Part shown: positions 1 to 64,000 of the stretch, piece by piece
Layout of the letters: every line of letters starts with the position of its first letter
Numbering within the stretch: position 1 is the stretch's first letter
Assembly: GCF_900215325.1 (NCBI RefSeq)
Contig: NZ_OCMS01000003.1
Coordinates: 248,001-312,000, forward strand
Direction of reading: 5' to 3'
Length of the DNA: 64,000 nucleotides
DNA from: Fibrobacter sp. UWB16
GTDB taxonomy: Bacteria > Fibrobacterota > Fibrobacteria > Fibrobacterales > Fibrobacteraceae
Notes under the pieces: model-generated
Seen by the model: only the letters and a program-made list of their open reading frames with translations
Databases searched by the model: none
Told to the model about the DNA's origin: nothing
Program-made: the position numbers and the translations under genes

Positions 1-2
1 CC

Positions 3-677
3 GCAGGTGTGCAAGTGGGGGACATATGTACAAAAGGTCCTAAACTTGGAATCTTTGCAGCAATGAACTCCATACCTGGATCAAATACTCTGAGATTTAT
101 CTATAAGGGTGATGGAGTCTGGAAAGAGTTTGACCCTGAAAAGAACATGGTTGCTGATATTGAAAAGTTGGGCAAGCAATGCACTGCAGAAACAAAGGGC
201 GATAAAGGGATTCTTGAGTACGGTCATGGTGAAAATAGTGTAGTTGTATTTTATAGATGTGATGGAGTTGCATGGAGGTCTATCAATCCGGATGCATATT
301 ATTGTACCAATGCAAATAGTGTTGAAGGTGATACTTGTGCGTTCGAACTGTATGGAAACGTTTTACATTATGTTTTCATAAAGGGCGTATGGAGGTATAT
401 GTCGGAACAGGAGGTTCAATGTGGATTGAAGAATCATGTTGTAGGCGATACTTGTTCTTTTGAATCTGATGGTGAAATGAATCACTATATCTATAAGGGC
501 TATGATAGTTATTACACTCCTATATGGGTGGAATGTAATTTAGATCCTGTGCTGGGGTGTTGCCCGATTAATTATAATTTCGATTTGCATCGGGAATCTG
601 ATGGGAAAAAATACTATTGCAAAGAAGGTGAATGGTTAGAAGAATTGGAAGACGCTGATACGACTCCCGCCGAATAA
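3..677 (+). CDS. Cys-rich repeat protein, C-terminal part (truncated by window start)
   Basis: The reading frame is open to the first base, so the gene begins outside the window; the GTG at 9 is probably internal. The visible 225 or so residues hold at least three imperfect repeats of a unit with the pattern VGDTCSFE...YIYKG.W, each with two Cys, which suggests small disulfide-bonded repeats in an exported protein. No catalytic motif is visible. The last residues are acidic. A strong terminator follows. The family was not recognised; Fibrobacter surface proteins of this style exist, but that is inference. Confidence 0.6.
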   Translation, partial: AGVQVGDICTKGPKLGIFAAMNSIPGSNTLRFIYKGDGVWKEFDPEKNMVADIEKLGKQCTAETKGDKGILEYGHGENSVVVFYRCDGVAWRSINPDAYYCTNANSVEGDTCAFELYGNVLHYVFIKGVWRYMSEQEVQCGLKNHVVGDTCSFESDGEMNHYIYKGYDSYYTPIWVECNLDPVLGCCPINYNFDLHRESDGKKYYCKEGEWLEELEDADTTPAE

Positions 678-702
678 TCCTCTCTTTTTCGACTGACTCT
701 TT

Positions 703-728
703 GGGATTGCATGCCGCAATCCCTTTTT
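703..728 (+). terminator. Rho-independent terminator after the Cys-rich gene
   Basis: GGGATTGC and GCAATCCC form a perfect 8-bp stem with a 5-base loop, followed by five T. It separates the upstream gene from leuS. Confidence 0.85.
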
Positions 729-793
729 CTTTGGTGCTCGCCTTACGCAAAAGTTCTATATTTTAGCCCGAAAAAAATTAAAGGACAATTACA

Positions 794-3487
794 ATGGCAA
801 AGTATAATCCGCAAGAAATCGAAACCAAGTGGCAAGCCTACTGGGAAGAACATCAGACGTTTAAGACTGGCGAAGACAAGTCCAAGCCGAAGTATTACTG
901 CTTGGATATGTTCCCGTACCCGAGTGGTGCTGGCCTCCATGTGGGCCATCCGGAAGGTTACACTGCAACGGATATCATTTGCCGCTACAAGCGTAGCCGC
1001 GGTTTCAATGTGCTCCACCCGATGGGTTGGGACGCTTTCGGTCTCCCTGCTGAACAGTACGCCATCCAGACTGGTACGCACCCGGCCATTACGACCAAGA
1101 AAAACTGCGACAATTTCCGCCGCCAGATCAAGCGCCTCGGTCTCTCTTACGACTGGAACAAGGAAGTCAACACTACCGATCCGAAGTATTACAAGTGGAC
1201 GCAGTGGATTTTCAAGCGCCTTTATGGCACCTGGTTCGATGAAGACCAGCAGAAGGGCCGCCCGATTGAAGAACTCCCGATCCCGGCCGATGTAGAAGCC
1301 AAGGGTGCAGCCGAAGTCCGCAAGTACAAGGATTCTAAGCGCCTCGCTTACTACGCCGACGCTCAGGTGTGGTGGTGCAAGCACTGCAAGATTGTCTGCG
1401 CTAACGAAGAAGTTTTGAACGACGGCTCTCACGAAAAGTGCGGCACCAAGGAAGTGGAACGCCGTAACCTCAAGCAGTGGCTCATGCGCATCCCGCTGTA
1501 TGGCGACCGCCTCTTGAAGGGCCTCGACAAGCTCGACTGGCCGCAGGGCGTGAAGGACATGCAGAAGAACTGGATTGGCAAGAGCTACGGTGCCGAAGTT
1601 GATTTTGCTATCGCCGATGCTGAAGGCAAGCCGACCGAAAAGAAGCTCCGCGTCTACACGACCCGTTGCGATACGCTGTTTGGTGCGACCTACATGGTTG
1701 TTGCTCCGGAACACGCTATGGTGCCGGAACTCACGACTGCCGAACAGAAGGCCGCCGTGGAAGAATACGTGCACGCCGCCGCTCTTAAGAGCGACCTCGA
1801 CCGCACCGAACTTGCCAAGGAAAAGACCGGTGTGTTCACTGGTTCTTACGCTGTGAACCCGCTCACTGGCACGAAGATTCCGGTGTGGGTTGCTGACTAC
1901 GTTTTGACGGGCTATGGCACCGGCGCTATCATGGCTGTGCCTGCTCACGATACTCGCGACTTTGACTTTGCAAAGAAGTTCAACCTCCCGGTTATCTGCA
2001 TTATGGAACCGGACGCTAGCTGCCCCGAAGATGTTCGCCCGAAGGTTCTCGCTGGCGAAGCTTGCTGGGCTGCCGATGGCACCTACATCAACAGCGAAAA
2101 TGCAACGCTCTGCCTCAACGGTCTCAACAAGAAGCAGGGTATCGCCAAGGTGATCGAATGGCTCGAAGCCAACAAGATCGGTAAGGCAACCGTGAACTAC
2201 AAGCTCCGCGACTGGCTCTTCAGCCGTCAGCGCTACTGGGGCGAACCGTTCCCGATTATCCACTGGGAAGATGGCGAAATCTCTACCGTCGATGATTCCG
2301 AACTGCCGGTGCTGTTGCCGGAACTCAAGGACTACAAGCCGGGTGACGGCGGTCAGTCTCCGCTCGCGAACGCCACCGAATGGCTCCAGGTCGTCGATAA
2401 GAACGGCCGCAAGGGTATCCGCGAAACGAACACCATGCCGCAGTGGGCTGGTTCTTGCTGGTATTACCTCCGCTACATCGACGCTTGCAACGGCGACGCA
2501 TTTGTGGCAAAGGAACTTGAAAAGTACTGGATGCCGGTCGACCTCTATGTGGGTGGTGCCGAACACGCCGTGCTTCACTTGCTCTACAGCCGTTTCTGGC
2601 ACAAGGTCTTGTTCGATCTCGGCCTCGTCTCTACCGACGAACCGTTCCAGAAGCTCTTCAACCAGGGCATGATTCTTGCCTTCGCATACGAAGATGCTGC
2701 TGGCTCCAAGGTCCCGACTGACGAAGTCGAAGAAAAGAACGGCAAGTACTTCAAGAAGGGTACGGACATCGAGCTCAAGCAGATTGTGGCTAAGATGAGT
2801 AAGTCCCTCAAGAACGTCGTGAACCCCGATGACGTTGTTCGCGACTACGGTGCCGATAGCCTTCGCTTGTACGAAATGTTCATGGGCCCGCTGGACGCTG
2901 TGAAGCCGTGGCAGACCAAGGGCATCGAAGGCATGAACCGCTTCCTCGGCCGCGCCTGGCGCTCCGTGGTGGGTGACGACGATGCTGCTCCGGTTTATGT
3001 TGACGAAACCGCTCCGGAAGCAATCGAAAAGGTGATGCACCAGACCGTTATCAAGGTCACAAGCGACATCGAAAACATGAGCTTCAACACCGCCATTAGC
3101 CAGTTGATGATCTTCAACAACGAAATGATGAAGATGGACAAGCGCTACCGCGAGCCGTGCGAAACCTTTGTGAAGTTGCTGCACCCGTTTGCCCCGCACA
3201 TCGCCGAAGAAATGTGGAGCATCCTCGGTCACAACGAATCGCTCACGAACGTCGCCTGGCCGGAAGCCGACCATTCCAAGGCCGTGGAAAACACCGTGGA
3301 AGTCGTGTTCCAGGTGAACGGCAAGGTCCGCGCCAAGGCATCTGTTGCCAAGGACTTGGACAAGGCCGAACTTGAGAAACTCGCTCTTGACAACGAACGC
3401 GTGAAGGAATTTACCAAGGGAATGACTGTCGTCAAGTCGATTGTTGTGCCGGGTAAGTTGGTCAATATCGTTGTCAAGCCGGCATAA
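794..3487 (+). CDS. leuS: Leucyl-tRNA synthetase
   Basis: This is a class I aminoacyl-tRNA synthetase that charges tRNA-Leu in the cytoplasm. The 897-residue length is normal for bacterial LeuRS. The HIGH-type motif reads HVGH at about residue 49, after FPYPSGAGL. The KMSKS motif is at about 667-671. The CP1 editing domain holds the [19 protein letters not shown] segment near residue 290. The C-terminal domain ends in [13 protein letters not shown]. That 3' end is present as three further copies downstream (3517-3555, 4711-4812, 10994-11026), so this gene end appears to be an insertion point for accessory DNA. The open frames on the opposite strand (up to 843 codons) are shadows of this gene. 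Confidence 0.98.
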
Positions 3488-3498
3488 TATTGAGCCTG

Positions 3499-3517
3499 CC
3501 CCGGACTTGTTCCGGGG
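3499..3517. repeat. GC-rich hairpin between leuS and its first 3'-end copy
   Basis: CCCCGGA and TCCGGGG form a 7-bp stem with a 5-base loop. There is no T-run. The same CCCCGGA...TCCGGGG core occurs in the terminator at 62503-62532, so it belongs to a dispersed hairpin family. Confidence 0.6.
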
Positions 3518-3555
3518 TGGTTCCGGGCAAGCTCGTGAACATCGTGGTTAAATAA
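3517..3555 (+). pseudogene. Duplicate of the leuS 3' end, copy B
   Basis: The 39 bases translate as [12 protein letters not shown] plus stop, matching the last residues of LeuRS, only 30 bp after the real leuS stop. A 33-base stretch (3522-3554) is identical to copy D at 10993-11025, and these two copies flank the accessory region. The nucleotide sequence differs from the genuine leuS end at many wobble positions, so this is not a recent tandem copy. Confidence 0.85.
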
Positions 3556-3562
3556 GACTAGT

Positions 3563-3610
3563 GTGTCATCCTGAGCGGAGGCGCGCCGCGCCGAAGTCGA
3601 AGGATCCTGT
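3563..3610. repeat. GTCATCCTGAGC-type intergenic repeat, copy 1
   Basis: The repeat begins TGTCATCCTGAGCGGAG, has a GGCGCGCCGCGCC core and ends GAAGTCGAAGGATCC. A near-identical copy lies at 6561-6608, and a shorter relative is translated in frame inside feoB at 17367-17399. It is a palindromic REP-like element. Confidence 0.8.
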
Positions 3611-3621
3611 GATTTATAAGA

Positions 3622-3652
3622 AGACCGTAGCTTAACTGCTGCGGTCTTTTTT
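3622..3652 (+). terminator. Terminator of the cassette junction (copy 1)
   Basis: AGACCGTAGC and GCTGCGGTCT form a 10-bp stem with one wobble, followed by six T. The same hairpin recurs at 6619-6650 and, degraded, at 9894-9927, so it travelled with the repeat at the cassette boundaries. Confidence 0.85.
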
Positions 3653-3657
3653 ATTTC

Positions 3658-3686
3658 TTGAACAAAATGTATTTTTTCACTATAAT
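3658..3686 (+). promoter_or_regulatory. Sigma70-type promoter for the DUF2971 gene
   Basis: TTGAAC (3658-3663) and TATAAT (3681-3686) are 17 bp apart. GGAAG follows at 3701 and ATG at 3712. The promoter overlaps a longer possible frame starting at 3658, which rules that start out. Confidence 0.7.
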
Positions 3687-3711
3687 AAATGTTTTATTAT
3701 GGAAGTTGATT

Positions 3712-4644
3712 ATGCTTAACGATATGAAAAAAATGTATTGCGAAGAATCGGATAAATTTCTCTATCATTATACGAAAATAGATGTTCTTCAACATATTTT
3801 TAACGATCCGAATGGAGTAAAAGTAAATTTACGGTTTACTGATTATCATTTTCTTAATGATGCCGATGAAGGAATTTGGTTCTATAATTTCTTAAAGAAT
3901 CATAAAAAAGATGTTGTAAATATTTTCGAAAAGGAAAATGAACGGGAATATTGCGAATTTGCTATTGACAATTTTTTGGGGTATGAGAGTTATTTCTATC
4001 GCCTTAATGAACATTATGGTAAACATTATTCATTTTCATTGTCTGAGATGAAGGATTCTATGCAGTTTTGGCGACAGGATTATGCGAACGAAAATGGTGT
4101 CGCCCTTCGTTTTAATACAGAGTTGTATAAAGATAAGAACAATGATCTTCCATATCCTGTTCCTGAACTAGAATGTGTTCATTATCTTGGAAATGATACC
4201 ATGAAACAAATCTTTTCAGAATTTATAAAAATAGTTACAGATGAAGCTGATTTGATAAAATATAAAGAAGAAATTGATAAAGACGGCGAACCTATTGTTG
4301 ATATGCAAGGGGCTTCTGTCCTAAATAGGGCTCCGTTTTGGGTGATAAAAAATAGCGTATGGAAATCGGAACGGGAATGGCGTTTGACGAAGTCTGTGGG
4401 GGCTCTAAATCGATCTGTTTATAATCAAGAACATGAAAAAAGTGATTTTGAACAAAAGTTTGAAGTGGACGAAAAATGTATTCCGCGATACAGGATGGAC
4501 ATTCGAAATCCATTTGATGAAATTATATTAGGACCATCTTTTTCTGATTATTATATTGATTCTGTGAAGGTTTGGCTTGAATTACATAATTATAAGGATG
4601 TTGATATTTCTAAGAGCTTGGGACATGAGCGTCGGAAAATTTGA
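3712..4644 (+). CDS. DUF2971 family protein
   Basis: The product has about 310 residues and the hallmarks of DUF2971: an N-terminal LYHYTK motif, LRFTDYHFLNDADEG near residue 45, and a C-terminal NSVWKSEREWRLT motif. The biochemical function of this family is not established; members are frequent in accessory and defence-rich DNA. The ATG at 3712 is chosen because GGAAG lies 6 bases upstream and a promoter ends just before it. The gene is AT-rich compared with leuS and lies between leuS 3'-end copies B and C, consistent with acquisition. Confidence 0.8.
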   Translation: MLNDMKKMYCEESDKFLYHYTKIDVLQHIFNDPNGVKVNLRFTDYHFLNDADEGIWFYNFLKNHKKDVVNIFEKENEREYCEFAIDNFLGYESYFYRLNEHYGKHYSFSLSEMKDSMQFWRQDYANENGVALRFNTELYKDKNNDLPYPVPELECVHYLGNDTMKQIFSEFIKIVTDEADLIKYKEEIDKDGEPIVDMQGASVLNRAPFWVIKNSVWKSEREWRLTKSVGALNRSVYNQEHEKSDFEQKFEVDEKCIPRYRMDIRNPFDEIILGPSFSDYYIDSVKVWLELHNYKDVDISKSLGHERRKI

Positions 4645-4710
4645 TTATGTGTTGAATAAGCTCTCTTTCTTAATGTACTGCTTTTTTGTGATGTGACTTA
4701 TCGCTTTTAG

Positions 4711-4812
4711 GTTGTGAAAAATTCCGTTGAAGTCGTGTCCCTAGAGAACGGCGAAATTGTTGTGTGGTCCATCGTGGTCCCGGTCAAACTTGTGAATATT
4801 GTGGCGAAGTAA
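4711..4812 (+). pseudogene. Decayed leuS 3' end, copy C, with an internal deletion
   Basis: The frame reads VVKNSVEVVSLENGEIVVW followed by SIVVPVKLVNIVAK and a stop. The first part matches the leuS segment around [15 protein letters not shown] (3289-3330) and the second matches the last residues of LeuRS; roughly 30 codons between them are missing. There is no start codon or promoter, so it is a relic. The rest of the gene-free stretch 4645-4976 shows no other feature except AT-rich DNA before the next gene. Confidence 0.8.
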
Positions 4813-4976
4813 GTTGTTGGGAAAGGGACGCTTAGAAATTAGATGCTTGTGTACGGACTAGGAATTCCGAACAAAAAAATGGTGTATTTTAATGAATGGT
4901 TGAATTTAATTCAATTGAAAGATGTATATTAGCGTAAATTCATAATAGAATTGGTTTATAAAATATTGGAGAAATG

Positions 4977-5549
4977 ATGAATTCTTTAAATGAGATCGCG
5001 ATCTGTTTGGAAAATATAAGCTTTTTTGAATGGATTGTTTCTTTTATGACAAGGGGTATTATGCTTGGTCTCTTTTTAGTGATTCCTGTACTTATTGTAT
5101 TGGTTCAAATGATTCGTTTTTTGATATCTGATTCCGCTGTGAAAGATGAAAACAAGAATTTGCCAAAAGGAAAAACTATAAATATCAAAAATATGGGGAA
5201 AGCAGACTTGTCGAATAAAGACTTCTCCAATTTGATGTGCAATTCGGCAAGTGTTGTTTTGGATGAGAGAAACCGTCGAACGGAACTAATGAAGTCGTAT
5301 GTAATTGTTCCTTTGGAAATGTACTTCTATGTTCTTTTTATGTTAGGTGCAATTTATGTTATGGGAAAGTTTTTTGAAGCTTATCAAGATAATCCCATAT
5401 TAGGTGTGAAAAAATTAGTGGACTGCCTTCATAAGGATTGGATTGCTGCAGTTTTTCTTTTTGGACTATTTATGCATAGAGTTGTCATAAAGAAGATTGA
5501 TGATATTATAGAAATTCAAGGTATTAAATTTAAAAATAAAAAAAAGTGA
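4977..5549 (+). CDS. Small membrane protein, three predicted TM segments
   Basis: The family was not recognised. The product has about 190 residues with hydrophobic segments at roughly 17-48, 108-130 and 150-168. The soluble loop between the first two contains a short run of the form ADLSNKDFSNL. The C-terminus is Lys-rich and cytoplasmic-looking. ATG 4977 is preferred to 4974 because GGAG ends 5 bases before it. It is the first gene of a probable three-gene operon (4977-6545) inside the leuS accessory region. Confidence 0.55.
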   Translation: MNSLNEIAICLENISFFEWIVSFMTRGIMLGLFLVIPVLIVLVQMIRFLISDSAVKDENKNLPKGKTINIKNMGKADLSNKDFSNLMCNSASVVLDERNRRTELMKSYVIVPLEMYFYVLFMLGAIYVMGKFFEAYQDNPILGVKKLVDCLHKDWIAAVFLFGLFMHRVVIKKIDDIIEIQGIKFKNKKK

Positions 5550-5556
5550 GGCTTGA

Positions 5557-5862
5557 ATGAATGGAACTGTAGCTGCAAATACCGTACTAATTATAAGAAA
5601 TTTTTGGGGTAATGGTACTATTGTAGAAGTTAATCTCAATGCGCCAAACTTGCGTGCTTTTTGGATTAACAATCATGATGAAGCTGACGATGAAATTTCA
5701 ACAGATTGTGAAATTAATCAAGGCGAATCCATTCATGTGATTGCTAATAATCGTCGAAATGTTATATTGTATAACAATAGTGCAGAAGCGCATGATTATG
5801 ATATTTCTTTTTATGTTGCTGGGTTGCCATTGGGGGCAATGTCTGCAACATCTGGTTTTTAA
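5557..5862 (+). CDS. Hypothetical 101-residue beta-rich protein
   Basis: The family was not recognised. It begins 7 bp after the previous stop, behind a GAGG site, and ends 2 bp before the next gene, so it is translated in the same operon. The sequence alternates polar and aliphatic residues (VLIIRNFWGNGTIVEVNL, ESIHVIANNRRNVILYNN) as in a small beta-sandwich. There is no signal peptide or TM segment. The Gly/Ser-rich end (LPLGAMSATSGF) is disordered-looking. Confidence 0.5.
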   Translation: MNGTVAANTVLIIRNFWGNGTIVEVNLNAPNLRAFWINNHDEADDEISTDCEINQGESIHVIANNRRNVILYNNSAEAHDYDISFYVAGLPLGAMSATSGF

Positions 5863-5864
5863 AA

Positions 5865-6545
5865 ATGGATAAAGCTAAACTCATAAAGACAATAAATCAA
5901 AAGGGCTTTCGGAATAGCCTTATTTCTATCTATTATAATATTGGCAGAGCTTTGCCGTTTCGTGCACAGCGATTTCCTGATGGACGCGTGTCCGATTGGT
6001 ATCGGTCGCAGTTTGTAGAAGTTCACGATGTAAAACCTGGTGGTAAGGGCGGAAAATATGGACATGCTTATGGTTTTTATTTCAGAAATGGAGAACGTGC
6101 GGACGCAGTGGAAAATAATCCCGAGCAAAGCTGGTGCAAAATGAGTGATGCTGAGCCGAAAGGAATCCCGTGTGCGGCCTGTGGATCATGGGTGCTTTTG
6201 GATATTTTGGGGAAGGCTACGGCAGAGCCGGCAAAAATTTATGGTGTAAAAGATGTGTTGGATGTTGGCAAGCATAAGGGAGAAACCTTATCTGAGGTTA
6301 TTTGCTATGATTGGGGATGGGTAAAATGGGCTAAAGCAAATGCGGAACACATCTTTTTTGATGAGGATGAAGTGATTGAAGAAAGGAATAAGAGTATCAA
6401 ACATCTTCATTTAGATGATGTATTAACTTATGGAAAATATAAAGGGCAAAGTATTAGAAATATTGCTCATATCGATATTGATTATCTTAGGTGGCTGGCT
6501 ATGAATGACGAGAATTTTATCTTTGATTTTAAGGAATTGTTATAA
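5865..6545 (+). CDS. Protein with two ExoX C-terminal-like motifs
   Basis: The product has 226 residues. The N-terminal half has basic and aromatic residues and a CAACG motif near residue 104. The C-terminal half carries two tandem motifs: DVGKHKGETLSEVICYDWGW (about 126-145) and TYGKYKGQSIRNIAHIDIDY (about 186-205), the second followed by LRWL. This GK(H/Y)KG...YLRWL pattern is found at the C-terminus of exodeoxyribonuclease X-like proteins and related nucleic-acid proteins. No exonuclease DEDD motif is visible, so a nuclease call is not justified; nucleic-acid binding is an inference. It is the last gene of the 4977-6545 operon. Confidence 0.55.
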   Translation: MDKAKLIKTINQKGFRNSLISIYYNIGRALPFRAQRFPDGRVSDWYRSQFVEVHDVKPGGKGGKYGHAYGFYFRNGERADAVENNPEQSWCKMSDAEPKGIPCAACGSWVLLDILGKATAEPAKIYGVKDVLDVGKHKGETLSEVICYDWGWVKWAKANAEHIFFDEDEVIEERNKSIKHLHLDDVLTYGKYKGQSIRNIAHIDIDYLRWLAMNDENFIFDFKELL

Positions 6546-6560
6546 TATCTTTCAAAGAGT

Positions 6561-6608
6561 GTGTCATCCTGAGCGAAGGCGCGCCGCGCCGAAGTCGAAG
6601 GATCCAGT
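6561..6608. repeat. GTCATCCTGAGC-type intergenic repeat, copy 2
   Basis: Near-identical to 3563-3610, including the GGCGCGCCGCGCC core, and followed by the same terminator. The pair marks the edge of one cassette in the leuS accessory region. Confidence 0.8.
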
Positions 6609-6618
6609 GATTTACAAA

Positions 6619-6650
6619 AGACCGTAGCTTAATCGCTGCGGTCTTTTTTA
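6619..6650 (+). terminator. Terminator of the cassette junction (copy 2)
   Basis: AGACCGTAGC-TTAATC-GCTGCGGTCT followed by six T; the same hairpin as at 3622-3652. Confidence 0.85.
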
Positions 6651-6824
6651 TGGAGAGAAATGCGTTTCCTTAGCTTGGTTTGCGTCTAACCCTTATGAAT
6701 GCCATTTTTTGCGAAAAAATGTACTTTTCGTAATCTTTTTTGAACATTTCGCTTGTTTTGTGTTATTTTAAAGGGTGATTTTTTTGCTCGTGCCTTCTAA
6801 GTGAAGTAAAAGATGGAGAAAACG

Positions 6825-8327
6825 ATGAATTTCGATGAAAAATTGGCTAATTCTGCGGCGAATAGAGCTTTGTATGATCGTGTTTCTCGTTATGGGAGTG
6901 CCGCTGCACTCGATTTAGCGGCATACGATGGCAAAGGAGGATATGTCGAGCAATGCAAGCGTAGTCTAAAGAGTATCTCTGAGAGTAAGTTTGAAAAAAA
7001 TGTGGACGAAACGCTTCGCGAGAAAATTATAAAACAGCAAGCAGGTTTTTCGGCAGAAGTTATCGAAACGACAAAGATCAACAAACAGCGGATTATCAAC
7101 GGCGAGAAGGTCCGCAATTTTCGCATGGATGATCTTGGCAAAACTAATGACCAGTTGGTTGATACCGTTGATGCGGTGCAAATGTCCGATGGCTCATGGA
7201 AAGAAGTCGCAGGTACCGGCGTCCAGATGAAATTTATTGGTAAAAACGGCGGTGAAACATTTGATAAACTATGTAGTGCAAAGCATGAAAAGTATTACGC
7301 GAGTGGAACTCCTGTCAAAATTCCCAAAGACTTTTACGCAGAATTTAAAGAAAGGGCAGATTCGAAAATCAATGGCTTGAAACAAGAAATTAAGACGCTG
7401 AACGCGCAAAAGGCAAGTCCGGATTTAATCGCCTTGAAAAAAGCCCAGCTTAAAAAATACGAGACCATCCGCCACAACACTTATGCTAGCGAAACTACAA
7501 ACGAAGATGCCCTATTAGCCCGGACTAATCCAAAACGATATACTGCAAAATCCATGCTCGGGACTGCTCATGAGGCGGGTAAGGGAGCCGCGATGTCTGG
7601 TGTACTTATCGGCGGCGGCATGGCTATCGTCGGCAATCTGGATGCTGTGCTCAAAGGTAAACCCATTGACGAAGCTCTCAAAGAAGTTGCCGCCAAGTCC
7701 GCAACATCGGCTGTTCGCTCATACGCTGTAGCAAGCGGGGCAACGCTTATCGAAGGCGGTGTTCAGCATTACAAAAGTGAACTTCCCAAGCTGTTAAAAA
7801 ATGCCAAGGCCCCCACAGAAATAGCAGGTTTCGTAGTCGATGCCGCTTCGGCTTTTTATAACTACTACAACGGAAGTATCTCCGGCGTGGATTGTATGAA
7901 GCAACTTGCTACTAGTGCTACGCTTGCTTTAGCAAACTTGACTCCCGTTGGTCAAGCTGTATTTATTGCGCGAACCGTCTATACATTGTCAACTATCAGC
8001 GTTACAGTCATCAAAGACGCGTTAAAGGCTCCCAAAATCGCAAGAGAACGCCGTATTCAAATCGAGCTAGAATGTCGAGAGCAAATCCAAGCAATGAAGG
8101 CGTTCCGAGAAGAATTTGAACATAACACGCTAGCGTGGGTTGACGAAAAAACAAATGTTTTCAAGACGGCTCTCGATGCTATGGACAATGCACTGCAAGT
8201 GAATGATGTCGATGCATTTATTTGCGGAGCGAACCAAATCACCCATGCAATGGGAGGCCAAACGCAATTCAGCAACTGTAAAGAATTTAACCGTTTGATG
8301 GAATCAGACGAACCCTTTATTCTCTAA
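6825..8327 (+). CDS. Large hypothetical protein with a glycine/alanine-rich membrane-like core
   Basis: The product has about 500 residues and no recognised enzyme motif. Residues about 170-230 form a charged helical, coiled-coil-like region (INGLKQEIKTLN...LKKAQLKKYETI). It is followed by an AHEAGKGAAMSGVLIGGGMAIVG segment and further Ala/Gly-rich helices to about residue 400, resembling membrane-inserting glycine-zipper helices. The C-terminal 100 residues are again helical and polar. ATG 6825 is chosen because GGAG (6815-6818) lies 6 bases before it; ATG 6813 has no good site. It is the first gene of an operon with the next two genes, a possible membrane-acting system. Confidence 0.55.
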   Translation: MNFDEKLANSAANRALYDRVSRYGSAAALDLAAYDGKGGYVEQCKRSLKSISESKFEKNVDETLREKIIKQQAGFSAEVIETTKINKQRIINGEKVRNFRMDDLGKTNDQLVDTVDAVQMSDGSWKEVAGTGVQMKFIGKNGGETFDKLCSAKHEKYYASGTPVKIPKDFYAEFKERADSKINGLKQEIKTLNAQKASPDLIALKKAQLKKYETIRHNTYASETTNEDALLARTNPKRYTAKSMLGTAHEAGKGAAMSGVLIGGGMAIVGNLDAVLKGKPIDEALKEVAAKSATSAVRSYAVASGATLIEGGVQHYKSELPKLLKNAKAPTEIAGFVVDAASAFYNYYNGSISGVDCMKQLATSATLALANLTPVGQAVFIARTVYTLSTISVTVIKDALKAPKIARERRIQIELECREQIQAMKAFREEFEHNTLAWVDEKTNVFKTALDAMDNALQVNDVDAFICGANQITHAMGGQTQFSNCKEFNRLMESDEPFIL

Positions 8328-8349
8328 CGAACTCAATAAGGAGTAAAAT

Positions 8350-9360
8350 ATGCCTATACCATTAATTGTTGGCGGCATCGTCGCAGGGCTTGTCGGAGTC
8401 AAAAAAGCTTACGATGCTCATGAAACGAGCAAATGTGCCGAAAGTATAGATAGCCGTGCTCATTACGAACGTGAATGCGCAAAAGAGGATGCAGAAAGAC
8501 GTCGCGTAGAATGTCAAAAGTCTTTGGAAAAGTTGGGATCCACTAAATTCGATATTTTGAATAACGGAATAGCTCAATTCGTCCGAGCCTTCAAAAAAGT
8601 CAAAAATATCGACGAACGCAATAGTGTAGGGCTTGACGAACTTTCCAAATTGCTTTCTAAAGAAGAACTTGTCGAAATGCAAACGATGGGATCTCTGGCA
8701 GAAAGTGTCGCTAATGGTGCCGTTGGTGGCGTTGCCACAGGCGCTCTTGTCGCGCTTGGCGCTTATGGGGTGACATCCACCTTTGGCGTCACTGCTACAA
8801 CAGGGGCTCTGATTAGTAACTTGTCTGGAGCTGCAGCTACCAAAGCGACTCTCGCGTCCCTTGGTGGTGGAGCTTTGTCTGTAGGTGGCCTTGGAGTTGT
8901 TGGCGGCAAGATGGTTCTTGGAAGCGTCGCTTTAGGGCCGGCTCTTGCCGTTATGGGTTTTGTCATGAACGCCAAGGCTGAAGAAAAATTGGAAAATGCG
9001 CGAGCCAACCGTGCAAAGTCCGAACAATATGTAGAACAGTGCAGAACCCTCTGTTCCACATACTTGTGCATCAAAATGAGAAGCGATACCATTTCGGGTA
9101 TTCTCAATAAATTGAGGAGTCGCCTGATGTCCGCTAATAGGACTATTGAACGCATTATTGCACGCTACGAAGATAGTACCGGTACAGCAGATTTCCGTAG
9201 TTTTAGTGACGACGAAAAAAAGTCGCTGGCCGCCGCGGCAGCTTTGGCAAAATCTGTCAAGAGTATTTTGGATACACCCGTCTTGACTCAGGATGGAAAA
9301 CTGACTCCTCAGTCTGAAATCATTGCCGAAGCTGATTACGACGATGATGACATGGACTAA
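8350..9360 (+). CDS. Glycine-zipper membrane protein, partner of the preceding gene
   Basis: The product has 336 residues and starts with a hydrophobic helix (PLIVGGIVAGLVGVKKAYDA). A charged helical region follows, then a Gly/Ala/Val-rich stretch at about 118-205 (GAVGGVATGALVALGAYG, GGGALSVGGLGVVGG) typical of tightly packed membrane helices. A Cys-containing helical region and an acidic tail (DYDDDDMD) end it. An AAGGAG site precedes ATG 8350. Its stop overlaps the next ATG (TAATG). Function unknown; its pairing with 6825-8327 suggests a two-component membrane complex or pore, which is inference. Confidence 0.55.
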   Translation: MPIPLIVGGIVAGLVGVKKAYDAHETSKCAESIDSRAHYERECAKEDAERRRVECQKSLEKLGSTKFDILNNGIAQFVRAFKKVKNIDERNSVGLDELSKLLSKEELVEMQTMGSLAESVANGAVGGVATGALVALGAYGVTSTFGVTATTGALISNLSGAAATKATLASLGGGALSVGGLGVVGGKMVLGSVALGPALAVMGFVMNAKAEEKLENARANRAKSEQYVEQCRTLCSTYLCIKMRSDTISGILNKLRSRLMSANRTIERIIARYEDSTGTADFRSFSDDEKKSLAAAAALAKSVKSILDTPVLTQDGKLTPQSEIIAEADYDDDDMD

Positions 9361-9626
9361 TGCCGTCAGAACACTTTAAATGCGATTGCTGTGGCCTATG
9401 CTGCCGTTCCCTGAAAAAAGTTCCCGCCCTAGCGGACTTTGACAGGGGCGACGGTGTTTGTGTTAATCTTGGCGACGACAATTTGTGCAAGGTGTACAAT
9501 AGTCGTCCCGAAATTTGCAATGTTGAATTAATGTACGAACGCTTCTTTTCGAGCTACTGCTCAAAGGAGGAGTTCTATAAGATTAATGAAGAACAATGCA
9601 AGAAAATAAAAGAAGATTTTTTCTGA
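9360..9626 (+). CDS. YkgJ-family cysteine-cluster protein
   Basis: The product has 88 residues and an N-terminal CDCCGLCCRSL cluster with further Cys at about 35, 43, 53, 68 and 80. This is the CxxCxxCC arrangement of the YkgJ/Fli-like family of putative zinc- or iron-chelating proteins. Translation is coupled to the previous gene through TAATG. Its position behind two membrane proteins suggests a metal-sensing, metal-loading or maturation role for that pair; this is inference. Confidence 0.75.
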   Translation: MPSEHFKCDCCGLCCRSLKKVPALADFDRGDGVCVNLGDDNLCKVYNSRPEICNVELMYERFFSSYCSKEEFYKINEEQCKKIKEDFF

Positions 9627-9833
9627 AAAGTCAGAAAGATGAATGGAATGTATTCGTTCTTTTTTTAATATACACTCTCCAACTGTCATAATCTGTCAAT
9701 CGGAACTGTTGCGGATTTTCTAGATTATTTAGCGCGAAAATAATGCGGAGTCTGGAACCGTCAAAAAACGAATGAGCTTTTTTTTGTTAGATTTCGGACT
9801 TGATTACTGTGTCTATCTTTTGAGAGATTGATA

Positions 9834-9887
9834 ATGGCAAAGTGGAATATCATGGACTTGTTCGCTGGCGCGGGAGGGGATCTATAG
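9834..9887 (+). pseudogene. Relic of a C5-cytosine DNA methyltransferase start
   Basis: ATG at 9834 opens MAKWNIMDLFAGAGGDL and then a stop. DLFAGAGG is motif I (SAM binding) of C5-cytosine DNA methyltransferases, found at the extreme N-terminus as here. Only 17 codons remain, joined directly to a cassette-junction terminator. It is a footprint of a lost restriction-modification or orphan methylase gene. The rest of the gene-free stretch 9627-10041 shows only AT-rich DNA and the following terminator. Confidence 0.75.
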
Positions 9888-9893
9888 AAATTC

Positions 9894-9927
9894 AGATCGT
9901 AGCTTAATCGCTGCGGTCTATTTTTTT
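9894..9927 (+). terminator. Degraded terminator of the cassette junction (copy 3)
   Basis: AGATCGTAGC-TTAATC-GCTGCGGTCT with a T-rich tail; same hairpin as at 3622 and 6619 with one changed base. The REP-like repeat that precedes the other two copies is absent here. Confidence 0.7.
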
Positions 9928-10041
9928 GAACAGGTCGATTAATCTTTACTTGTCCTGATGGTCAAGAATAAGCAAAATTGAAATTGGAGGGGGAATGTTG
10001 CAGCCGTACAAATTATATATTATGCGCACAAGGAGGTTTTA

Positions 10042-10948
10042 ATGCATAAACTTTTGTATTTACTTTGTTTGGGATGTGCTTGTCGCTTGTGGAGATGATT
10101 CCAGTTCGTCACCGATTGTGCCGGAATCTTCCAGTTCTGAAATAATTGAGTCTTCGTCTGAGCAGAGCAGCTCTTCTATTCGGAGTTCTTCGGCAACATC
10201 TTCTTCTGTCGAAAGTTCTAGTTCAGCCCCTTATGTCGAGAAACACTTAGCGTGGGATTACCTGAATCCGGCGCTTTCCTACGGTGAGTTTACCGACGAG
10301 CGCGATGGGCACGTGTACAAGTACGTTGAGCTCGATGGCTACATCCGGTTCATGGCCGAAAACCTGAACTATGCGGATTCTGTTGCCAATCCGAATTTGT
10401 TGGGAAGTTCCTGGTGCCCTCTCAACAATCTGGATTCCTGTTCCAAGTATGGACGCTTCTATACTTGGGCGGCAGCCATGAATGTGGATCCCAAATACAA
10501 CTATGAAGAATTTACTGGCAAAAAAGGGATGGCCATGAACGTAGAGTATCAGGGGCTTTGTCCTGATGGATGGTTCATGTATGCCGATAAATGGATTTGG
10601 AGTGAATATGTTTGGCGGCTTCAGCCTGTTGAATACTGTGCTCAGAAAGGCTGGAGGTATGAAGGCTGCACGAACGAGTTGGGCTTTACGGCCTTGCCTG
10701 GCGGCTATTATGAAGATGGCGAGTTTAAGGAAGTTGGCGAAAATTTCTACTACTGGTCTGTACAGGGCGGAGGCAAGGACACGGGAGGACGTGGCTCCCT
10801 ATATTCAAAGTCAGGTGATTACGGCATTGATTTCGGCAGGAACATCAATTTTATGGTGGAGAAGACCGTAGGCGCGGCTGTTCGCTGCTACCAGACGATT
10901 CCCCAGGATCCGTGCGCCGAGCCGGATAATCCCTATTGCGAGGAATAG
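10042..10948 (+). pseudogene. FISUMP-domain lipoprotein, frameshifted in the signal peptide
   Basis: A strong site (AAGGAGG) precedes ATG 10042, which opens MHKLLYLLCLG, a lipoprotein signal start. It then runs out of frame with the rest, which is open from 10076 (LVACGDD lipobox) to 10948. One base must be removed near 10065-10075 to join them. The mature part has a Ser-rich linker (residues 5-40) and a Fibrobacter major paralogous domain with the landmarks FMAENLNYAD, GRFYTWAAAMN, CPDGWFM, LPGGYY and GAAVRCY. The domain itself is intact, so the break is recent, a phase switch or a sequencing error. Reinitiation at GTG 10076 would give a protein without an export signal. Confidence 0.75.
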
Positions 10949-10993
10949 TAGTTCCGCTGCAGAAAGCTCGATCTCCGTCGTTGAGCCCTAAAT

Positions 10994-11026
10994 CCGGGCA
11001 AGCTCGTGAACATCGTGGTTAAATAG
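10994..11026 (+). pseudogene. Duplicate of the leuS 3' end, copy D
   Basis: This stretch translates as [10 protein letters not shown] plus stop. Bases 10993-11025 are identical to 3522-3554. It forms the distal boundary of the leuS accessory region and is followed by a GTCATGCCCGCC-type repeat (11033-11062). Confidence 0.85.
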
Positions 11027-11032
11027 TTGTTG

Positions 11033-11062
11033 TCATGCCCGCCACCGAGCGGGCACCGCCCT
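11033..11062. repeat. GTCATGCCCGCC-type intergenic repeat
   Basis: TGTCATGCCCGCC followed by GAGCGGGC; inverted relatives lie at 30466-30490 and 62462-62490. Confidence 0.6.
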
Positions 11063-11075
11063 TTAAATATTAGAA

Positions 11076-11110
11076 AAAGCTCTGAAGTCCACCTTCAGGG
11101 CTTTCTTTTT
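11076..11110 (+). terminator. Rho-independent terminator at the end of the leuS accessory region
   Basis: AAAGCTCTGAAG and CTTCAGGGCTTT pair with one T-G wobble around a 5-base loop, followed by CTTTTT. Confidence 0.75.
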
Positions 11111-11166
11111 GCTGTTTTTATATATTTTGTGAAACGGAAAATGATTGTCATCTAATGGAACTTTTT

Positions 11167-12342
11167 ATGGAATGGAACGCCTCGGTCAAGAAACAAATTG
11201 AATCCCGCTTGATGGAAAAGGAAAGATCGCTTGCTGAATATGCCTGCAAGTCTGCGGCTGCGGTTCGCTATCACGAAGCGCAAGAAGATATCCGTCCGAA
11301 CTTTTCCCGCGATGCAGACAAGATTATCCATTCCTATTGCTATAGCCGATACATTGACAAGACTCAGGCGTTTTACCTTGTTGAAAATGACCACATCACG
11401 CACCGAGTGCTGCACGTGCAACTGGTCGCAAAAATTGCAAGGACCATTGGGCGCTTTTTGAATCTGAACGAAGACTTGATTGAGGCGATTTCGCTAGGTC
11501 ACGATGTGGGTCATACGCCTTTTGGACACGATGGCGAAAGGATTGTCTCGAAGTTTTTGCAAGAGCGCGGTGAAGGAATTTTTGAACACAACGTTCAAAG
11601 CTTTAGGCTGTTTCATGACCTTGAAGCGCACGGCAAAGGGCTGAACCTTACCGCACAAGTGCTCGACGGAATCATCTGCCACAACGGCGAAATCCTGAAA
11701 AATGAATACGGCTGCAACCGTAGCAAGACTCCAGAAAAACTGCTGGAAGAATACAGAAACAGCTTAAGCGGAACGCTGAAATCGAAAGAGATGGTCCCGA
11801 TGACATTGGAAGGATGTGTCATGCGAATCTCGGACGTGATTGCGTACGTTGGCCGCGACATCGAAGATGCCATCATCTTGAAACTAGTGAAGCGCGAAGA
11901 CATCCCCCAAGAAATTACGAAAGTTCTCGGTAGCAAAAATAGCGAAATCGTCAACACGCTTATTACAGACCTTGTCAACAATAGTCTAGACAAAGAAACT
12001 CTCGTCTTTTCGCCGGAAGTTTTTGATGCGCTTAATCAGCTGAAAAACTGGAACTACAAAAACATCTATTTGAATCCGAAAAAGTCAACCCAGGATGAAA
12101 AAATCAAGATGATGTTCCGGACTGTCTTGGAAGAATGCCTTGATGAACTCCAGTCTGGCGTGAAAAAGGCGACAGGAATCAATCACTGGTGTGAATCGCT
12201 AGGCGAAAAGTACAAAGAAACGACACCCCTCCCGCGCATTGTCGCCGATTACGTCTCTGGAATGACCGATGACTACCTGATGAACGCCTACAAGGAAATT
12301 GTGATGCCCAAGTCGTTCGGCGTGAGCTTTGGGGAAAAGTAA
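11167..12342 (+). CDS. dgt: Deoxyguanosinetriphosphate triphosphohydrolase (dGTPase-like HD protein)
   Basis: The enzyme hydrolyses dGTP, or other dNTPs, to the nucleoside and triphosphate. The HD-domain metal ligands are clear: H in THRVLHVQLVAKIARTIGR, then the ISLGHDVGHTPFGHDGE signature near residue 110, and a downstream D in RISDVIAYVGRDIEDA. At about 391 residues it belongs to the shorter dGTPase-like group. ATG 11167 has GGAAC upstream; ATG 11155 is the alternative, 4 residues longer. It stands alone downstream of the leuS accessory region and is closed by a terminator at 12358. Confidence 0.9.
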   Translation: MEWNASVKKQIESRLMEKERSLAEYACKSAAAVRYHEAQEDIRPNFSRDADKIIHSYCYSRYIDKTQAFYLVENDHITHRVLHVQLVAKIARTIGRFLNLNEDLIEAISLGHDVGHTPFGHDGERIVSKFLQERGEGIFEHNVQSFRLFHDLEAHGKGLNLTAQVLDGIICHNGEILKNEYGCNRSKTPEKLLEEYRNSLSGTLKSKEMVPMTLEGCVMRISDVIAYVGRDIEDAIILKLVKREDIPQEITKVLGSKNSEIVNTLITDLVNNSLDKETLVFSPEVFDALNQLKNWNYKNIYLNPKKSTQDEKIKMMFRTVLEECLDELQSGVKKATGINHWCESLGEKYKETTPLPRIVADYVSGMTDDYLMNAYKEIVMPKSFGVSFGEK

Positions 12343-12357
12343 TGTGCAAAAAAAATA

Positions 12358-12381
12358 CCCAGCCGGCTTGGCTGGGTTTTT
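12358..12381. terminator. Bidirectional terminator between dgt and the xanthine permease
   Basis: CCCAGCC and GGCTGGG form a 7-bp stem with a 5-base loop. T-runs lie on one side and A-runs on the other, so it can serve both convergent genes. Confidence 0.85.
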
Positions 12382-12401
12382 AATTAAAATTTGTTTAATG
12401 G

Positions 12402-13721
12402 TTATTTCGCTTCTGCTGCTTTTTCTTCCTTGTCCTTAGGCAATACCAAATTCAATACTACGGCGAGGATAAATACCACAGCGACGCAGTTTTCGGCGAA
12501 GATGGTCTGGATAATCTGCGGGAAGATTTTGAACATCTGCGATGCGGATGTGAATCCAAGCCCGGTGCTTAAGGACAAGCTAACGATAATCATGTTGCGT
12601 TGCGAGAAACCGCTTTTCGAAATCATGCCGAATCCTGCGAAGAGGATGGAGCCAAACATCATGATGGTGCAGCCGCCGAGAACGGCTTGCGGGATGGTCG
12701 TGAGGAGGGTCCCTACGGGCGGGAAGAGGCCGCCGAGGAGCATGATGCCTGCGCTTGTTGCGATGGCGAAGCGGTTCACGACGCCAGAGAGCGAGGCGAG
12801 GCCGACGTTCTGGCTGAAGGATGTAATCGGGGTGCAGCCGAAGAGTCCGGAAATGGAGCTAACAAAGCCGTCGCAGCTGATGGCGCCTCCCATTTCGACT
12901 TTGTGGATCTGGCGCTTGAGGGCCCCGCTGCAAAGGGCGCTGGAGTCACCGACGGTTTCCGTGGCGGACACGAGATAGATGGCGATGACGGAGAGGATGG
13001 CGCCCAAGTTAAATTCCGGGGTAAACGGGAGGAACTTGGGGAGTGCGAAAAAGCCGTTGTTTGTGATGCCCGAGAAATCGACCATGCCCATGCAGAGTGC
13101 GAGAATGTAACCGACAATAAGGCCGACGAGCACGGAGAGCGAACGGAGGAATCCCTTGGCGAAAACTTGCGTGAGTAAGCAGGTGAGGAGCGTGACGCTT
13201 CCGACAATCCAGTTCTGTGCAGAGCCGAAGTCAGCGGCTCCTTGGCCGCCTGCGAATGAATTGGCGCCGATGGGCAAAAGCGAGAATCCGATGGAGGTCA
13301 CGACGGTGGCCGCGACGATGTGCGGGATGAGCTTGAGCCAGTATTTGGCGCAGAGGCCGAGAAGTCCTTCGACAATACCGCCAACGATGACGGCGCCCAT
13401 GAGCGTTCCCATGCCTTGCGATACTCCGATGGAAATGGAGACGGAGAGGAATGTGAAACTGATGCCCATGACGATGGGGAGGCGGGAGCCGATTTTCCAG
13501 ACAGGGTAGAGCTGGATGAGCGTGCCGATGCTTGCGATAATCATGCAGTTCTGGATAAGCGAGGCGGTGAGGCCTTTTTCAATCCCGACGACGTTTGCAA
13601 GGATGATGATCGGCGTAATGTTACTTACGAACATGGCGAGCACGTGCTGCAAGCCGAATGGAATTGCCTGTAAAAGCGGAACGCGTCCGTCGAGCTGGTA
13701 GATGTTGTCCGAAGTCTTCAT
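12402..13721 (-). CDS. Xanthine/uracil permease, NCS2 family
   Basis: This is an inner-membrane nucleobase:cation symporter of 439 residues with about 12-14 hydrophobic segments. NCS2 landmarks are the QHVLAMF start, the SATETVGDSSALCSG motif in the middle third, and TSFSQNVGLASLSGV (the QN-G motif) in TM10. It lies 35 bp downstream of xpt on the same strand, the same pairing as xpt-pbuX in Firmicutes, so xanthine is the likely substrate. No symbol is given because pbuX and uraA-type members cannot be separated by eye. Confidence 0.88.
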   Translation of the reverse strand: MKTSDNIYQLDGRVPLLQAIPFGLQHVLAMFVSNITPIIILANVVGIEKGLTASLIQNCMIIASIGTLIQLYPVWKIGSRLPIVMGISFTFLSVSISIGVSQGMGTLMGAVIVGGIVEGLLGLCAKYWLKLIPHIVAATVVTSIGFSLLPIGANSFAGGQGAADFGSAQNWIVGSVTLLTCLLTQVFAKGFLRSLSVLVGLIVGYILALCMGMVDFSGITNNGFFALPKFLPFTPEFNLGAILSVIAIYLVSATETVGDSSALCSGALKRQIHKVEMGGAISCDGFVSSISGLFGCTPITSFSQNVGLASLSGVVNRFAIATSAGIMLLGGLFPPVGTLLTTIPQAVLGGCTIMMFGSILFAGFGMISKSGFSQRNMIIVSLSLSTGLGFTSASQMFKIFPQIIQTIFAENCVAVVFILAVVLNLVLPKDKEEKAAEAK

Positions 13722-13756
13722 GCTTTACCTTGAATGCTTTGCCTGCGGCAATTTAG

Positions 13757-14338
13757 TTACTGTTCGCGGAACTTGATGAATCCAGTTTCGGGGTCCATGC
13801 TATCGACGATGGCGATGGATTCGAGGCGGACGCCTGCGGCGCGGAGCTTTGCTCCACCGGGCTGCATGCCCTTTTCGATGGCGATGCCGACACCGACGAG
13901 TTCGGCGCCTGCTTGTTTCACGAGGTCGATGAGCGCCTTGCTGGCTTCACCGTCGGCGAGGAAATCGTCCACAATGAGAATTTTGTCGGTCGGCTTGAGG
14001 TACGGGCGCGAAACGAAAATGTCGTTGAACTTTTTGTGCGTGAAGGAATATGCCTTGGCAACGTATTTGTCATCGGTGCTGTTGACGGTCTGGCCCTTCT
14101 TGGCGAATACCACGGGCACGTCGTTCAGGTAGGCGATGAATGCCGCGATGGCTATACCGCTTGCCTCGATGGTGAGCACCTTATTGAATTGGACGTCGGC
14201 AAAACGGCGTTTGAACTCTTCGCCGATTTTTTGCATCAGGCGGATGTCAATTTGGTGGTTTAAGAAACTGTCAACTTTAAGGACGTTGCCGGGTTTGACT
14301 ACACCATCGGCAAGGATTTTTTGCTCAAGGAAGTTCAT
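13757..14338 (-). CDS. xpt: Xanthine phosphoribosyltransferase
   Basis: The enzyme converts xanthine and PRPP to XMP for purine salvage. The product has 193 residues. The PRPP-binding loop ILIVDDFLADGEA is at about 123-135, with the ASGIAIAAFIAYLNDVPVVFAKK segment upstream, as in Xpt of B. subtilis. It is the first gene of a two-gene operon with the NCS2 permease. I looked for a purine riboswitch between 14339 and 14460 and did not find its core. Confidence 0.92.
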   Translation of the reverse strand: MNFLEQKILADGVVKPGNVLKVDSFLNHQIDIRLMQKIGEEFKRRFADVQFNKVLTIEASGIAIAAFIAYLNDVPVVFAKKGQTVNSTDDKYVAKAYSFTHKKFNDIFVSRPYLKPTDKILIVDDFLADGEASKALIDLVKQAGAELVGVGIAIEKGMQPGGAKLRAAGVRLESIAIVDSMDPETGFIKFREQ

Positions 14339-14506
14339 GCATGAAATCTAGCAAAAGGCAAATTTTTTGCAAAGACCGCATATTAATAAGGGTATGCCCA
14401 AATTTCCTTAGAAATGGTCAAATTCTCCATATATATGTAAAAGATAAGGATTTACGCCCGTTATAGCGGGGCTTTTGCTAGGGTAATAGTAAAAAAGTAT
14501 AAAAGT

Positions 14507-14554
14507 TTAGCCTTGACTAATTAGCCTTGGCTTACTAATTTTAGTCTTGTCTAA
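14507..14554 (+). promoter_or_regulatory. Tandem DtxR-family operators in front of the feo operon
   Basis: TTAGCCTTGACTAA (14507-14520) and TTAGTCTTGTCTAA (14541-14554) both fit TTAG-N6-CTAA. A looser copy, TTAGCCTTGGCTTACTAA, lies between them (14521-14538). They follow a TATAAA -10-like box at 14498. The half-sites resemble those of DtxR/IdeR boxes, and the first gene behind them encodes a DtxR-family regulator, so autoregulation by Fe(II) is likely. Confidence 0.65.
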
Positions 14555-14593
14555 TAAAATTAGGCGACGTTAACGTTTAAAGGATCATCAAAT

Positions 14594-15028
14594 ATGGAAA
14601 ACAATCACGTAAAGCTCAGCCAGAGCCTCGAAGACTATCTGGAAATGGTGCATATGCTTCGCTTGGCAAACGGGATTGCCCGTGTCAAGGATATTGCCGC
14701 CGCCCTTTCTGTGAAGATGCCTTCTGTGGCAAAAGCGATTCTTGAACTTAAAAAGCTGGGCCTTGTGACTCAGGAACCCTATAGCGGTGTGGAACTCACC
14801 GAAGAAGGGCGTAAGGCGGCTGCCGATGTGCTGAACCGCCATATTCTTTTGAAGGGCTTTTTAATCCGTCTCGGCGTTTCCGAAGCAATTGCAGATAAGG
14901 ACGCCTGCAGCATGGAACATATTCTTTCGGCTGAAACCCTTTCGATAATCGAAGACTTCATGAAAAAAGGAAATGAAGGTGTCGTTGCGAAAAAGGCGAA
15001 TGCATTAAAGGCAAAAAAAGGAAAATAA
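14594..15028 (+). CDS. DtxR/MntR-family metal-dependent transcriptional regulator
   Basis: The product has 144 residues. The N-terminal winged helix-turn-helix reads VKDIAAALSVKMPSVAKAILELKKLGLV (about 31-58). A dimerisation/metal-binding domain follows (LNRHILLKGFLIRLGVSEAIADKDACSMEHILS), with the usual C-x-x-E-H ligands (CSMEH). It lacks the SH3-like third domain, as in MntR-type members, and ends in a Lys/Ala-rich tail. It leads the feoA-feoB operon, so it most likely senses Fe(II) and represses uptake. Confidence 0.88.
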   Translation: MENNHVKLSQSLEDYLEMVHMLRLANGIARVKDIAAALSVKMPSVAKAILELKKLGLVTQEPYSGVELTEEGRKAAADVLNRHILLKGFLIRLGVSEAIADKDACSMEHILSAETLSIIEDFMKKGNEGVVAKKANALKAKKGK

Positions 15029-15030
15029 CA

Positions 15031-15315
15031 ATGGGTTGTAATTGTGGTTGCGGCGGCAAGTCGCAAACTAAAAAATGGGATTTGGAACCGAAATTTTCGG
15101 ATCTCAAGAAGGGCGACAAGGTTGAAATTGTCGGCTACAATGAGGGCGATGCCCGCTACAAGTCCAAGCTTTTGTCGATGGGACTTGTCCGTGGTGTAAC
15201 GCTTGAAGTCTTGCAGATTGCGCCTCTCGGGGATCCGATTGAGGTGAGTGTTTTGTCGTATCGTTTGTCGCTTCGCAGACAAGAAGCGAACGTTCTTAAA
15301 TTGAAGAGGGTCTAA
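15031..15315 (+). CDS. feoA: Ferrous iron transport protein A
   Basis: The product has 94 residues. A Cys-rich leader (MGCNCGCGGKS) precedes the SH3-like FeoA core (LKKGDKVEIVGYN...RYKSKLLSMGLVRGVTLEVLQIAPLGDPIEV). It lies 2 bp after the regulator gene and its stop overlaps the feoB ATG (TAATG). FeoA is a small cytosolic partner needed for FeoB function. The Cys leader is an uncommon addition that could bind a metal. Confidence 0.92.
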   Translation: MGCNCGCGGKSQTKKWDLEPKFSDLKKGDKVEIVGYNEGDARYKSKLLSMGLVRGVTLEVLQIAPLGDPIEVSVLSYRLSLRRQEANVLKLKRV

Positions 15316-18215
15316 TGGCTCCGAAGCTTTTTACTATTGCAATTGCCGGTAACCCGAACTGCGGTAAAACGGCTCTTTTTAATGCCCTTACGGGTGCTCG
15401 CCAGAGTGTTGGTAACTGGCCGGGCGTGACTGTCGAAAAGAAGGAAGGCTTTTTTGAACTCGGTAACCAGCATATCCGCGTGGTGGACTTGCCGGGTACT
15501 TATGCGCTTTTCGCGAATGCCGAAGACGAACGCGCCGCTGTGGACTACTTGCTCACTCGCGAAGCGGACCTCATTGTCAATATCATTGATGCCTCGAACA
15601 TTGAACGTAACTTGTTCTTGACTTCTCAGCTTGTCGATATGCAGATCCCGATGGTGATTGCGGCGAACATGATCGACATCGCAGAAAAGCGCGGCTTGCA
15701 TTTGGATTTGGATATCCTCGCTGAACGTTTCGGTGTGCCGGTGATTCCGCTTTCTGCCGTGAACGAAAGAAGCATCACGAACTTCATCAGCGAAATGGCG
15801 CATGTTGTTGCGGGCAAGAAGATGACGCCCAAGGCGATTGATTACGGCGAGAAGGTTGAAGCTGCTGTCAAGTATTTGGAGCCGAAGGTCGAGCCGGTTG
15901 CAAAGCTTTTGGATGCGGATGCCCGCTGGGTTTCGCTCATGTACTTGGGCAACGAAAAGAGCTATGCGGACAAGTTTGCCGAAGCCAAGGTGCAGATTAA
16001 CAAGGCCGAAGTCACGCAGATTCTCGGCGAAGAAAGCGAATTTGCGATGGCGGATTCACGCTACAGTTTGGCTCACGAAATTGCAGGTAAGACGATTCTT
16101 TCGAACCGTTCCAAGAGAACCTGGTCCGATAAGCTTGACTCCGTGCTTTTGAACCGTTGGGCTTCGCTCCCGATTTTCCTCTTGGTCATGTACCTGGTCT
16201 TCTGGGTTGCAGTGACGATCGGTTCTGCGTTCATTGATTTCTTTGACGTGCTGTTTGGCGCTATCTTTGTGGATGGCCTTGGCTACTTGCTCACGGATGT
16301 GTTCCATGCGCCGGGCTTTGTGTCTGCAATCCTCGCCGACGGTATCGGTGCTGGTATCCAGACTGTGTCGACGTTCATCCCGGTCATCTTCTTCATGTTC
16401 CTCTGCCTTTCTTTCTTGGAAGACTCGGGTTACATGGCACGTGCCGCTTTTGTGGCGGACCGCTTTATGCGATTCCTCGGACTCCCGGGTCGTGCATTCG
16501 TGCCGATGATGGTTGGTTTTGGTTGTGGCGTGCCGGGCATTATGGGCTCTCGCGTGCTCGAATCCAAACGTGAACGTTTCCTCACGATTTTCCTCGTGCC
16601 GTTCATGAGCTGCGGCGCTCGCCTCCCGGTGTATGCGCTGTTTGCGGCAGCATTCTTTGGAACGCAGGCAGGGACGGTCGTGTTTGCCCTCTACCTCGCG
16701 GGCGTTCTCTTTGCGATCGTGTACGGCTTGATTCTTCGCCGCTCCTTGTTTGTGGGTGAGGCTAGCAACTTTGTCATGGAGCTGCCGCCTTATCACTTAC
16801 CGAAGTTCAAGTCGCTCATGATCCACTCCTGGCTCCGTTTGCGCGATTACGTTATCCGTGCCGGTAAGGTGATTACGATTGCCGTTGCAATACTTGGCTT
16901 CCTCAACAGCTTTGGCTTTGTGGACAAACTCTACACCGAAATCAATGGCGAAAAGACCGAAATCGTGAAGAGCGAAGAAGGCTACGCCATGGTGCAGGAC
17001 GAAAAGGAAGTCCCGCTCCCCGAAGGTGTCGTGATTGACGAATCCAAGGTCCAGACGGAAAGCGAATTTACGGCGGGTAACGGTGATTCCGAAAACAGCT
17101 TGCTTTCTGTAATCGGTAAGGCAATTACCCCGGTTTTTGAACCATTCGGTGTTGAATCCAACAACTGGCCTGCATCTGTGTCGCTCTTCACTGGCCTCCT
17201 TGCTAAGGAAGCTGTGATTGGTACGATGAACTCGCTGTACTCTATGGCAGGCCCTGGCGATGCTGCTGAAGCTCCGAAGGCTGCCGAACCCGCTGCTGTT
17301 GAAAAGGTGGCTGAAGCCCCGGCGCCTGCTGCAGAACCGGTCGCAGTTGCCGATAGTGCTGACGCTCGTCATCCTGAGCAGAGCGAAGGATCCAGTGAAG
17401 TCGCTGTTGCTGATTCCGCAGTCGCTGATAGCGCAGTTGTCGCAGACAGTGCTGCTGCTGAACCTGCCACCGCTGAAGAAAAGCCCCTTATCGCAGGCGT
17501 GGACGAATGCCCTGCCGAAGAAGAGGAAGAAGGTGGTGCTCCGGATATTCTCGGTGCATTCAAGGAAGCCCTTGGCACGATTCCGGAAAACTTGAGTGAG
17601 GTCTTCGGCTCTCTCACGGACATTCTCGGAACATCTGGTGAACTCGAAGCGCAGAATGCCGCAGAACTCAAGAAGGTCACGCTTGATAAGATTCTTGATG
17701 CAAAAGCGATTACTTGCGAAGAATACGCTTCTATCGAAACCTTCAGCGAAGATGAAGGTGCCGACAAGGCTCGCGAAGAAGTCTTTGCAAAGCTCGCTGC
17801 CGCTGGTCTCACGCTGAGCGAAGATGAAATCGGCGCTCTCGAAGAAGGCGACTTGAGCGAAACGGCTGACATCTATGCCAACCTCCGCTCTTACTTCCAC
17901 AACCCGGACAAGAACGGAAACCCGGTCGATGGATTTAACTGGCAGGTGTTTGCATTCCTCATCTTCATCTTGCTCTATGTGCCGTGTCTTGCTGCGATGG
18001 GTGTCGTGGTTCGCGAAATCGGCCTTGGGCTCGGTGTGCTGATGGCTGTGGTGCAGACAATCCTCGCTTGGGCTGTCGCGGTGCTCCTCTACCAGGTTCC
18101 GGTTGGTGGCAACGTGTTCTGGATTGTAAGCTCGATCATCGTGCTTGTGGCAACATTCGTGTTCCTTAAGCTCTTTGGTATGAGCGCAAATAAGAAAGGG
18201 CGTTTCGAAGACTAA
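15315..18215 (+). CDS. feoB: Ferrous iron transporter B with an enlarged periplasmic/cytosolic insert
   Basis: This is the inner-membrane Fe(II) transporter with an N-terminal GTPase. G motifs are GNPNCGKT (10-17), DLPGTY (about 58) and NMID (about 117). Two Gate regions follow (GYMARAAFVADRFMRFLGLPGRAFVPMMVGFGCGVPG; SCGARLPVYALF). At 966 residues it exceeds the usual 650-780. The excess lies between GLLAKEAVIGTMNSLY (about 640) and the last helices (FLIFILLYVPCLAAMG, about 880), as an Ala/Pro/acidic region. Residues about 685-697 (DARHPEQSEGSSE) are a translated copy of the dispersed GTCATCCTGAGC repeat. Confidence 0.95.
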   Translation: MAPKLFTIAIAGNPNCGKTALFNALTGARQSVGNWPGVTVEKKEGFFELGNQHIRVVDLPGTYALFANAEDERAAVDYLLTREADLIVNIIDASNIERNLFLTSQLVDMQIPMVIAANMIDIAEKRGLHLDLDILAERFGVPVIPLSAVNERSITNFISEMAHVVAGKKMTPKAIDYGEKVEAAVKYLEPKVEPVAKLLDADARWVSLMYLGNEKSYADKFAEAKVQINKAEVTQILGEESEFAMADSRYSLAHEIAGKTILSNRSKRTWSDKLDSVLLNRWASLPIFLLVMYLVFWVAVTIGSAFIDFFDVLFGAIFVDGLGYLLTDVFHAPGFVSAILADGIGAGIQTVSTFIPVIFFMFLCLSFLEDSGYMARAAFVADRFMRFLGLPGRAFVPMMVGFGCGVPGIMGSRVLESKRERFLTIFLVPFMSCGARLPVYALFAAAFFGTQAGTVVFALYLAGVLFAIVYGLILRRSLFVGEASNFVMELPPYHLPKFKSLMIHSWLRLRDYVIRAGKVITIAVAILGFLNSFGFVDKLYTEINGEKTEIVKSEEGYAMVQDEKEVPLPEGVVIDESKVQTESEFTAGNGDSENSLLSVIGKAITPVFEPFGVESNNWPASVSLFTGLLAKEAVIGTMNSLYSMAGPGDAAEAPKAAEPAAVEKVAEAPAPAAEPVAVADSADARHPEQSEGSSEVAVADSAVADSAVVADSAAAEPATAEEKPLIAGVDECPAEEEEEGGAPDILGAFKEALGTIPENLSEVFGSLTDILGTSGELEAQNAAELKKVTLDKILDAKAITCEEYASIETFSEDEGADKAREEVFAKLAAAGLTLSEDEIGALEEGDLSETADIYANLRSYFHNPDKNGNPVDGFNWQVFAFLIFILLYVPCLAAMGVVVREIGLGLGVLMAVVQTILAWAVAVLLYQVPVGGNVFWIVSSIIVLVATFVFLKLFGMSANKKGRFED
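17367..17399 (+). repeat. Intergenic-type repeat translated inside feoB
   Basis: CGTCATCCTGAGCAGAGCG followed by AAGGATCCAGTG is the same family as 3563-3610 and 6561-6608 but lies in frame in feoB, giving RHPEQSEGSS. Confidence 0.8.
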
Positions 18216-18239
18216 TTGCATTTGAGTCAAGAATCATTA

Positions 18240-18277
18240 TTAAGGGCTGGTAGGCCCGAAACCTGCCAGCCCTTAAT
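18240..18277 (+). terminator. Long hairpin after feoB
   Basis: AAGGGCTGG-T-AGG pairs with CCT-G-CCAGCCCTT around a 7-base loop, extended by TTAA on both sides. There is no clear T-run, so it may act as an attenuator or mRNA-end stabiliser rather than a full terminator. Confidence 0.6.
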
Positions 18278-18290
18278 TAAACGCTCTTAA

Positions 18291-18304
18291 TTAGACTAAA
18301 CTAA
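18291..18304 (+). promoter_or_regulatory. DtxR-family operator upstream of the 34-residue ORF and porin
   Basis: TTAGACTAAACTAA fits TTAG-N6-CTAA, as at 14507, 14541 and 19690, and links the porin to the iron regulon. Confidence 0.55.
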
Positions 18305-18325
18305 CAAAGATGGGAGAAACTAACA

Positions 18326-18430
18326 ATGGGCGCAGAAAAAAATGATTCTGAATGGAACGAACTGAAAAATAATTGGCACGCTCTTTGCTTTAAGAAGAGT
18401 AAAAAGGGCGAAAAGCCTAGAGTTTTGTAA
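18326..18430 (+). CDS. 34-residue protein after feoB
   Basis: ATG 18326 follows GGAG (18313-18316). The product begins MGAEKNDSEWNELKNNWHAL, continues CFKKSKKGEKP and ends RVL. It is hydrophilic, with one Cys and one His in WHALCF. It is not FeoC by sequence. It lies directly behind the iron operator at 18291 and 67 bp before the porin. The good spacing and codon content argue that it is real; function unknown. Confidence 0.5.
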   Translation: MGAEKNDSEWNELKNNWHALCFKKSKKGEKPRVL

Positions 18431-18497
18431 CACAAAATGTAAAACGCTTGACGGAGTGTTACAAAAAATCAAAAGAATCCGTCATAGGAGAGACAAA

Positions 18498-19616
18498 ATG
18501 AAAACTCGTTTAACATCCAACCTTTTGTTTGGCCTTGCTGCTGCATCTATCCTTGCCATTCCGGCATTCGCTCAGGAAGCAGAAGCTGCATCTAAGGGCC
18601 CGGAAGTCAAGTTCTCTGGTGAAGTGGAATTTGACGCGTACACGGGCGATGTGATTAATGAAGATTATAAGAGCCACAGCTACGCTTCTACTTTTGACTT
18701 GAACGTTGATGTTAAATTTAATGAAAAGTGGTCTGCATCTGTACAGTTGGAAGCTGATGGTCCGACGACGGATCCGGGTGCCGTTTACAATGGAGCCTTT
18801 GTCCAGTATACGCATAGCGATAAGTTTGCCGTGAAGTTCGGTGACTTGACCTTCTCGGAAGGCGCTTTCCTGAACTATTACGGTTACGATGATCCGGCCG
18901 ATAACGCCGCCGGTATGGCGGAACATGATATCCGCGGTTTCGAAATCGACTATAACGGCCTTGTTTTTGGTCTCGGTTTTGTTCGCGGTGATAACGATAA
19001 CACGGCTTGTGACGAAGAAAGTGGTGAATGCGTCGGCTATGCATACGACCTCCACCTTGCTTACGAACTCGGCCTTGGCGAACATGTGCTGCGTCCGTTC
19101 TTTGATTACAAGTCTTATCAGGAAGCTAAGCACAATGAATTGCATGCCGGCCTTGATGCAAATCTGAAGTTTGGCGCATTTGCTTTGCATGCTGTTTATG
19201 GCTTGCATGTTGATGCTCTTGACGAAAAGGTTCCGAAGGCTACACACGCTATTCTCGGTGAACCGTCTTTGGATCTCGGCACGTTCAATGTCAAGGCAAC
19301 TGTGTTCTACGCTGCATTTGACAAAAAGACTCCGACCGTTCATGGCGAAGAAATCCCGGAATACTTCTTTGTCTATGGTGAACCGGGTGTGAAGATTAAC
19401 GATGCCATCGCTCTTGGTCTCCCGTTGGAATACCATACAAATTCTATCGTGAAGGATGCCGAACTCGAAATGTTCAACGTTGGTCTCCGCGCTTACTTCA
19501 CTCCGGTTGAAGGCCTTGAAGTGACTGGCTTTGCCATGTTCAACATCCCGGTCGGTGACAACGCTGGTGATGATACAGGTCTTGGCTTCGGTCTTGAAAC
19601 TGTATTCGCATTCTAA
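18498..19616 (+). CDS. Outer-membrane porin-like beta-barrel, iron-cluster associated
   Basis: The product has 372 residues with a signal peptide ending AIPAFA-QEAEA. The mature part alternates short amphipathic strands with aromatic girdles (SASVQLEADG, FAVKFGDLTFSEG, GLVFGLGFVRGDND) and ends in a terminal aromatic residue (GFGLETVFAF), as outer-membrane barrels do. ATG 18498 has GGAG 7 bases before it; the longer frame from 18456 has a basic, non-signal leader. The operator at 18291 suggests induction under iron limitation, so it may pass iron or small iron complexes; substrate unproven. Confidence 0.75.
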   Translation: MKTRLTSNLLFGLAAASILAIPAFAQEAEAASKGPEVKFSGEVEFDAYTGDVINEDYKSHSYASTFDLNVDVKFNEKWSASVQLEADGPTTDPGAVYNGAFVQYTHSDKFAVKFGDLTFSEGAFLNYYGYDDPADNAAGMAEHDIRGFEIDYNGLVFGLGFVRGDNDNTACDEESGECVGYAYDLHLAYELGLGEHVLRPFFDYKSYQEAKHNELHAGLDANLKFGAFALHAVYGLHVDALDEKVPKATHAILGEPSLDLGTFNVKATVFYAAFDKKTPTVHGEEIPEYFFVYGEPGVKINDAIALGLPLEYHTNSIVKDAELEMFNVGLRAYFTPVEGLEVTGFAMFNIPVGDNAGDDTGLGFGLETVFAF

Positions 19617-19634
19617 ACTTTTTGCCATAGGATG

Positions 19635-19673
19635 AAAAACCCCCGCCTCGATGAATGTCGTGGCGGGATTTTT
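19635..19673. terminator. Terminator after the porin gene
   Basis: An A-run, CCCGCC, a 14-base loop, GGCGGG and ATTTTT; symmetrical, so it may work in both directions. Confidence 0.75.
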
Positions 19674-19689
19674 GTATAGACAAATTTTA

Positions 19690-19703
19690 TTAGATTAATC
19701 TAA
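19690..19703 (+). promoter_or_regulatory. Perfect DtxR-family palindrome upstream of DUF3793-flavodoxin
   Basis: TTAGATTAATCTAA is a perfect 14-bp palindrome fitting TTAG-N6-CTAA. It lies about 200 bp before the DUF3793 gene, with a terminator-like hairpin between. Confidence 0.6.
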
Positions 19704-19794
19704 CTTTAGGGATTGTTTTGAGTCTATTTGGAGTTGAGTTAGAGAATGAAAAATTCTAAAATATATCCCAGAGACTATTGCCATAGAAGCTCGG

Positions 19795-19829
19795 CTAGCA
19801 TATAGATTTCGTTACCTCATATATGCTAG
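19795..19829. repeat. Inverted repeat CTAGCATATA...TATATGCTAG
   Basis: Two perfect 10-base arms are separated by 15 bases in the leader of the DUF3793 gene. It is followed at once by the hairpin at 19839. Confidence 0.6.
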
Positions 19830-19838
19830 ATAGGTTAT

Positions 19839-19872
19839 CCCGCCGTGGCGAAGGCTAACGGCGGGATTTTTG
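19839..19872 (+). terminator. Terminator or attenuator in the DUF3793 leader
   Basis: CCCGCCG and CGGCGGG around a 13-base loop, then ATTTTT. It sits between the TTAG operator and the DUF3793 start, so it either ends a short leader RNA or attenuates the operon. Confidence 0.65.
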
Positions 19873-19899
19873 ACTTTATACTAAATACTTAGGTTGTTC

Positions 19900-20460
19900 A
19901 TGGATAGAAACCTTGATTCCTGCTTGGTTCGACAATGTGCCCCGACACTTGCGGGGCACAAGTTGGGCAATCTCTTTTGTGTTGATGTTGCTGATGGTGT
20001 TTTGCTTTGCAATATCCTTGCGCGTTGGAATCAGGCCTTGAACCCTAAGGGCGTTATTGCTCGCGTTATTGCTGAACGCTGTGGACGTTATTTTATTTAT
20101 GTCTACCGGAATAGCGCTTTACAGAATTTGGGATGCTCTTGCGAAGTTCGTAATTTTTTGAAAGGTTTTGGTTACAGTTGCTTTGATGCTGAATCGCTTT
20201 TGAACTTTTTTCAGGTTCGCATGACGCGCTCGGTGTGCTTTCCGCATGAAGTGGGCGTGTTTTTGGGCTACCCGCTTGACGATGTGAAAGATTTTATTAC
20301 GTACGGCGGTAAAAATTACAAGCTGATTGGCTGCTGGAAGGTCTATAACGACGTGCCGAATTCCATGCACATTTTTGAAGTATACAAAAAGTGTCAAAAG
20401 ATTTTACGAGAACGATTTGAATCAGGCGATTCTTTGGAAGAATTGACTGTAGCGTGTTAA
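19900..20460 (+). CDS. DUF3793 family protein
   Basis: The product has 186 residues. Family landmarks are QCAPTLAGHKLGNLF near the start, ALNPKGVIARVIAE, FIYVYRNSALQNL, the VCFPHEVGVFLGYPLDDVKDFI block and GCWKVYNDV. DUF3793 genes commonly sit next to flavodoxin and Feo genes in anaerobes; their function is unknown, and a role in redox or iron metabolism is inferred from context. ATG 19900 is preferred to the in-frame TTG 19894. It lies 29 bp before the flavodoxin gene. Confidence 0.85.
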   Translation: MDRNLDSCLVRQCAPTLAGHKLGNLFCVDVADGVLLCNILARWNQALNPKGVIARVIAERCGRYFIYVYRNSALQNLGCSCEVRNFLKGFGYSCFDAESLLNFFQVRMTRSVCFPHEVGVFLGYPLDDVKDFITYGGKNYKLIGCWKVYNDVPNSMHIFEVYKKCQKILRERFESGDSLEELTVAC

Positions 20461-20489
20461 TTAACCGAAAAAACAAAAAGGAACATAAA

Positions 20490-20918
20490 ATGAACAAAAT
20501 TGCTGTTATTTTCTGGACAGGTACGGGTAACACCGAAGTTATGGCGAATGAAGTGGTTGCTGGCGCAAAGGAAGCTGGCGCCGATGTGACGCTTTTCAAT
20601 ACGTCTGCTTTTTCTACCGATAAGGCCCAGGAATTTGACAAGTTTGCTTTGGGCTGCCCGGCAATGGGTGCCGAAGAACTCGAAGATAGCGAATTCCAGC
20701 CGCTTTATGATCAGCTGAAGGCTCAGATTTCGGGTAAGAAAGTCGTGCTTTTCGGCTCTTACGGCTGGGGTGGCGGCGAATGGATGAATCCGTGGAAAGA
20801 AGATGCCGCAAATGCGGGCCTTGTGCTTGCTGATGAACCGCTCGCTATTGAAGGCGCTCCGGATGATGCTGGCAAGGAAAAGTGCCGTGAACTCGGTAAG
20901 GTCCTTGCGCTTTCGTAA
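20490..20918 (+). CDS. Flavodoxin
   Basis: This is a 142-residue cytoplasmic FMN electron carrier. The phosphate-binding loop is TGTGNTEVMA (about 10-19) and the FMN loops are GCPAMGAEELEDSEF (about 57) and GSYGWGGGEWM (about 88). ATG 20490 follows an AAAAGGAAC site; the longer frame from 20454 overlaps the previous gene. Co-transcription with DUF3793 behind an iron-type operator fits the replacement of ferredoxin by flavodoxin when iron is scarce. Confidence 0.93.
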   Translation: MNKIAVIFWTGTGNTEVMANEVVAGAKEAGADVTLFNTSAFSTDKAQEFDKFALGCPAMGAEELEDSEFQPLYDQLKAQISGKKVVLFGSYGWGGGEWMNPWKEDAANAGLVLADEPLAIEGAPDDAGKEKCRELGKVLALS

Positions 20919-20943
20919 TTGTTGAGTCTCGATGATCCATGAA

Positions 20944-21001
20944 ATGTTAGACTCTCTAACAAAATTAGAGAGTCTAACATTGTTAGAAAATCACTAACAA
21001 T
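20944..21001. promoter_or_regulatory. Compound palindrome upstream of the ferrosome-like genes
   Basis: A perfect 16-base inverted repeat (20944-20959 with 20965-20980, 5-base loop) is followed by ATTGTTAG-N7-CTAACAAT (20979-21001). Both are built from TTAG/CTAA half-sites. There is no T-run, so an operator array is more likely than a terminator. Confidence 0.65.
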
Positions 21002-21153
21002 GTTAGCGCCAATCTCGTGAAACTCAACTGCGGTGCGGGGTTGCGAGAGTTAGATATTTAATTTATTCGTAATTTGCAATTGGAGGGGAGAGTATCTAAT
21101 TTTTTAAGGCGGGCAAGTTGCTCCGCTGATTTTTCTTTAATAAGGAGAAACAT

Positions 21154-21381
21154 ATGTCTATGTTCAAAAACGAAAAATTCTGGCTCGTTGTTGCCGGTGC
21201 TGTGGGTTCTGCTGTTGCTAAGAAAGTGCTCAAGGCAAAGAAAACACGCGAACTTGCTGTTCAGGGACTTGCTCATGGCATGAAGTTCACGGCTGACGCC
21301 AAGGCTGCTTTCCAGGATATGAAGGACGAGGCTGCCGACATTTGCAACGACGCTAAGGCAGAAGCAGGTCTCGACAAGTAA
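21154..21381 (+). CDS. Small DUF6110-like membrane-associated protein
   Basis: The product has 75 residues: one hydrophobic helix (FWLVVAGAVGSAVAKKVL) near the N-terminus, then AKKTRELAVQGLAHGMKFTADAKAAFQDMKDEAADI, an amphipathic helical tail. AAGGAG precedes ATG 21154. The pattern matches short proteins encoded beside P1B-type ATPases (DUF6110/DUF1490-like). It lies 13 bp before the ATPase gene. In ferrosome clusters small membrane proteins accompany FezB; equivalence is an inference. Confidence 0.65.
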   Translation: MSMFKNEKFWLVVAGAVGSAVAKKVLKAKKTRELAVQGLAHGMKFTADAKAAFQDMKDEAADICNDAKAEAGLDK

Positions 21382-21394
21382 GAAGCGAAAGCTT

Positions 21395-23494
21395 ATGAGA
21401 TTCAGAATCGTTTACGATAAGCCGGGTCGCCTTCGCTTGCGTGCTGGGGCGTACGCTTTTGAACGTGAATATGAAGCGCGCATTCACAAGGCTTGCTTGA
21501 GTGAGCCTTGCGTTAAAAGTGTTGTGGTGCGTAGCGTCAATGGTGGCCTCCTTTTTGAATATTCCGCCAAGGCGGGCGATTTCGAGACGAGCCGTAAGCA
21601 GATTCTTGATTTTGTAAGTGCGCTCAACCCCAAAGAGTTGCCTGAATGCGATGGTGAAACGGAATACCAGTTGCAAGCTTTGGACGATGGCTTTAAAGCA
21701 AGCCTCACGGGAATGATTGCAAGGCGCTATTTGTCGCGTTGGTTTTTACCGCTTCCGATTCGCACGGCAATTACGGTGGTTCGTGGATTGCGTTATGTGG
21801 CTCGCGGAATTTCGACGCTCATGAGCGGAAACCTCACCGTCGATGTTTTGGACGGAGCTGCGATTGGTGCTAGCCTGCTCCAGAAAAATTATGAATCCGC
21901 AGGTACGGTCATGTTCCTTTTGGGTGTTTCGGGCTTGCTGGAAGATTACACCAAGGCGCGTACGCGCACGGCTTTGACAGGTAGCCTCGCCGTCAAGGTA
22001 GATAAGGTCTGGGTCGTGAAAGACGGCGTAGATACTTTGGTGGATATGAAGGACGTCCAGGTCGATGACTTGGTCCGCATCCGTTCCGGTAGCATGATTC
22101 CTGTTGATGGTCGCGTGATTGAAGGCGAAGCCTTTGTGAACGAATCGACGATGACGGGCGAATCCAAGGCGGTGATGAAGACCGCCGGCAGAATCGTTTT
22201 TGCAGGGACTGTTCTTGAAGAAGGCGCGATTCTCGTGAAGGTGCATGCGGTCAACAGCAATACGAAAATTCAGAAAATCGTGGAACTGATCGACCGTAGC
22301 GAAGACTTGAAGGCGAGCGTGCAGAGCCGTGCGGAACATTTGGCGGATAGCATTGTGCCGTTCAGCTTCCTGGGCTTTGGGCTTACGCTTTTGCTGACGC
22401 AGAATATTTCGCGTGCGGTTTCCATCTTGATGGTGGATTACTCTTGCGCGATAAAACTCTCGACTCCGATTTCCGTGATTTCTGCATTGCGTGAAGCGGC
22501 GGATATGGACATGACGGTGAAGGGCGGCAAGTACCTGGAAGAACTTGCTCTTGCCGATACGATTGTGTTCGACAAGACGGGAACGCTCACGAAGGCGGAA
22601 CCGCGACTTGAAAAGATTATTCCGTTTGGCGAATATTCCGAAAAGCGAATCTTGAAAATTGCGGCGTGCATCGAGGAACATTTCCCGCATAGCATGGCTC
22701 GTGCGATTGTCAAGGCGGCAATGGAACGCAATATCAATCACGCCGAAGAACATGCCGATGTGCAGTACATCGTGGCGCACGGTATCGCAACATCGCTCAA
22801 GGGCAAGCGCGTGGTCATCGGAAGCAAGCACTTTGTCATCGAAGACGAAAAGGTCAATGTTTCTGAAGCGAACCAGGCGATTATTGACGAACAGGCGGGT
22901 GCCGCATCCGTGATTTACCTCGGCATTGGCGGCGAGTTGGCGGGTGCAATTTGCATTGGCGACCCTCCGCGTGAAGAAGCTGCAGATGCCATTCGCGGAC
23001 TGCGTGAAAGTGGCATCAAGAATGTGGTGATGCTGACGGGCGATAGCTTGAATGCTGCAGAACGCGTTGCGGAACATTTGGAAATCGATACGTTCTTCGC
23101 GCAGGTCTTGCCAGAAGACAAGCACCATTATGTGGAACGCATGAAGGCCGAAGGCAAGCGCGTGATTATGGTGGGCGACGGCATTAATGATGCTCCTGCT
23201 CTTGCTGCCGCGAATGTCTCTGTTGCCATGAGCGATGCTTCGGATATTGCCCGCGAAACTGCCGATGTGACGCTCCGCCGCGAGAATCTCGAAGACCTCG
23301 TGGAACTGCGCCTCTTGAGCCAAAAGCTGATGGAACGCATCTCCGAAAATTACCGCTTTATAGTTGTTTTCAATACAAGCTTGCTTGTAGGCGGTTTTCT
23401 CGGACTCCTCTCGCCGACAACGTCTGCCTTCTTGCACAACGTATCGACAATGGGCATTTGCGCAAAAAGCATGACCAAGCTGAAAGTGGAGTAA
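21395..23494 (+). CDS. P1B-type heavy-metal ATPase, probable ferrosome FezB-like iron pump
   Basis: The product has 699 residues. A-domain TGES is at about 254, phosphorylation motif DKTGT at about 393 and GDGINDAPA at about 594. The TM metal site is DYSCAIKLSTP (about 347), of the SCA type rather than CPC. The N-terminus lacks a CxxC metal-binding domain and instead carries GRLRLRAG at about 11-18, reminiscent of the R-X-L-R motif I recall being described for FezB of ferrosomes, which load iron into a membrane compartment. The TTAG operator array and the small partner gene support an iron role. A Cu or Zn exporter is less likely. Confidence 0.75.
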   Translation: MRFRIVYDKPGRLRLRAGAYAFEREYEARIHKACLSEPCVKSVVVRSVNGGLLFEYSAKAGDFETSRKQILDFVSALNPKELPECDGETEYQLQALDDGFKASLTGMIARRYLSRWFLPLPIRTAITVVRGLRYVARGISTLMSGNLTVDVLDGAAIGASLLQKNYESAGTVMFLLGVSGLLEDYTKARTRTALTGSLAVKVDKVWVVKDGVDTLVDMKDVQVDDLVRIRSGSMIPVDGRVIEGEAFVNESTMTGESKAVMKTAGRIVFAGTVLEEGAILVKVHAVNSNTKIQKIVELIDRSEDLKASVQSRAEHLADSIVPFSFLGFGLTLLLTQNISRAVSILMVDYSCAIKLSTPISVISALREAADMDMTVKGGKYLEELALADTIVFDKTGTLTKAEPRLEKIIPFGEYSEKRILKIAACIEEHFPHSMARAIVKAAMERNINHAEEHADVQYIVAHGIATSLKGKRVVIGSKHFVIEDEKVNVSEANQAIIDEQAGAASVIYLGIGGELAGAICIGDPPREEAADAIRGLRESGIKNVVMLTGDSLNAAERVAEHLEIDTFFAQVLPEDKHHYVERMKAEGKRVIMVGDGINDAPALAAANVSVAMSDASDIARETADVTLRRENLEDLVELRLLSQKLMERISENYRFIVVFNTSLLVGGFLGLLSPTTSAFLHNVSTMGICAKSMTKLKVE

Positions 23495-23510
23495 ACGCCA
23501 AGGGATTTGT

Positions 23511-23541
23511 CATTCCCGGCTTGACCGGGAATCTCCCTCTT
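23511..23541. repeat. GTCATTCCCGG...CCGGGAATCTCCC intergenic repeat
   Basis: The same repeat occurs at 30413-30446, where it encodes the C-terminus of the ECF T component. Confidence 0.7.
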
Positions 23542-23544
23542 GTT

Positions 23545-23578
23545 AAGTATTCCCTTTGTTTTAGGGAATACTTTTTTT
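23545..23578 (+). terminator. Terminator after the P1B-ATPase
   Basis: AAGTATTCCCT and AGGGAATACTT form a perfect 11-bp stem followed by seven T. Confidence 0.9.
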
Positions 23579-23703
23579 ATGCGTTTACACGGTTTTATCT
23601 GTTGAAGAATGTTTATTCTTGCCTTGCTTGGAACTTTGAACGTGCAAGTATGATGTAAAGAATCTATATTGCTATTGACATATTGAATTAGAGTAGGAAA
23701 CGT

Positions 23704-24510
23704 ATGTGCGTGCTAGTGAAATCACTTTCTGAATACATTGATGCTGTCAATGAGTTTCGCAAAAACTCTGAATTGTCAAAAACGATTCTTTTTCGTGGAC
23801 AGTCAAATGCTGATTGGTCTATTCAGTCTTCTCTTGAGCGTGCGGGAGTATTAAATATTCTGTTCGAAGAATATTATAAAACAATTGATTGTTATAAACC
23901 AGAATTTAATGCCTATGGAAAAAATTTTAAACGAAATGTTAAATTTCCGAACGGTTACAATTTTGATTTTTCTGATTACAATCCTATTAGCTATAACCAA
24001 TTTCCGGAAATAGAATATTTAACTTATTTGAGACATCACGGATTTCCTTCGCCTTTAATTGATTTTACTCAATCGGAATACATTGCTTTGTTTTTTGCGT
24101 GTGAAAATGCTATTAATGTGAATAAGGCTAATACTAATGGAAAAATCTTCGCTTTAAATAGTAATTTAATAGATGCTTTTTCTTGTGGATATAAAGAATT
24201 TCATAGAATCGGTCATTATGTTGATACTGATCCGAGGCATATTGCCCAGCAATCTGAATATTTGATAGCATGTTGTTTTAGCTCTGATAAATGGATGTTT
24301 GTTCCATTTGATCTTGAACAGAACTTGCGGGATTCCTCAGTAAAAGGAAATTCTGTTCTAGAAATTGAAGTTGTTGCATCTGCTAAAATGGAGCTTTTGC
24401 AAGAGCTAAATAAAATGAATATAAATCATTTCACTTTATATCGTGATGAGGATTCGCTTGTGAAAAAAATGAAATTTGACTTTCTTCAAAAACAAAGGAG
24501 GTTAGGATGA
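23704..24510 (+). CDS. FRG-domain protein
   Basis: The product has 268 residues. It begins with the FRG signature TILFRGQSNADWSIQSSLERAG (about 27-48), and the second conserved block is YLRHHGFPSPLIDFTQSEYIALFFACE (about 107-133). FRG domains are widespread in accessory and defence DNA; a nucleotide- or ADP-ribose-related activity has been suggested but not settled. Composition is AT-rich. Its end overlaps the next gene by 4 bases (ATGA), so the two are translationally coupled. Confidence 0.8.
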   Translation: MCVLVKSLSEYIDAVNEFRKNSELSKTILFRGQSNADWSIQSSLERAGVLNILFEEYYKTIDCYKPEFNAYGKNFKRNVKFPNGYNFDFSDYNPISYNQFPEIEYLTYLRHHGFPSPLIDFTQSEYIALFFACENAINVNKANTNGKIFALNSNLIDAFSCGYKEFHRIGHYVDTDPRHIAQQSEYLIACCFSSDKWMFVPFDLEQNLRDSSVKGNSVLEIEVVASAKMELLQELNKMNINHFTLYRDEDSLVKKMKFDFLQKQRRLG

Positions 24511-25139
24511 TATTTCCAATCTTGAAAAAAATAGGCTATTTCTTGGGCGGCTTGCTTGGTATGTTTATGGCTGCTGCATCTATGGGGATTATGCTAAGTT
24601 GCAAATATGACATATTGAGTTGGAAAGCTTGTGGCTGTATTATATTTGTTCTTTTGGGCATATTTGTTGCGATTGGTGGTTTTGTAGAATTTAAAGAATA
24701 TGATTTAAAAAGGAATGAGAAATGCTCGCGAAAGGTTTTTTGGGATGAAATGAAAGAGATCCTTAAAACTATTGTGGGTTATCCTATTTTCGCTTTTTTG
24801 GCGGTTTGTTTTATGTGTTTTGTTGCTACCATAATATGGACTATAACCTCATTTCCAGAATTTCTCTTGCACTTTATTCATTATGGACCATCGACAGATC
24901 TGTATAATATAATTATTCCTGAGAGCTTTCGTGCTACTAAGCCTATAGAGGCGATTTATTCTCTTATGATGGCAGGCGTGTTTGCAATTCTATGTTTTTT
25001 TGGCGCAATTTTTTTGATACACCGTTTTTTAATTAAAGAATTATATGAATTTATATCGGAAGAACTAGATAAAATAAATTGTAAAATTGATAATGTTATG
25101 AAAGAAGTTTCTAAAATCAATAAAGAGGGAATGCAATAA
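24507..25139 (+). CDS. Membrane protein coupled to the FRG gene
   Basis: The product has 210 residues with four hydrophobic segments at about 10-33, 43-62, 88-118 and 148-172. A coiled-coil-like charged tail follows (ELYEFISEELDKINCKIDNVMKEVSKI). The family was not recognised. The 4-base overlap with the FRG gene and the shared low-GC composition indicate one unit; a membrane effector partnered with an FRG sensor or enzyme is a plausible but untested reading. A terminator follows. Confidence 0.55.
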   Translation: MIFPILKKIGYFLGGLLGMFMAAASMGIMLSCKYDILSWKACGCIIFVLLGIFVAIGGFVEFKEYDLKRNEKCSRKVFWDEMKEILKTIVGYPIFAFLAVCFMCFVATIIWTITSFPEFLLHFIHYGPSTDLYNIIIPESFRATKPIEAIYSLMMAGVFAILCFFGAIFLIHRFLIKELYEFISEELDKINCKIDNVMKEVSKINKEGMQ

Positions 25140-25204
25140 TTTCGTTGCAAAATGGACAGAAATCTCTTTGACCTCTTGTTTTAATCTGTTTGGTTTTATA
25201 AATT

Positions 25205-25237
25205 AAAATCAGCCGATTAAATGCGGTTGATTTTTTA
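25205..25237 (+). terminator. Terminator after the FRG/membrane pair
   Basis: AAAATCAGCCG and CGGTTGATTTT pair with one G-T wobble around an 8-base loop, then T-rich DNA. Confidence 0.75.
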
Positions 25238-25337
25238 TTATATCGTTAATTATATCCTTTCTTATATCCTTTGCTAAATGAAGTCTGAGTTTTTACTCAG
25301 GTGTTTGTGTTGATTCTCTTCTTGAGAAAGGAATTAT

Positions 25338-26273
25338 ATGAGCGAAGAAAATAATGCAACGAGACGAAACCACGATCCGTTTTTCCGTTGGCTATTTTCT
25401 GATGTTGGGCATCTTAGAAATCTGTTGGAACTTGCTGGCAAAGTAAATTATGATGTTGGTGAATTCATATCGGCTATAAATATGGATACTCTAGTCCGTA
25501 TTCCAGATTCGTATTCAGAGGTTGACGATACGGGTGAAGCGGATTTGGCGTTTCGTGTGAATGTGTCGACAGGTGCACCGATTTTGGTTGGAATTCTGTT
25601 AGAACATAAATCGGGACGGGATCCAAATGTTCTTGATCAGATTGCTCGTTATGTCAATTCTGTGATGAAGATTTATGATAAGAATCGTGCATTTAGCGGA
25701 ATTCCGACGATGGCAATTATCTTTTATAATGGACGGGAAAATTGGAATCCACTTAAGAGACTTGAAGAGGATTATCCGGAGTATTTTCGTGGTTCTGTAT
25801 TGCCCTTCCATTGCGCTTTTGTGAATATGGCGGATATACCCGATAGCGACTGTTTGACATGCGAAGACGTTGCAACTGGAATGGGCGTTGTCGCAATGAA
25901 GTATGCGTTCAATAAGGAAAAGCTGTTAGAGGTCTTGCCTCAATTCCATGATTCCTTGCGAAAAATGCACCGTAATGAGGCGTCTTGTCTATTGCAAAAA
26001 ATAAACATATATTTGAAAGAGTACGTTGATGAAGGTGTTCTCAAGGAGCTGGATATGGCATTTGTAAGTGTTGGACAAAAATACGGCTTTGTTAGTGCCG
26101 GTGATGTGTTTCGTCAAAGACTTGCCGAAGCTCGCAAAGAAGTGGACGAAGAACGGAAAAAAGCTGAAGAAGAAATGCTTAAAACGGCTAGGGGACTTTA
26201 TGAAGATGGGGTTCCCTTAGAGACTCTCGTTCGCAGATTTAATCTGACGGAAGAACAAATTTGTGGAAAGTGA
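25338..26273 (+). CDS. Rpn/YhgA-like recombination-promoting nuclease
   Basis: The product has 311 residues. Family landmarks are NHDPFFRWLFSD at the N-terminus, GEADLAFRV (catalytic Asp) and VGILLEHKSGRD (E-x-K) near residues 75-98, i.e. the PD-(D/E)XK core. IFYNG and RGSVLPFHCAFVNMADIPD follow. The C-terminal tail is a charged coiled coil (RKEVDEERKKAEEEM) ending in a short helix-turn-helix-like stretch (TLVRRFNLTEEQI). These proteins are often annotated as transposases (PF04754); known Rpn members are DNA endonucleases that raise recombination. No inverted repeats flank it. Confidence 0.85.
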   Translation: MSEENNATRRNHDPFFRWLFSDVGHLRNLLELAGKVNYDVGEFISAINMDTLVRIPDSYSEVDDTGEADLAFRVNVSTGAPILVGILLEHKSGRDPNVLDQIARYVNSVMKIYDKNRAFSGIPTMAIIFYNGRENWNPLKRLEEDYPEYFRGSVLPFHCAFVNMADIPDSDCLTCEDVATGMGVVAMKYAFNKEKLLEVLPQFHDSLRKMHRNEASCLLQKINIYLKEYVDEGVLKELDMAFVSVGQKYGFVSAGDVFRQRLAEARKEVDEERKKAEEEMLKTARGLYEDGVPLETLVRRFNLTEEQICGK

Positions 26274-26321
26274 AGACCAGTGCTCTTCAAATTGAAAGCG
26301 TAAAAATTCAAAATGTTTGCG

Positions 26322-26348
26322 AAAAGGTAGTTGAAAGACTACCTTTTT
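26322..26348 (+). terminator. Terminator after the Rpn-like gene
   Basis: AAAAGGTAG and CTACCTTTT form a 9-bp stem with an 8-base loop and T-run. A second hairpin, GGTGGTATTATACCACC, follows at about 26376-26394. Confidence 0.8.
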
Positions 26349-26477
26349 AGCGAAATTTCTTAAAAAATCGAGTCGTGATGGTGGTATTATACCACCTTTG
26401 CTGAAAAAATAATGGATTCCCTCCCCTATCGTGCTACGCACTCCAGGGTCGAGAATGACGTCGGGGATGACATTGCG

Positions 26478-28847
26478 TTAGTGAACTTGCTTAATGCGTT
26501 TCTCTTTTCCGTAGGGCTTGGTGACGTACACGAGGGCGGTGGTGAGCGTGTAGTCGGCAACGAGGGCGGCGGCAAGGCCAATGATGGAAAGTAATCCGAC
26601 GTTGTGCAATGCGCCCATTGGGCTAAAGATGAACACGAAGAACATCGCACACAGAATGAATGTTGTCATGCCCATCGTCTTTCCGATTTCGCGGTAAGAG
26701 AGCAATAGCGCTTTTTTGTAGCTGCCGGTGCGTTCGTAACCGTATTTGATGTGGTTATTCATGTGGATAGTGTCGTCAACGGCGATGCCCAAAATCATCG
26801 GCATTACGATCATCGTTATCATGTCAAGAGGCATTCCCGAATAGCCCATGACGCCACCGATTAAAAGTACGGGGGCGACGTTTGGAATCATGCCGATAAG
26901 ACCCGCCTTGATGCTCCCGAATGCGAGAATCATCATGATGGCGATAATCACGAATGATCCTCCGAACGAACGCAATAGTCCGTTCACGAGCTTGCCGTTC
27001 ATTTCGGCGTAGTTTACGACTTCACCGACGATTGAAGTTTTGGCGTCCGGGAAAATTTGCACGGCGTACGATTTTGCGGAATCGAGGTCTTCTACGATTT
27101 TCTTGGCATCGTATCCGGAAAGTTCTATGTGGATAAATGTTGTTTTGTAATCTTCGTCCATGCGCTCAAAGAGTGCATCGGCATCTGAAATCTCGTAGAG
27201 GAACAGCAGTTGCGTAAGCATGTCTTGCGCGTCAGGAATCTTGTAGTATTCCGTGCTGTCGGCGTTAAGTGTGCGGTTCATTTCTTTCACGAGCCGCGTT
27301 ACGGATTGCACGCGGGGCTTGTCGCCTGAAATTTTTGTGAGCTGGAGCGTACCGAGCTTTTGTTCTAGCGTTTCGATGCGTTTCATGTTGGCGGGATCTT
27401 TCAGTGCGTCGTTGTCGTTGAATTCAACCATCACGTTGAAATCGTAAAGGCTTCCGAGCTTACCGCTGAGCATGTCCATGAGTCTTGTGACGAACGGAAT
27501 TTTTTCGCCCATCGTTTTTGTGTAGTCCATGTTCACGTCAATGTTCATCACGCCAGGGATTTGCGCTAACATTATGGCGGCTGAAATCGCGGCGACGATG
27601 CCGCTGTGCCTGCAAACTTTGCGTCCGAAGAATTCAAAGAGAATATCGGCTTTGGTGGCGCCTGCCGCTTTCACTTCTGTCGGGTCGGGCTTTGCGTTTT
27701 TGCCGAAGCTCATAAGAATCGGAATCAAGATGATGACGTACAGATAGACCATGAAGACGATGCCTGCCGAAATACCGCCAATCCAGCGAATCGGGCGGAT
27801 GCCTGCGAACAGGAACGAAATCAGCGAGGCAACGGTGGTAATGACGGTAAAGAGAATCGGCCAGCCAGTTTCTTCGACAGCATTTATGACGGATTCGCGG
27901 CGGTTGCCCGTGCGCCTAAAATGCATGCGGAACGAATTGATGTAATGGATGGAATAGCCGACCGAAAGTGCCATGCCCAAAAGTATGGGGAGCGCGACCA
28001 TGCTTTCGTCGCCGACGATACCGAGCCAAGCGTTTACGCCGAGTACGGATGCGATGCCTCCGACGGTTGCAATGGCAGGGACGATGACTCCGCGCAAAGA
28101 GCGTACGAATAAAATAAGGCATGCGAGCATGACGGCGAAGCCGAAGATGATGCGCATAGCGCATTCACGCGAGATGACTTCGTTTTCTTCCATTTCAGTG
28201 TAGCTCATACCGGTCGGCAAGAACTGGAATTTATCGCTTTGGAATTCTTCGGAGAGGATGACGTTGCGGGCGAAAGGTGCGATGCTGTCTTTGCCGAAAT
28301 CAACGCCGCCTTCGTATGATTTCAACGAGAGAATAACCCATGTTTCTTTTGCGTCGTCAGAGACGATGTTGTTCACGAGCGATTCTCGGCTCATGATGAG
28401 CGATTTCTTGGCGGCGAGTTGTGCTGAATCTGTCGGGATGCCGCTTTCGAATGGGTCGATGACTTCGAATCCCTCATCATTTGCGATGGGGATGGATAAG
28501 TTATGCGTGAGTGAAACGACGCGGTCAGCGTAAGGGACTTCATTTTCGAGGCGTTTTGAAAGTCGGTCGATGGCGCTTAAAACTTCGGGCGCAAAAACAT
28601 CGTTAGCACGGACCATCACCATATAGCCGTCATCGCTGCCGAAAACGTCATTGAAGTGCGCCTGGTCGATTTTGACTTTGTCCCAGTCGTCGAACCATTC
28701 TTCTTCGCTGGCTGTCATTTGTAGTTGCGGAAGCCCGAGGCATGCGGCGAGAGTCACAAGAATTGTTGCGAGTAAAATTAGCCAACGGAATTTGACTTGA
28801 AAACGCCCCAGACGGGCGAAAACTTTATTAACTCGAGAAACTTGCAT
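26478..28847 (-). CDS. RND-superfamily MMPL/HAE3-type exporter
   Basis: The product has 789 residues in two similar halves: a TM helix (WLILLATILVTLAACLGL), a periplasmic loop (about 40-215) and a bundle of five to six TM helices (with AMRIIFGFAVMLACLILFVRSLRG, GMALSVGYSIHYINSFRMHFRR), then the second loop and bundle (GGVMGYSGMPLDMITMIVMPMILGIAVDDTIHM). The D in AVDDTIH is the usual proton-relay position. Family members export lipids, hopanoids or hydrophobic compounds; the substrate here is unknown. No partner adaptor is adjacent. It ends in a basic tail (KEKRIKQVH). Confidence 0.85.
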   Translation of the reverse strand: MQVSRVNKVFARLGRFQVKFRWLILLATILVTLAACLGLPQLQMTASEEEWFDDWDKVKIDQAHFNDVFGSDDGYMVMVRANDVFAPEVLSAIDRLSKRLENEVPYADRVVSLTHNLSIPIANDEGFEVIDPFESGIPTDSAQLAAKKSLIMSRESLVNNIVSDDAKETWVILSLKSYEGGVDFGKDSIAPFARNVILSEEFQSDKFQFLPTGMSYTEMEENEVISRECAMRIIFGFAVMLACLILFVRSLRGVIVPAIATVGGIASVLGVNAWLGIVGDESMVALPILLGMALSVGYSIHYINSFRMHFRRTGNRRESVINAVEETGWPILFTVITTVASLISFLFAGIRPIRWIGGISAGIVFMVYLYVIILIPILMSFGKNAKPDPTEVKAAGATKADILFEFFGRKVCRHSGIVAAISAAIMLAQIPGVMNIDVNMDYTKTMGEKIPFVTRLMDMLSGKLGSLYDFNVMVEFNDNDALKDPANMKRIETLEQKLGTLQLTKISGDKPRVQSVTRLVKEMNRTLNADSTEYYKIPDAQDMLTQLLFLYEISDADALFERMDEDYKTTFIHIELSGYDAKKIVEDLDSAKSYAVQIFPDAKTSIVGEVVNYAEMNGKLVNGLLRSFGGSFVIIAIMMILAFGSIKAGLIGMIPNVAPVLLIGGVMGYSGMPLDMITMIVMPMILGIAVDDTIHMNNHIKYGYERTGSYKKALLLSYREIGKTMGMTTFILCAMFFVFIFSPMGALHNVGLLSIIGLAAALVADYTLTTALVYVTKPYGKEKRIKQVH

Positions 28848-29020
28848 ATTTCCTCCCCAAAAATTTTGCCCGAAAATAACATAACGAGTTTTGTTTTTCT
28901 ACTCCATTCGGACGCGGAAAAAACTGCAATGCATATATATCTGGTTTTAAAGTTAAACAAGGCTAAACTGCGTCTAATTGGAGTAGAATTTTTCGCGGGA
29001 ATTTTCAAGTTTTGGCGACC

Positions 29021-29626
29021 ATGAGAACTACTGGTAAAAAATCTTCGAATACATTGGTGCGTGACCTCGTGAATGTGGGCATTTTTGGTGCACTTTACCT
29101 TGTTCTTTCTGGACTTGGAGCGAGTATCGGTTTTATTCCTGCGTTTATTGTGGTTTCCACATGCGCGGTGAGCTTGGTGACGAGCGTCCCGCTATTCCTT
29201 TTCTTTTCGAAAGTAGAAAGACCTTTACTTTGCTGCGTGCTAATCTGCACCCTTTTCGGCGTTGTCATGATGTTCTCTGGTCATGGAATATCCTATGGCT
29301 TGCTTTGCGTGATGTATGGCGTTTTGGCGGGTCTTTGCTTAAAGCTGTTCCATAAAAATTTTGTGGGTTGCCTGCTTGCCAATGTGATGATTAGCTTTGT
29401 GCCTTCTTCGATGATGATTCCGCTTTGGTCCTCGACCGAAGAATATTTGGCATATTGCAGTTCTGTTTGTGATAGCGCCTATATCGCTCACTTGGCGGAA
29501 CTCTCGAGTAGTTATTGGCCTTTGATTGGACTTTTTGGATTTGGTGCCGCAGGCGCTGTGGTGGGTGGCTTCATTGCTCGTCGCATGATGAAAAAGCATT
29601 TTGAACGCATCGGACTTGCAAAATGA
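29021..29626 (+). CDS. MptD-family ECF transporter substrate-binding (S) component
   Basis: The product has 202 residues and five to six hydrophobic segments, starting LVRDLVNVGIFGALYLVLSGLGASIGF. It contains VMYGVLAGLCLKLFHKNF and ends in a Gly-rich helix (GLFGFGAAGAVVGGFIARRMMKKH). This pattern fits the Trep_Strep/MptD group of putative S components. ATG 29021 is chosen over the in-frame TTG 29012. It is followed by T and A component genes on the same strand, so it gives the transporter its specificity; the ligand is unknown. Confidence 0.8.
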   Translation: MRTTGKKSSNTLVRDLVNVGIFGALYLVLSGLGASIGFIPAFIVVSTCAVSLVTSVPLFLFFSKVERPLLCCVLICTLFGVVMMFSGHGISYGLLCVMYGVLAGLCLKLFHKNFVGCLLANVMISFVPSSMMIPLWSSTEEYLAYCSSVCDSAYIAHLAELSSSYWPLIGLFGFGAAGAVVGGFIARRMMKKHFERIGLAK

Positions 29627-29629
29627 TGT

Positions 29630-29735
29630 CATTGCACGTAGTGCATGACTGTCGGTTCGGTTATGGACAAGCTGCAGCTTGTCCGCAACTCTCACCTTTT
29701 ACGTCATTGCGAGGAACGAAGTGACGAAGCAATCT
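29630..29735. repeat. Cluster of palindromic repeats between the S and T genes
   Basis: Three units follow one another: a GTCATTGCAC-GTA-GTGCATGAC hairpin (29633-29650), the perfect palindrome GGACAAGCTGCAGCTTGTCC (29665-29684), and the GTCATTGCGAGG...GAAGCAATC repeat (29703-29735), which runs into the T component gene. Confidence 0.75.
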
Positions 29736-30452
29736 AGGAATCTTGCGTTTGCATTAGATCCGCGTACAAAATTGTTTTTAGCGGCGGTGGCAAATGGTAT
29801 GATTTTTTCCGCTCCGCTAGTCTATAGCTTGTTGATGGTTGTTGTAGCGTCTATTTTGCTGTTGCTTGAGGGAAAGTGGAAATTTGTTTGCACTTTCTTT
29901 TTTGTTTATTTGTGTGCCGGCTTTTTCTTTGGTCAGGCGAAAAATTTGGATATCGGTACTTCGGGTACGATTATTCTTGCGTCGTTGTTCTTAATGTACC
30001 GTATTATGCCGGCCTGCGCTGTGCTTTATTATGTGATAACAACTACCAAGGTCAATGAATTTTTGGCATGCATGTCGCGAATGCATGTTTCGAACAAGGT
30101 GACGATACCCTTGATTGTGATGATTCGATTTTTCCCGACGGTGTATGATGAATCCCGTGCGATTGGCAATGCCATGAGAATGCGCGGAATTCGCTTGTTA
30201 AGTTTGCGAACTTTAAAAAGTCCAGTGGCGTTTCTTGAATATCGGCTGGTTCCGCTTTTGGTTTCTGTTACGAAAATTGGTGATGAACTTTCGATTGCGG
30301 CGGTGACGCGTGGACTCTCGGCAGAAACAAAACGCACCTGCATTGCAACGATTGGATTCCGCTGGGTGGATTTTGTTGTAATTGCGTATTGTGTTGCTGT
30401 TGTTTTGTTTTATGTCATTCCCGGTTTAACCGGGAATCTCCCTTCCGTATAG
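29721..30452 (+). CDS. ECF transporter transmembrane (T) component
   Basis: This is an EcfT-type scaffold membrane protein, with LDPRTKLFLAAVANGMIFSAPL at the start, several TM helices, and the coupling-helix signature SRAIGNAMRMRGIRLLS (A-x-R-G type) near residue 150. The start is uncertain: GTG 29721 has GAGG 6 bases upstream, both supplied by an intergenic repeat; the frame is open back to TTG 29679, which would add the repeat-encoded VIARNEVTKQS. The last residues (VIPGLTGNLPSV) are encoded by another repeat, so both ends of the gene are built from repeat DNA. Confidence 0.85.
   Translation: MTKQSRNLAFALDPRTKLFLAAVANGMIFSAPLVYSLLMVVVASILLLLEGKWKFVCTFFFVYLCAGFFFGQAKNLDIGTSGTIILASLFLMYRIMPACAVLYYVITTTKVNEFLACMSRMHVSNKVTIPLIVMIRFFPTVYDESRAIGNAMRMRGIRLLSLRTLKSPVAFLEYRLVPLLVSVTKIGDELSIAAVTRGLSAETKRTCIATIGFRWVDFVVIAYCVAVVLFYVIPGLTGNLPSV
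30413..30446 (+). repeat. GTCATTCCCGG-type repeat forming the 3' end of the T-component gene
   Basis: Same family as 23511-23541. It is translated as VIPGLTGNLPS. A GCCCGC...GCGGGC repeat follows at 30466-30490. Confidence 0.75.
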
Positions 30453-30501
30453 CATTGAAAAGGAGATGCCCGCTCGGAGGCGGGCATGACAAGGTGGAAA
30501 A

Positions 30502-32043
30502 ATGAACATTTCTCTAAAAAAAATTTCCTTCTCTTACTCTGATTCCCTTGACGATGCGATTCTCAAGAATTTGAATCTGGAAATTCGTTCGGGCGAATGC
30601 GTTGTGCTGGCGGGTGAATCGGGATGCGGAAAGACGACGATTTCAAAACTCATTAACGGTTTGATTCCGCATTACCATTCGGGAACGATGGATGGCGATG
30701 TGTTGCTCGGTGGCAAGAATACCTCCGATATGACGCTAGCCGATATTTCACGAGTTGTGGGTTCCGTTTTTCAGAATCCGCGTTCGCAGTTTTTCAACAT
30801 TGATACGGATTGCGAACTTGCTTTTGGCTGCGAAAATTTGGGAATGGATCCCGAAGAAATCAAACAGCGCGTGGAGAATGTTGTTCAGGAATTTCATTTA
30901 GAGCATTTGCTTGGCCGTAGCATCTTTAACCTTTCGGGTGGCGAAAAACAGAAAATCGCGTGTGCGTCTGTTTCGGCGACAGGACCTGAAATTTTTGTGC
31001 TGGATGAACCTTCTGCAAATCTGGATCTCAAGACGATTGCGGATTTGAAGGAAATTGTTTCGCGATGGAAAAAGGCGGGGAAGACGGTCGTTATCGTGGA
31101 GCATCGCCTTTACTATTTGCGTGATGTCGCCGACAGAATTTGTTATGTGAAGGATGGGCAAATTGCGTACGAATGGACTCCCGCAGAACTTGAAGCCAAA
31201 GGCCCGGAATATGCGGCAAGCCTCGGACTGCGCTGCATGAATTTGGAAATGTTGAATTCAGTCTGTCATCCTGGAGCCGAAGGCGATAGGGACCATTATT
31301 TCTCGTGTTCACAATTGCGACGGGATTACCAGCCTTGTGACGTCATTGCGAGCGAAGCGAAGCAATCCATAGCGAAATCCATTGTCTTTACGAACCTGAC
31401 ATTTGCGTATCACAAAAAGCATCCAATTCTCGATATTGACCGTCTTGAACTCCCATGTGGACAAATTACGGCACTGGTTGGCCATAATGGTGCGGGCAAA
31501 TCGACGCTTGCCCAAGTGCTGTGCGGCTTGCAGGGCTCTTGGCGTCAAAAACGAGCAGCTTGCAAGCGTGGCACATACTTGATTATGCAAGATGTGAACC
31601 ATCAGCTTTTCACCGAAAGTGTCTTGGACGAAGTCTTGCTCGGCATGAAACCGCAAGACGAGAACTTGGCGCTTGAAATTCTTGAAGGCCTCAATCTCAA
31701 GCAATATGCGGACAATCATCCGATGGCTCTTTCGGGCGGGCAAAAACAGCGTGTCGCTATCGGCAGCGGAATTTCGAGCGGGTGCGATGTCGTTGTCTTT
31801 GATGAACCCACAAGCGGTCTTGACTATCGGCAAATGCTTGCTGTTTCTGCAACGCTTAAAAAGCTTGCCACCAGCGGAAAAACGCTACTCGTGATTACGC
31901 ACGACCCCGAATTTATATTGAACAGTTGCCAATCCGTGATTCGCATGGAACGCGGGAAAATCGTGGAACAGTATCCGCTGTTAGGGAATGAAGAACGACT
32001 TATCAAGACGATGGTTGAAAGTTTTGGGACTTTTTTACAATAA
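30502..32043 (+). CDS. ECF transporter double ATPase (A1-A2 fusion)
   Basis: The product has 513 residues and two ABC domains. Domain 1: Walker A GESGCGKTT (about 38), signature LSGGEKQKIA, Walker B IFVLDEPSANLD. Domain 2: Walker A GHNGAGKST (about 325), signature LSGGQKQRVAIG, Walker B VVVFDEPTSGLD. It powers the S-T complex encoded just upstream. The linker (about 253-290) contains two translated repeat segments, CHPGAEGDRD and DVIASEAKQS. The 3' end (YPLLGNEERLIKTM) is duplicated, diverged, at 34180-34221. Confidence 0.92.
   Translation: MNISLKKISFSYSDSLDDAILKNLNLEIRSGECVVLAGESGCGKTTISKLINGLIPHYHSGTMDGDVLLGGKNTSDMTLADISRVVGSVFQNPRSQFFNIDTDCELAFGCENLGMDPEEIKQRVENVVQEFHLEHLLGRSIFNLSGGEKQKIACASVSATGPEIFVLDEPSANLDLKTIADLKEIVSRWKKAGKTVVIVEHRLYYLRDVADRICYVKDGQIAYEWTPAELEAKGPEYAASLGLRCMNLEMLNSVCHPGAEGDRDHYFSCSQLRRDYQPCDVIASEAKQSIAKSIVFTNLTFAYHKKHPILDIDRLELPCGQITALVGHNGAGKSTLAQVLCGLQGSWRQKRAACKRGTYLIMQDVNHQLFTESVLDEVLLGMKPQDENLALEILEGLNLKQYADNHPMALSGGQKQRVAIGSGISSGCDVVVFDEPTSGLDYRQMLAVSATLKKLATSGKTLLVITHDPEFILNSCQSVIRMERGKIVEQYPLLGNEERLIKTMVESFGTFLQ
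31262..31367 (+). repeat. Two intergenic-type repeats translated in the double-ATPase linker
   Basis: GTCATCCTGGAGCCGAAGGC (from 31264) and GTCATTGCGAGCGAAGCGAA (from 31341) are typical dispersed repeats. Both lie in frame between the two ABC domains and leave the frame open. Confidence 0.75.
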
Positions 32044-32245
32044 TCCTTATTTAGTTGTGTATTTGCAGTTTTTGTTGGAATGTAAAAAAACAATAATATG
32101 CAAAGAACCTATATTTTTATGAGATGTTGAATTAGGGTATTGCTTTTATTCCTATGAATAAAAATCTGTTAAGGAAATGCATGCTAAGGATTTGTTTGAT
32201 ACTCTAAATTCGTCTAAAAAATCGTAAAAAAGGAGATTTTGGGAT

Positions 32246-32953
32246 ATGGCGAAGAGTGCATTTTTTTTAGTACTGCTATTTTTTGCGATTTGTCATGCGG
32301 AAAATCTTATTTGTAATAATACAGAAGAATATAATATAACTGAAACAGGGTGTTATTCTTTTGGTGATGAATTTGTTTTTGTAAGCGATGGTAAACCGAA
32401 ATACGAGAAAGATGGGAATGAATCAGAAACAGGTTTGACTTGTTTTGACAGGTTTAGCTTTTCTGCAAATAGGAAAACAAAAAAATTTTCGAAAAATGGA
32501 TTTCACTATGATGTCTGGATGCTTGACCAATATTGCTGTAAATATCAAATATTCCGAACAAACGAATCTCGCTGGGGAAATGAAAATGATGGCTATGTCG
32601 ATTTTTCTATTTATGGAGATTTTGGTGTGTTTTTTTCAGAGTGTGAATATCAAGAGACCGACCTGATGGATACCATATTTACTGTAACTAAGTTGCAAAA
32701 GCCTTTTGATGAAGTCGATATTTTGAATTTAGCTACTAATGTGGGAGAAATGTTTGGCTCTAGAGAAAATGCTATGATGAAAATTGCTGTACTCTATTCT
32801 CTTGTAGAAAAAGCAAATGGTAATTATCCATTTAAAATATATCGACAAAATGGAACTCTTAAATACATTGGTAGTGTAAATCTTGGCTTTTGTATGAGTA
32901 AAAATGGAAAAAGGGCTTTGGATTTTACAAAAGGACCTTTAAATTGTAAATAA
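32246..32953 (+). CDS. Secreted Cys-rich hypothetical protein
   Basis: The product has 235 residues with a signal peptide (AFFLVLLFFAICHA-EN). The mature part has about ten Cys, which suggests disulfides. AAGGAG precedes the ATG. Family not recognised. AT-rich, like the next genes, and part of the cassette between the double-ATPase gene and its duplicated 3' end. Confidence 0.55.
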   Translation: MAKSAFFLVLLFFAICHAENLICNNTEEYNITETGCYSFGDEFVFVSDGKPKYEKDGNESETGLTCFDRFSFSANRKTKKFSKNGFHYDVWMLDQYCCKYQIFRTNESRWGNENDGYVDFSIYGDFGVFFSECEYQETDLMDTIFTVTKLQKPFDEVDILNLATNVGEMFGSRENAMMKIAVLYSLVEKANGNYPFKIYRQNGTLKYIGSVNLGFCMSKNGKRALDFTKGPLNCK

Positions 32954-32983
32954 CAAGGGATGATCGGTTGTAGGAAAAATATT

Positions 32984-33205
32984 ATGAAAGAATTAATGCT
33001 TATCTTCATTGCAATAGAAATTTTTATTTGCTCAGTGGGAATTGCTTTTTTTAGTGCTTCTGATAGCGAAAAAAATAATATAAGAAGCTTTTTTTTAAAG
33101 AAAGAGAATACTTATATTCCTGATGTTAAAACATTGGTTATTGAAATTGCTATTCCAGAATTTGTTCCTTGTAAAAAAAGGAATATGATGATTATTTTAA
33201 AATAA
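32984..33205 (+). CDS. N-terminal piece of a frameshifted membrane-anchored protein
   Basis: A hydrophobic anchor (LMLIFIAIEIFICSVGIAFF) opens the product. Translation ends soon after an A7 run at 33173-33179. One extra A would continue the frame as KKEYDDYFKIKYFQND into the next piece (33232-33876), which has no start signal of its own. ATG 32984 is preferred (AGGA upstream); ATG 32960 is too close to its site. Probably one gene with the next two pieces, either split by mutation, read through by slippage, or mis-sequenced. Confidence 0.5.
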   Translation: MKELMLIFIAIEIFICSVGIAFFSASDSEKNNIRSFFLKKENTYIPDVKTLVIEIAIPEFVPCKKRNMMIILK

Positions 33206-33231
33206 AATATTTTCAAAATGACTCAACACCC

Positions 33232-33876
33232 TTGTTTTTTGGGAAGGTAATTCTCAAATTTTTTGATAAAGATGGCAAAACTTATTCTCCTTATATTTTT
33301 GAGGGGAATTCTATTTCTGTGGCAGAATTGCATAAAATATCATCAGAAGAATTACAGATGAAAATTTTTGAGAATTGTATCAAAAAGGATTCCATTGTTT
33401 TGGAAGGTGGAGAATCTAAAAGTGTTGTTGATGCTTTATCTCGGCATTTGATGCTTATAAGAGATCGTTCATATGATGGCCGTATTGTTTTGTCTTTTCG
33501 CAGAGATGAAAAACGCAGTGAAAAAGTATTTTTGAAAACTGTAGAATTGGATTCTACTTGTGAATTTGGAAATTCTGTTCAAACTGAGTTGCAGTATTTG
33601 GGAGAAGGAATTGTGTATTTTTCTGTAACGACGACAGGTCCCTCGTATGGTATAGAAAATGTTAAAATTGTCGATAAATGGAAAAGTGACTATATTCCTA
33701 TATTAGATTTGTGTGATGAATGCAAGTTTAAAAAGATTGATTCGAATCGTTGCGAACTCTCTGGAATGATTGAGACAACAAAAGCTCGTGCAGATGCTTT
33801 GTTCCGTTTTATGGATCCCAAGATTGAGTTCTTTGCGTATCCACCCAGCGAAAAAATAAAAAAATGGCAAAGTTAG
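33232..33876 (+). CDS. Middle piece of the frameshifted protein
   Basis: The listed start is a TTG without a ribosome site, and the frame is open upstream to the A7 run at 33173. The 214 residues include VILKFFDKDGKTYSPYIFEG, TTTGPSYGIENVKIVDKW and a CDECKFKKIDSNRCELSG Cys pair cluster. It ends just past a second A7 run (33858-33864), where again one extra A would lead into the next frame. Family not recognised. Confidence 0.5.
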   Translation: MFFGKVILKFFDKDGKTYSPYIFEGNSISVAELHKISSEELQMKIFENCIKKDSIVLEGGESKSVVDALSRHLMLIRDRSYDGRIVLSFRRDEKRSEKVFLKTVELDSTCEFGNSVQTELQYLGEGIVYFSVTTTGPSYGIENVKIVDKWKSDYIPILDLCDECKFKKIDSNRCELSGMIETTKARADALFRFMDPKIEFFAYPPSEKIKKWQS

Positions 33877-34124
33877 ATTTGTGCTTTGAAAATAAAGATG
33901 TTCTTAATGGACAGAATGATTTGAAAAAGATAGATAAGGACGTATATCGTACTAAAAAAAATAGGTGTCCATCTAAGAAGTTGAAAGAACATTATGGAAA
34001 TTATGGTGAATATGAAATGTTAGAATGTAATGGTAGTAACTGTCGGTGGCGGTATGAAAAAGGTGATGATAGTTGGTACCGAAGCTTTGAATGTGGTAAG
34101 GGGAAAACTTATGAGCGTTATTAA
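33864..34124 (+). CDS. C-terminal piece of the frameshifted protein
   Basis: The 86 residues begin within the A7 run, overlap the previous frame by 13 bases and lack a ribosome site. Four Cys sit in the pattern CPSKK...CNGSNCRW...FECGKG, matching the style of small disulfide domains in the first gene of this window. Joined, the three pieces would give a protein of about 380 residues. Confidence 0.45.
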   Translation: MAKLDLCFENKDVLNGQNDLKKIDKDVYRTKKNRCPSKKLKEHYGNYGEYEMLECNGSNCRWRYEKGDDSWYRSFECGKGKTYERY

Positions 34125-34179
34125 ATATGAATCTTGAAAGATTGATGTTGAAAAAAGTTATTCTCCAAAAATAATTCGT

Positions 34180-34239
34180 TAATATCCATTGGCAGAAAAT
34201 GAAGAACGACTTATCAAGATGATTATTGTCCGCATCTCC
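34180..34239 (+). pseudogene. Diverged duplicate of the double-ATPase 3' end joined to an IS-end fragment
   Basis: The stretch translates as YPLAENEERLIKMIIVRIS, against YPLLGNEERLIKTMVE at the end of the ATPase gene (31974-32020); at DNA level about 35 of 44 bases match. Bases 34222-34239 (ATTATTGTCCGCATCTCC) are identical to part of the right end of the IS3-family element at 53970-53999. It marks the distal edge of the 32.1-34.2 kb cassette. Confidence 0.75.
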
Positions 34240-34265
34240 TTCTGAAACCTTAATTTTTTTAATGC

Positions 34266-35162
34266 TTATTCCTTTTTCTCGCGGAAGGCTTTGGGCGTCA
34301 TTCCTGTCATACGTTTGAAAAATTTCCCGAAGAAGCCAACGTCAATAAAGTTCAGTTCGTTGGAAATTTCTTGAATGTCCTTTTGCGATGATTGCAAAAG
34401 AACTTTTGCGTCTAGGGCTATATATTCGTCAATCCATTGCTTTGCGCCTTTGCCGCTCATTTCTTCAACGACTGTAGAAAGATATTTTGGGGTGACGAAA
34501 AGTTCGTCGGCGTAATGTTTGACGCTGTGATGCTCGCGGTGTTCTTCTTCGACTTTTTGCAAGAAAGCGTTGAATAAAGCTTTCTTGCGGTTGGATCCTT
34601 GCGGTTCGTAGTTCTTTTGCTTTACAAAGTCCATGCATTCAAAGACGATGGAAATGACTAGGCTTTTGATAATTTGGTAGTGGTATGGATTATTTTTTGT
34701 AACTTTGATTTTTTCTTGCAGATGCCTGAAAGATTTTTTTATTTGATCGAAATCTTCTCCGTCCCTTTGCTGGATGGGCGCTTGCTTTGCGGCCTGAAAA
34801 AGTTGCAAACTGTCTTTGACTTGTGACATTAAATCGTTCATCGTGTCTATAGAACATGCGATACATAACGGTTTTATATCATCGCTTGTTTGAATGACAT
34901 GAATGATTTGCCCGGGGAATGCAACAAAAATACAGCCTTTTTCAAGCTCGTATGTTGTTGTATTCACTTCGATTGTGCTGTGGCCTTTTTCAATCAAAAA
35001 TAATGCGATACCTTGTAGGTAAAAATAGCCGGATGTATCAAACCCTTCAATGTTTTCAAAAAAGACAATTTTCCCTGGAACAGTGTTGGACTGCTTTAAA
35101 AAATCTAATAGGGAAAGGTCTGCCTTTTTTATGTTGTTTACATTTGTGGGTTTTCTTTTCAT
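34266..35162 (-). CDS. AraC-family transcriptional regulator
   Basis: The product has 298 residues. The N-terminal cupin-like sensor has aromatic and Gly residues (SGYFYLQGIALFLIEKGHSTIEVN). The C-terminal double helix-turn-helix is at about 200-298 (HSVKHYADELFVTPKYLSTVVEEMSGKGAKQWI; DIQEISNELNFIDVGFFGKFFKRMTGMTPKAFR). It is divergent from the RND efflux operon with a 155-bp spacer, so it most likely controls that operon. Confidence 0.92.
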   Translation of the reverse strand: MKRKPTNVNNIKKADLSLLDFLKQSNTVPGKIVFFENIEGFDTSGYFYLQGIALFLIEKGHSTIEVNTTTYELEKGCIFVAFPGQIIHVIQTSDDIKPLCIACSIDTMNDLMSQVKDSLQLFQAAKQAPIQQRDGEDFDQIKKSFRHLQEKIKVTKNNPYHYQIIKSLVISIVFECMDFVKQKNYEPQGSNRKKALFNAFLQKVEEEHREHHSVKHYADELFVTPKYLSTVVEEMSGKGAKQWIDEYIALDAKVLLQSSQKDIQEISNELNFIDVGFFGKFFKRMTGMTPKAFREKKE

Positions 35163-35317
35163 AAAAACTAAAAACGATGATTTGAAATTTCTCCTTGTAA
35201 AAATTACCTCAATTTTGCCTAAAAAGTCACTAAAAAGTTTGAATTATGGTAAAAATTTCTGTTTTTGGCGAAATTTTAACCTTATAATTGACGAGCCTAA
35301 ATCATATTTTTTAAAGT

Positions 35318-36376
35318 ATGAATACGAAATTGTACATACTTCCTCTTTTGATATTGTCTCTTGTTGCTTGCGAAAGTGACTTCAATTCTCGCAACGATAA
35401 GAAAATCGCTCAGAAAAAAACGCCGATAGTTAAAGTCGAGACTATTGTCGCTAAAAATTCGAATGTCGGCAGCTCGTTGCGTTACGCGGGTTCTGTAGCC
35501 GAAGTCGCGACAACGATGGTGAGCTTTTCTTCGCCGGGGACGGTGAAGTCAGTGCGTGTGACCGAAGGCAAAAAGGTGAACAAGGGTGCGCTCGTGGCGA
35601 CCTTGGATGATACTTCTGCAAAGAGTGCTCTGGAAATCGCTTCTGCTTTAAAAAATCAGGCGGAAGATGCGCGCGCCCGTATGGAAAAGTTGCACGAGAA
35701 CAAGACCATCTCTGAAATCCAGTGGATGGATGTCGAAAGTAAGTACAGGCAGGCGATTGCCGCAGAAAAGCTTGCGCAAAAGGCGCTGGATGATTGCAAA
35801 CTTTACGCCCCTGCAACGGGAATTGTGGCGGGCAAATCGCTTGAAGTCGGGCAGAATGTGGTGCCGAGCGCTCCTGTGTTTCGCATCGTGAATATCGCGA
35901 CGGTTAAGGCGGTCGTTGCCGTTCCTGAAAAAGATGTGGCTTCGCTCAATGTGGGTGATAAGGTTGAAGTTCGCGTCGGTGCGCTTGGTGGTAAAGCTTT
36001 TGAAGGGAAGATTACAAATAAGGGGATTTCTGCAAACCCGCTTTCGCGTTCTTACCAAATCGAAGCAGAACTGAAAAATAAGAGCGGCGAACTTTTGCCG
36101 GGAATGCTTTTGGAAATGACCATTGATAGCAAAAATTCTGTGACGGGTGTTGAACTCCCTGCATCCGCTGTACTTTTGGATGAATACAATCGCTCTTTTG
36201 TTTGGGTTGTCCGTGGTGGAAAAACGACAAGAAAAAATGTTGAAACCTCTCTAGGAAATGGTTCGCAGCTTTTGGTGCAAGGAATTGACGATGGTGATTC
36301 CGTTGTGGTAAAGGGTATGTCTAAGGTGGGCGAGGGTGACCGAGTTCAAACGGCAAATCAGGCTGTTGCTCGATAG
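35318..36376 (+). CDS. RND efflux periplasmic adaptor (membrane fusion protein), lipoprotein
   Basis: The product has 352 residues. Its lipobox is LSLVAC (Cys 18). The barrel-sandwich half-motif PGTVKSVRVTEGKKVNKGALVATLDD (about 70-95) is followed by an alpha-hairpin with a short coiled coil (AEDARARMEKLHENKTISEIQWMDVESKY), then the second half-motif ATGIVAGKSLEVGQNVVPSAPVF and beta-barrel/MP domains. It bridges the inner-membrane pump and the TolC-like channel encoded next. It lies 9 bp before the pump gene. Confidence 0.94.
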   Translation: MNTKLYILPLLILSLVACESDFNSRNDKKIAQKKTPIVKVETIVAKNSNVGSSLRYAGSVAEVATTMVSFSSPGTVKSVRVTEGKKVNKGALVATLDDTSAKSALEIASALKNQAEDARARMEKLHENKTISEIQWMDVESKYRQAIAAEKLAQKALDDCKLYAPATGIVAGKSLEVGQNVVPSAPVFRIVNIATVKAVVAVPEKDVASLNVGDKVEVRVGALGGKAFEGKITNKGISANPLSRSYQIEAELKNKSGELLPGMLLEMTIDSKNSVTGVELPASAVLLDEYNRSFVWVVRGGKTTRKNVETSLGNGSQLLVQGIDDGDSVVVKGMSKVGEGDRVQTANQAVAR

Positions 36377-36385
36377 GGGGATTCT

Positions 36386-39300
36386 ATGAAAAAGAAACGT
36401 TCCTTTGTTGAAATAGCCATGCGCTATCGCGGCATTGTGTTTATGCTTTGCTGCTTTTTGGTGCTGTTTGGCATTTATGGCCTTTCCGCCAACCGAAAAA
36501 ATGAGTTCCCTGAATTTACGGTGCGTCAGGGCGTTGTGATTGCAGTTTATCCAGGTGCCACTGTAAAAGAAGTTGAAGACCGTGTTACGAAACCGCTTGA
36601 AGACTACATCTTTACTTACGGCGATGTCAAAAAGAGCAAAACGACTTCTATGACTCGCGATGGCATGGCGATTGTTCAGGTGGCGCTCGAAGATTACGTG
36701 TATGACAAAGATGGGTTTTGGAGTCGCTTTAAGCATGGTGTTTCGCAGTTCAAGTCGAGTTTGCCTGCTGGAGTCCTTGCGATTATTGTGATGGATGATT
36801 TTGGCGATGCTTCGTCGATGCTTTTGGCGATAGAAAGCAAGAATAAAACTTATCGTGAATTGGGTGAATATCTTGACGGACTTGCGGATAACTTAAGACC
36901 GCTTGAAAGTGTCGGCCGCATTACGCGTTTTGGCGAACAGAAAGACCAGATTTCTATTTATCTGGATAACGAAAAACTTTCCCAATATGGGCTGGGCTAC
37001 AAGTCGGTGACCGCGTTCCTTTCGGGGCAAGGCCTCGTGAATATTGCGGGAACCTTAAGGGACGGCGATTACAACCACCCGATTTATGTGGAAAGTGGCG
37101 TGAATTCTTTAGAAAGTGTCCGCGAAACAATTGTCTTTAGTGCGCCTGACGGAAGTGTGGTTCGCTTGAAAGATGTAGCCCGTGTGGAACGCGAGTATCC
37201 CGATCGTACGGCCTACATCGAGGTGAACGGCAACAAGTGCGTGATGCTTAGCATCGAAATGAAAAAAGGCCACGACATCGTGAAAATGGGCAAGGAAATA
37301 AAACAGGTGCTTTCGGAATTTGAAAGCAGCTTGCCTGAAGAAGTCAAGATGTTCCGCATTACGGACCAGACGGAAGTTGTTGGCAAAAGTATTGATGACT
37401 TTTTGAGAGAAATCTTGGTTGCCGTATTGGCGGTTATTATTGTGGTCGTTCTGCTGCAGCCCTTCAAGGTGGCGCTGATTGCGGCTTCGACTATTCCCAT
37501 ATCCATCTTCATTTCGCTTGGGCTTTTCTTTGGCCTCGGCTACGAAATAAACGGTGTGACGCTTGCAGCTTTGATGGTGTCGCTGGGAATGATTGTAGAT
37601 AATTCCATCGTGATATTGGATGATTATCAAGAACGAATTTATGGGCCTGGTTCTCGTTGGAGGGCGGCGGAACATAGCGCTGTGCATTTCTTGAAATCGA
37701 TTTTTTCGGCAACGCTTGCCATAAGCATTACCTTCTTCCCGTTCTTGGTGACGATGAATGGAATGTTTAGCGATTTTGTGACAACATTCCCGTGGGCGGT
37801 GACTATCGTTCTTTCGATTTCTTTGCTCGTGGCGATATTTATTGTTCCCTATTTGCAATTTGCTTTCTTAAAACCGAAGACAAAAAAGAAGAGCAAGTAT
37901 TCTTTTGAGAGCGTCTCGAACTTTATCTATGAACGCGTTTTGAGAACTTGTTTCAGGTTCCCCAAATTGACCATTCTTGTGGCGGTTATTTGTGTTGTCT
38001 TGGGCGCGGTTATGATTATTTCTCGCCCCATAAAACTCATGCCGATTGCGGAACGCAACCAGTTCTCTGTGGAATTTTATTTGCCGAACGGGACTTCAAT
38101 TAATCAGACTTCTGCCGTGGCGGATAGCATGAAGTGTATCTTGGAAAAAGATCCGAGAGTCACCTACATTACGACATTCAAGGGAATGTCTTCGCCGCGT
38201 TTTCATATGACTTATGCACCGCAATTTGCCGGTGAAAATTTTGCGCAGTTTATCGTAAATACCGAAAGTGCTCATGCTACAGAAGAGATTATCAAGGAGT
38301 ATTCGGAAAAATATGTAGATCATTTTGCAAATGTATTTGTGCGCTTTAAACAGCTCAGCTTTAGCGATGCCGCTTCGCCAATAGAAATTAGAATCTCTGA
38401 TGGAACGGATGAAAACCGTAAAGTTGCAAGTGATAAGGTGAAAAATTATTTGCGGGGTCTCCCAGGTGTTTATCTTGTTCGCAGTTCCTATGGAGAACCT
38501 TTGAGCGGCATTAAAGTTTCGCTTGACGAAAATGCTTCGAAACTTGGGGTGAACCAGTTTTCTGTCGAGGCGATGCTTGCTTCTCGCTACAATGCCGGAT
38601 TCCCGATTGCAACTCTTTGGGAAGGCAATAGAAATGTTCCTGTAGTGCTTAAGGGAACGCATGCTGATTCTGCAAGTTTCTTGAATCTTGAAAATGAACA
38701 AATCGCAACTTATGGCGGACTTTCTAATGCGCCGCTCCGCCAGATTGCGGAATTCTCGCCTGTATTCAACGAGGGAGCGCGCGATAGAAGGAATGGTCTC
38801 CCGACGGTGACGATTTCTGCCGAAGTTTCGCCTGGCGTCAGTGCGAATGACCTTGCTTTAAAGCATTTTGAATCGCTGAAAAAGTTGACTGCTAGCGAAG
38901 GTGTTAAATTGGAGCTTGGTGGCGAAGCGGCCTCTGTTATCGAAACGCTTCCTGGACTCCTTAAAGGTCTCGTCGTGGCTGTTGCCATGATGTTCCTTAT
39001 TATGGTGTGGCACTTCCGTAGAATTCGTACGGCTCTTATGCTCTTCTCGTTATTGTCGCTTTCCACTTTCGGCACGGGCGTTGCTATGTGGATTATGGAT
39101 TTGGACTTTACGATTACGGGTGTTCTTGGTATGGTGAGTCTGCTTGGAATTATGGTGCGTAACGGAATTATCATGATTGACTATGCTGAGGAATTGAAGC
39201 GTGATGAGCATTTGGATTCTAAAAATGCCATCTATAATTCGGCACTTAGGCGTATGCGCCCGATATTCCTGACTTCGGCGGCGGCCTCTGCGGGCGTTTT

Positions 39301-39460
39301 GCCGATGATGCTGAGTGGTGATGGCCTTTGGGTGCCTATGGCAATCATTATTTTCTGGGGGACGCTTGTAACGATGTGCTTGATTTTGACGGTGCTGCCC
39401 GTTGCTTATTGGGGCGTAAGTTGTATGAAGTTCAGACGCAGGAAAGTGATTAGTGGTTAG
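36386..39460 (+). CDS. RND efflux inner-membrane pump (AcrB/MexF-like)
   Basis: The product has 1024 residues, the normal RND length, with 12 TM helices in two sets and two large periplasmic loops. TM4 carries GMIVDNSIVILDDYQER with the proton-relay acidic residues; TM10 carries LGIMVRNGIIMIDYAEE. The N-terminal ENEFPEFTVRQGVVIAVYPGATVKEVEDRVTKPLEDYI block is typical of multidrug or metabolite pumps rather than heavy-metal CusA. The stop codon lies within a heptamer tandem repeat (39447-39481). Confidence 0.95.
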   Translation: MKKKRSFVEIAMRYRGIVFMLCCFLVLFGIYGLSANRKNEFPEFTVRQGVVIAVYPGATVKEVEDRVTKPLEDYIFTYGDVKKSKTTSMTRDGMAIVQVALEDYVYDKDGFWSRFKHGVSQFKSSLPAGVLAIIVMDDFGDASSMLLAIESKNKTYRELGEYLDGLADNLRPLESVGRITRFGEQKDQISIYLDNEKLSQYGLGYKSVTAFLSGQGLVNIAGTLRDGDYNHPIYVESGVNSLESVRETIVFSAPDGSVVRLKDVARVEREYPDRTAYIEVNGNKCVMLSIEMKKGHDIVKMGKEIKQVLSEFESSLPEEVKMFRITDQTEVVGKSIDDFLREILVAVLAVIIVVVLLQPFKVALIAASTIPISIFISLGLFFGLGYEINGVTLAALMVSLGMIVDNSIVILDDYQERIYGPGSRWRAAEHSAVHFLKSIFSATLAISITFFPFLVTMNGMFSDFVTTFPWAVTIVLSISLLVAIFIVPYLQFAFLKPKTKKKSKYSFESVSNFIYERVLRTCFRFPKLTILVAVICVVLGAVMIISRPIKLMPIAERNQFSVEFYLPNGTSINQTSAVADSMKCILEKDPRVTYITTFKGMSSPRFHMTYAPQFAGENFAQFIVNTESAHATEEIIKEYSEKYVDHFANVFVRFKQLSFSDAASPIEIRISDGTDENRKVASDKVKNYLRGLPGVYLVRSSYGEPLSGIKVSLDENASKLGVNQFSVEAMLASRYNAGFPIATLWEGNRNVPVVLKGTHADSASFLNLENEQIATYGGLSNAPLRQIAEFSPVFNEGARDRRNGLPTVTISAEVSPGVSANDLALKHFESLKKLTASEGVKLELGGEAASVIETLPGLLKGLVVAVAMMFLIMVWHFRRIRTALMLFSLLSLSTFGTGVAMWIMDLDFTITGVLGMVSLLGIMVRNGIIMIDYAEELKRDEHLDSKNAIYNSALRRMRPIFLTSAAASAGVLPMMLSGDGLWVPMAIIIFWGTLVTMCLILTVLPVAYWGVSCMKFRRRKVISG

Positions 39461-39481
39461 TGGTTGGTGATTAGTGATTAG
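39447..39481 (+). repeat. Five tandem TGATTAG-type heptamers
   Basis: TGATTAG, TGGTTAG, TGGTTGG, TGATTAG and TGATTAG run head to tail, with the RND stop codon (TAG 39458-39460) inside the second unit. A further G-rich stretch follows to 39515. Confidence 0.8.
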
Positions 39482-39533
39482 GAAAAAGTAGGTGGTAGGC
39501 GGTGGATGGTAAGAAGTAAACGTTCTCTTTGCG

Positions 39534-39570
39534 TCATTCTGAGGACCGAAGGGACGAAGAATCCAGGGAG
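39534..39570. repeat. GTCATTCTGAGG...GAAGAATCC intergenic repeat before the tolC-like gene
   Basis: Another dispersed repeat (GTCATTCTGAGGACCGAAGG then GACGAAGAATCC). Its last bases AGGGAG serve as the apparent ribosome site of the next gene. Confidence 0.65.
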
Positions 39571-39578
39571 TTTATAAA

Positions 39579-40940
39579 ATGAATAAATTGAATAACATAA
39601 TGGTTGCTCTTATTTTTAGCGTTTCCGCTTCATTTGCGGCGGATGTTTTTACGCTTGATGATTGCTTGCGTGTTGCCCGCGAAAATAATGCGACTTTGAA
39701 GAGTGCAAAAGTGAATCGCCAAATGGCCGAAGAAGCCGAAGGAAGTGCTTTCCCGGCGTATTTCCCGAAAGTGTTTGCCGGTGGCTTTGCCTTTATCGCA
39801 AACGATTTCTTGGTGAAACAAAAAATGGACTTCTCCAAAGAAATGGAGGGCTTGGGGCAACAAGTTGCACCCGCTATGATGCAGGCGGGGATAGACCCTT
39901 CTATGTTGGCGGGGCTTCCGACGACATTTAATATGGGAATGGTTGATAAAGGAATTATTGGGCATTTGACTTTGATTCAGCCGATTTTTGTGGGCGGACA
40001 AATTTACAACGGCAATCAGCTTGCCAAAATTGGAACTCGTGCTGCCAAATTGCAGGAAACTCTTACCGAAACGGAAATCCGCAAGAATACGGAGACCTAT
40101 TACTGGCTCATTATTTCGCTTAAGGAAAAGTTGAAAACACTTGCTGAAGCTGAAAAACAGGTGGATGGAATTTATAGCGATGTCCAAGTTGCTGTGGATG
40201 CCGGTGTCGCTGTGAAAAATGATTTGCTCCGTGTGGAGCTCGAAAAGAAGAAATTGCAAAGCAATCGTTTAAAACTTGAGAATGGAATCTCGGTCGCAAA
40301 GCTGATGCTGGCGCGGCAAATGAATCGCGACAATGCTGATTTTGACCTTGCCGATGCTGATCTTTCTCAAGTTACTCCGCCTGAATCTTACGCAATTTCT
40401 GCTGATGACGCCGTTGAACGCCGTGCCGAAAGCAAGTTGCTTGCCATCAGTCGCGAAGCTGCCGAAAAGGAACGCTCAATGGAGCGCGGCAAGGTGCTGC
40501 CTACGGTTGCTGTGGGCGCGAGCCTTTTGTATCAAAACTTGCTTGATGACGATGCTGTAAATGGTGTGCTTTTTGCATCGCTTACAGTGCCGATTTCGGA
40601 TTGGTGGAGCAATAGCTATTCTACCGCCAAGCTTGACTTGAAGGCGCAAAAGGCGGCGATTGACGAGGTAGAAAACAAGAACTTGATCAAGGTGGATATT
40701 GATGCCAAATGGAACACGCTGAACGAATCCTTCAAACAAATAGAAATCAGTCGTGATGCCATTGCCCAGGCCGAAGAAAACTTGCGCATACAACGTGAAT
40801 TTTACAATGCGGGCACTGCGACGCTCAGCAATCTGCTTGAAGCTGAAACTTTGCGGCAGCAGGCTGCGGACTCCTACACCGAAGCCGTTACGGGGTATTA
40901 CACCGCTGTCTGTGCGTACTTGACGGCGACAGGCCGGTAA
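39579..40940 (+). CDS. TolC-family outer-membrane efflux channel
   Basis: The product has 453 residues with a signal peptide (ALIFSVSASFA-AD). Two TolC repeats of long helices are visible: LDDCLRVARENNATLKSAKVNRQMAEEAEG at the start, QLAKIGTRAAKLQETLTETEIRKNTETYYWLIISLKEKLKTLAEAEKQVDGIYSDVQVAVDAG in the middle, and the second-repeat counterpart AEENLRIQREFYNAGTATLSNLLEAETLRQQAADSYTEAVTGYYTA at the end. It completes the tripartite pump with the two preceding genes. Confidence 0.93.
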   Translation: MNKLNNIMVALIFSVSASFAADVFTLDDCLRVARENNATLKSAKVNRQMAEEAEGSAFPAYFPKVFAGGFAFIANDFLVKQKMDFSKEMEGLGQQVAPAMMQAGIDPSMLAGLPTTFNMGMVDKGIIGHLTLIQPIFVGGQIYNGNQLAKIGTRAAKLQETLTETEIRKNTETYYWLIISLKEKLKTLAEAEKQVDGIYSDVQVAVDAGVAVKNDLLRVELEKKKLQSNRLKLENGISVAKLMLARQMNRDNADFDLADADLSQVTPPESYAISADDAVERRAESKLLAISREAAEKERSMERGKVLPTVAVGASLLYQNLLDDDAVNGVLFASLTVPISDWWSNSYSTAKLDLKAQKAAIDEVENKNLIKVDIDAKWNTLNESFKQIEISRDAIAQAEENLRIQREFYNAGTATLSNLLEAETLRQQAADSYTEAVTGYYTAVCAYLTATGR

Positions 40941-41045
40941 GCAGAACGGTTGCGGAAAAATGAAAACGGATGCCGAGTTTTCGACATCCGATTTAGCGTG
41001 AATGCGTAATGTTTTTTTTGTCGCGCCGCCCTACGCCCAATAATT

Positions 41046-42701
41046 TTATTTCTTGAAATACACCGTATTCACAATGTGTCCTTGAATCTTTCTACGTACA
41101 ACATAGTGCCCTTGCGAAAGTTCTCGCATGCTGATGCCCAAATAATGGCCGTTCATATCAAAAATCCCAACGGTGGTTGCAGTCCCGGCCATGCGTGGCA
41201 TGGTTGCGATACTGGTGGTACTTGTGTCAGGCTTGATTATTGCTATGTACTTGTCCCAACCTGGCATGTCTTCGAGAGTAATGATACGCTCGTCATTCAT
41301 GTTGCTCTTCCATACACCATCTTTTGTTTGGCCGGGCCAAGTTCCGCTCCAAGTGCTGTACCACGGCATCCACCAACTCCATACGGCTTCGTCGGTATGC
41401 ATGTTGTTCACATCGGGAATGGGGCCGTTTTCGCTGAGTGCGATAATTTTCGTGCTTTTCGATGCGTTTTTGAATTTGTCAAAGGCACTTGCGTTACTGG
41501 AATGGTCGTTTGCGCTGTTGTAGATGTCGATGGAGAGGACGTCATAGTATTCAGTACCCGGATCCCAAGAGGTGACAGTGCTTCCTTCAGGGTTATAGAC
41601 CCAAATCATGTTTCTTACACCCTTGACTTTGACCATGCGGTCATAGACGAGGCGATAGAGGGCTGCAAACTGTTCTCCGGAATTAATACTCCACCAGAAC
41701 CACTTTCCGCCAGCTTCATGCAAGGGGCGAAAGATTCCCGCTACACCTTCTTTCTGCAATTCAAGGAAGTAATCGGCGATGTGGTCAATGTCGGCTACGA
41801 TTCCTTTGTAAGCAGCACTTTCGGTATTCCATTCGGTGGTGCCTGGCTTGAAACCTGTAGAGAAATCGAAATCGGTGTATTCGCCTCCGTTTGCTGCACT
41901 TTGGATATAGAAGGCGTCTTTTTTGTCTAGCGGATCTTTCCAATGCCAAGTGAATGCCGGGATGCCGCCCGCTTTCCAAAGGCCTTTCGCGATGGAAATT
42001 GCTTTGTCCGTGTATTCCTTGTTCCAACTTTCATTTGCCTTCGGGCCACTCGCAAACAAGAAATCAAGCCCGACAAGAGCCGGGTACTTTCCCGTACGAG
42101 TGAATGTGTATTTCACGTCGTCGTGCGTCTTGAAGTCGGCTCCCATGGTGTAACCGCTCATATCGCCGGTCATCATGCCGCTAATCGTCTTTTTGCCAAA
42201 GTTTTCACGCAAAAAGCTGTAGAGCTTGATTGCACTTTCGGTGGCGTTCGGGGTAACCGGTGTTGCGGATATTTTGAAAGGGGAGGATTGATAAGGCTCA
42301 ACCTCAATATAGTCCACGCTAATCCAGCCCCAGTATTTCTCAATAGAGATTGTGTTTGTCCCGGCTTTAAGTGTAGCGACTGTCGTGACATCCGCCCATG
42401 AAGTAGTGGCGTTAAAGTCGATGGTGCCTGCGGTTGCACCGTTTACTTTCAAGTAGTTTGCTTTGAAATCCCCAGCCTTGTAATGGATGGTTACTTGGTA
42501 CTTGCCCGCACTCTCTGCGGTGACACCATTAAAAGAAATATTTCCTTCTTGCAAGTCGGCATAACCCGTTCCCGAAACTCCGGAGGCGTTGACATTTTTT
42601 GCTCCTCCGGAAAGAGTCGCTGCTTCAGCTTCGTACTTAGTTGCAATTGCCATACTCGAAAGAGCAAGAATCAAAATAAGGAAGTTTTTTCTTATAATCA
42701 T
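41046..42701 (-). CDS. Secreted GH26 beta-mannanase with N-terminal carbohydrate-binding module
   Basis: The product has 551 residues: a signal peptide (1-20), a CBM35/CBM6-like module (about 22-136, YEAEAATLSGGA...YWGWISVDYIEVEP), the GH26 catalytic domain (about 155-485), and a C-terminal domain of about 50 residues (VGIFDMNGHYLG...GHYVVRRKI...VYFKK) resembling a sorting domain. The acid/base Glu is E329 in FRPLHEAGGKWFWW and the nucleophile is E424 in ALSENGPIP, as in clan A GH26. It cleaves beta-1,4-mannan of plant hemicellulose outside the cell. Confidence 0.92.
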   Translation of the reverse strand: MIIRKNFLILILALSSMAIATKYEAEAATLSGGAKNVNASGVSGTGYADLQEGNISFNGVTAESAGKYQVTIHYKAGDFKANYLKVNGATAGTIDFNATTSWADVTTVATLKAGTNTISIEKYWGWISVDYIEVEPYQSSPFKISATPVTPNATESAIKLYSFLRENFGKKTISGMMTGDMSGYTMGADFKTHDDVKYTFTRTGKYPALVGLDFLFASGPKANESWNKEYTDKAISIAKGLWKAGGIPAFTWHWKDPLDKKDAFYIQSAANGGEYTDFDFSTGFKPGTTEWNTESAAYKGIVADIDHIADYFLELQKEGVAGIFRPLHEAGGKWFWWSINSGEQFAALYRLVYDRMVKVKGVRNMIWVYNPEGSTVTSWDPGTEYYDVLSIDIYNSANDHSSNASAFDKFKNASKSTKIIALSENGPIPDVNNMHTDEAVWSWWMPWYSTWSGTWPGQTKDGVWKSNMNDERIITLEDMPGWDKYIAIIKPDTSTTSIATMPRMAGTATTVGIFDMNGHYLGISMRELSQGHYVVRRKIQGHIVNTVYFKK

Positions 42702-42867
42702 TAGGGTTCCTCCATTTTACGAAATTATATTCCCCAAGTATATTTATCAATTATTTTTTTCGAATGGTGTGGACAAAAATGTCCACGAATTGTATATTTT
42801 TTTTACGAGACGCTAGGAAATGAAACGATTTTTCAAATAGGGTCATTTTATATCCGGCGAGAGCTTT

Positions 42868-43716
42868 ATGTTTGCAAAAAACAAAATCAACATCTACGAC
42901 TATTCGGACTACCGCAAGTTCTTGCAGGAGTTCTATGAACTCGAAAAATCGCTGGATTCCTCGTTCAGTTATCGAGTGTTTGCTGCGGCGGTTGGCATGG
43001 ACGCAAGCCTGCTTTTGAAAATATTGCAGGGTAAACGCCACATTTCTCCGAAATGCATAGATGTTTTCGTTAATTTTTTCCATTTCAAGGATGCCAAGGC
43101 GGAATACTTCCGCGAAATGATTGCTTACGGCAAGGCGAAAAACGATGAGGATGTGCGTAGCCATTTTGAAACGCTTCAAAAAATGCGACCTGCAGCTTGC
43201 CGAGAACTCGACGAAGCCCGGTACCGCTATTTTCAGCAATGGTATTATCCGATGATCCGCTCGGCGCTCGATGTATTCAATTATCGCGGTACACAAGATG
43301 CTGCCGCCCTTGGGGAATGCTGCATTCCAAAGCTTTCCGCTTCGCAAGTAAAAAACGCTGTCGATGCTTTGTTGCAGCTCGGACTTGCGCATGCCCGCAA
43401 TGACGGTCGCGTGGTTCCGACCGAAGCTCATCTCAAGACTATGGAACACTGGCTGAGTGCCTGTATCAGCGATTACCAAAGCAGCATTGCGGAACTGGCC
43501 GGCAAATCCATCCAGAATACTCCCAAAGAAAAACGCGACATCAGCACGCTCACGATGGCTCTTGATTCGCGACAAATTGATAAAATTCGTGAAATCCTCG
43601 CCAAAACGAGAAAAGCCATCGTAAACGTAGTCAATGCGATGCCTCCGCAAATTTGCGATAGCGTTTATCAGTTAAACTTTCAGTTGTTTCCGATGATGAA
43701 AAAGGAAGAACAATGA
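42868..43716 (+). CDS. TIGR02147 family protein (Fibrobacter-type putative regulator)
   Basis: The product has 282 residues. The family pattern is the opening IYDYSDYRKFLQEFYELEK, then SYRVFAAAVGMDASLLLKILQGKRHIS, which reads as a DNA-binding helix-turn-helix. A later block, RDISTLTMALDSRQIDKIREILAKTRKAI, is also typical. The family is abundant in Fibrobacter and has no proven function; a regulator is likely. Its stop overlaps the following lipoprotein start (ATGA). Confidence 0.85.
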   Translation: MFAKNKINIYDYSDYRKFLQEFYELEKSLDSSFSYRVFAAAVGMDASLLLKILQGKRHISPKCIDVFVNFFHFKDAKAEYFREMIAYGKAKNDEDVRSHFETLQKMRPAACRELDEARYRYFQQWYYPMIRSALDVFNYRGTQDAAALGECCIPKLSASQVKNAVDALLQLGLAHARNDGRVVPTEAHLKTMEHWLSACISDYQSSIAELAGKSIQNTPKEKRDISTLTMALDSRQIDKIREILAKTRKAIVNVVNAMPPQICDSVYQLNFQLFPMMKKEEQ

Positions 43717-44876
43717 AAAAAGGTATGGAAACTTCGTTTTGTGTTTCGTTTTGCGCCTTGCTTTGCCTGTCGCTGTTTTTAGGTTGTTCAGAAAGTAACA
43801 CCGCAGGTGCCACAAGTGAAACGACAAACGGAATAGCAGTCATGATTGTTGACAGTTTAAATAAGCCGTTCGCTTGCGCACAAATGAAGGTGTATTCAAA
43901 AGATGCCTTCTCGGTCATTGATAGCGCCCTTTCGGATTCAAACGGACGAGTTTCTTTTAATGACAAACTCGGCATCTGCACAGACCAAGGCTGTTTTGTA
44001 GAAGCCCTTGCGGGCAAAGATTCCGCATTCATGAGTTGGTCGCCGGTCGATTTTGCAGATACCTCGGTTCAGAAAATTGCATTGTTGCCTTCGGCTTCGC
44101 TCATTGTACGTACAGGCGTTTCGACCCAAGAAATCGAAGGCCTGTTAGAAAATGTTCAACTGGAATCGACCCCCTATTTTGCAAACCGCTTCGGTAGCGA
44201 GTATGTGTTTGCGCATGTGCCGGCAGGGGCCTTTACTATTGTTGCTGGAGATTCGACCGTCGCAGAAGTGGCGCTTGCGCCAAACGAATCCGCAGATACG
44301 CTCGTTCCTGTTCCAGGAAAGTCTGTTGAGTATGTTTTCGAAGACTTTGACGATGGAGATAGTTTGAATAACCTCGCCAAAACTTATCCTAACTACGGAT
44401 GGTATTTTAATGCTGTTGGCAAAGCGAATTTTGCAATACCTGATAGTGCTGAAAGTTTCTCATCCGTATTAAAAGAAGATAAAGATCATGGAAAGTATCT
44501 CGCTGTTAAATTCGCAATAGATACAGGCTTCGTTTTGCTCGGAACTCATCTAGGACTTGATACAGGATTTTTCGACCTGAGCAATCTCACGGCGATTCGC
44601 CTTACGGTAAGAGGCGACTGTGAATTGAATATCGCTTTGGAACATTACCGTGAAGTTGGAGAAAATACCTTTAAAAAATCGTTATGGAAGGCCAAAGCGG
44701 CTGAAAACTGGAATGAAATCATCTTGCACCCCGGTAGGGAAGTTCTTGAAGAAAGCTCCTATCAAGTGGAGTGGAAAGAGATTTCTCACGAAATCGGTCT
44801 GTTTAGCATTTTTATGAGAAGCGGAACTTATTTGGAAGTTGACAAAATCGTATTTGAAGGAATTGATTTCAAATAA
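43713..44876 (+). CDS. Lipoprotein with carbohydrate-binding-like C-terminal domain
   Basis: The product has 387 residues with a lipobox LFLGCSES (Cys about 25). It contains an SdrD/CarbopepD-like N-terminal segment (GIAVMIVDSLNKPFACAQMKVYSK). The C-terminal domain from about 205 (VEYVFEDFDDGDSLNNLAKTYPNYGWYFNAV ... VDKIVFEGIDFK) has the shape of a beta-sandwich CBM11-like module. Coupling to the TIGR02147 gene suggests a surface sensor-regulator pair; this is inference. Confidence 0.7.
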   Translation: MKKGMETSFCVSFCALLCLSLFLGCSESNTAGATSETTNGIAVMIVDSLNKPFACAQMKVYSKDAFSVIDSALSDSNGRVSFNDKLGICTDQGCFVEALAGKDSAFMSWSPVDFADTSVQKIALLPSASLIVRTGVSTQEIEGLLENVQLESTPYFANRFGSEYVFAHVPAGAFTIVAGDSTVAEVALAPNESADTLVPVPGKSVEYVFEDFDDGDSLNNLAKTYPNYGWYFNAVGKANFAIPDSAESFSSVLKEDKDHGKYLAVKFAIDTGFVLLGTHLGLDTGFFDLSNLTAIRLTVRGDCELNIALEHYREVGENTFKKSLWKAKAAENWNEIILHPGREVLEESSYQVEWKEISHEIGLFSIFMRSGTYLEVDKIVFEGIDFK

Positions 44877-44948
44877 ACGATTAATGATGCTGTAAAGGCT
44901 GATCTTTTAAACGCGAGTGTTTGACCATTGCCGTCATCACAATGTGCA

Positions 44949-45248
44949 TCAGTAAATCGCCTCGAGAATTTCTTCGGGAGCAAGTCCCTGCGCAAGCGCC
45001 ATCGCCACTTCTTCTTGCAAAAGTGCACCCGACTGCTGCGTCACAAACGACACCAGGCGAATCAACTCCACCTCGCGCTTTTCCACAAGCGGAGTCGCCG
45101 CCGGAACCTCGTTCTGCGTGAAGTTGTCCATCACGGCACGCAGTTCCTTGTCCTGCGTAAGCGCCTTTGCCTCGCCCTGCGGGCAGCAGTCACACGCGGC
45201 AAGCACCGCACCCATACCAAGCATCGTCATAATCGTCCCTAGTTTCAT
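44949..45248 (-). CDS. Truncated carboxymuconolactone decarboxylase-like lipoprotein
   Basis: The product has 99 residues. A lipobox (AVLAAC-DCC) precedes a segment matching the CMD/AhpD-like fold (REVELIRLVSFVTQQSGALLQEEVAMALAQGLAPEEILEAIY). The normal family continues past EAIY with HCTLY; here a stop falls at that point and a CTL-like remnant can be seen after it in the same frame, so the last helix is lost. The start lies 77 bp downstream of a LysR-type operator (45325-45345). Confidence 0.65.
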   Translation of the reverse strand: MKLGTIMTMLGMGAVLAACDCCPQGEAKALTQDKELRAVMDNFTQNEVPAATPLVEKREVELIRLVSFVTQQSGALLQEEVAMALAQGLAPEEILEAIY

Positions 45249-45324
45249 GGTTTGTTCCTTATAAATTTACGCTTTTAATATAAATAATTGCGCAAAACTC
45301 GCAAAATACCATTTTTTCATGCTC

Positions 45325-45345
45325 AGTATGCACGAAACGCATAGT
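45325..45345 (-). promoter_or_regulatory. LysR-type operator, site 1 (CMD-like gene)
   Basis: Fits TATGC-N7-GCATA (GTATGC-ACGAAAC-GCATAG). An AATATAAATA -10-like stretch lies between it and the gene, as at sites 2-4. Confidence 0.7.
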
Positions 45346-45370
45346 GAAGCCTGCCAAGGGGATTGATTCC

Positions 45371-45475
45371 CCTAGAAGATGTTATACATGACTGTTTAGG
45401 CGATCAAGCACCGCACTTTTGTAAACAATTTTGCCTATGAAACTGCGGAAATAAACATTGAAGTAAAACATCTTC
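45371..45475. repeat. 105-bp direct repeat, left copy
   Basis: It differs from 46691-46795 at only three positions. Its ends form an inverted repeat, GAAGATGTTATAC against GAAGATGTTTTAC. The first copy continues as an open frame (VKHLQPLKFYQNDEVVVDLE then stop at 45526), so it may hold the end of a lost gene. Apart from this, 45249-45685 holds the operator at 45325 and no other feature. Confidence 0.8.
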
Positions 45476-45685
45476 AACCTTTAAAATTCTATCAAAATGA
45501 TGAAGTTGTCGTTGATTTGGAGTAAAATATGAAAAGATGGATTCAAAAGGGAACATCTTTTTCTGTAAAAAGTATTTGTCAGATGAATGCTTCTATAGCC
45601 TTCTTTTGGACTTTGCCTTTGAGTTCGGCGACTTGCCTTTTATCGCCAATTAGTATTAGTATATATTTGTTATTGGAGGTCTATT

Positions 45686-45778
45686 ATGCGAGTGATTTCA
45701 CAAGAATTCAAGCAGATGCTGAAAGATAGTGATGTGTTGTATTTGCAGACGGCGGGTATCACATACAAAAGTAACTAA
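45686..45778 (+). CDS. 30-residue ORF with a good ribosome site
   Basis: GGAGG lies 7 bases before ATG 45686. The product begins MRVISQEFKQMLKDSDVLYL and ends QTAGITYKSN. It may be the remaining start of a longer, lost gene within the acetyltransferase cassette. The overlapping 66-codon frame from 45529 is not supported. Confidence 0.35.
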   Translation: MRVISQEFKQMLKDSDVLYLQTAGITYKSN

Positions 45779-45846
45779 AATTACAAAATCTTGAATATAA
45801 TCGACTAGTAATAGACTAAGACAAATCGGGATTTGTGGAGGGAATG

Positions 45847-46416
45847 ATGGAAAATTGCAGGAAAACTGAACGAGAAAGAATGACAAATGGAGAATCTTTT
45901 TTTACAAATGACCCGCAGCTCATGGAGGATAAGAAAAACGCTCGTATCCTCTGTTCTCGTTTTAATAGTTCTCCGGAAGATGAGTCCTTAAGAAAAGCAT
46001 TGTTAAAACAACTATTCGGGCACTGCGGGGAGAGGATAGCCATCAAGCCCCCGTTCCATTGTGATTACGGATATAACATCTTTGCGGGCGATGACTTGTT
46101 CATAAACTTTGACTGCGTGTTCCTGGATGCAGCTCCGATTCGGATTGGAGAACATTGTATGATCGGACCTAAAACCTGTATATATGCAATCGGTCATCCG
46201 TTGGACGCAGAATCAAGAAGAGAAAAGATTGGTATCCCTAAGCCGGTCACCATTGGCGATAATGTCTGGATCGGCGGTGGAGTCACGATTCTTCCGGGTG
46301 TATCCATAGGAGATAGCACGGTAATCGCTGCTGCTTCTGTAGTAACTAAATCTTTTCCTGATCATGTGGTGATTGCAGGAAACCCAGCAAAAATCATAAA
46401 GAATATTGAAGAATAA
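45847..46416 (+). CDS. Sugar O-acetyltransferase (maltose/galactoside acetyltransferase family)
   Basis: The product has about 189 residues. The N-terminal Mac domain is MTNGESFFTNDPQLMEDKKNARILCSRFN. The left-handed beta-helix hexapeptide region includes GEHCMIGPKTCIYAIGHPLD (catalytic His in the GHP segment) and VTIGDNVWIGGGVTILPGVSIGDSTVIAAASVVTK. It transfers acetyl from acetyl-CoA to sugars. GGAGG precedes ATG 45847. It lies between two 105-bp direct repeats with a broken cupin gene, consistent with lateral acquisition. Confidence 0.88.
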   Translation: MENCRKTERERMTNGESFFTNDPQLMEDKKNARILCSRFNSSPEDESLRKALLKQLFGHCGERIAIKPPFHCDYGYNIFAGDDLFINFDCVFLDAAPIRIGEHCMIGPKTCIYAIGHPLDAESRREKIGIPKPVTIGDNVWIGGGVTILPGVSIGDSTVIAAASVVTKSFPDHVVIAGNPAKIIKNIEE

Positions 46417-46438
46417 CTTCCAGTTTTTGGAAGAGAAC

Positions 46439-46543
46439 ATGCGCATAGATTTCAATGAGATTGCATCCATGACGTTTCCAGGCATGGATAATGGCACCGG
46501 TATGATGAGTGCCCGTATGTATAACGATGAATCGGATAAGTAG
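46439..46543 (+). pseudogene. N-terminal fragment of a small cupin-type protein
   Basis: ATG 46439 opens MRIDFNEIASMTFPGMDNGT and continues GMMSARMYNDESDK to a stop. The start IDFN...ARM..DE resembles the opening of short cupin-domain proteins, but the metal-binding barrel is missing. The remainder of 46544-46690 shows no gene. Confidence 0.5.
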
Positions 46544-46690
46544 AACTTTTTTGTTGTTAATGGAATGTTGACAAGAACCGTGCTTTTAAGAGCCATTGAA
46601 TCCTGTCGATTTGCACAAAGCCCTTTTAAAGTCCTTTTTGTTTAAAATTTTAAACATCAGGCGGTGCTTCAACATTAAAGTTCTACATAG

Positions 46691-46795
46691 CCTGGAAGAT
46701 GTTATACATGACTGTTTGGGCAATCAAGCACCGCACTTTTGTAAACAATTTTGCCTATGAAACTGCGGAAATAAACATTGAAGTAAAACATCTTC
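46691..46795. repeat. 105-bp direct repeat, right copy
   Basis: Copy of 45371-45475 with three differences. After it the sequence diverges from the left copy. Confidence 0.8.
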
Positions 46796-46870
46796 TTTCC
46801 CCTAAAAAGAAAAGACTGCCAAGAGTTTCCTGGCAATCTTTCTAAAACATTCCGCCCATAAGGCGCAAGC

Positions 46871-47431
46871 CTACTTCACCCACTTGTCGACTTCTTTCTG
46901 GGCCTTGTCGCGTTCGTTCTGGGCCACGTGTCCGTAGATGGCAAGGCCGGGGGTCACGTTCGCGCCGGTCACCTTCTTGAGGCGGGCTACACCCGAGAGG
47001 CCGCTGCCTTCGTGGGTCACGAACGGGTGAATTGTCTTGCCCTTCAAATTATACTTCTCGAAGAAAGTGAACATGGGCATGGGCATCTCGCCCCACCACA
47101 CCGGGTAGCCGACGTAGATTTCGTCGAATTCTTCGGGGTTCACGTTCACCGGCTTGATGGCCGGGCGCGCGTCCTGCGCAAGTTCCTTCTTGGCCACATT
47201 GATGCAGTCGTCGTAACCCTTGGGGTATTCCTTCGCAGGCTCCACGTGCAGGAGCGTGCCGCCCGTCTTTTTCGCAATCATCTCGGCAATGATTTCGGTA
47301 TTGCCCTTGGAAATGTTCCCGACGGAGTAGTTTTCGTCGGCGCGGGAATAATAAACGACGAGGATTTTCTTTTCTGCTGCCATAGAGACTCCTAGAAGAA
47401 GTGATAAAAGAATCAAGGTGATTTTTTTCAT
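46871..47431 (-). CDS. Exported flavodoxin
   Basis: The product has 186 residues with a signal peptide (LILLSLLLGVSMA-AEKK). The flavodoxin fold follows: ILVVYYSRADENYSVGNISKGNTEIIAEMIA (FMN phosphate region), YVGYPVWWGEMPMPMFTFFEKY and PFVTHEGSGLSG. Extracytoplasmic flavodoxins of this type are uncommon. ATG at 47431 is chosen because the signal peptide starts there; the frame is open further upstream. It is divergent from a LysR gene with a shared operator (47516-47536). Confidence 0.85.
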   Translation of the reverse strand: MKKITLILLSLLLGVSMAAEKKILVVYYSRADENYSVGNISKGNTEIIAEMIAKKTGGTLLHVEPAKEYPKGYDDCINVAKKELAQDARPAIKPVNVNPEEFDEIYVGYPVWWGEMPMPMFTFFEKYNLKGKTIHPFVTHEGSGLSGVARLKKVTGANVTPGLAIYGHVAQNERDKAQKEVDKWVK

Positions 47432-47515
47432 GGGATCCGCCTTTTTTTTCTTGAACCGGTTGCCTTTAATATAAATAATTTCAGGACGGCCGCGTAATGC
47501 GTAATTTTTATGCCC

Positions 47516-47536
47516 ACTATGCGTGTGACGCATAGC
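47516..47536. promoter_or_regulatory. LysR-type operator, site 2 (between the flavodoxin and LysR genes)
   Basis: CTATGCGT-GTG-ACGCATAG is a perfect palindrome fitting TATGC-N7-GCATA. It lies 85 bp before the flavodoxin and 36 bp before the LysR start, the usual place for activation of one gene and autoregulation of the other. Confidence 0.8.
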
Positions 47537-47571
47537 AGATTTATTATATTCTCCCCCAAAAGGGGCTTTTT

Positions 47572-48378
47572 ATGTTTGTCGAGACCTACATTTTGCGATT
47601 GCTGGCCGGGTTCCTGGAATACGGGACGCTTTCTGCCGTTGCGGACAAGCTCTACACTTCGCAGCCGGCGGTGAGCCGCGCGTTCAAGAAGCTGGAAGAC
47701 GAAATAGGCGCACCTCTCTTTGAGCGCAAAAAGAACCGCATCGAGCTGAACGAGAAGGGTCGCACGGTTGCCGAATATGCGAAGCGCATCATGGATTTGC
47801 AAAGCGAGATGATGGAAAAGGTGAACCCGCAGGGAGCGGGCACGCGCACGTTCTCCATCGCGTCGGTGGCCATTCTCCCCGCCATGCGGATGGTGCAGGA
47901 ACTGCAGGAGAAATACCCCGGCGCGCAGGTCACCTACGAGATTATCGACAACGAGGCGGGAGTGCTGAAGGCGCTGAACGATGGCACTGCGGATATCGGC
48001 ATCACGCTTAAGGCCCCCCGTGCAAAGAAATACCGTGCCGAAAAATACATGCAGGAGCGGCTCTCGATTGCGCTCCCCAAGAAGCACCCGCTTGCCAAGC
48101 GCAAGTCCATCCGACTCCGGGAACTCAAGGGCGAAACCATCATCCAGCGCAGCAACGTAGGGTTCTGGGAGCAGGTCAAACGCAAGAAGATTCCCGACGT
48201 CACCTTCATCAAGCACGACAGCACGAAGGGCATTTCAAAGCTCATCGAGCAGTCTTCGCTGTTGACGTTCGTTTCGGACCAGAAGTTCGATTACGAAATT
48301 CCCAAGGACCGCAAGATTGTACCGCTCGCCGACCGCGAAATGAACGTGGAATTTTTTAAGGTGAAGTTAATGAAATAG
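47572..48378 (+). CDS. LysR-family transcriptional regulator, probable master of the TATGC regulon
   Basis: The product has 268 residues. The N-terminal winged helix-turn-helix (LAGFLEYGTLSAVADKLYTSQPAVSRAFKKLEDEIGAPLFERKKNRIELNEKG, about 9-62) is followed by an effector-binding domain (AILPAMRMVQELQEKYPGAQVTYEIIDNEAG...). It is slightly shorter than the 290-300 residue norm. Its promoter region contains operator site 2, and four more sites with the same pattern lie in front of redox genes nearby. The effector is unknown; electrophiles or quinones are guesses from the targets. Confidence 0.9.
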   Translation: MFVETYILRLLAGFLEYGTLSAVADKLYTSQPAVSRAFKKLEDEIGAPLFERKKNRIELNEKGRTVAEYAKRIMDLQSEMMEKVNPQGAGTRTFSIASVAILPAMRMVQELQEKYPGAQVTYEIIDNEAGVLKALNDGTADIGITLKAPRAKKYRAEKYMQERLSIALPKKHPLAKRKSIRLRELKGETIIQRSNVGFWEQVKRKKIPDVTFIKHDSTKGISKLIEQSSLLTFVSDQKFDYEIPKDRKIVPLADREMNVEFFKVKLMK

Positions 48379-48403
48379 CGCGCGGGCGCTGCATTGTCGC
48401 GAC

Positions 48404-48805
48404 TTACTTCCTGATGAACTTTTCGTCGGTCTTGGGCTTGGTGTTGTCGGGCGTGTAGCGTTCGACAGTCATTTTCAAGTCGTACTTGTCGCGGAGTTTC
48501 GCAATCGTCTTCATCATGGGTGAGGCGTGGTGCACGTCGATGGCCGCCTGGTTTTCCCACGCGTCAATCAGCAAGATAGTCTCGGGATCGTCTAGCGACT
48601 GGAAATATTCGTAGCGGATGTTGCCCTTCTCGGCACGGATTTTCGCCACCGTCCCGCTAGAAACCATCTCTTCGGCGAACTTCTTTGCCGCCCCGTTCTT
48701 ACCCGTATAACGCAGGTTTACCGTAATGTTGCTCATGGCACTCTCCGCAAACACGCTCGCAGCGAGCGCAAGGATTGAAAATATTGTTAAAAATTTGAGT
48801 TTCAT
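48404..48805 (-). CDS. Exported antibiotic-biosynthesis-monooxygenase-fold protein (putative quinol monooxygenase)
   Basis: The product has 133 residues. A signal peptide (FSILALAASVFA-ES) precedes an ABM domain: ITVNLRYTGKNGAAKKFAEEMVSSGTVAKIRAEKGNIRYEYFQSLDDPETILLIDAWENQAAIDVHHASPMM. The YEYFQS...DAWENQ..IDVHH pattern is typical of YgiN-like enzymes. Export is unusual for the family. Operator site 3 (48881-48901) lies 76 bp upstream. Confidence 0.85.
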   Translation of the reverse strand: MKLKFLTIFSILALAASVFAESAMSNITVNLRYTGKNGAAKKFAEEMVSSGTVAKIRAEKGNIRYEYFQSLDDPETILLIDAWENQAAIDVHHASPMMKTIAKLRDKYDLKMTVERYTPDNTKPKTDEKFIRK

Positions 48806-48880
48806 TTTGCCACTCCGAAATGTTTCATATGTAATATAAATATTTTCGGAGTATGCGCAAAATGCTTAATTTTCATGCCC

Positions 48881-48901
48881 AGTATGCGCGAGACGCATAG
48901 T
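48881..48901 (-). promoter_or_regulatory. LysR-type operator, site 3 (monooxygenase gene)
   Basis: GTATGC-GCGAGAC-GCATAG fits TATGC-N7-GCATA. A TAATATAAATA stretch lies between the site and the gene. Confidence 0.7.
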
Positions 48902-48907
48902 GAAAAC

Positions 48908-49789
48908 TTAAATTCTCACGCTGAGCACGGCGCCTTTGGTGTCGTCGTAGAATAGCGGGGCGATGGTGACCTTGGGCGGGGTCTGCTTTTCGCCGATTTT
49001 TTCCTTGTAGAACACGCTGCCGATGTACCAGCCGATGGAGGCTCCCATCAGGGTGCCTGCGACGGCGTCGGAGAACCAGTGGGCCTCCCCCTTTGCGCCG
49101 AGCACCATGCTTGTCGCGATGTAGCCTGCATACAGGGCGCAGCCCGCCACGACGAGAGGCTTGTCGCGGTTTTAGCTTGCGATGCTCATGGCCATGGCCG
49201 CGTTGGTCATGGAATGTCCCGAGGGCCAGCCGTAAAAGACGCCGCGCCTAAAAAATCCCCACTTGAAATCGCGGGAACGTTCGCCGCTGTTGAGTTCCGC
49301 GTCGGGGTGCTCGCGAGCCGAAATCGCCTTGAGGATGTTGTTGTAGAGAAATGCCACGGCGGTGGCCTGCACGGCGACGGCACCGGTGTTGTTCAGCGCG
49401 CGGTTGTCGCTGATAAAGTACATGTAGCCCGGAACAAGAATCGGGAAAAACGTCCCCATCATCATGCCGGGAGTAAATGCGATGCCGTAAACAAGCTGGT
49501 CCTGGCGGGCCACAAAACGGGCCACCATCAGGTCGTTGTTTTTCATCGAGAACTTGTACGTAAGCGCACCGCCGAGCATGTGGAACCCGAGCGGCCAACC
49601 GAACGCACTCAGCAACATGTTATGGCCCAGATGGTTGAGCGGAGAAAGCTTTTGTGCGCTATCGATGGCTGCGGAATCCACGCTTGTCGAATCGGCTGCG
49701 GGCGTTTCAGCATGTGCGAAACTTGCAAATGCCGTGAACAGCACAAGCACCAATATCTTTTTAAATGTCGCTATATTCCGTAAATACAT
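48908..49789 (-). pseudogene. PAP2-family phosphatase interrupted by an in-frame stop
   Basis: Two pieces lie in the same frame (49789-49172 and then on to 48908), separated by a single TAA at 49174-49172. The product would have 293 residues: a signal peptide (VLFTAFASFAHA), PAP2 motif 1 (KAISAREHP), motif 2 (YGWPSGHSMTN) and, beyond the stop, motif 3 (GEAHWFSDAVAG). The stop falls between motifs 2 and 3, so the truncated product would lack a catalytic His. A Tyr codon changed to TAA is the simplest explanation. Confidence 0.8.
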
Positions 49790-49815
49790 CCTTATAAAAT
49801 ATACAAACTAAATAA

Positions 49816-50805
49816 TCAGGAACTTATAGAAAGATTGTAGCCGATTCCAAGAACGATGATTGCCGCTGTAACCGTTCCGAAAAAGACAAATATCAGCTTA
49901 AGTGTCATGACCTTTTTCAAAAGCATGGCTTCGGGGAGCGAGAGTCCCACAACGGCCATCATAAAGGCAAGAGCCGTGCCAAGAGCGACACCCTTTTGAA
50001 CAAGAACCTCGACAATGGGAATAACTCCAGCTGCATTTGCGTACATGGGAACGGCAAGAATTACCGCCAGGGGAACGGCAAACCATTTGTCTTTTGACAG
50101 GTATTCTTCAAAAAATCCCGAAGGAACATAACCGTGCATTAATGCGCCGATTGCAATGCCAGCAAGCACATAGGGCAAAACCGAACGCGTTACACCAAGG
50201 GCATTCCTTGCTACTTGGGGTATTTTCTGCAGTACTTGAACGAATCTTTGCTTAAGGCTACATGGCTTTGAATCGTTATTGACGGATTCGTTTGTCCGCT
50301 GCAAATTTTTCACCCATTCGCTTAGAAATCTTTCCAGTTTGAACCGTTCCAGGAACATCCCTAAAAATGTTCCAAGAAACACGCCGGAACCTACATAAAT
50401 CACAGTCACTTTCAATCTGAATGTTCCCGCAAGCATGGCAACAGCGACCTCGTTTACAAGTGGCGATGTTATAAGAAAACTGAACGTGACGCCAAGGGGG
50501 ATGCCGCCCCTGACAAAACCGATGAACAGGGGAATACTGGAACATGAGCAGAAAGGGGTAATCGCTCCGAAGATTGCGGCGAGGAAATATTGGACTCCGT
50601 ACAAACGATGCGACGACAAAAAATTGCGAATCGCCTCAATCGGGAAAAATGTATTCAGCAGCCCCATCAGAAAACTAATAAAAAGCAATATCAGGATAAT
50701 TTTGAGGCTGTCGTAAACGAAGAAATTTATCGTCGAGCCTAAAGGAGACGAGCCATCCAATCCAATGATGTTGTAAACAAGATTATCGGTGAATGATTGT
50801 ATCAT
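49816..50805 (-). CDS. ArsP-like permease (DUF318/PF03773 family)
   Basis: The product has 329 residues and about eight to ten TM segments. The metal-site motif ITPFCSCSSIPLFIGF (about 78-93) and the paired block AVPMYANAAGVIPIVEVLVQKG are diagnostic of this family, whose characterised members export arsenic compounds. It is the last gene of the ars operon, and its start overlaps arsC by 23 bases. Confidence 0.88.
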   Translation of the reverse strand: MIQSFTDNLVYNIIGLDGSSPLGSTINFFVYDSLKIILILLFISFLMGLLNTFFPIEAIRNFLSSHRLYGVQYFLAAIFGAITPFCSCSSIPLFIGFVRGGIPLGVTFSFLITSPLVNEVAVAMLAGTFRLKVTVIYVGSGVFLGTFLGMFLERFKLERFLSEWVKNLQRTNESVNNDSKPCSLKQRFVQVLQKIPQVARNALGVTRSVLPYVLAGIAIGALMHGYVPSGFFEEYLSKDKWFAVPLAVILAVPMYANAAGVIPIVEVLVQKGVALGTALAFMMAVVGLSLPEAMLLKKVMTLKLIFVFFGTVTAAIIVLGIGYNLSISS

Positions 50806-51202
50806 AGAAAGCCCTTACTGCCGTGTCGATTTCATCCCTTACACGACGAAATTCCTGCAGAATTTCGGTTTCAGTCCCTCTGAACGCGTCAGGATCATCA
50901 AAGCCAAGATGAATTCTGTTCTTGACACCCCCCAAAAAAATCGGACAACTTTCTTTCGCCTTGTCGCAGACGGTGACAACGTAGTCCCACGATGTATCAA
51001 GGTACTGCGATACATTTTTTGGCTTATTAAGGGAAATGTCAACTCCTCGTTCCTTCATCACTTCGATTGCAGTCGGATGCACGTTCTTTGCCGGAAACGT
51101 TCCTGCAGAACATACGGTCAACGACGAATCCAGAGCCTTGAGAAATCCTTCGGCCATTTGACTACGGCACCTGTTGCCTGTACAAAGAAAGAGTATCTTC
51201 AT
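50783..51202 (-). CDS. arsC: Arsenate reductase, thioredoxin-coupled (low-molecular-weight phosphatase type)
   Basis: The product has 139 residues. Its P-loop is LCTGNRCRSQMAE (Cys 7). Redox Cys are in VTVCDKAKESCP (about 80-87). The catalytic Asp is in GFDDPDAFRG. It reduces arsenate to arsenite through a cysteine relay. It overlaps the thioredoxin-like gene by 4 bases; the redox partner is probably encoded there. Confidence 0.92.
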   Translation of the reverse strand: MKILFLCTGNRCRSQMAEGFLKALDSSLTVCSAGTFPAKNVHPTAIEVMKERGVDISLNKPKNVSQYLDTSWDYVVTVCDKAKESCPIFLGGVKNRIHLGFDDPDAFRGTETEILQEFRRVRDEIDTAVRAFYDTIIHR

Positions 51203-51438
51203 ATTTCACCTTTGATAAGTTCTTTTATTTTATCTTCGCTAATTTTACCTGTGGACACAAGCCGTTCATCAACAACAAGCGCGGGTAAAGTCATGACATT
51301 GTACGGAAGCATTTGGACAACATCGTCAATGCGGGAAACTGAAGCTTCTAGGCCCGATTCCTTAACGATTTTTTCGACAGATTCGGCGAAAGCAATGTTG
51401 CAGTCACACTGGCTCATGAGTATTTTTATGTTTTTCAT
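51199..51438 (-). CDS. Small thioredoxin-like protein of the ars operon
   Basis: The product has 79 residues and resembles the short TM0996/MTH895-type thioredoxin fold: MKNIKILMSQCDCNIAFAESVEKIVKE at the start and MTLPALVVDERLVSTGKI with the cis-Pro loop. The active site is C-D-C rather than CxxC, which is unusual. It starts at 51438, downstream of an ArsR-type box (51460-51477). Likely electron donor to ArsC; inference from context. Confidence 0.75.
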   Translation of the reverse strand: MKNIKILMSQCDCNIAFAESVEKIVKESGLEASVSRIDDVVQMLPYNVMTLPALVVDERLVSTGKISEDKIKELIKGEI

Positions 51439-51459
51439 TTTTCCTCTTTTTTGTTTGTA

Positions 51460-51477
51460 GTTCGTAGAATAACGAAC
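51460..51477 (-). promoter_or_regulatory. ArsR-type operator, internal
   Basis: GTTCGT-AGAATA-ACGAAC is a perfect 6-base inverted repeat between arsR and the thioredoxin gene. It matches the pattern at 51839-51856. Confidence 0.65.
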
Positions 51478-51494
51478 ATATATGGCAAAATTTT

Positions 51495-51821
51495 TTAGCA
51501 GTCGCATTCCCTATTGCAAAAATCTTTATTGAAAAAATCACTGAACAATGCCTGGGCCTTTTTCCAGTTTTTTTTGTTTATACAGTACTTGACCTTGGGC
51601 GTTTCGATTTCACCCTGGATCAAACCGGCCTCTTTTAGCTCCTTTAAATGCTGGCTAACCGTGGCCTTCGCAATGGGCAGTTCTTCGTGGATATCACCAA
51701 AATAGCAGGTATTGCGCTTGGCCAAGAACTGCATGATACTTATACGTGCGGGATGCGCCAAAGCCTTGGCATACCTCGCCAAGGTCTCAGTTTCTTCACA
51801 GTATTTGCTTTTTTTGGCCAT
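51495..51821 (-). CDS. arsR: ArsR-family metalloregulator
   Basis: The product has 108 residues. The winged helix-turn-helix is [47 protein letters not shown]-terminal CNRECDC supplies thiolate ligands, together with the Cys of NTCYF, for As(III) sensing. ATG 51821 is preferred to the longer frame from 51854, which would include the operator. Confidence 0.88.
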
Positions 51822-51838
51822 TTCGGTTCCTGTTTGTT

Positions 51839-51856
51839 GTTCGTAAATGTACAAAC
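51839..51856 (-). promoter_or_regulatory. ArsR-type operator in front of arsR
   Basis: GTTCGTAAATGTACAAAC shares position and half-sites with the internal box (GTTCGT...AC.AAC). A wider TGTTTGT...ACAAACA repeat surrounds it (51831-51857). Confidence 0.6.
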
Positions 51857-51914
51857 ATTATTTTTGAAAAGCAAGGGAATAATTGTATTTTTCTTGAGGT
51901 GACAGGAAAAACGT

Positions 51915-52439
51915 TTATTCCACCGAGAAAGTAGCCTTCACGTTCCCTTTGCCGAGGATTTGCTGGAGGCGTTTCTTGTTTACGTTGTCGATACGGGCAA
52001 GGCGCGTGAAATTCCAGGAATTCTTGTCGTAGTAGATGGTGATGGAATTGCCCTGGTAAAGGATGATGTCGCCTGCGTCGGTGTCGATTTGCTTGTCGTT
52101 GCGCGGAAAACTGCGCGGCAGGTCGGCCACCTTCTCGAAACTGCCGTAGTCGTGCATGTCGAGCGTGAGGTCGCCCTGCGCGAGAAATTCGGCGAAGGCC
52201 TTGGCCGAGGAATTTTCTTCGAGCGTTGCCGTGAAGGTGGTGTCGTTCACATGGATTTTGAGTTTCACGGGAGCCTCCCCCACTTTTAATGAAGAACCGG
52301 CCGATGAACTTGCTGGCACTGCGCCGGGCGTTTTACTGGCGGACGATCTTGGCGTCTGGGTTTCGGGTTGCGTCGAATGACTCGCCGCATCGCTGCAGGC
52401 TACCAGAAAGAATAACGCTATAAGGATAAAGTTTCGCAT
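51915..52439 (-). CDS. Cyclophilin-like-fold lipoprotein
   Basis: The product has 174 residues with a lipobox (FFLVAC-SDA), a Ser/Thr/Pro linker (to about 50) and a cyclophilin-like domain: KLKIHVNDTTFTATLEENSSAKAFAEFLAQGDLTLDMHDYGSFEKVADLPRSFPRNDKQIDTDAGDIILYQGNSITIYYDKNSWNFTRLARID. Such domains are commonly encoded with flavodoxins and LysR regulators. Operator site 4 lies 56 bp upstream. Confidence 0.82.
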   Translation of the reverse strand: MRNFILIALFFLVACSDAASHSTQPETQTPRSSASKTPGAVPASSSAGSSLKVGEAPVKLKIHVNDTTFTATLEENSSAKAFAEFLAQGDLTLDMHDYGSFEKVADLPRSFPRNDKQIDTDAGDIILYQGNSITIYYDKNSWNFTRLARIDNVNKKRLQQILGKGNVKATFSVE

Positions 52440-52494
52440 ACTCACAATATAAATAATTGCACACGCAATTCAAAATACTTATTTGCTATGACTC

Positions 52495-52515
52495 ACTATG
52501 CCTTTTGCGCATAGT
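52495..52515 (-). promoter_or_regulatory. LysR-type operator, site 4 (cyclophilin-like gene)
   Basis: CTATGC-CTTTTGC-GCATAG fits TATGC-N7-GCATA. An IS element begins 5 bp beyond it. Confidence 0.7.
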
Positions 52516-52575
52516 GGAATGGAGGTCACAAGTGGGGATGCGGACGAATAGTTGGACACAACTAGAGGACGCATC

Positions 52576-52899
52576 ATGCATTTTACCGAAGATCAAATCG
52601 CCAAGGCTTTAGAAACATTTCATGATTTAAAGTCGGCAACAAAGGTCGTTCGAAAACTCGGATATCCATCGACAAAACAGTTGTACAAGTGGATAAAAAA
52701 GGAAGGCCAACCGCATCAGGAAAGAAAACACCATAGGATTATAAACACTCCAGAACATCCGCCACACGCTCCTTTCAATGTTAAGCTAGAGGCCATCCGC
52801 AGATGCTACGAAATGGGCGAACCTATGATTTCTGTCGCCAAAGATATTGGATATACGTACGCAAGTATCTATTATTGGTATCAGGACTATAAAAAATAA
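52576..52899 (+). CDS. IS3-family transposase OrfA
   Basis: The product has 107 residues with two helix-turn-helix segments: DQIAKALETFHDLKSATKVVRKLGYPSTKQLYKWIKKEG, and a second half VKLEAIRRCYEMGEPMISVAKDIGYTYASIYYWYQDYKK. It binds the IS ends. ATG 52576 follows AGAGGA. It ends 6 bp before orfB rather than overlapping it. Confidence 0.85.
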   Translation: MHFTEDQIAKALETFHDLKSATKVVRKLGYPSTKQLYKWIKKEGQPHQERKHHRIINTPEHPPHAPFNVKLEAIRRCYEMGEPMISVAKDIGYTYASIYYWYQDYKK

Positions 52900-52905
52900 G
52901 GACTT

Positions 52906-53967
52906 ATGGGACTGCAGAACAAACCAAGACCAACGAAGCGGAAACTGGAGAAGGAAAAGGATCTTTCTTCCGAAGACGCGAAGGCGCTGAACGAGAAAAT
53001 CCGAAGTCTCCAGCTAGAAGTTGACATATTGAAGGAGACGCTGAACATAATAAAAAAAGACCCAGGCGTTGACTTGTCTGCCCTTCGCAACAGGGAAAAA
53101 ACACAGCTTGTCAACGCCTTACGCAACCGCTACAAATTAAGGGATATCCTACTTGCATTGGGAATGTCCCGAAGCGTCTATTACTACAACGTAAAACACC
53201 TGAATGACCGGAACAATAAGGACCTTCAGTTGCTAAAAGAACTTGTCCCAATATTCGACGAGTCCAACAAAACTTACGGCTACAGAAGAATCCACAGTGA
53301 ACTTTCAAAGACCGGAAAGAAAGTTTCCGAGAAGGTTGTCAGACGCGCAATGAAACTTGGCAACCTCATCGTCTACAAACCCAAGAAACTGAAATATAGT
53401 TCGTATAAAGGCGAGATCACACCCGCCGTTCCCAATATTCTCAATCGCAATTTTCACGCCGATGCACCCAATCAAAAATGGCTGACGGACATAACGGAAT
53501 TTCCTCTACACGACGGCAAAGTGTACCTATCACCGATTATCGACTGCTTCGACGGAGCGCCAGTATGTTGGACAATCGGAGAGTCACCTGATGCGACCCT
53601 TGTCGACGAGATGCTGGATAAGGCCGTTGCGACACTCCATGAGGGTGAAACCCCGATAATCCATACGGACAGAGGAAGTCATTACAGGTGGCCCGGATGG
53701 ATCGAGAGAATGAAAAAGTATGGCTTGACACGATCCATGTCAAGAAAGGGCTACACGCCCGACAACGCCGCGTGTGAAGGCTTTTTCGGTATACTCAAGA
53801 ACGAGTTTTTCTACAGCAGGAACTGGGGAAAAGTTGACAAGGAAGAGTTCAAAGTTGAGCTTGAAAAATATTTGGAATGGTTTTGCACGAAACGGATAAA
53901 GGTCAGACTCAATGGAATGAGTCCAATGGATTACCGGAAACTATATTTGGACAAACAACCTATCTAA
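52906..53967 (+). CDS. IS3-family transposase OrfB (DDE integrase core)
   Basis: The product has 353 residues. A helical N-terminus (leucine-zipper-like RSLQLEVDILKETLNIIKK) leads to an HTH_21 segment (YGYRRIHSELSKTGKKVSEKVVRRAMK) and an rve catalytic core: WLTDITEF (D1), IIHTDRGSHY (D2) and ACEGFFGILKNEF (E). All three catalytic residues are present, so the element may be active if OrfA and OrfB can be combined. Confidence 0.93.
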   Translation: MGLQNKPRPTKRKLEKEKDLSSEDAKALNEKIRSLQLEVDILKETLNIIKKDPGVDLSALRNREKTQLVNALRNRYKLRDILLALGMSRSVYYYNVKHLNDRNNKDLQLLKELVPIFDESNKTYGYRRIHSELSKTGKKVSEKVVRRAMKLGNLIVYKPKKLKYSSYKGEITPAVPNILNRNFHADAPNQKWLTDITEFPLHDGKVYLSPIIDCFDGAPVCWTIGESPDATLVDEMLDKAVATLHEGETPIIHTDRGSHYRWPGWIERMKKYGLTRSMSRKGYTPDNAACEGFFGILKNEFFYSRNWGKVDKEEFKVELEKYLEWFCTKRIKVRLNGMSPMDYRKLYLDKQPI

Positions 53968-54038
53968 ATTATTGTCCGCATCTCCAGTTGTGACCTCCAA
54001 ACTTAATCAAATAATCGTCGCGGTTAGATGGCTTTTGC

Positions 54039-55241
54039 TTACTTCAAGTTCGTCTTGAAGAATTCGTTCAGCTTTTCGAAGGGGATTTTTTCCAGGTTGT
54101 CGTAGAGGTCCACGTGGGAGGCTCCGGGGATAACGAGGAGTTCCTTGTTGCCGACGGTCTTGCTCCAGTTCTTGGTGGCGTCGAGTTTTGCGGGGACGTT
54201 CGCCTTCTTACCGGTCATCTTTTCGAATGCGCCTTCGCCGAAGTAGCGGCTGTGCGCCTTTTCGCCGTGGATGATGAGCACCGGGTTGCGGATTTCGTCG
54301 GCGTATGCGAGGAGCTTCGTGTTCATGAGCGAGGTGCCTGCGGAGGCGGCCCAGCCCTTGTTGCTGTTGAGGGAACGCTTGTGGTAGCCGCGCGGGGTCT
54401 TGTAGTAGGCGTAGTAATCCTTGACAAAGTAAGGTGCGTCGTCCGGGAGCGGGTCAATAACACCACCGGCCAGGTCGTACGTGCCGTTCTTAAAGTCCTT
54501 GGTGCGCTGGGCCATCAGAGCCTTGCGGGCTTCGTTACGGGCGTCGGCGTTGTTTGCAGAATCGAAGTAGCCGTTCGCGGTTACGCGGCTCATGTCGTAC
54601 ATGGTCGAGGCGACCGTCGCCTTTACGCGGGTATCGATGCCGGCAGCGTTAATCGCCATGCCGCCCCAGCCGCAAATGCCGATGATGCCGATGCGTTCCG
54701 GGTCAACATTGTCGCGGGTTGAGAGAAAGTCCACGGACGCCATGAAGTCTTCGGTGTTGATGTCCGGACTGTTCATGTAGCGCGGCTCGCCGCCCGATTC
54801 GCCGGTAAAGCTCGGGTCGAAAGCGATGGTCAGGAATCCGCGTTCCGCCATCTGCTGGGCGTAAAGGCCGCTGGACTGTTCCTTGACGGCTCCGAACGGG
54901 CCAGAGACCGCGATCGCGGGAAACTTGCCGTTCACCTTGAGGCTTGTGTCCTTGGGCACGAACATGTCGGCGGCGAGTTCAATGCCAAAGTGGTTCTTGA
55001 AAGTGACCTTGGAATGTTCGACCTTGTCGCTCTTGGGGAATACCTTGTCCCATTCGGCGGTGAGCGTGAGCTTGTTCATATTTTCGTCCTTTGTCTGTTG
55101 TGCTGCGGAGGCTGTTTCTGTTGCCTGCTTTGTTGTCGACAAGGTCCCTGAGCTTGTCGAAGGGGCTTTTTCGGGGGAGCATGCCATCAGGGTGCATGCG
55201 GAAACCACGGCGAACGCCGCTTTTAAGAATCTGGATTTCAT
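54039..55241 (-). CDS. Alpha/beta-hydrolase lipoprotein
   Basis: The product has 400 residues with a lipobox (CTLMAC-SPE). The alpha/beta hydrolase core holds GFLTIAFDPSFTGESGGEPR, an IGICGWGGMAINAAGID nucleophile-elbow region in which Cys or Gly stands where Ser is usual (G-x-C-G-W-G), VLIIHGEKAHSRYFGEGA, and His in GASHVDLYD. Dienelactone-hydrolase-like enzymes use Cys, so a Cys nucleophile is possible. Residues about 27-36 (APSTSSGTLST) are a translated dispersed repeat. It follows the FMN reductase gene in one operon. Confidence 0.82.
   Translation of the reverse strand: MKSRFLKAAFAVVSACTLMACSPEKAPSTSSGTLSTTKQATETASAAQQTKDENMNKLTLTAEWDKVFPKSDKVEHSKVTFKNHFGIELAADMFVPKDTSLKVNGKFPAIAVSGPFGAVKEQSSGLYAQQMAERGFLTIAFDPSFTGESGGEPRYMNSPDINTEDFMASVDFLSTRDNVDPERIGIIGICGWGGMAINAAGIDTRVKATVASTMYDMSRVTANGYFDSANNADARNEARKALMAQRTKDFKNGTYDLAGGVIDPLPDDAPYFVKDYYAYYKTPRGYHKRSLNSNKGWAASAGTSLMNTKLLAYADEIRNPVLIIHGEKAHSRYFGEGAFEKMTGKKANVPAKLDATKNWSKTVGNKELLVIPGASHVDLYDNLEKIPFEKLNEFFKTNLK
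55143..55171. repeat. CCCTGAGCTTGTCGAAGGG repeat inside the hydrolase gene
   Basis: A well-known type of dispersed intergenic repeat, here in frame and encoding part of the linker behind the lipid-anchored Cys. Confidence 0.7.
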
Positions 55242-55258
55242 GATTTATCTCCTTATTG

Positions 55259-55798
55259 TTAAACCTTTTTTCCCATGGCGAACGCTTTTTTCAGGAGCGC
55301 GGAATTCTTCTTGACATCGCCCGCGCTTTCGGCACCTGTGGCGCAGAGAGCGCCCTTGAGCTTCACGCCATCAAAGCAGGCGATCCACCCGCCAATGCCG
55401 CGCTTCGCGATGTTCATGGCCTTCGCGTCGGTGTCGGCAGCAGACGTGAGCAGGTAAATCTCGCGGAACTTGTAATCGCTAGAGTACAGGGAATTCGCGC
55501 GGTCGAGCATCGTCTTGAGCTGGCCGCTCATTTCGTAATAGTAAATCGGCGTCGCGAATACGATGACATCAGCCGATTCCATCTTCTCGGTGATGGCGGG
55601 AGCGTCGTCCTTGATGACGCACTTGCCCTTCTTCTGGCAAGCGAGGCAGCCCATGCAGAAACCGATCTTCTTGCCGCGCAGCGACTCGAATTCCACCTTG
55701 TTGCCCGCCTCGGCGGCACCCTTCGCGAACTCCTGCGCCAAGGTTTCGGAGTTGCTCCCCTTGCGCAAGCTGCTGGACAAGACCAATACTTTTTTCAT
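55259..55798 (-). CDS. NAD(P)H-dependent FMN reductase / flavodoxin-fold iron-sulfur-type flavoprotein
   Basis: The product has 179 residues without a signal peptide. FMN motif VLSSSLRKGSNSETLAQEFAKG is at the N-terminus. A Cys cluster GFCMGCLACQKKGKCVIKDD (about 46-65) is typical of the flavodoxin-fold NADPH-dependent reductases, and FATPIYYYEMSGQLKTMLDR forms the second FMN loop. It is the first gene of a unit with the hydrolase lipoprotein, behind operator site 5. Confidence 0.88.
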   Translation of the reverse strand: MKKVLVLSSSLRKGSNSETLAQEFAKGAAEAGNKVEFESLRGKKIGFCMGCLACQKKGKCVIKDDAPAITEKMESADVIVFATPIYYYEMSGQLKTMLDRANSLYSSDYKFREIYLLTSAADTDAKAMNIAKRGIGGWIACFDGVKLKGALCATGAESAGDVKKNSALLKKAFAMGKKV

Positions 55799-55880
55799 AG
55801 GTTCCTCTCGGTTGAAGTCTTTACATGCTCAAATATACCTTCATTTTTCAGATATTGCAAATACTTTGCTATCATAACTA

Positions 55881-55901
55881 GATATGCTTATTAGGCATAG
55901 A
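55881..55901 (-). promoter_or_regulatory. LysR-type operator, site 5 (FMN reductase-hydrolase operon)
   Basis: ATATGC-TTATTAG-GCATAG fits TATGC-N7-GCATA, 83 bp upstream of the reductase start. Confidence 0.6.
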
Positions 55902-55995
55902 TTTAGGGCGGAAAATTCGCAATACGACGCATACTTCGTTGAATTTTACTTGCAATTATTCTTAAAATTTTGTATTTTAGGAAAGGAGGTTCCCC

Positions 55996-56241
55996 ATGCC
56001 CTGTATTTTGCCAGTTTCTGATTTGCGCAATTATAACGAAGTTCTTCAGAACGTGACCGAAGATTCTCCAGTCTTTTTGACCAAGAACGGTCGCGGTTGT
56101 TACGTTGTAATAGACATCAAGGAATACGAACGCATGGTCGCCGAACTGAAGTTACAGAAGGCTCTTGTCGAAGGCGAACGCTCCGCCGAACAGGGACGAT
56201 GGCTTTCCGCCGCTGATGTGCGGAAAAAATACGAGGTCTAG
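55996..56241 (+). CDS. Phd/YefM-family antitoxin
   Basis: The product has 81 residues. It starts CILPVSDLRNYNEVLQNVTEDSPVFLTKNGRGCYVVIDIKEYERM, the DNA-binding Phd/YefM fold. A C-terminal toxin-neutralising tail follows. AAAGGAGG precedes ATG. Its stop abuts the toxin ATG (TAGATG). Confidence 0.92.
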   Translation: MPCILPVSDLRNYNEVLQNVTEDSPVFLTKNGRGCYVVIDIKEYERMVAELKLQKALVEGERSAEQGRWLSAADVRKKYEV

Positions 56242-56550
56242 ATGCCCTCCATCGTATTTTCGCCAAAAGCCGTCGAAGATTTAGACGGCATCAAAGCTTA
56301 TATCGAAACCGAGCTGGGAAGTCCCAAGGCGGCGAACGAAAAACTCATTGAAATTCTTGATGCCATTGACAACTTAGCCGTCTTCCCCGAGATCGGCCCT
56401 TCGTCAAGAGGTAAGGTAAATAGCTTGACGAAGTATCGTTGCCTTTCTGTCAGCGGGTATTTGGTCTTTTACCGGAACGAACGTGATAAAGTTTTTGTCA
56501 TTCGAATTTTGAATAGCCGGATGGACTATCTGAGGATTTTGGGATTGTAA
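56242..56550 (+). CDS. RelE/ParE-family toxin
   Basis: The product has 102 residues: IVFSPKAVEDLDGIKAYIETELGSPKAANEKLIEILDAIDNLAVFPEIGPS...YRCLSVSGYLVFYRNERDKVFVIRILNSRMDY. The closing YRNE..V.VIRILNSR.DY fits the RelE/ParE fold. Whether the target is ribosome-bound mRNA (RelE) or gyrase (ParE) cannot be told by eye. Confidence 0.92.
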   Translation: MPSIVFSPKAVEDLDGIKAYIETELGSPKAANEKLIEILDAIDNLAVFPEIGPSSRGKVNSLTKYRCLSVSGYLVFYRNERDKVFVIRILNSRMDYLRILGL

Positions 56551-56622
56551 TCAGTTATTCCTTTTGGGCATTGTTTTTGCGATTTCATACCCGCGGGGCT
56601 TGAATTTTATTAGCTTTCGGGT

Positions 56623-57504
56623 ATGGAACTTCGAGTTTTACGGTATTTTCTGGAGGCGGCGCGGTTGGGGAATGTCTCGCGCGCGGCGGATAATCTTTGC
56701 GTGACGCAGCCGACGGTGAGTCGCCAGCTCAAGGAGCTGGAGGAGGAACTGGGCGAGAAGCTTTTCGAGCGCACGAACTACGCGATTCGGCTGACGCCTG
56801 CGGGGGAACTCTTGCGGGAGCGTGCGGAGGATATCCTTTCGATGGCGGACAGGACGGTACAGGATTTCAAGTCGCTGAAGGAAGACGAGGTGGTGGGTGA
56901 AATCGCCATTGCCTGCGCGGAATCGCGGAACGTGAATTTTCTTTCGAAGTGCATCGCGATTCTCCGGGACGACTATCCGAAGATTAAGTACAACTTATAT
57001 TCAGGCGACAGCGAGCGCGCCCTGGAAAAGTTGGACAAGGGCATTTTCGATTTCGCGGTGGTTGTAGACAACGTCGATTTGGAAAAGTACAACTGCCTTG
57101 CGGTGCGTTCGGTGGACCGCTGGGGCGTGGTGATGCGTCGCGACGACCCTTTGGCCAAGCGGGATTTCATCGAGCCGAAGGACTTGCTCGACAAGCCGCT
57201 GATGGCATCGCGCCAGGCGATGGTGGCGGATTTGCCGAAATGGTTCGGCGACGATATTTCGAAGCTGAACGTGATTGTGGGGCTGGATCTTTCGTACAAC
57301 GGTTCGGTGCTTGCCAAAGAGGGCTCGGGCTACCTGCTCACTTTCGACGGCCTGGTGGATACGAGCCGCAGTTCGCGCTTGTGTTTCAGGCCGCTCATGC
57401 CCGAGCTCACCACCAACATGTACATCATTTGGCGGCGGGGCCAGCAGTTCACGCGGGCGGGCGAACTTTTCCTCGACACGCTCCGGCACGTGCTGGGGGA
57501 ATAG
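56623..57504 (+). CDS. LysR-family transcriptional regulator
   Basis: The product has 293 residues, the normal LysR length. Helix-turn-helix: FLEAARLGNVSRAADNLCVTQPTVSRQLKELEEELGEKLFERTNYAIRLTPAG (about 9-61). The effector domain starts GEIAIACAESRNVNFLSKCIAIL. Higher GC than the surrounding genes. The next gene (GNAT) begins 22 bp later and could be co-transcribed. No TATGC-type operator was seen in front of it. Confidence 0.92.
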   Translation: MELRVLRYFLEAARLGNVSRAADNLCVTQPTVSRQLKELEEELGEKLFERTNYAIRLTPAGELLRERAEDILSMADRTVQDFKSLKEDEVVGEIAIACAESRNVNFLSKCIAILRDDYPKIKYNLYSGDSERALEKLDKGIFDFAVVVDNVDLEKYNCLAVRSVDRWGVVMRRDDPLAKRDFIEPKDLLDKPLMASRQAMVADLPKWFGDDISKLNVIVGLDLSYNGSVLAKEGSGYLLTFDGLVDTSRSSRLCFRPLMPELTTNMYIIWRRGQQFTRAGELFLDTLRHVLGE

Positions 57505-57526
57505 AAAAGATTAGAGGACTATTCTC

Positions 57527-58015
57527 ATGCTTAAAATTGAAGAATATAGTACAAAGTATATCAGCGATGCGGTTGAAATCTGGAACGATATCGTCGAAGA
57601 CGGTGTCGCGTTTCCGCAAATGGATTTGCTGAATTCGCAGACGGGAGACGAGTTTTTCAAGTCTCAGTCGTTTACGGGCATCGCTATCGATGCGGACTCC
57701 GGCGAAGTGGTCGGGCTGTACATTCTCCACCCGAACAATGTCGGGCGCTGCGGGCATATTTCGAATGCAAGCTACGCCGTCAAGAAAAACAAGCGCGGCC
57801 AGCACATCGGTGAATTTCTCGTAAAGGATTGCCTCGCGAAGGCCAAGGAAATCGGCTTCAGAATTTTGCAGTTTAATGCGGTTGTCGCGACAAATACGTC
57901 TGCGCTCAAACTCTACAAGAAGCTCGGATTTACGCAGCTCGGCGTGATTCCCAAAGGCTTCTTGCTCAAGGACGGGAACTACGAGGACATCATCCCGCAC
58001 TATATTGAACTGTAG
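57527..58015 (+). CDS. GNAT-family N-acetyltransferase
   Basis: The product has 162 residues. The acetyl-CoA-binding motif A is ASYAVKKNKRGQHIGEFLVKDCLAKAKEIGFRILQFNAVVATNTSALKLYKKLGF (about 83-137), with the N-x-x-A-x-x-L-Y-x-K-L-G-F motif B. Substrate unknown. It follows the LysR gene closely. Confidence 0.9.
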   Translation: MLKIEEYSTKYISDAVEIWNDIVEDGVAFPQMDLLNSQTGDEFFKSQSFTGIAIDADSGEVVGLYILHPNNVGRCGHISNASYAVKKNKRGQHIGEFLVKDCLAKAKEIGFRILQFNAVVATNTSALKLYKKLGFTQLGVIPKGFLLKDGNYEDIIPHYIEL

Positions 58016-58133
58016 TGATTTTTTTTGCAAAAAAAGAGCGCTTTTGGATAGGTCTATTGACTTTCTAAAATAAAATTTTTATATTAACTCTTGAGTAAAT
58101 AACTTTAGAGTTAATAACTTTGGAGTAAATAAG

Positions 58134-59537
58134 ATGTTTGTCGGACGTAAAAGAGAATTAAAGCTTCTTGAAGATCTTTATCAGTCTAAGAAATTTGAAA
58201 TGCTAATCATGCATGGTCGTAGGCGCGTGGGCAAGAGTTTTCTTTTGGCTCACTTTGCCTCGCTTCATGAAAAGGATACTGTGTTCTTTACTGCTGACAA
58301 AGGGAGCGAAGCTAATAATGTTCGTAATTTTTGTACGGAATTGAAGCGGGTCTTAAATGCTGGCGATTTTTTGAATTCACTTGAGACTTGGCAAGAGGTC
58401 TACTCGTTCATCGATGGAGCCGCTTTTTCTAAACGTGTGAATATCATTATTGACGAATTTACTTATTTGTACAATTCAAATCCTGCATACGATTCGGGAC
58501 TGCAGAATGCGATTGACCGAATTCTGAAAAAAAAGAACATTTTTTTAATTTTGTGCGGTTCTGAAGTTTCTGTTATTGAGAACTTGTTTGATGATTCGAC
58601 CAAACCTTTATATGGTCGCAAGACTGCCGATTTGAAATTGCAACCATTTTCATATAAAGAATCTAAAGAATTTTTCCCCAAATATAGTGACGAAGAAGTC
58701 CTAACGGTTTATTCAATTCTTGGCGGTATTCCTCTATACCTTTCTCTTTTTGACGATTCCGTTTCTATTCGCGAGAACGTCATCAAAAATTGCCTTTCTA
58801 CAACGGGCTACTTATACAATGAAATTGATACGTTGCTTCGCATGGAACTCAAAGAAACGCTTTTTTATAAGAATATTCTGCTTGCTATCAATTCTGGTGC
58901 TTCGGCGCTTAATGATATAAAGATGAAGGTTGGAGAAGATGGGGCGAAGATTGCAAAATACCTGAACGTCCTTCAAAATTTGGGATTTATCAAAACAGAA
59001 ATCCCTGTTGGCGAAAAAGGCAAGGCTCGCAATACGCTTTATTCCATTGACGATAACTACTTTGCTTTTTATTTCAGGTTTATTTATAAACATTTGAATA
59101 TGTTGAATGGGCTTATTTCACCTGAAATTTATTACGATAGAGAGTTTACAACTGAAAGCTTAAATGGATATATTGGGCATCGATTTGAAAGAGTGTGCTC
59201 GCAGTTTATTATGGAAAAATCCTATAATGGCGAGCTTCCGTTCTTTGCTGAACAAGTTGGACGCTGGTGGGGTAATAACCCTCTTGCGAAACGTCAAGAG
59301 GAAATAGACATTGTTGCCCAAGATGAGAATAATGCCATTCTTTGCGAATGTAAATACACTGAAAAGGCGTTTGATGAGACTGAACTTTCTGACTTGCAGG
59401 CGTGCGCACCGTGTATTAAACGCGACAATTTGTATTTTTGGATTTTTTCCAGAAAGGGTGTTACTGCTGGAGTCAAGAAGAAAATAAAAAATCTGGGCAA
59501 TTACAAGGTTATTTCGATAAAAGAATTGTTTGCTTGA
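58134..59537 (+). CDS. ATPase of the archaeal-ATPase/DUF234 type
   Basis: The product has 467 residues. It begins MFVGRKRELKLLEDLYQ; Walker A is GRRRVGKSF (about 28-36), Walker B is VNIIIDEFTYLY (about 103-114) and the sensor region is ILCGSEVSVIEN. The C-terminal DUF234 part contains YFAFYFRFIYKHLNML and the restriction-like EIDIVAQDENNAILCECKYTEKAFD motif (D...E-x-K), a PD-(D/E)XK nuclease-like signature. Function unknown; such ATPases are common in accessory DNA. The promoter region has repeated GAGTAAATAA units. Confidence 0.85.
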   Translation: MFVGRKRELKLLEDLYQSKKFEMLIMHGRRRVGKSFLLAHFASLHEKDTVFFTADKGSEANNVRNFCTELKRVLNAGDFLNSLETWQEVYSFIDGAAFSKRVNIIIDEFTYLYNSNPAYDSGLQNAIDRILKKKNIFLILCGSEVSVIENLFDDSTKPLYGRKTADLKLQPFSYKESKEFFPKYSDEEVLTVYSILGGIPLYLSLFDDSVSIRENVIKNCLSTTGYLYNEIDTLLRMELKETLFYKNILLAINSGASALNDIKMKVGEDGAKIAKYLNVLQNLGFIKTEIPVGEKGKARNTLYSIDDNYFAFYFRFIYKHLNMLNGLISPEIYYDREFTTESLNGYIGHRFERVCSQFIMEKSYNGELPFFAEQVGRWWGNNPLAKRQEEIDIVAQDENNAILCECKYTEKAFDETELSDLQACAPCIKRDNLYFWIFSRKGVTAGVKKKIKNLGNYKVISIKELFA

Positions 59538-59539
59538 TT

Positions 59540-60328
59540 TTAAAGTGCGCTGTCTAGTGCCATCATGAGTGTGAAGCCGACGGCGAAGAGGATAGTGCCT
59601 GCGTCAAAGTGGTCGCCTTCGCTCACTTCGGGGAGCATTTCTTCAACGACAACGTAAATCATTGCGCCTGCCGCGAACGAGAGCAGGTAGGGCATAAACG
59701 GCGAAAGGATTTCGGCGGCGATTAAGGTAATCAAGGCACCGATGGGTTCGACGGCTCCGGAGAGCGCTCCGAGTGCGAATGCTTTTTTGCGCGAAGCGCC
59801 TTCGGCTTTTAGCGGGAGAGAAACGACTGCTCCTTCAGGGAAGTTTTGTATCGCGATGCCGATGGAAAGAGCGAATGCGGCCGAGAGTGTGATGGCGACG
59901 TTTCCGGAAAGCCACCCTGCGAAAACGATGCCAACGGCCATGCCTTCGGGCAAGTTGTGAAGTGTTACGGCGAGCGTGAGCATCGTAGTGCGTTTGAGTT
60001 TTGCTCTCGGACCTTCGGGCGTTTTGCTGCCCAAATGCAAATGCGGTGTGATTTTATCCAAAATATATAAGAATAAAATACCAGCCCAAAACCCAACTGC
60101 GGCGGGTGCAAATGATAATTTACCCAAATGCTCGCTGGCGCTGATGGCCGGGAGGAGCAGACTCCAGATGGATGCCGCTACCATGACGCCAGCCGCAAAT
60201 GCTAAAAGTCCGCGCTTTAAATTTTGCTTCATTTGCCCGCGGATAAAGAATACGCAGGCTGCGCCGAGAACCGTCCCTAAAAACGGGATGGTGAGACCTT
60301 GAATAATGGGTAAAATGGGTTGAGTCAT
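59540..60328 (-). CDS. ZIP-family metal transporter
   Basis: The product has 262 residues and eight TM segments. Metal-site motifs in TM4 (TLAVTLHNLPEGMAVGI) and TM5 (ALSIGIAIQNFPEGAVVSLPL) are the HNLPEG/QNFPEG pair of ZupT/GufA-like transporters, which import Zn, Fe or Mn. ATG 60328 is chosen over 60364 because the longer leader is not hydrophobic. Confidence 0.9.
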   Translation of the reverse strand: MTQPILPIIQGLTIPFLGTVLGAACVFFIRGQMKQNLKRGLLAFAAGVMVAASIWSLLLPAISASEHLGKLSFAPAAVGFWAGILFLYILDKITPHLHLGSKTPEGPRAKLKRTTMLTLAVTLHNLPEGMAVGIVFAGWLSGNVAITLSAAFALSIGIAIQNFPEGAVVSLPLKAEGASRKKAFALGALSGAVEPIGALITLIAAEILSPFMPYLLSFAAGAMIYVVVEEMLPEVSEGDHFDAGTILFAVGFTLMMALDSAL

Positions 60329-60433
60329 ACGAAAAAAGATAGTATTAAAACTTGACAATTTCAAAAAACGCGCTGGAGTTTTGAAGGTCTAATTGGAGTA
60401 GCGTGAACGATTGCATTTTTGTATCGTAGATGC

Positions 60434-61615
60434 ATGAATAAGTTAAAGTCTTTTGTTGTCGCGGCCTCTGCCGTATTGCTTTTTACAACTTCTGCAAATG
60501 CGCGCCTTGCTGCCTGCAAGGAAAAGAAGCGGGACGAAGCTTACAGTAAGCAACTCTCGGCAGCTACGTTGCAGACTATCATTGATAACGCTTTGCCGCA
60601 GAAGGCTGTGGACCCGGAACTTGGCGAACCTTATCAGGTCTACCCGATTGACGTAAAACCGTATGATAAGGTTTTCCATGCAACGCTGATTGAATATCCT
60701 TACGGAAGTTCTCCGCGTGCGTTGACGCATGAACCGAATTCGCGTGGAATTATCTTGTACGTGCATGGCTACAATGATTACTTCTTCCAGGAAGAGCTTG
60801 CGGAAAAATCGGATTCCGCGGGTTTTGCGTTCTTTGCGATAGACTTGCATTACAATGGTCGTTCGTATAGTGAAGGCGAGCCGCGCTCGGATATGCGTAG
60901 CGTCAAAGAATACTATGCTGAATTGGATGCAGCTATTGCGCTTAGCAAGAGTATTGCTGCGAAAGGCTCAAATGCAAAATTGCCATTTGTCATTCTCGGC
61001 CATTCGCAGGGTGGGCTGATTACGCCGAATTACCTGAATGAACGCAATAGCGAAGATTTTGCGGCTCTCGTTTTGAATAGCCCGTTCCTAGATTATAAAA
61101 ATAGCTGGTTTGTCCGCAATGTGGCTTTCCCTGTGTTCTCGGATATTGCGCTGTTGTTGCCCGATGCACCCGCTCCGAAACAGGAAGCCCCTAAGTACAA
61201 CATATCTCTTTTGAAAAGTGAAAAGGGCGAGTGGGAATTCAATCGTGAATTGAAAAGCGATGAATGGCCACAACAGTATTTTGGATACCTCCGTGCGACA
61301 ACTCGCGGCATCAAGTGGATCCATGCGGGAATGAAGATTAAGGCTCCGATTCTCATGATGCGTAGCGGCTGCACGGTGAATACGGTCAAGTGGGATGAAG
61401 ACTACATGCGCTGCGACTGCATGCTCGATGTGAATCTCCTCGAAAAGTGGGCTCCGAAATTGGGTAACGATGTCACGACCGTAACGATTGAGGACGGCAT
61501 GCACGACTTGTTCCTTTCGCGCAAGGATGTCCGCGATAAAGCATACCGCACGATGTTTGAATTCTTGGATGGTGCCATTTTGCGGAAGCAAATTGTCGTT
61601 GCGCAGAACTTTTAA
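60434..61615 (+). CDS. Secreted alpha/beta hydrolase (monoglyceride-lipase/S33-like)
   Basis: The product has 393 residues with a signal peptide (VAASAVLLFTTSANA-RL). The hydrolase core has ILYVHGYNDYFF (oxyanion region), IDLHYNGRS, the nucleophile elbow VILGHSQGGLITP (Ser about 188), an Asp region, and the catalytic His in EDGMHDLFLSR. It probably cleaves esters or peptides at the cell surface. ATG 60434 fits the signal peptide. Confidence 0.85.
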   Translation: MNKLKSFVVAASAVLLFTTSANARLAACKEKKRDEAYSKQLSAATLQTIIDNALPQKAVDPELGEPYQVYPIDVKPYDKVFHATLIEYPYGSSPRALTHEPNSRGIILYVHGYNDYFFQEELAEKSDSAGFAFFAIDLHYNGRSYSEGEPRSDMRSVKEYYAELDAAIALSKSIAAKGSNAKLPFVILGHSQGGLITPNYLNERNSEDFAALVLNSPFLDYKNSWFVRNVAFPVFSDIALLLPDAPAPKQEAPKYNISLLKSEKGEWEFNRELKSDEWPQQYFGYLRATTRGIKWIHAGMKIKAPILMMRSGCTVNTVKWDEDYMRCDCMLDVNLLEKWAPKLGNDVTTVTIEDGMHDLFLSRKDVRDKAYRTMFEFLDGAILRKQIVVAQNF

Positions 61616-61688
61616 TTATTAGATTTTGTTTTAATCGGTTAGCGCACTTTCCTTGTCATGAGGGGAGTGCGTTTTTTAGGAGAAAAAT

Positions 61689-62068
61689 ATGAGTAAGAAC
61701 ATTTGGGATATCTTTGCGCCGGTTTATGAATTTGCGATGCAACTTCGTTGCGGTTTATGGACAACGCTTTTGATGTGGTCGTGATTGCGAATGCTCTCCA
61801 CATTATCCCGGAGCCCTCGAAGGCGCTTGCGGAAATCCGCCGCGTCTTGAAAGATGACGGTATACTCATTGCACCGAACTTTATATTCCCTGCTGACGGC
61901 AAAAGAAACTTGTGGCAAAAGCTTTTGAGTCTTGTCGGTGTCCGCTTTGCGCACGAATGGACGGAAGACGAATACAAGTCTTTTTTGAAAGGAAATGGCT
62001 GGACGATAACGGAAAATTGCGTTATTAAAGTGCGGATTGATTTAGCGTATGTGGAATGCAGGAAATAA
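61689..62068 (+). pseudogene. SAM-dependent methyltransferase with a central deletion
   Basis: ATG 61689 behind AGGAG opens SKNIWDIFAPVYEFAMQ, the usual start of a UbiE-like methyltransferase, and runs into a stop at 61782. From 61748 another frame continues with the second half of the family: FMDNAFDVVVIANALHIIPEPSKALAEIRRVLKDDGILIAPN, ending at 62068. The glycine-rich SAM-binding motif I (about 60 residues) is missing, so the enzyme is inactive. Confidence 0.82.
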
Positions 62069-62090
62069 AGATTATTTCGCTTCTATAAAT

Positions 62091-62393
62091 TCATATCTTG
62101 TGATTCTTCTTGACATCGGAAAGGACCATCGCTGCAGGGCGGGTGCGACCTTTCAGCATGTCATTGTATCCTTTTTCGAGTTCCGTGTCGAGGCGCTCTT
62201 TTGACCATTTAGCGGCATTTTCGGGAGCTTTAGGCAGCTTCACATCGAAGGGAATTCCCTGTTGCAGAATAATCTGCTTATAGAACATGTTGATAGCGCT
62301 GGAAACGGATATACCGAGAGTTTCTAGGATGTTTTCAGCTTGTTCTTTGACATCGGGCTCTATGCGGGCGTATAAATTTGCGGTTTTGTTCAT
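62091..62393 (-). CDS. RelB/DinJ-family antitoxin, orphan
   Basis: The product has 100 residues with the ribbon-helix-helix start NKTANLYARIEPDVKEQAENILETLGISVSSAINMFYKQIILQQGIPF, typical of RelB/DinJ. ATG 62393 is the first residue of the conserved core. No toxin gene follows within 300 bp on this strand; only the broken methyltransferase does. Confidence 0.88.
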   Translation of the reverse strand: MNKTANLYARIEPDVKEQAENILETLGISVSSAINMFYKQIILQQGIPFDVKLPKAPENAAKWSKERLDTELEKGYNDMLKGRTRPAAMVLSDVKKNHKI

Positions 62394-62461
62394 GTTATTT
62401 AATATACATATTTGTCCGTACAAAAGCAATACATTTGAGTGGGGCGCTGAACAAAAATGGA

Positions 62462-62490
62462 GATTCCCGCTCGGAGGCGGGAATGACAAG
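62462..62490. repeat. ATTCCCGCTCGGAGGCGGGAATGAC repeat
   Basis: Inverted copy of the GTCATTCCCGCC family; see 11033 and 30466. Confidence 0.65.
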
Positions 62491-62502
62491 AATATGTTAA
62501 GA

Positions 62503-62532
62503 AAATTGCCCCGGACTTCTCCGGGGCAATTT
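62503..62532 (-). terminator. Terminator after the ABC exporter gene
   Basis: AAATTGCCCCGGA and TCCGGGGCAATTT form a perfect 13-bp stem with a 4-base loop; read on the minus strand it ends in T-rich DNA. Confidence 0.8.
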
Positions 62533-62555
62533 AGTAGGTGGTTATTGAATGAGTT

Positions 62556-64000
62556 CTAATTTACTTCTTGGAGCTTGAGCATTTTGCCGAAGAGGCCACC
62601 TTTCGCTTTGAGTTCTGCGGGGGAGCCGGTTTCGATAACTTGACCGTTTTGCAGGACCACCACCTTGTCGGCATTGGCGATGGTGCGCATGCGGTGGGCG
62701 ATGATGATGACGGTCTTGTTCTGCACAAGTTCCGAAATGCTCTGCTGAATCTTGGATTCGTTTTCGACGTCGAGGCTTGCGGTGGCTTCGTCAAGGAGCA
62801 CGATGGGGGCGTCCTTGAGAATGGCGCGGGCGATGGAGATTCGCTGGCGTTCGCCGCCGGAGAGTGTATCGCCGTTTTCGCCGATGACGGTGTCATAGCC
62901 TTGCGGGAGCTTTTGGACAAAGTCGTCGCAGTTTGCAAGTTTTGCGGCTCGCAGAATTTCTTCGTCGGTGGCGTCGCGCTTACCGATGCGAATGTTGTCG
63001 CGGATGGAGGTGTTGAACAGCACGACATCTTGGAAGACGATGGAGAAGTTCTTGAGGAGCGTTTCGGGATCGATTCTCGAGATGTCCTGGCCGCCGAGCG
63101 TGATGGTGCCACCTTGAATGTCCCAGAAACGGGCGGCGAGCTTTGCAGCGGTTGTCTTTCCGCTGCCAGACGGGCCCACGAGTGCGGTGATCTCGCCTTG
63201 CTTGGCGGTGAACGAAGCCTTCTTCAAAACTTGCTTTTCTTCGTTGTAGTAGAAATCGACGTTCTTGAATTCGATGTCATAATCGGCGGGTTCGAACTTT
63301 GTGGAACCGCGCTGGACTTCCATATCGTCCATTTCCTTGAATCGCTTGAGGCGGACATCCAAGAAGAAAAGTTCCGTTATGTTGTTTAGAACGAGATAGA
63401 TGGGGCTGTAAATCGTCGATGCGCAGACGATGTACACGAGGTAATCAAATATGCTTAATTTGTCTTGTGCAAGGAGGATAGAACCGAAAATGAGAACGGA
63501 AGCAAGGCCGAGTTTCAGGAAAATTTGTGCACCGTTCAGGATGACTCCTGACATGAATTCGCCTTTAATCTGGGAATGTTCATAGAATTTGGAGTGATCG
63601 TCCAATGCTTTGCAGACGCTTTCTTCTTCGCAGTAGGACTTGATTTCTTGAATATTTTCAAGGCTTTCCTGAATGTCTTCGGTGATGACGCGGGCCGCAT
63701 TGTAGGTGTGCTTGAAGTTTTTGAACTGTAATTTGCGGGACAGGTAAATGAGCAATCCTGCAAACGGTGCAACCCACAAAAGTGCTGCCGCCATCAACGG
63801 GTTGTAAATGATGAGTGCGACTGCGCAGATAACGAGCATCGCGGCGACTGCGAAAATTTCAGGAACGGCGTGCGAGAAAATCATTTCAAGGGCGTTCACG
63901 TCGTTCATGATAGTCGAAGTCAAGTCGGAAAGGTCCTTTTTGCCGAAGAATGATAGCGGGAGTTTGCGCAACTTTTCGGCGAGCGTGATGCGACGTTTTT
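62556..64000 (-). CDS. ABC exporter, fused membrane and ATPase domains (5' end outside window)
   Basis: The frame is open to the window edge, so the N-terminal TM helices are missing here. The visible part has the last TM helices of a type I exporter (LMAAALLWVAPFAGLLIYLSRKLQFKNFK; LKLGLASVLIFGSILLA; LSIFDYLVYIVCASTIYSPI) and an ATPase domain: Walker A GPSGSGKTTAAKL, Q-loop VFQDVVLFNTSIRDNI, signature LSGGERQRISIARA, Walker B IVLLDEATASLD and H-loop IIIAHRM. Such exporters are usually paired; the partner may lie beyond the window. Confidence 0.93.
   Translation of the reverse strand, partial: KRRITLAEKLRKLPLSFFGKKDLSDLTSTIMNDVNALEMIFSHAVPEIFAVAAMLVICAVALIIYNPLMAAALLWVAPFAGLLIYLSRKLQFKNFKHTYNAARVITEDIQESLENIQEIKSYCEEESVCKALDDHSKFYEHSQIKGEFMSGVILNGAQIFLKLGLASVLIFGSILLAQDKLSIFDYLVYIVCASTIYSPIYLVLNNITELFFLDVRLKRFKEMDDMEVQRGSTKFEPADYDIEFKNVDFYYNEEKQVLKKASFTAKQGEITALVGPSGSGKTTAAKLAARFWDIQGGTITLGGQDISRIDPETLLKNFSIVFQDVVLFNTSIRDNIRIGKRDATDEEILRAAKLANCDDFVQKLPQGYDTVIGENGDTLSGGERQRISIARAILKDAPIVLLDEATASLDVENESKIQQSISELVQNKTVIIIAHRMRTIANADKVVVLQNGQVIETGSPAELKAKGGLFGKMLKLQEVN

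Follow-up and report, generated by a model that had tools for sequence, protein, structure and literature searches.

Islands at the 3' ends of leuS and other housekeeping genes in Fibrobacter, many with conserved folded borders

The window analysed here, a stretch of 64,000 nucleotides from the genome of Fibrobacter sp. UWB16, contains an intact leuS gene whose own end (3448-3487) is followed on the same strand by three more partial copies of that end, which we call B, C and D, the last of them shortly before dgt (Table 1). An earlier note on this DNA had placed leuS ends at these four positions, and all four were recovered. Copies B and D are identical over 33 nt, as had been claimed, and copy C is both diverged and internally deleted, which agrees with the view that the copies differ in age: its first piece (4709-4752) matches leuS 3279-3322 at 77%, and its second (4779-4811) matches the last leuS codons, at 73% to the B/D sequence. 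A degenerate tail pattern with three mismatches allowed found only these four sites and one poor site in the whole 3.55-Mb genome; the leuS-end copies are therefore not a dispersed repeat, and the scatter of tails over unrelated positions that the earlier note had raised as an objection does not occur. Among 270 other genes of at least 250 aa in the leuS loci, two have a downstream copy of their own 3' end, namely a broken leuS and pgi, and the latter is itself an island of the leuS type.

Table 1. Features of the leuS-dgt interval in the window
Feature	Position	Strand	Remarks
leuS, intact	794..3487	+	last ~25-30 codons of the recoded VVKPA-stop type (PA)
Short hairpin spacer TATTGAGCCTGCCCCGGACTTGTTCCGGG	3488..3516	+	directly 3' of the PA-type stop
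Copy B	3517..3555	+	what is left of a K-type leuS end: codons 884-895 plus stop
Repeat unit with terminator-like hairpin at its end (GTCATCCTGAGCG...AAGACCGTAGC..GCTGCGGTCTTTTTT)	3560..3654	+	repeat families D2, D3
DUF2971 protein, cargo	3709..4644	+	PF11185, 34.1 bits, cut-off 22
Copy C	4709..4812	+	internally deleted, older leuS end that separates two cargo blocks; shared with G075
Small putative membrane protein, cargo	4974..5549	+	no confident family
101-aa protein, cargo	5557..5862	+	no confident family
ExoX-like C-terminal domain protein (ExoX-like_C), cargo	5865..6545	+	
504-aa protein, cargo	6813..8327	+	upstream partner of the PDC-M09A-like gene
PDC-M09A-like candidate phage-defence protein, cargo	8350..9360	+	PDLC04407, 2e-24
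CxxCxxCC-type protein, cargo	9360..9626	+	PF03692, at cut-off
Scar with the opening codons of a C5 DNA methyltransferase-like gene (MAKWNIMDLFAGAGGDL, followed by a stop)	9834..9888	+	deletion junction
Fib_succ_major domain lipoprotein-like gene, cargo	10076..10948	+	PF09603
Copy D	about 10994..11026	+	displaced leuS end, final codons 886-895 plus stop
Conserved right flank including dgt (11155-12342)	11064..12342	+	

Searches of Pfam and PADLOC gave no match for the 504-aa protein. The gene for the ExoX-like protein has a relative, at 82% nucleotide identity, at the very right end of the island of genome G005 (described below), and the methyltransferase stump is presumably what Table 1 calls it, judging from what we know of the motif. 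The repeat unit beside copy B recurs at 6558-6651 and, in part, at 9893-9926; these units are intergenic and separate cargo blocks, and comparable ones lie behind gene ends in many Fibrobacter genomes. Outside the interval, at 52906-53967, the window has an IS3-type transposase-like gene, judged from its sequence only.

The genus has two kinds of leuS end, a K-type (...VVK-stop) and a recoded PA-type (...VVKPA-stop), and the difference between the two groups of genes is confined to the last ~100 nt. Behind a PA-type end there is often a short hairpin and then a K-type remnant that begins at codon 880, 884 or 890; the spacer TATTGAGCCTGCCCCGGACTTGTTCCGGG is found with identical sequence in about 10 other genomes, with remnants from these same codons. 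The order in the window, PA-type leuS, hairpin and copy B, is this arrangement, which is a smaller event than the islands described next. We rejected the PA-type end as a mark of the islands that carry the element RE (below), because it is restricted to the last ~25-30 codons and is found also where there is neither RE nor cargo.

We searched for LeuS in 80 Fibrobacter genomes and aligned about 60 stretches downstream of leuS. Besides an intact leuS, many genomes have partial copies of its 3' part only, kilobases downstream on the same contig. These distal fragments comprise codons 486-895 in G039 and G042 and 617-897 in G037, and they begin at several internal codons (about 482, 618, 627, 694, 787 and others), up to ~410 codons (~1.2 kb) from the stop. 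Aligning the leuS-dgt interval, as the earlier note had proposed, revealed over about 50 loci variable cargo, borders made of leuS ends and an empty site with one copy. In G008, the empty case, a single leuS end runs directly into the dgt flank; in the window genome, G000, the 7.5-kb island and then copy D, ~40 nt from the flank, precede the same sequence; and in G005 the site is filled with 18.6 kb of different cargo followed by leuS codons 787-895 and again the same flank. G004 and G042 provide a second empty/filled pair, in which the flank after the single leuS of the former is that after the distal fragment of the latter. The junction is kept while cargo varies, as for the 486-895 fragment, which occurs in four genomes with different cargo; G075 has 3301-9931 of the window in common at 95.8% and differs beyond that. 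Nor does leuS normally lie next to dgt, since the dgt of the window type is present in only 23 of the 80 genomes. Together, the empty, filled and alternatively filled sites support the original reading of insertion at the leuS 3' end with a replacement end, which needs two refinements: leuS is not special, as at least nine other housekeeping genes are used, and the scattered internal starts of the displaced ends do not resemble a single integrase attachment site.

Upstream of most distal leuS fragments there is a common sequence, GCGTTAGGGATAGTGACC...AATATAGCCCGACC...GGGAACGCC, which we call the right end (RE). It is about 120-230 nt long, lies between cargo and gene fragment, ends in GAACGCC and has a branched, covarying fold. 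We scored this structure, a terminal helix with inner helices, on 30 distinct copies: 94.2% of cells were paired, 15 pairs were changed on both sides, and there were 96 double-change cells, against 24.7 +/- 5.3 after shuffling (0/500) and at most 16 in slid controls. This covariation indicates that the RE structure is under selection, and hence more than passive homology. At the two RE sites compared with Rfam, the matches were at chance level and nothing approached a gathering score, so the element was not assigned to a known RNA family there. A covariance model found RE in 76 of 80 Fibrobacter genomes, including all 40 good ones, at 1-16 copies each, and in 14 genomes of seven other genera of the family Fibrobacteraceae; in the rest of the phylum it gave weak matches only. 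We rejected the idea that RE is a plain terminator of the cargo, since the neighbouring cargo gene is in line with it in 34 cases and opposite in 23, and RE always points the same way with respect to the target gene.

At a minority of sites the functional gene is followed by a second element, the left end (LE; TTCCGCTACCCCYTCTR), a stem-loop of about 65 nt that ends in YAACGCC and has compensating changes in its stem. The terminal AACGCC is common to LE and RE, and RE starts with the complementary GCGTT. In the eight listed cases, LE and RE lie 0.9 to 18 kb apart. The left boundary is incompletely defined, since LE could be recognised beside only a minority of the RE sites.

At 13 of the 32 RE sites away from leuS, the DNA that follows duplicates sequence found 2-16 kb upstream, which is a gene in nearly all cases that could be named; at random points of these loci the count is 5 of 239 (odds ratio 32, p=4e-10). 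The other 19 sites, where the unit may extend further or be built differently, have no duplicated fragment within about 16 kb upstream. We took the targets besides leuS, on the basis of their translations and of background on such proteins, to be ileS, valS, thrS, carB, PFOR/nifJ, sdhB/frdB, V-ATPase K and I, and pgi. Several of them show a single junction reused from genome to genome; at PFOR, six loci from five genomes agree in their junction and in having a small hairpin insert of one kind. Units also occur in tandem, as in locus L127, where three RE-thrS units each have their own gene fragment. A complete unit thus consists of functional gene, LE, cargo, RE, dead 3' fragment of the same gene and host flank. 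In all, gene-end islands sit on at least 10 housekeeping genes including leuS, many with conserved folded borders. Our literature search, which covered subscription journals and preprints thinly, returned no paper on Fibrobacter gene-end islands and does not establish priority. We also noted hairpin inserts of ~65-100 nt ('AAGGCGAGAGC..CATGACCGAGCC' and 'TGTGAGCC..GGCGAGAG..CGGTCATCATAG') in L127, L112, L154, L155, L156, L160, L162 and other loci; they lie inside dead gene fragments, often near the start, and are absent from the functional copies.

To characterise the cargo we tallied 103 proteins from 20 islands and listed the 25 most frequent families. Those listed include many antiphage families (type III and type II methyltransferases, ResIII, AbiEii, Wadjet JetA, AriA, PbeA, MkoA and PDC-S01), and island cargo is rich in antiphage systems. 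Fibrobacter is reported to be among the rumen bacteria with the most defence systems per genome (PMC11834463). No transfer-gene or transposase family stood out among the listed families. The earlier note had remarked on an island without an integrase; there is none in the window island, and we found no tyrosine-recombinase relative among all ORFs of 120 loci (2.05 Mb). For serine recombinases the analysis covered the Pfam tally, and no recombinase of any kind came to light in the islands. Tyrosine recombinases, with subfamilies not separated, are present in 27 of 27 genomes tested, with only two genes each in G042, G040 and G059, which are most simply XerC and XerD. Three other candidate partners of RE were tried and rejected: TnpB as a constant partner, present in 1 of 44 genomes; a REP/RAYT or IS200-type (HUH Y1) element, with Y1 transposase in 18 of 44 and none in G000; and a retron or group II intron, with reverse transcriptase in 13 of 44 and again none in G000. 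The TnpB-type matches, 13 in all, are in G036 (contigs C5, C15, C31 and C57), and 43 other good Fibrobacter genomes have none.

We looked for LE and RE in the window and found neither; the window genome has four RE elsewhere, one of them with restriction-modification cargo (L096). Because G005 holds a complete unit at the same site, we read the window island as a decayed member of the family that has lost LE and RE and in which copies B, C and D remain. Its membership is suggested by the identity of the locus with that of G005 and by the leuS remnants.

The best explanation of these observations is that the islands on housekeeping-gene 3' ends in Fibrobacteraceae were probably inserted by homologous recombination through the duplicated gene end, a pathway that we infer. 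The gene end on the incoming DNA would serve as a homology arm, and RecA-type recombination between this arm and the recipient's single housekeeping gene would insert arm, cargo and RE. The gene would stay functional with the replacement end, and the displaced end would be pushed to the far side of the island. With one conserved gene as both arms, the island would be independent of the variable downstream neighbourhood. The leuS arms are 89-97% identical to the functional gene of their own genome and 90-98% to the best others, with the exception of G037 (99.4% to its own), and the nifJ arms are 96-99% identical to their own and 95-97% to others. In most cases this divergence is about that of orthologues of other species, and therefore the two copies usually come from different genomes rather than from local duplication. 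The arms of the PFOR islands are no closer to one another than to the functional genes, yet the RE junction is kept. Insertions that each cross over inside the arm would give this pattern, which argues for homologous recombination. We gave up assigning donor species to the leuS arms by nearest neighbour, which was too noisy.

Homologous recombination leaves the conserved RE fold unexplained, as pure recombination does not need a structure. RE and LE may have a role in cutting, joining or transfer. A more ambitious reading, to which we give slightly less than even odds of being right, is that LE and RE are the termini of an undescribed mobile element of Fibrobacteraceae: defence cassettes free of any recombinase that would dock on many housekeeping genes by way of a gene-3'-end copy, with RE, as DNA or RNA, forming a folded site that excision, capture or joining of the cargo would require.

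The main rival is an integron-like system, in which a recombinase acting in trans joins cassettes of cargo plus RE at LE or RE via the AACGCC core, and the gene fragment is simply the old neighbour of the slot. The shared ends of LE and RE, (Y/G)AACGCC with the complementary GCGTT at the start of RE, are what such a system would provide; the stop codon of the cargo, where the last gene is in line, is mostly 6-50 nt from RE or inside it; and four genomes that agree at one site in RE and the right flank differ in their cargo. The likeness to integron cassettes, one folded site at the cargo end and exchange of cargo at a fixed slot, does not extend to the site itself. RE has GCGTT...AACGC boxes and a branched fold of several helices, as against RYYYAAC...GTTRRRY in one hairpin, and we rejected its identity with attC on box orientation. 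Moreover, G042, with its 8 RE, has just the two tyrosine recombinase genes noted above, a number that it shares with G040 and G059; no recombinase was found in the units themselves; and many units are followed by a target-gene fragment, each tandem unit carrying its own, as at thrS in L127. We therefore regard an integron-like origin as unlikely.

Less likely still are remnants of site-specific ICE, IME or CIME elements that targeted gene 3' ends and lost their integrase. CIMEs are integrase-less units at a gene 3' end, with replacement ends and tandem units, bounded by att sites, short direct repeats that occupy one fixed place in the target gene. The islands are likewise integrase-less, located at gene 3' ends, supplied with replacement ends and found in tandem; such replacement and accretion are the classical signature of these elements, which the PA-type end and short remnant at leuS also resemble. 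They differ in having no short att site at a fixed position. The leuS fragments begin at many internal positions as far as about 1.2 kb from the stop, unlike the attachment site of one site-specific integrase, and gene fragments are of many lengths. The islands differ further in their conserved folded RE, defence cargo and many target genes. In the 120 loci we found neither a tyrosine integrase nor a related integrase-bearing element, and no transfer-gene family is prominent among the listed cargo. A review (PMC5704250) deals with CIMEs and with the way integrative elements accumulate in tandem at the 3' ends of genes.

RNA-guided homing, in which RE would be a guide-RNA scaffold with the target gene as its 3' extension, and a nuclease would cut the empty gene so that repair copied in the island and a rescuing end, is very improbable. 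It would account for a structured RE directly 5' of target-gene sequence in fixed orientation, as in the TnpB reRNA. Against it, genomes with RE almost never have TnpB (1 of 44), and several functional copies match the start of the fragment exactly, so that they would themselves be cut. A local origin at leuS, by tandem duplication or slippage followed by insertions that separated the copies, would fit the short tails lying close together in the window and may hold for copy C alone, but for the island family it is already contradicted, and scarcely credible, given the duplicated ends at nine other genes with one common RE, the arms mostly not closest to the local gene, and the flanks common to empty and filled sites.

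Insertion by homologous recombination has a parallel in the core defence hotspots of Pseudomonas aeruginosa, where defence systems lie between core genes, often without mobility genes, and transfer by homologous recombination of the conserved flanks has been proposed (PMC10250203). The islands, like these hotspots, have variable defence cargo between conserved sequences usable as arms; unlike them, both arms are copies of a single gene, and the cargo has a conserved folded element at its border. Defence cargo and a preference for gene 3' ends are also features of Tn7-like and other transposons that carry defence (PMC8649781). The islands share both properties, but have no prominent transposase family among those listed, duplicate gene fragments and have different ends.

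These results offer a concrete route for the gain and exchange of defence in Fibrobacter without a recombinase inside the element. The new structured element RE, the defined junctions, the list of docking genes and the empty/filled pairs make the mechanism directly testable, and unknown defence systems could be retrieved simply as whatever stands between a docking gene and RE.

Two smaller observations concern the end elements. At L096 (16535-17135) and its relatives L147-L149, four genomes have the same small antisense gene to the right of RE, and the upstream sequence differs. An apparent feoB contains a short LE-like element in two loci (L055:17762 and L080:12436, in oriented coordinates), as if LE were also a miniature repeat.

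Follow-up and report, generated by a model that had tools for sequence, protein, structure and literature searches.

The question raised by this locus is what a three-gene operon of the rumen-type Fibrobacter sp. UWB16 does for its host when two of its products, A and B, have no match in Pfam, NCBIfam or PHROGs. A sequence-only reading had called the operon unrecognised and had suggested a membrane-pore or abortive-infection type defence module, or a toxin with a metal-dependent control. The best reading of the present analysis is that the operon is a variant of a catalogued defence superfamily (PDC-M09/PDC-M40, related to Bunzi). The window refers to the whole stretch of DNA analysed (64,000 nt), and positions are counted from its first base.

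Operon structure

The ORF calls give three collinear genes on the forward strand, which form a real operon. Gene A (6825..8327, +) encodes 500 aa counted from 6825. Its ORF opens at 6813, and 6825 is preferred as the start because a GGAG lies just 5' of it. Gene B (8350..9360, +) encodes 336 aa with coiled-coil arms flanking a Gly/Ala-rich hydrophobic core, and gene C (9360..9626, +) encodes a putative metal-binding protein of 88 aa with a CxxCxxCC pattern. The stop codon of gene B overlaps the start codon of gene C by one base (TAATG), in agreement with the tight coupling noted earlier. A PDB sequence search returned coiled-coil noise only. Since the gene set recurs at a second site of the same genome and in other phyla, chance can be ruled out. 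A Fib_succ_major gene is also present within the window.

The closest locus is in F. succinogenes RUG12208 (L020), where gene C is 99% and gene A 95% identical. Residues 25-75 of A and 1-200 of B have approximately 80% nucleotide identity to the window, and the flanks are near 99-100%. Silent changes are also many in this mosaic; therefore, it reads as recombination between alleles, and positive selection is not proven by it.

The leuS insertion hotspot

The operon sits in an insertion hotspot whose left edge is leuS (794..3487, +). The left boundary repeat (6619..6654, +; 36 nt) is a terminator-like hairpin within a copy of about 90 nt of the leuS 3' UTR (6560-6654). The right repeat, which is also a terminator (9894..9929, +; 36 nt), is 89% identical to it. 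A third copy (3602..3654, +) is located directly 3' of leuS (around 3627) and is probably the ancestral leuS terminator. Allowing up to 2 mismatches, no further copies were found in the genome. A stub of a C5 DNA methyltransferase (9834..9887, +; 17 codons, MAKWNIMDLFAGAGGDL*) was read from the sequence just before the right repeat, and a DUF2971 gene (3658..4644, +; Pfam PF11185, 7.9e-8) belongs to the neighbouring accessory module. The boundary repeat with its terminator, the methylase relic and the nearby DUF2971 gene of the sequence-only reading are thus all confirmed. The same hotspot also holds a dGTPase-family gene (11155..12342, +; PADLOC dGTPase, 2.8e-62).

The neighbouring module lies between repeats at 3658-6545 and contains the DUF2971 gene, a 191-aa membrane protein, a 101-aa protein and an ExoX-C-like protein. 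The last of these (5865-6545, 226 aa) has two ExoX-like C-terminal repeats (PF20600, 2e-16). A close homologue is found in a leuS island at L183 (18176-18865), beside a HEPN-like gene, and it is possible that the 226-aa protein is a further defence component. From about 4370, where the L020 sequence sets in, the neighbouring module is conserved at nearly 100% in F. succinogenes RUG12208.

The leuS 3' end is an insertion hotspot in Fibrobacter (3487-9930 in the window; L165 and L176-L183), and several of the islands close with a second, partial copy of leuS (among them G098, G096, G100, G101, G070 and G129). Occupants in other Fibrobacter match the PADLOC models of AbiEii (1e-94) and TmtA of Tiamat (2e-296); other matches are a type III methylase and restriction enzyme, JetA and JetC of Wadjet, AbiLi and a type I methylase. 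Since the ten hotspot proteins scanned were picked for their defence-like look, these matches establish that the hotspot carries defence genes and do not give their frequency. About ten other leuS regions have no obvious defence gene. A PADLOC comparison of 145 neighbours with 137 control proteins from random regions gave no clear difference, with defence genes included by chance among the controls. The association with defence islands, one of the checks proposed earlier, is seen in the address of the operon, without a clear enrichment in the neighbour count.

Second copy and distribution of the family

A divergent second triplet is present in the same genome at G000:C4 (L002/L042). The second-copy A' (477-543 aa) has an HNH-like DH..N..N motif and matches PADLOC PDC-M40B (4e-44), while aligning poorly with A (20%). 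The second-copy B' is 31% identical to B and matches PDC-M09A (1.8e-30). The second-copy C' is 74% identical to C.

The distribution of B is patchy, with B present in 13/167 Fibrobacterota and 31/391 Clostridia genomes. An A-like gene lies directly beside B in all 20 of the strongest Clostridia B loci, and a search for the gene triplet in other genomes, as had been proposed, recovered adjacent A-B pairs in Fibrobacterota, Clostridia, an Azospirillum plasmid and others. Gene C is optional; it accompanies most Fibrobacter and several Firmicutes A-B loci. A TerB gene (Pfam PF05099) is optional as well (L033, L034, L039, L041, L050, L096-L099, L102), and some A-B loci have neither C nor TerB. The Azospirillum plasmid carries a WYL regulator together with A and B, and a PD-(D/E)XK gene is nearby. 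Mutually related WYL regulators are found within about one gene of A at L054, L056, L104, L115, L118 and L127, and HsdR-like or Specificity genes are near other A-carrying loci. Searches of viral and plasmid sequences gave a handful of matches only; therefore, the family is not mainly phage or plasmid cargo. No conjugation genes lie beside the operon.

Apparent decayed copies were also seen. A B remnant directly precedes C in a Selenomonadaceae MAG (L026, 4755-5276), and a broken A is present in a Synergistaceae MAG (L040, 3530-5227).

Protein A

Protein A has a conserved N-terminal domain, a Gly/Ala-rich membrane half and a C-terminal tail of type T1, with weaker hydrophobic segments at residues ~258-282 and ~382-401. 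The N-terminal domain (6873..7508, +; residues ~24-230 counted from the ATG at 6813) contains a putative nuclease core of the form E..D..QxK. In the full-length numbering from 6813 the conserved residues are E82, D117, Q138 and K140. Among 12 diverse N-domain sequences the E and D are invariant (12/12) and the QxK is nearly so, and the conserved motifs are QQxGxSAE, RxDD, NDxxxD and a QMKF-like motif. The order E..D..QxK resembles that of PD-(D/E)XK nucleases, and motif order is what suggests this assignment. An hhalign comparison of the N-domain with Mrr_cat gave no support (a probability of 0.1), with a thin Mrr_cat profile for which most extracted rows were out of frame. The AF2 models of A and B are of low confidence (pLDDT of 54 and 55, from shallow alignments of 6 and 11 rows), and Foldseek gave no significant structural match with these models.

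The membrane half of A belongs to the same family as the PDC-M09B proteins, to which it is linked through intermediates. A profile built solely from the C-terminal halves of window-type Fibrobacter A proteins retrieves A proteins of Azospirillum, Clostridium and others (E of 1e-9 to 2e-32). Proteins found in this way at L033/L114, L038/L118 and L050 themselves match PDC-M09B (5e-14, 6e-9 and 9e-13, respectively). The type-2 (HNH) A proteins match BnzB proteins in their tails (E about 1e-12). The profile and PADLOC matches together therefore indicate at least three kinds of N-terminus on related scaffolds: the E..D..QxK domain of the window, the HNH type and the BnzB domain.

The N-terminal domain also occurs in other combinations. 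The protein at L038/L118 is a chimera of a window-type N-domain with a type-2 tail, and it is accompanied by a type-2 B. On R. albus pRUMAL01 (L055, 4669-9218) a window-type N-domain is found without B and adjoins a large ATP-binding P-loop protein, which from its P-loop looks HerA-like. Pairing with HerA-like ATPases is common among nucleases. PDC-M09B-like partners of 287-318 aa that have no N-terminal domain are still paired with B (L110, 7113-9058; L111, 7034-8999; L112, 6479-8475).

Protein B and cassette exchange

Protein B matches PADLOC PDC-M09A (2e-24 and 1.1e-18). Its N-terminus includes a hydrophobic stretch, and residues ~120-210 form a Gly/Ala-rich hydrophobic core, which long helices flank in the low-confidence AF2 model. 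The core consensus (LSGAAATNATLAxLGGGxLAAGG) is the best-conserved part of the family in the family alignment. Matches of B to LeoBC and LmuB are weak, fall over coiled-coil or Gly-rich stretches and were not used. A and B had been taken as two versions of one layout, and this was not borne out: A is composite, with an N-domain that is exchangeable and probably enzymatic, and B is its regular membrane partner.

The tail of A covaries with B. When the A tail types and N-types were mapped on a B tree (25 proteins), the tail type required 1 change (on a branch with support of 100/100) and the N-type 5 changes. Such a pattern would be expected from an A tail that docks on B and an N-domain carried as cargo.

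Two pairs of loci, at two chromosomal addresses in related species, record the exchange of A and B. The upstream DNA of L021 and L022 is 94% identical until just before A, and 94% identity resumes from the start codon of C. Within this frame C is 100% identical, while identity drops to 23% for A and to 36% for B (HNH/T2 versus E-D-QxK/T1). Likewise, L042 of the same genome as the window and L045, at another address, have C 96%, A 21% and B 31% identical with flanks of 83-97%. Therefore, A and B were replaced together next to a C that stayed in place and is the constant component in Fibrobacter.

Protein C

Protein C reaches the Pfam CxxCxxCC family (PF03692) exactly at the cut-off (23.0 versus 23.0 bits), which upholds its earlier description as a CxxCxxCC protein, and C' scores 26 bits. 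C retains the Cys pattern of the CxxCxxCC/YkgJ family, and its subfamily is short and often tied to A-B cassettes. With the C protein as query, 22 loci were recovered, from Fibrobacter, Clostridium, Acetobacterium, Selenomonadaceae, Synergistaceae and other groups. Many A-B loci lack C, which is also found by itself elsewhere. C-like CxxCxxCC genes are solitary among housekeeping genes in Selenomonadaceae and Synergistaceae.

Comparison with known systems

The families of A and B are in PADLOC as PDC-M09/PDC-M40, with a sister branch that carries BnzB, so the operon is unrecognised only in part; window A itself has no direct PADLOC match at E<=1. B corresponds to PDC-M09A, the C-terminal half of A is homologous to PDC-M09B proteins, and the second-copy A corresponds to PDC-M40B, whereas the N-domain of window A and the CxxCxxCC gene are absent from the matches. 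The PDC entries are described as unpublished, mostly unvalidated candidates from a 'guilt by embedding' screen, without a mechanism (PMC12988326).

Sister A proteins in Clostridia carry a BnzB domain (PADLOC BnzB model; L039, 2e-131; L097, 1e-118; also L107). These proteins stand beside the same B, C and a TerB gene, and their tails match the type-2 A tail. In contrast, the window operon has no BnzB domain (no match for window A) and no TerB gene. The TerB genes found have no match to PADLOC models. Under Millman et al. 2022, PMC10952713 lists Bunzi (BnzA-BnzB) together with TerB.

In terms of how it might work, the operon can be compared with defences of the Zorya and Kiwa type, which combine a membrane complex with a DNA-acting component. 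No sequence relation to them was found, and the comparison is of working principle only.

Proposed function and alternatives

The operon is probably a modular anti-phage defence system in which A and B form a membrane complex, the N-domain of A is a nuclease and C is an accessory. The anti-phage role is well supported by the PADLOC candidates, the patchy distribution, the cassette replacement and the defence hotspot, and to this extent the earlier proposal of a defence module stands. A and B would form the complex through the C-terminal half and tail of A. Held at the membrane, the N-domain (E..D..QxK in the window operon, HNH in sister copies) would act as a nuclease that depends on metal. 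Infection would switch it on, and its target may be either incoming DNA or the host's own nucleic acid. C, like TerB elsewhere, may be a small accessory protein that binds the metal and either supplies it or gates it for all A-B types.

An alternative mechanism is an abortive-infection pore, in which A and B assemble into a helical pore of two components and the membrane is thereby depolarised on infection, with the N-domain of A as a nucleic-acid-binding sensor and C as a redox or metal gate. A pore can be entertained because conservation in the family is highest in the Gly/Ala core of B, set between long helices, and because some PDC-M09B partners pair with B without any N-domain. However, the catalytic-looking motifs of the N-domains (E..D..QxK, HNH) fit effectors better than pure sensors, and no structural match to pore formers was obtained, though with a poor AF2 model. 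The pore mechanism that had been proposed found no specific support, and it is rather unlikely.

The remaining alternatives place the operon outside of phage defence. If A were a toxin, or a polymorphic toxin, with C (or B) as its immunity protein or antitoxin in a selfishly maintained unit, the small coupled downstream gene, the toxin-like variable N-termini and the rapid exchange would be accounted for. However, C is 100% identical beside A-B pairs with unrelated effector domains, and a specific neutraliser would not be expected to remain so; therefore, C is unlikely to be an antitoxin or control specific to A. In addition, many loci lack C, it is the N-terminus of A that varies, and Pfam gave no domain for secretion or delivery in A. 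A toxin unit is accordingly improbable. A function in housekeeping, the envelope or conjugation, with no relation to phage, would agree with the membrane character of the proteins and with the solitary C-like genes, but the patchy presence and the defence hotspot, the lack of adjacent conjugation genes and the rarity on plasmids and viruses make it more improbable still.

Implications

Bunzi, PDC-M09 and PDC-M40 could tentatively be regarded as branches of one modular immune system, with a scaffold of A tail and B, plug-in nucleases, and a constant metal-cluster protein or TerB as a licensing or gating factor, so that species would swap the effector cassette only. New points, as far as the literature searched shows, are this unification, the rule that ties the A tail to B, the clean exchange of cassettes next to an unchanged CxxCxxCC gene, and the insertion hotspot at leuS. 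If the proposal is true, Bunzi, which has been reported experimentally, and two catalogued candidates would be joined in a single modular architecture. The part exchanged would be the N-terminal effector, and the part that needs to match would be the tail of A with B. The loci with the same C and flanks and two unrelated A-B cassettes are a natural experiment in which what the metal-binding component does and what the effector does can be tested directly. The leuS hotspot also provides an address at which further defence systems of Fibrobacter can be sought.

Follow-up and report, generated by a model that had tools for sequence, protein, structure and literature searches.

A fezAB-like gene pair in an iron-gene neighborhood of Fibrobacter sp. 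UWB16 probably encodes a two-gene ferrosome system

By means of gene sets of the fez type, some anaerobic bacteria store iron in compartments enclosed by a membrane. A fez-like gene pair was analyzed in a 64,000-nucleotide stretch of the Fibrobacter sp. UWB16 genome (contig NZ_OCMS01000003.1, positions 248,001 to 312,000; hereafter the window). Its two open reading frames, a small membrane-protein gene (fezA-like) and a P1B-ATPase gene (fezB-like), lie on the + strand 13 bases apart, and a genome search found a single copy of the ATPase. The initial annotation had placed this pair at the end of a set of iron genes, which agrees with the gene content upstream: a metal-dependent regulator, FeoA, FeoB, a DUF3793 protein and a flavodoxin are encoded there, and all of these genes fall within 14.6–23.5 kb together with fezAB (Table 1). 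A terminator-like hairpin 3′ of fezB may close the two-gene unit.

Table 1. Genes, protein motifs and candidate regulatory elements at the fezAB-like locus (window coordinates).
Feature	Position	Strand	Evidence or remark
Two TTAGn6CTAA boxes	14507–14520, 14541–14554		Upstream of regulator-feoAB
DtxR/MntR-family metal-dependent regulator	14594–15028	+	First gene of feo unit; PF02742 7e-15, PF01325 2e-12
FeoA	15031–15315	+	PF04023 2e-17
FeoB ferrous-iron importer	15315–18215	+	PF02421 4e-61; TIGR00437 above cut-off
TTAGn6CTAA box	18291–18304		Downstream of feoB, upstream of an outer-membrane-protein-like gene
TTAGn6CTAA box	19690–19703		Upstream of DUF3793-flavodoxin
DUF3793 protein	19894–20460	+	PF12672 2e-50
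Short-chain flavodoxin	20490–20918	+	TIGR01753 above cut-off
Operator-like array	20947–21006		Before fezA; alternating TTAG/CTAA half-sites, mostly 9-bp period
fezA-like gene, 75 aa	21154–21381	+	TM helix (about 9–28) and long second helix
fezB-like P1B-6 ATPase, 699 aa	21395–23494	+	About 8 TM helices
ATPase N-terminal ferredoxin-like (HMA-like) domain without CxxC	21395–21619	+	Residues 1–75; AlphaFold2 model
TM4 metal-site motif DYSCA	22436–22450	+	Residues 348–352 (DYSCAIK 348–354)
TM6 HN motif	23435–23440	+	Residues 681–682
Terminator-like hairpin and T run, 3′ of fezB	23545–23573	+	11-pair stem; consensus match only

Beyond the hairpin, an FRG-domain gene and then a small membrane-protein gene follow (23704–25139); because a different gene stands 3′ of fezB in another Fibrobacter locus (L003), this was regarded as a variable spot. 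Further downstream lie a YhgA-like putative transposase or nuclease gene (25338–26273; PF04754, 4e-15), an MMPL/RND-type exporter gene on the − strand (26478–28847; PF03176, 5e-27), and genes for a Trep_Strep membrane protein and a CbiQ-like transporter (29012–30452) that look like an ECF-type uptake unit.

Pfam and NCBIfam searches assigned the larger gene product to the heavy-metal P1B-ATPases (TIGR01525, 6e-145). The RLRLR element and the DYSCA transmembrane site noticed by the initial annotation are both present, the former as PGRLRLR at residues 10–16, with R12 and R14 (21428–21436) invariant in the alignments, and the latter in TM4; DKTGTLT occupies residues 393–399. The TM4 motif SCA or SCV was found in 53/54 P1B-6 loci and in 0/84 other P1B loci, while HN in TM6 was found in 54/54 and 19/84, respectively. 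The TM6 HN has been named as a P1B6 feature (PMC9374683). The claim that the ATPase has no N-terminal CxxC domain held for the motif and not for the domain: CxxC is absent from the first ~120 residues, and an AlphaFold2 model (11-row alignment; mean pLDDT 77.8, pTM 0.62) predicts a ferredoxin-like beta-alpha-beta-beta-alpha fold for residues 1–75, together with about eight TM helices and a P-type core. Since this fold is predicted to be kept without CxxC, the domain appears degenerate rather than absent, with the fold retained and the CxxC lost; the match of HMA_2 to it was not significant (E 0.027). The best solved structural matches of the model were Cu, Zn and Cd P1B-ATPases. In addition, the HP motif of the P1B N-domain reads HS here (EEHFPHS; 22688–22693, residues 432–433), as it does in the consensus of mainly clostridial relatives, and HP is retained in Deinococcus and in the six-gene fez type.

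The position of the ATPase was evaluated in a careful IQ-TREE phylogeny of 48 rows, with support given as bootstrap/SH-aLRT. All P1B-6 proteins, including the window ATPase, formed one clade (100/99), outside which lay the CopA-type, CPC-HN and CtpC-type pumps. Within it, the six-gene fez type split off first (100/99), and the remaining members, from Desulfovibrionaceae, Lachnospiraceae, Clostridioides, Deinococcus and Fibrobacter, made up a DUF6110-linked subclade (100/100) that the window ATPase shares with the ATPases of Clostridioides difficile-type fezAB loci. The Fibrobacter ATPases were joined to that of Anaerotignum at 100/99. A quick tree agreed on the P1B-6 placement, and in neither tree did the ATPase cluster with Cu, Zn or Mn ATPases, the outcome that the initial annotation had named as counter-evidence; its proposal that the protein belongs to the P1B group of FezB is thus borne out. 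Moreover, a forced grouping of Fibrobacter with the CtpC-type (PacL-linked, CtpC-like Zn pumps) was rejected (lnL lower by 205, AU p = 8e-8). Family membership of the ATPase is well supported, and the P1B-6 clade may hold plain plasma-membrane exporters too.

The small upstream protein required an indirect assignment. Its best match was DUF1490 (PacL), at 8e-5 and 23 bits, below the gathering cut-off of 28.4, and alone it does not reach the DUF6110 model. Its Anaerotignum relative, which is 44% identical, passes DUF6110 (2.4e-6), and a profile of the Fibrobacter and Anaerotignum proteins aligned with the clostridial/C. difficile DUF6110/FezA set over 69 columns (92%, E 8e-7). Because of this profile comparison and the Anaerotignum intermediate, homology of the window protein to FezA (DUF6110) is supported. 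A reading as DUF1490 (PacL) only was dropped on the strength of the tree, the TM4 motif and the missing metal motif: the C-terminal Asp/His motif of PacL is lacking in the window protein, which ends in ...AEAGLDK with no His. The description of a small single-helix protein preceding the ATPase was correct as to position, and the helix count was not sustained, as the AlphaFold2 model places helices at 4–26 and 29–70, at low confidence. A small protein with an NEKFW motif precedes the ATPase in 11/11 Fibrobacter loci, and most of these proteins, the window one included, carry K8 and GAVG at 15–18.

Full-length copies of the ATPase occur in 11/25 Fibrobacter genomes, the source included, at 73–98% identity to the window protein. 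Its distribution is patchy: it is absent or partial in the other genomes (e.g. G002, G007, G009, G012, G016 and G018), among them some near-complete ones from which it is missing, such as G009 (99%) and G012 (96%). Among the matches listed, the nearest ATPase from outside the genus is that of Anaerotignum lactatifermentans (Lachnospiraceae, 51%), with further ones in Lachnospiraceae (41–45%) and then Mailhella (42%), and many of the non-genus loci encode a DUF6110-type protein directly upstream. In a second Fibrobacter clade (L008, L009 and L011), the gene before fezA resembles, by eye, the C-terminal part of a TonB-dependent receptor.

For the C. difficile reference, eight genomes (G051–G058) with an exact match to the C. 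difficile tpi primer were taken among 71 genomes of the C. mangenotii family; the other four primer matches among the 71 had two mismatches. Six of the eight carry the P1B-6 ATPase, and a DUF6110 protein of 131–132 aa (DUF6110 1.6e-22) precedes it in 4/4 loci read. The Clostridioides mangenotii genome, considered first as a substitute for C. difficile, is without a P1B-6 ATPase. According to one report (PMC12574912), C. difficile needs FezA and FezB for its ferrosomes and represses both through Fur; the two proteins are encoded by CD630_05910-05920 (PMC11651100). Like the window locus, fezAB of C. difficile consists of two genes, a DUF6110 protein followed by a P1B-6 ATPase of the same 100/100 subclade, and the two ATPases have in common SCA in TM4, HN in TM6, an N-terminal GRxR and no CxxC. 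They differ in the length of FezA, 75 aa in the window versus 131 aa in C. difficile, where the C-terminal tail is long, and in the presumed control, the window operon lying near a DtxR/MntR-feoAB unit whereas that of C. difficile is controlled by Fur.

Other known systems resemble the locus in part. Loci of the Desulfovibrionaceae type, first described in Desulfovibrio magneticus, likewise pair a DUF6110-like FezA with a P1B-6 FezB, and several adjoin FeoA or FeoB; the genomes searched included none identified as D. magneticus itself. Several of them have a third, HMA_2-type gene (FezC-like) after fezB, whereas none was found in the window. For FezC (DUF4405 or HMA_2), no match was obtained in the source genome at E 0.1, and the gene after fezB encodes the FRG-domain protein; with no DUF4405 or HMA_2 protein in the genome, the system is considered a two-gene one. 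The six-gene fez operon, of the Rhodopseudomonas palustris RPA2333-2338 type and found here as Azospirillum, Hahella and Arcobacter-like clusters, has a P1B-6 ATPase of the same wider clade with DYSCA and HN, but contains extra small membrane proteins, with a YtxH-like protein in place of DUF6110. The window locus does not fit this type, having two genes only and an ATPase on the sister branch. Finally, in the PacL1-CtpC zinc platform of Mycobacterium tuberculosis, a small TM protein is also encoded just before a P1B-ATPase, with HN in TM6 and with K followed by GxxG in the TM helix, but CtpC has CPC in TM4 where the window ATPase has DYSCA and falls in a separate clade, and PacL has its C-terminal Asp/His motif.

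The association with iron genes recurs beyond the window. FeoA or FeoB was found by tblastn in 12/55 P1B-6 loci versus 1/83 control P1B loci, a contrast that is indicative, as related loci are counted separately and two of the FeoA queries were taken from member loci; the queries were the window proteins and three related ones. In L007, L009 and L011, fezAB is followed directly by a DtxR/MntR regulator, FeoA and FeoB, with two regulator genes in L007, where the start of FeoB was observed. The Anaerotignum locus (L038) has DtxR, flavodoxin and DUF3793 genes beside fezAB, the latter two also adjoin fezAB in L040, and a clostridial clade member adjoins FeoA and a Fur protein. For the window regulator, the highest-scoring models are those of MntR (115 bits, below the cut-off of 153), and the source genome encodes two Fur-family proteins. 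One Fur-family gene in this genome (L159, G000:C3:28200-29500) has a rubredoxin-rubrerythrin gene next to it, as in a PerR-like arrangement.

Candidate operators precede several of these genes; the motif statistics covered the window, the related loci and one pattern search of the genome. The array before fezA reads TTAGACTCT CTAACAAAA TTAGAGAGT CTAACATTG TTAGAAAATCA CTAACAATG TTAG and contains two exact CTAACAwTGTTAG palindromes. These two are the sole exact copies in the genome, and CTAACAwTGTTAG was accordingly rejected as a regulon-wide box. The looser CTAACn3GTTAG is kept upstream of fezA in 7/11 Fibrobacter loci (the window and L002–L007); a script found no strict match to it there in L008–L011, in which loose versions were seen by eye. 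The pattern TTAGn5-6CTAA, picked after viewing the window sequence, occurs seven times in the window versus 1.4 expected, a number that 0/100 shuffles reach, and 6/7 sites lie between 14.5 and 21.0 kb. Moreover, L009 and L011 each have five such sites upstream of their orthologous regulator-feoAB unit, and the Anaerotignum locus has three versus 0.18 expected. The half-sites before fezA recur mostly every 9 bp, compared with a 10-bp spacing in the boxes before regulator-feoAB. Given this N5 spacing in the fez array and N6 in the feo boxes, one shared regulator is a candidate only.

Clade, small-protein homology and recurring iron context support the annotation of a probable fez-like locus as one of fezAB type, whose product would be a ferrosome. 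Our preferred reading, to which we give a probability of about 0.68, is a two-gene fezAB system of the C. difficile type, with FezB as an Fe(II) pump and FezA as a scaffold. In the mechanism that we infer, FezB would use ATP to move cytoplasmic Fe(II) across a membrane through the DYSCA/HN site, while FezA, as a small DUF6110 membrane protein, would concentrate FezB in dense patches of membrane, from which iron-filled vesicles would develop. With metal plentiful, the promoter array would keep the operon off; when iron is limiting, the operon would be released along with Feo uptake, leaving the cell able to store iron that comes in afterwards.

Storage and efflux are indistinguishable by sequence, and FezB might instead stay in the cytoplasmic membrane, clustered by the small protein, and expel Fe(II) with no organelle being formed. 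The pumps of effluxosomes export Zn and Cd. PacL proteins gather P-ATPases into such efflux platforms (PMC9374683, PMC13043812), and the window protein matches DUF1490/PacL too. We nevertheless hold plain export to be rather unlikely: in the tree the ATPase is placed with FezB of C. difficile, apart from the CtpC-type pumps, the small protein is missing the Asp/His metal motif, and nearby feo import genes and a flavodoxin fit expression under iron limitation, which would be odd for a detoxifying exporter.

The metal itself could be manganese, exported or stored under the MntR-type regulator. DtxR/MntR proteins can sense either metal, and MntR models gave the adjacent regulator its best score (115 bits, cut-off 153). 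This regulator is nonetheless encoded in a single unit with FeoA and FeoB, TM4 carries SCA, the clostridial clade member has FeoA and a Fur protein as neighbors, and the C. difficile member is reported to be Fur-repressed (PMC12574912), all of which makes a manganese pump improbable. If the locus were a clostridial module gained by horizontal transfer and now either nonfunctional or expressed in some other role, this would account for the patchy presence in the genus and for a closest non-genus relative, among the matches listed, in Anaerotignum (51%) with the same neighbor genes; an intact frame and motifs, kept in eleven genomes with protein identity as low as 73%, render this reading very improbable.

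A broader and more tentative proposal, which we consider possible but would sooner bet against, is that FezA and PacL belong to one scaffold superfamily and that ferrosomes and mycobacterial effluxosomes share one building principle. In both, a P1B-ATPase would be clustered into membrane platforms by a small TM protein that has a GxxG face of small residues, and platforms with FezB would close into iron-storing vesicles. As part of this reading, the window protein would be a bridge, having DUF1490 as its best match and K8/GAVG while sharing homology with the DUF6110 FezA of C. difficile. In PacL2, K9 and G17xxG20 are essential for clustering (PMC13043812). The relation between DUF1490 and DUF6110 has been drawn in the two papers, among those searched, that name DUF6110 (PMC9374683, PMC13043812), with ferrosomes mentioned in neither. 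When profiles of the FezA set were compared directly with three PacL proteins, the matches were weak (E 0.0098 and 0.035), and the link therefore remains a lead.

The usual iron-storage protein is ferritin. Two weak ferritin-family matches in the source genome (26 and 25.4 bits) were rejected as ferritins, both being rubrerythrins, and the genome is without a recognisable ferritin; ferritin matches elsewhere in the genus were mostly weak, with one at 41 bits. Should the preferred fezAB reading hold, lipid-bounded compartments would be the iron stores of an anaerobe that has no recognisable ferritin. A literature search that stopped short of the primary ferrosome papers found no ferrosome report for the host phylum. 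Fibrobacter would then be one more lineage for studying how a bacterial organelle can be made with just two proteins, and the combination of regulator, DUF3793, flavodoxin and fezAB, shared across phyla, would allow its iron control to be tested. The proposed connection of ferrosome FezA to the PacL scaffolds of metal efflux platforms would likewise be open to experiment.
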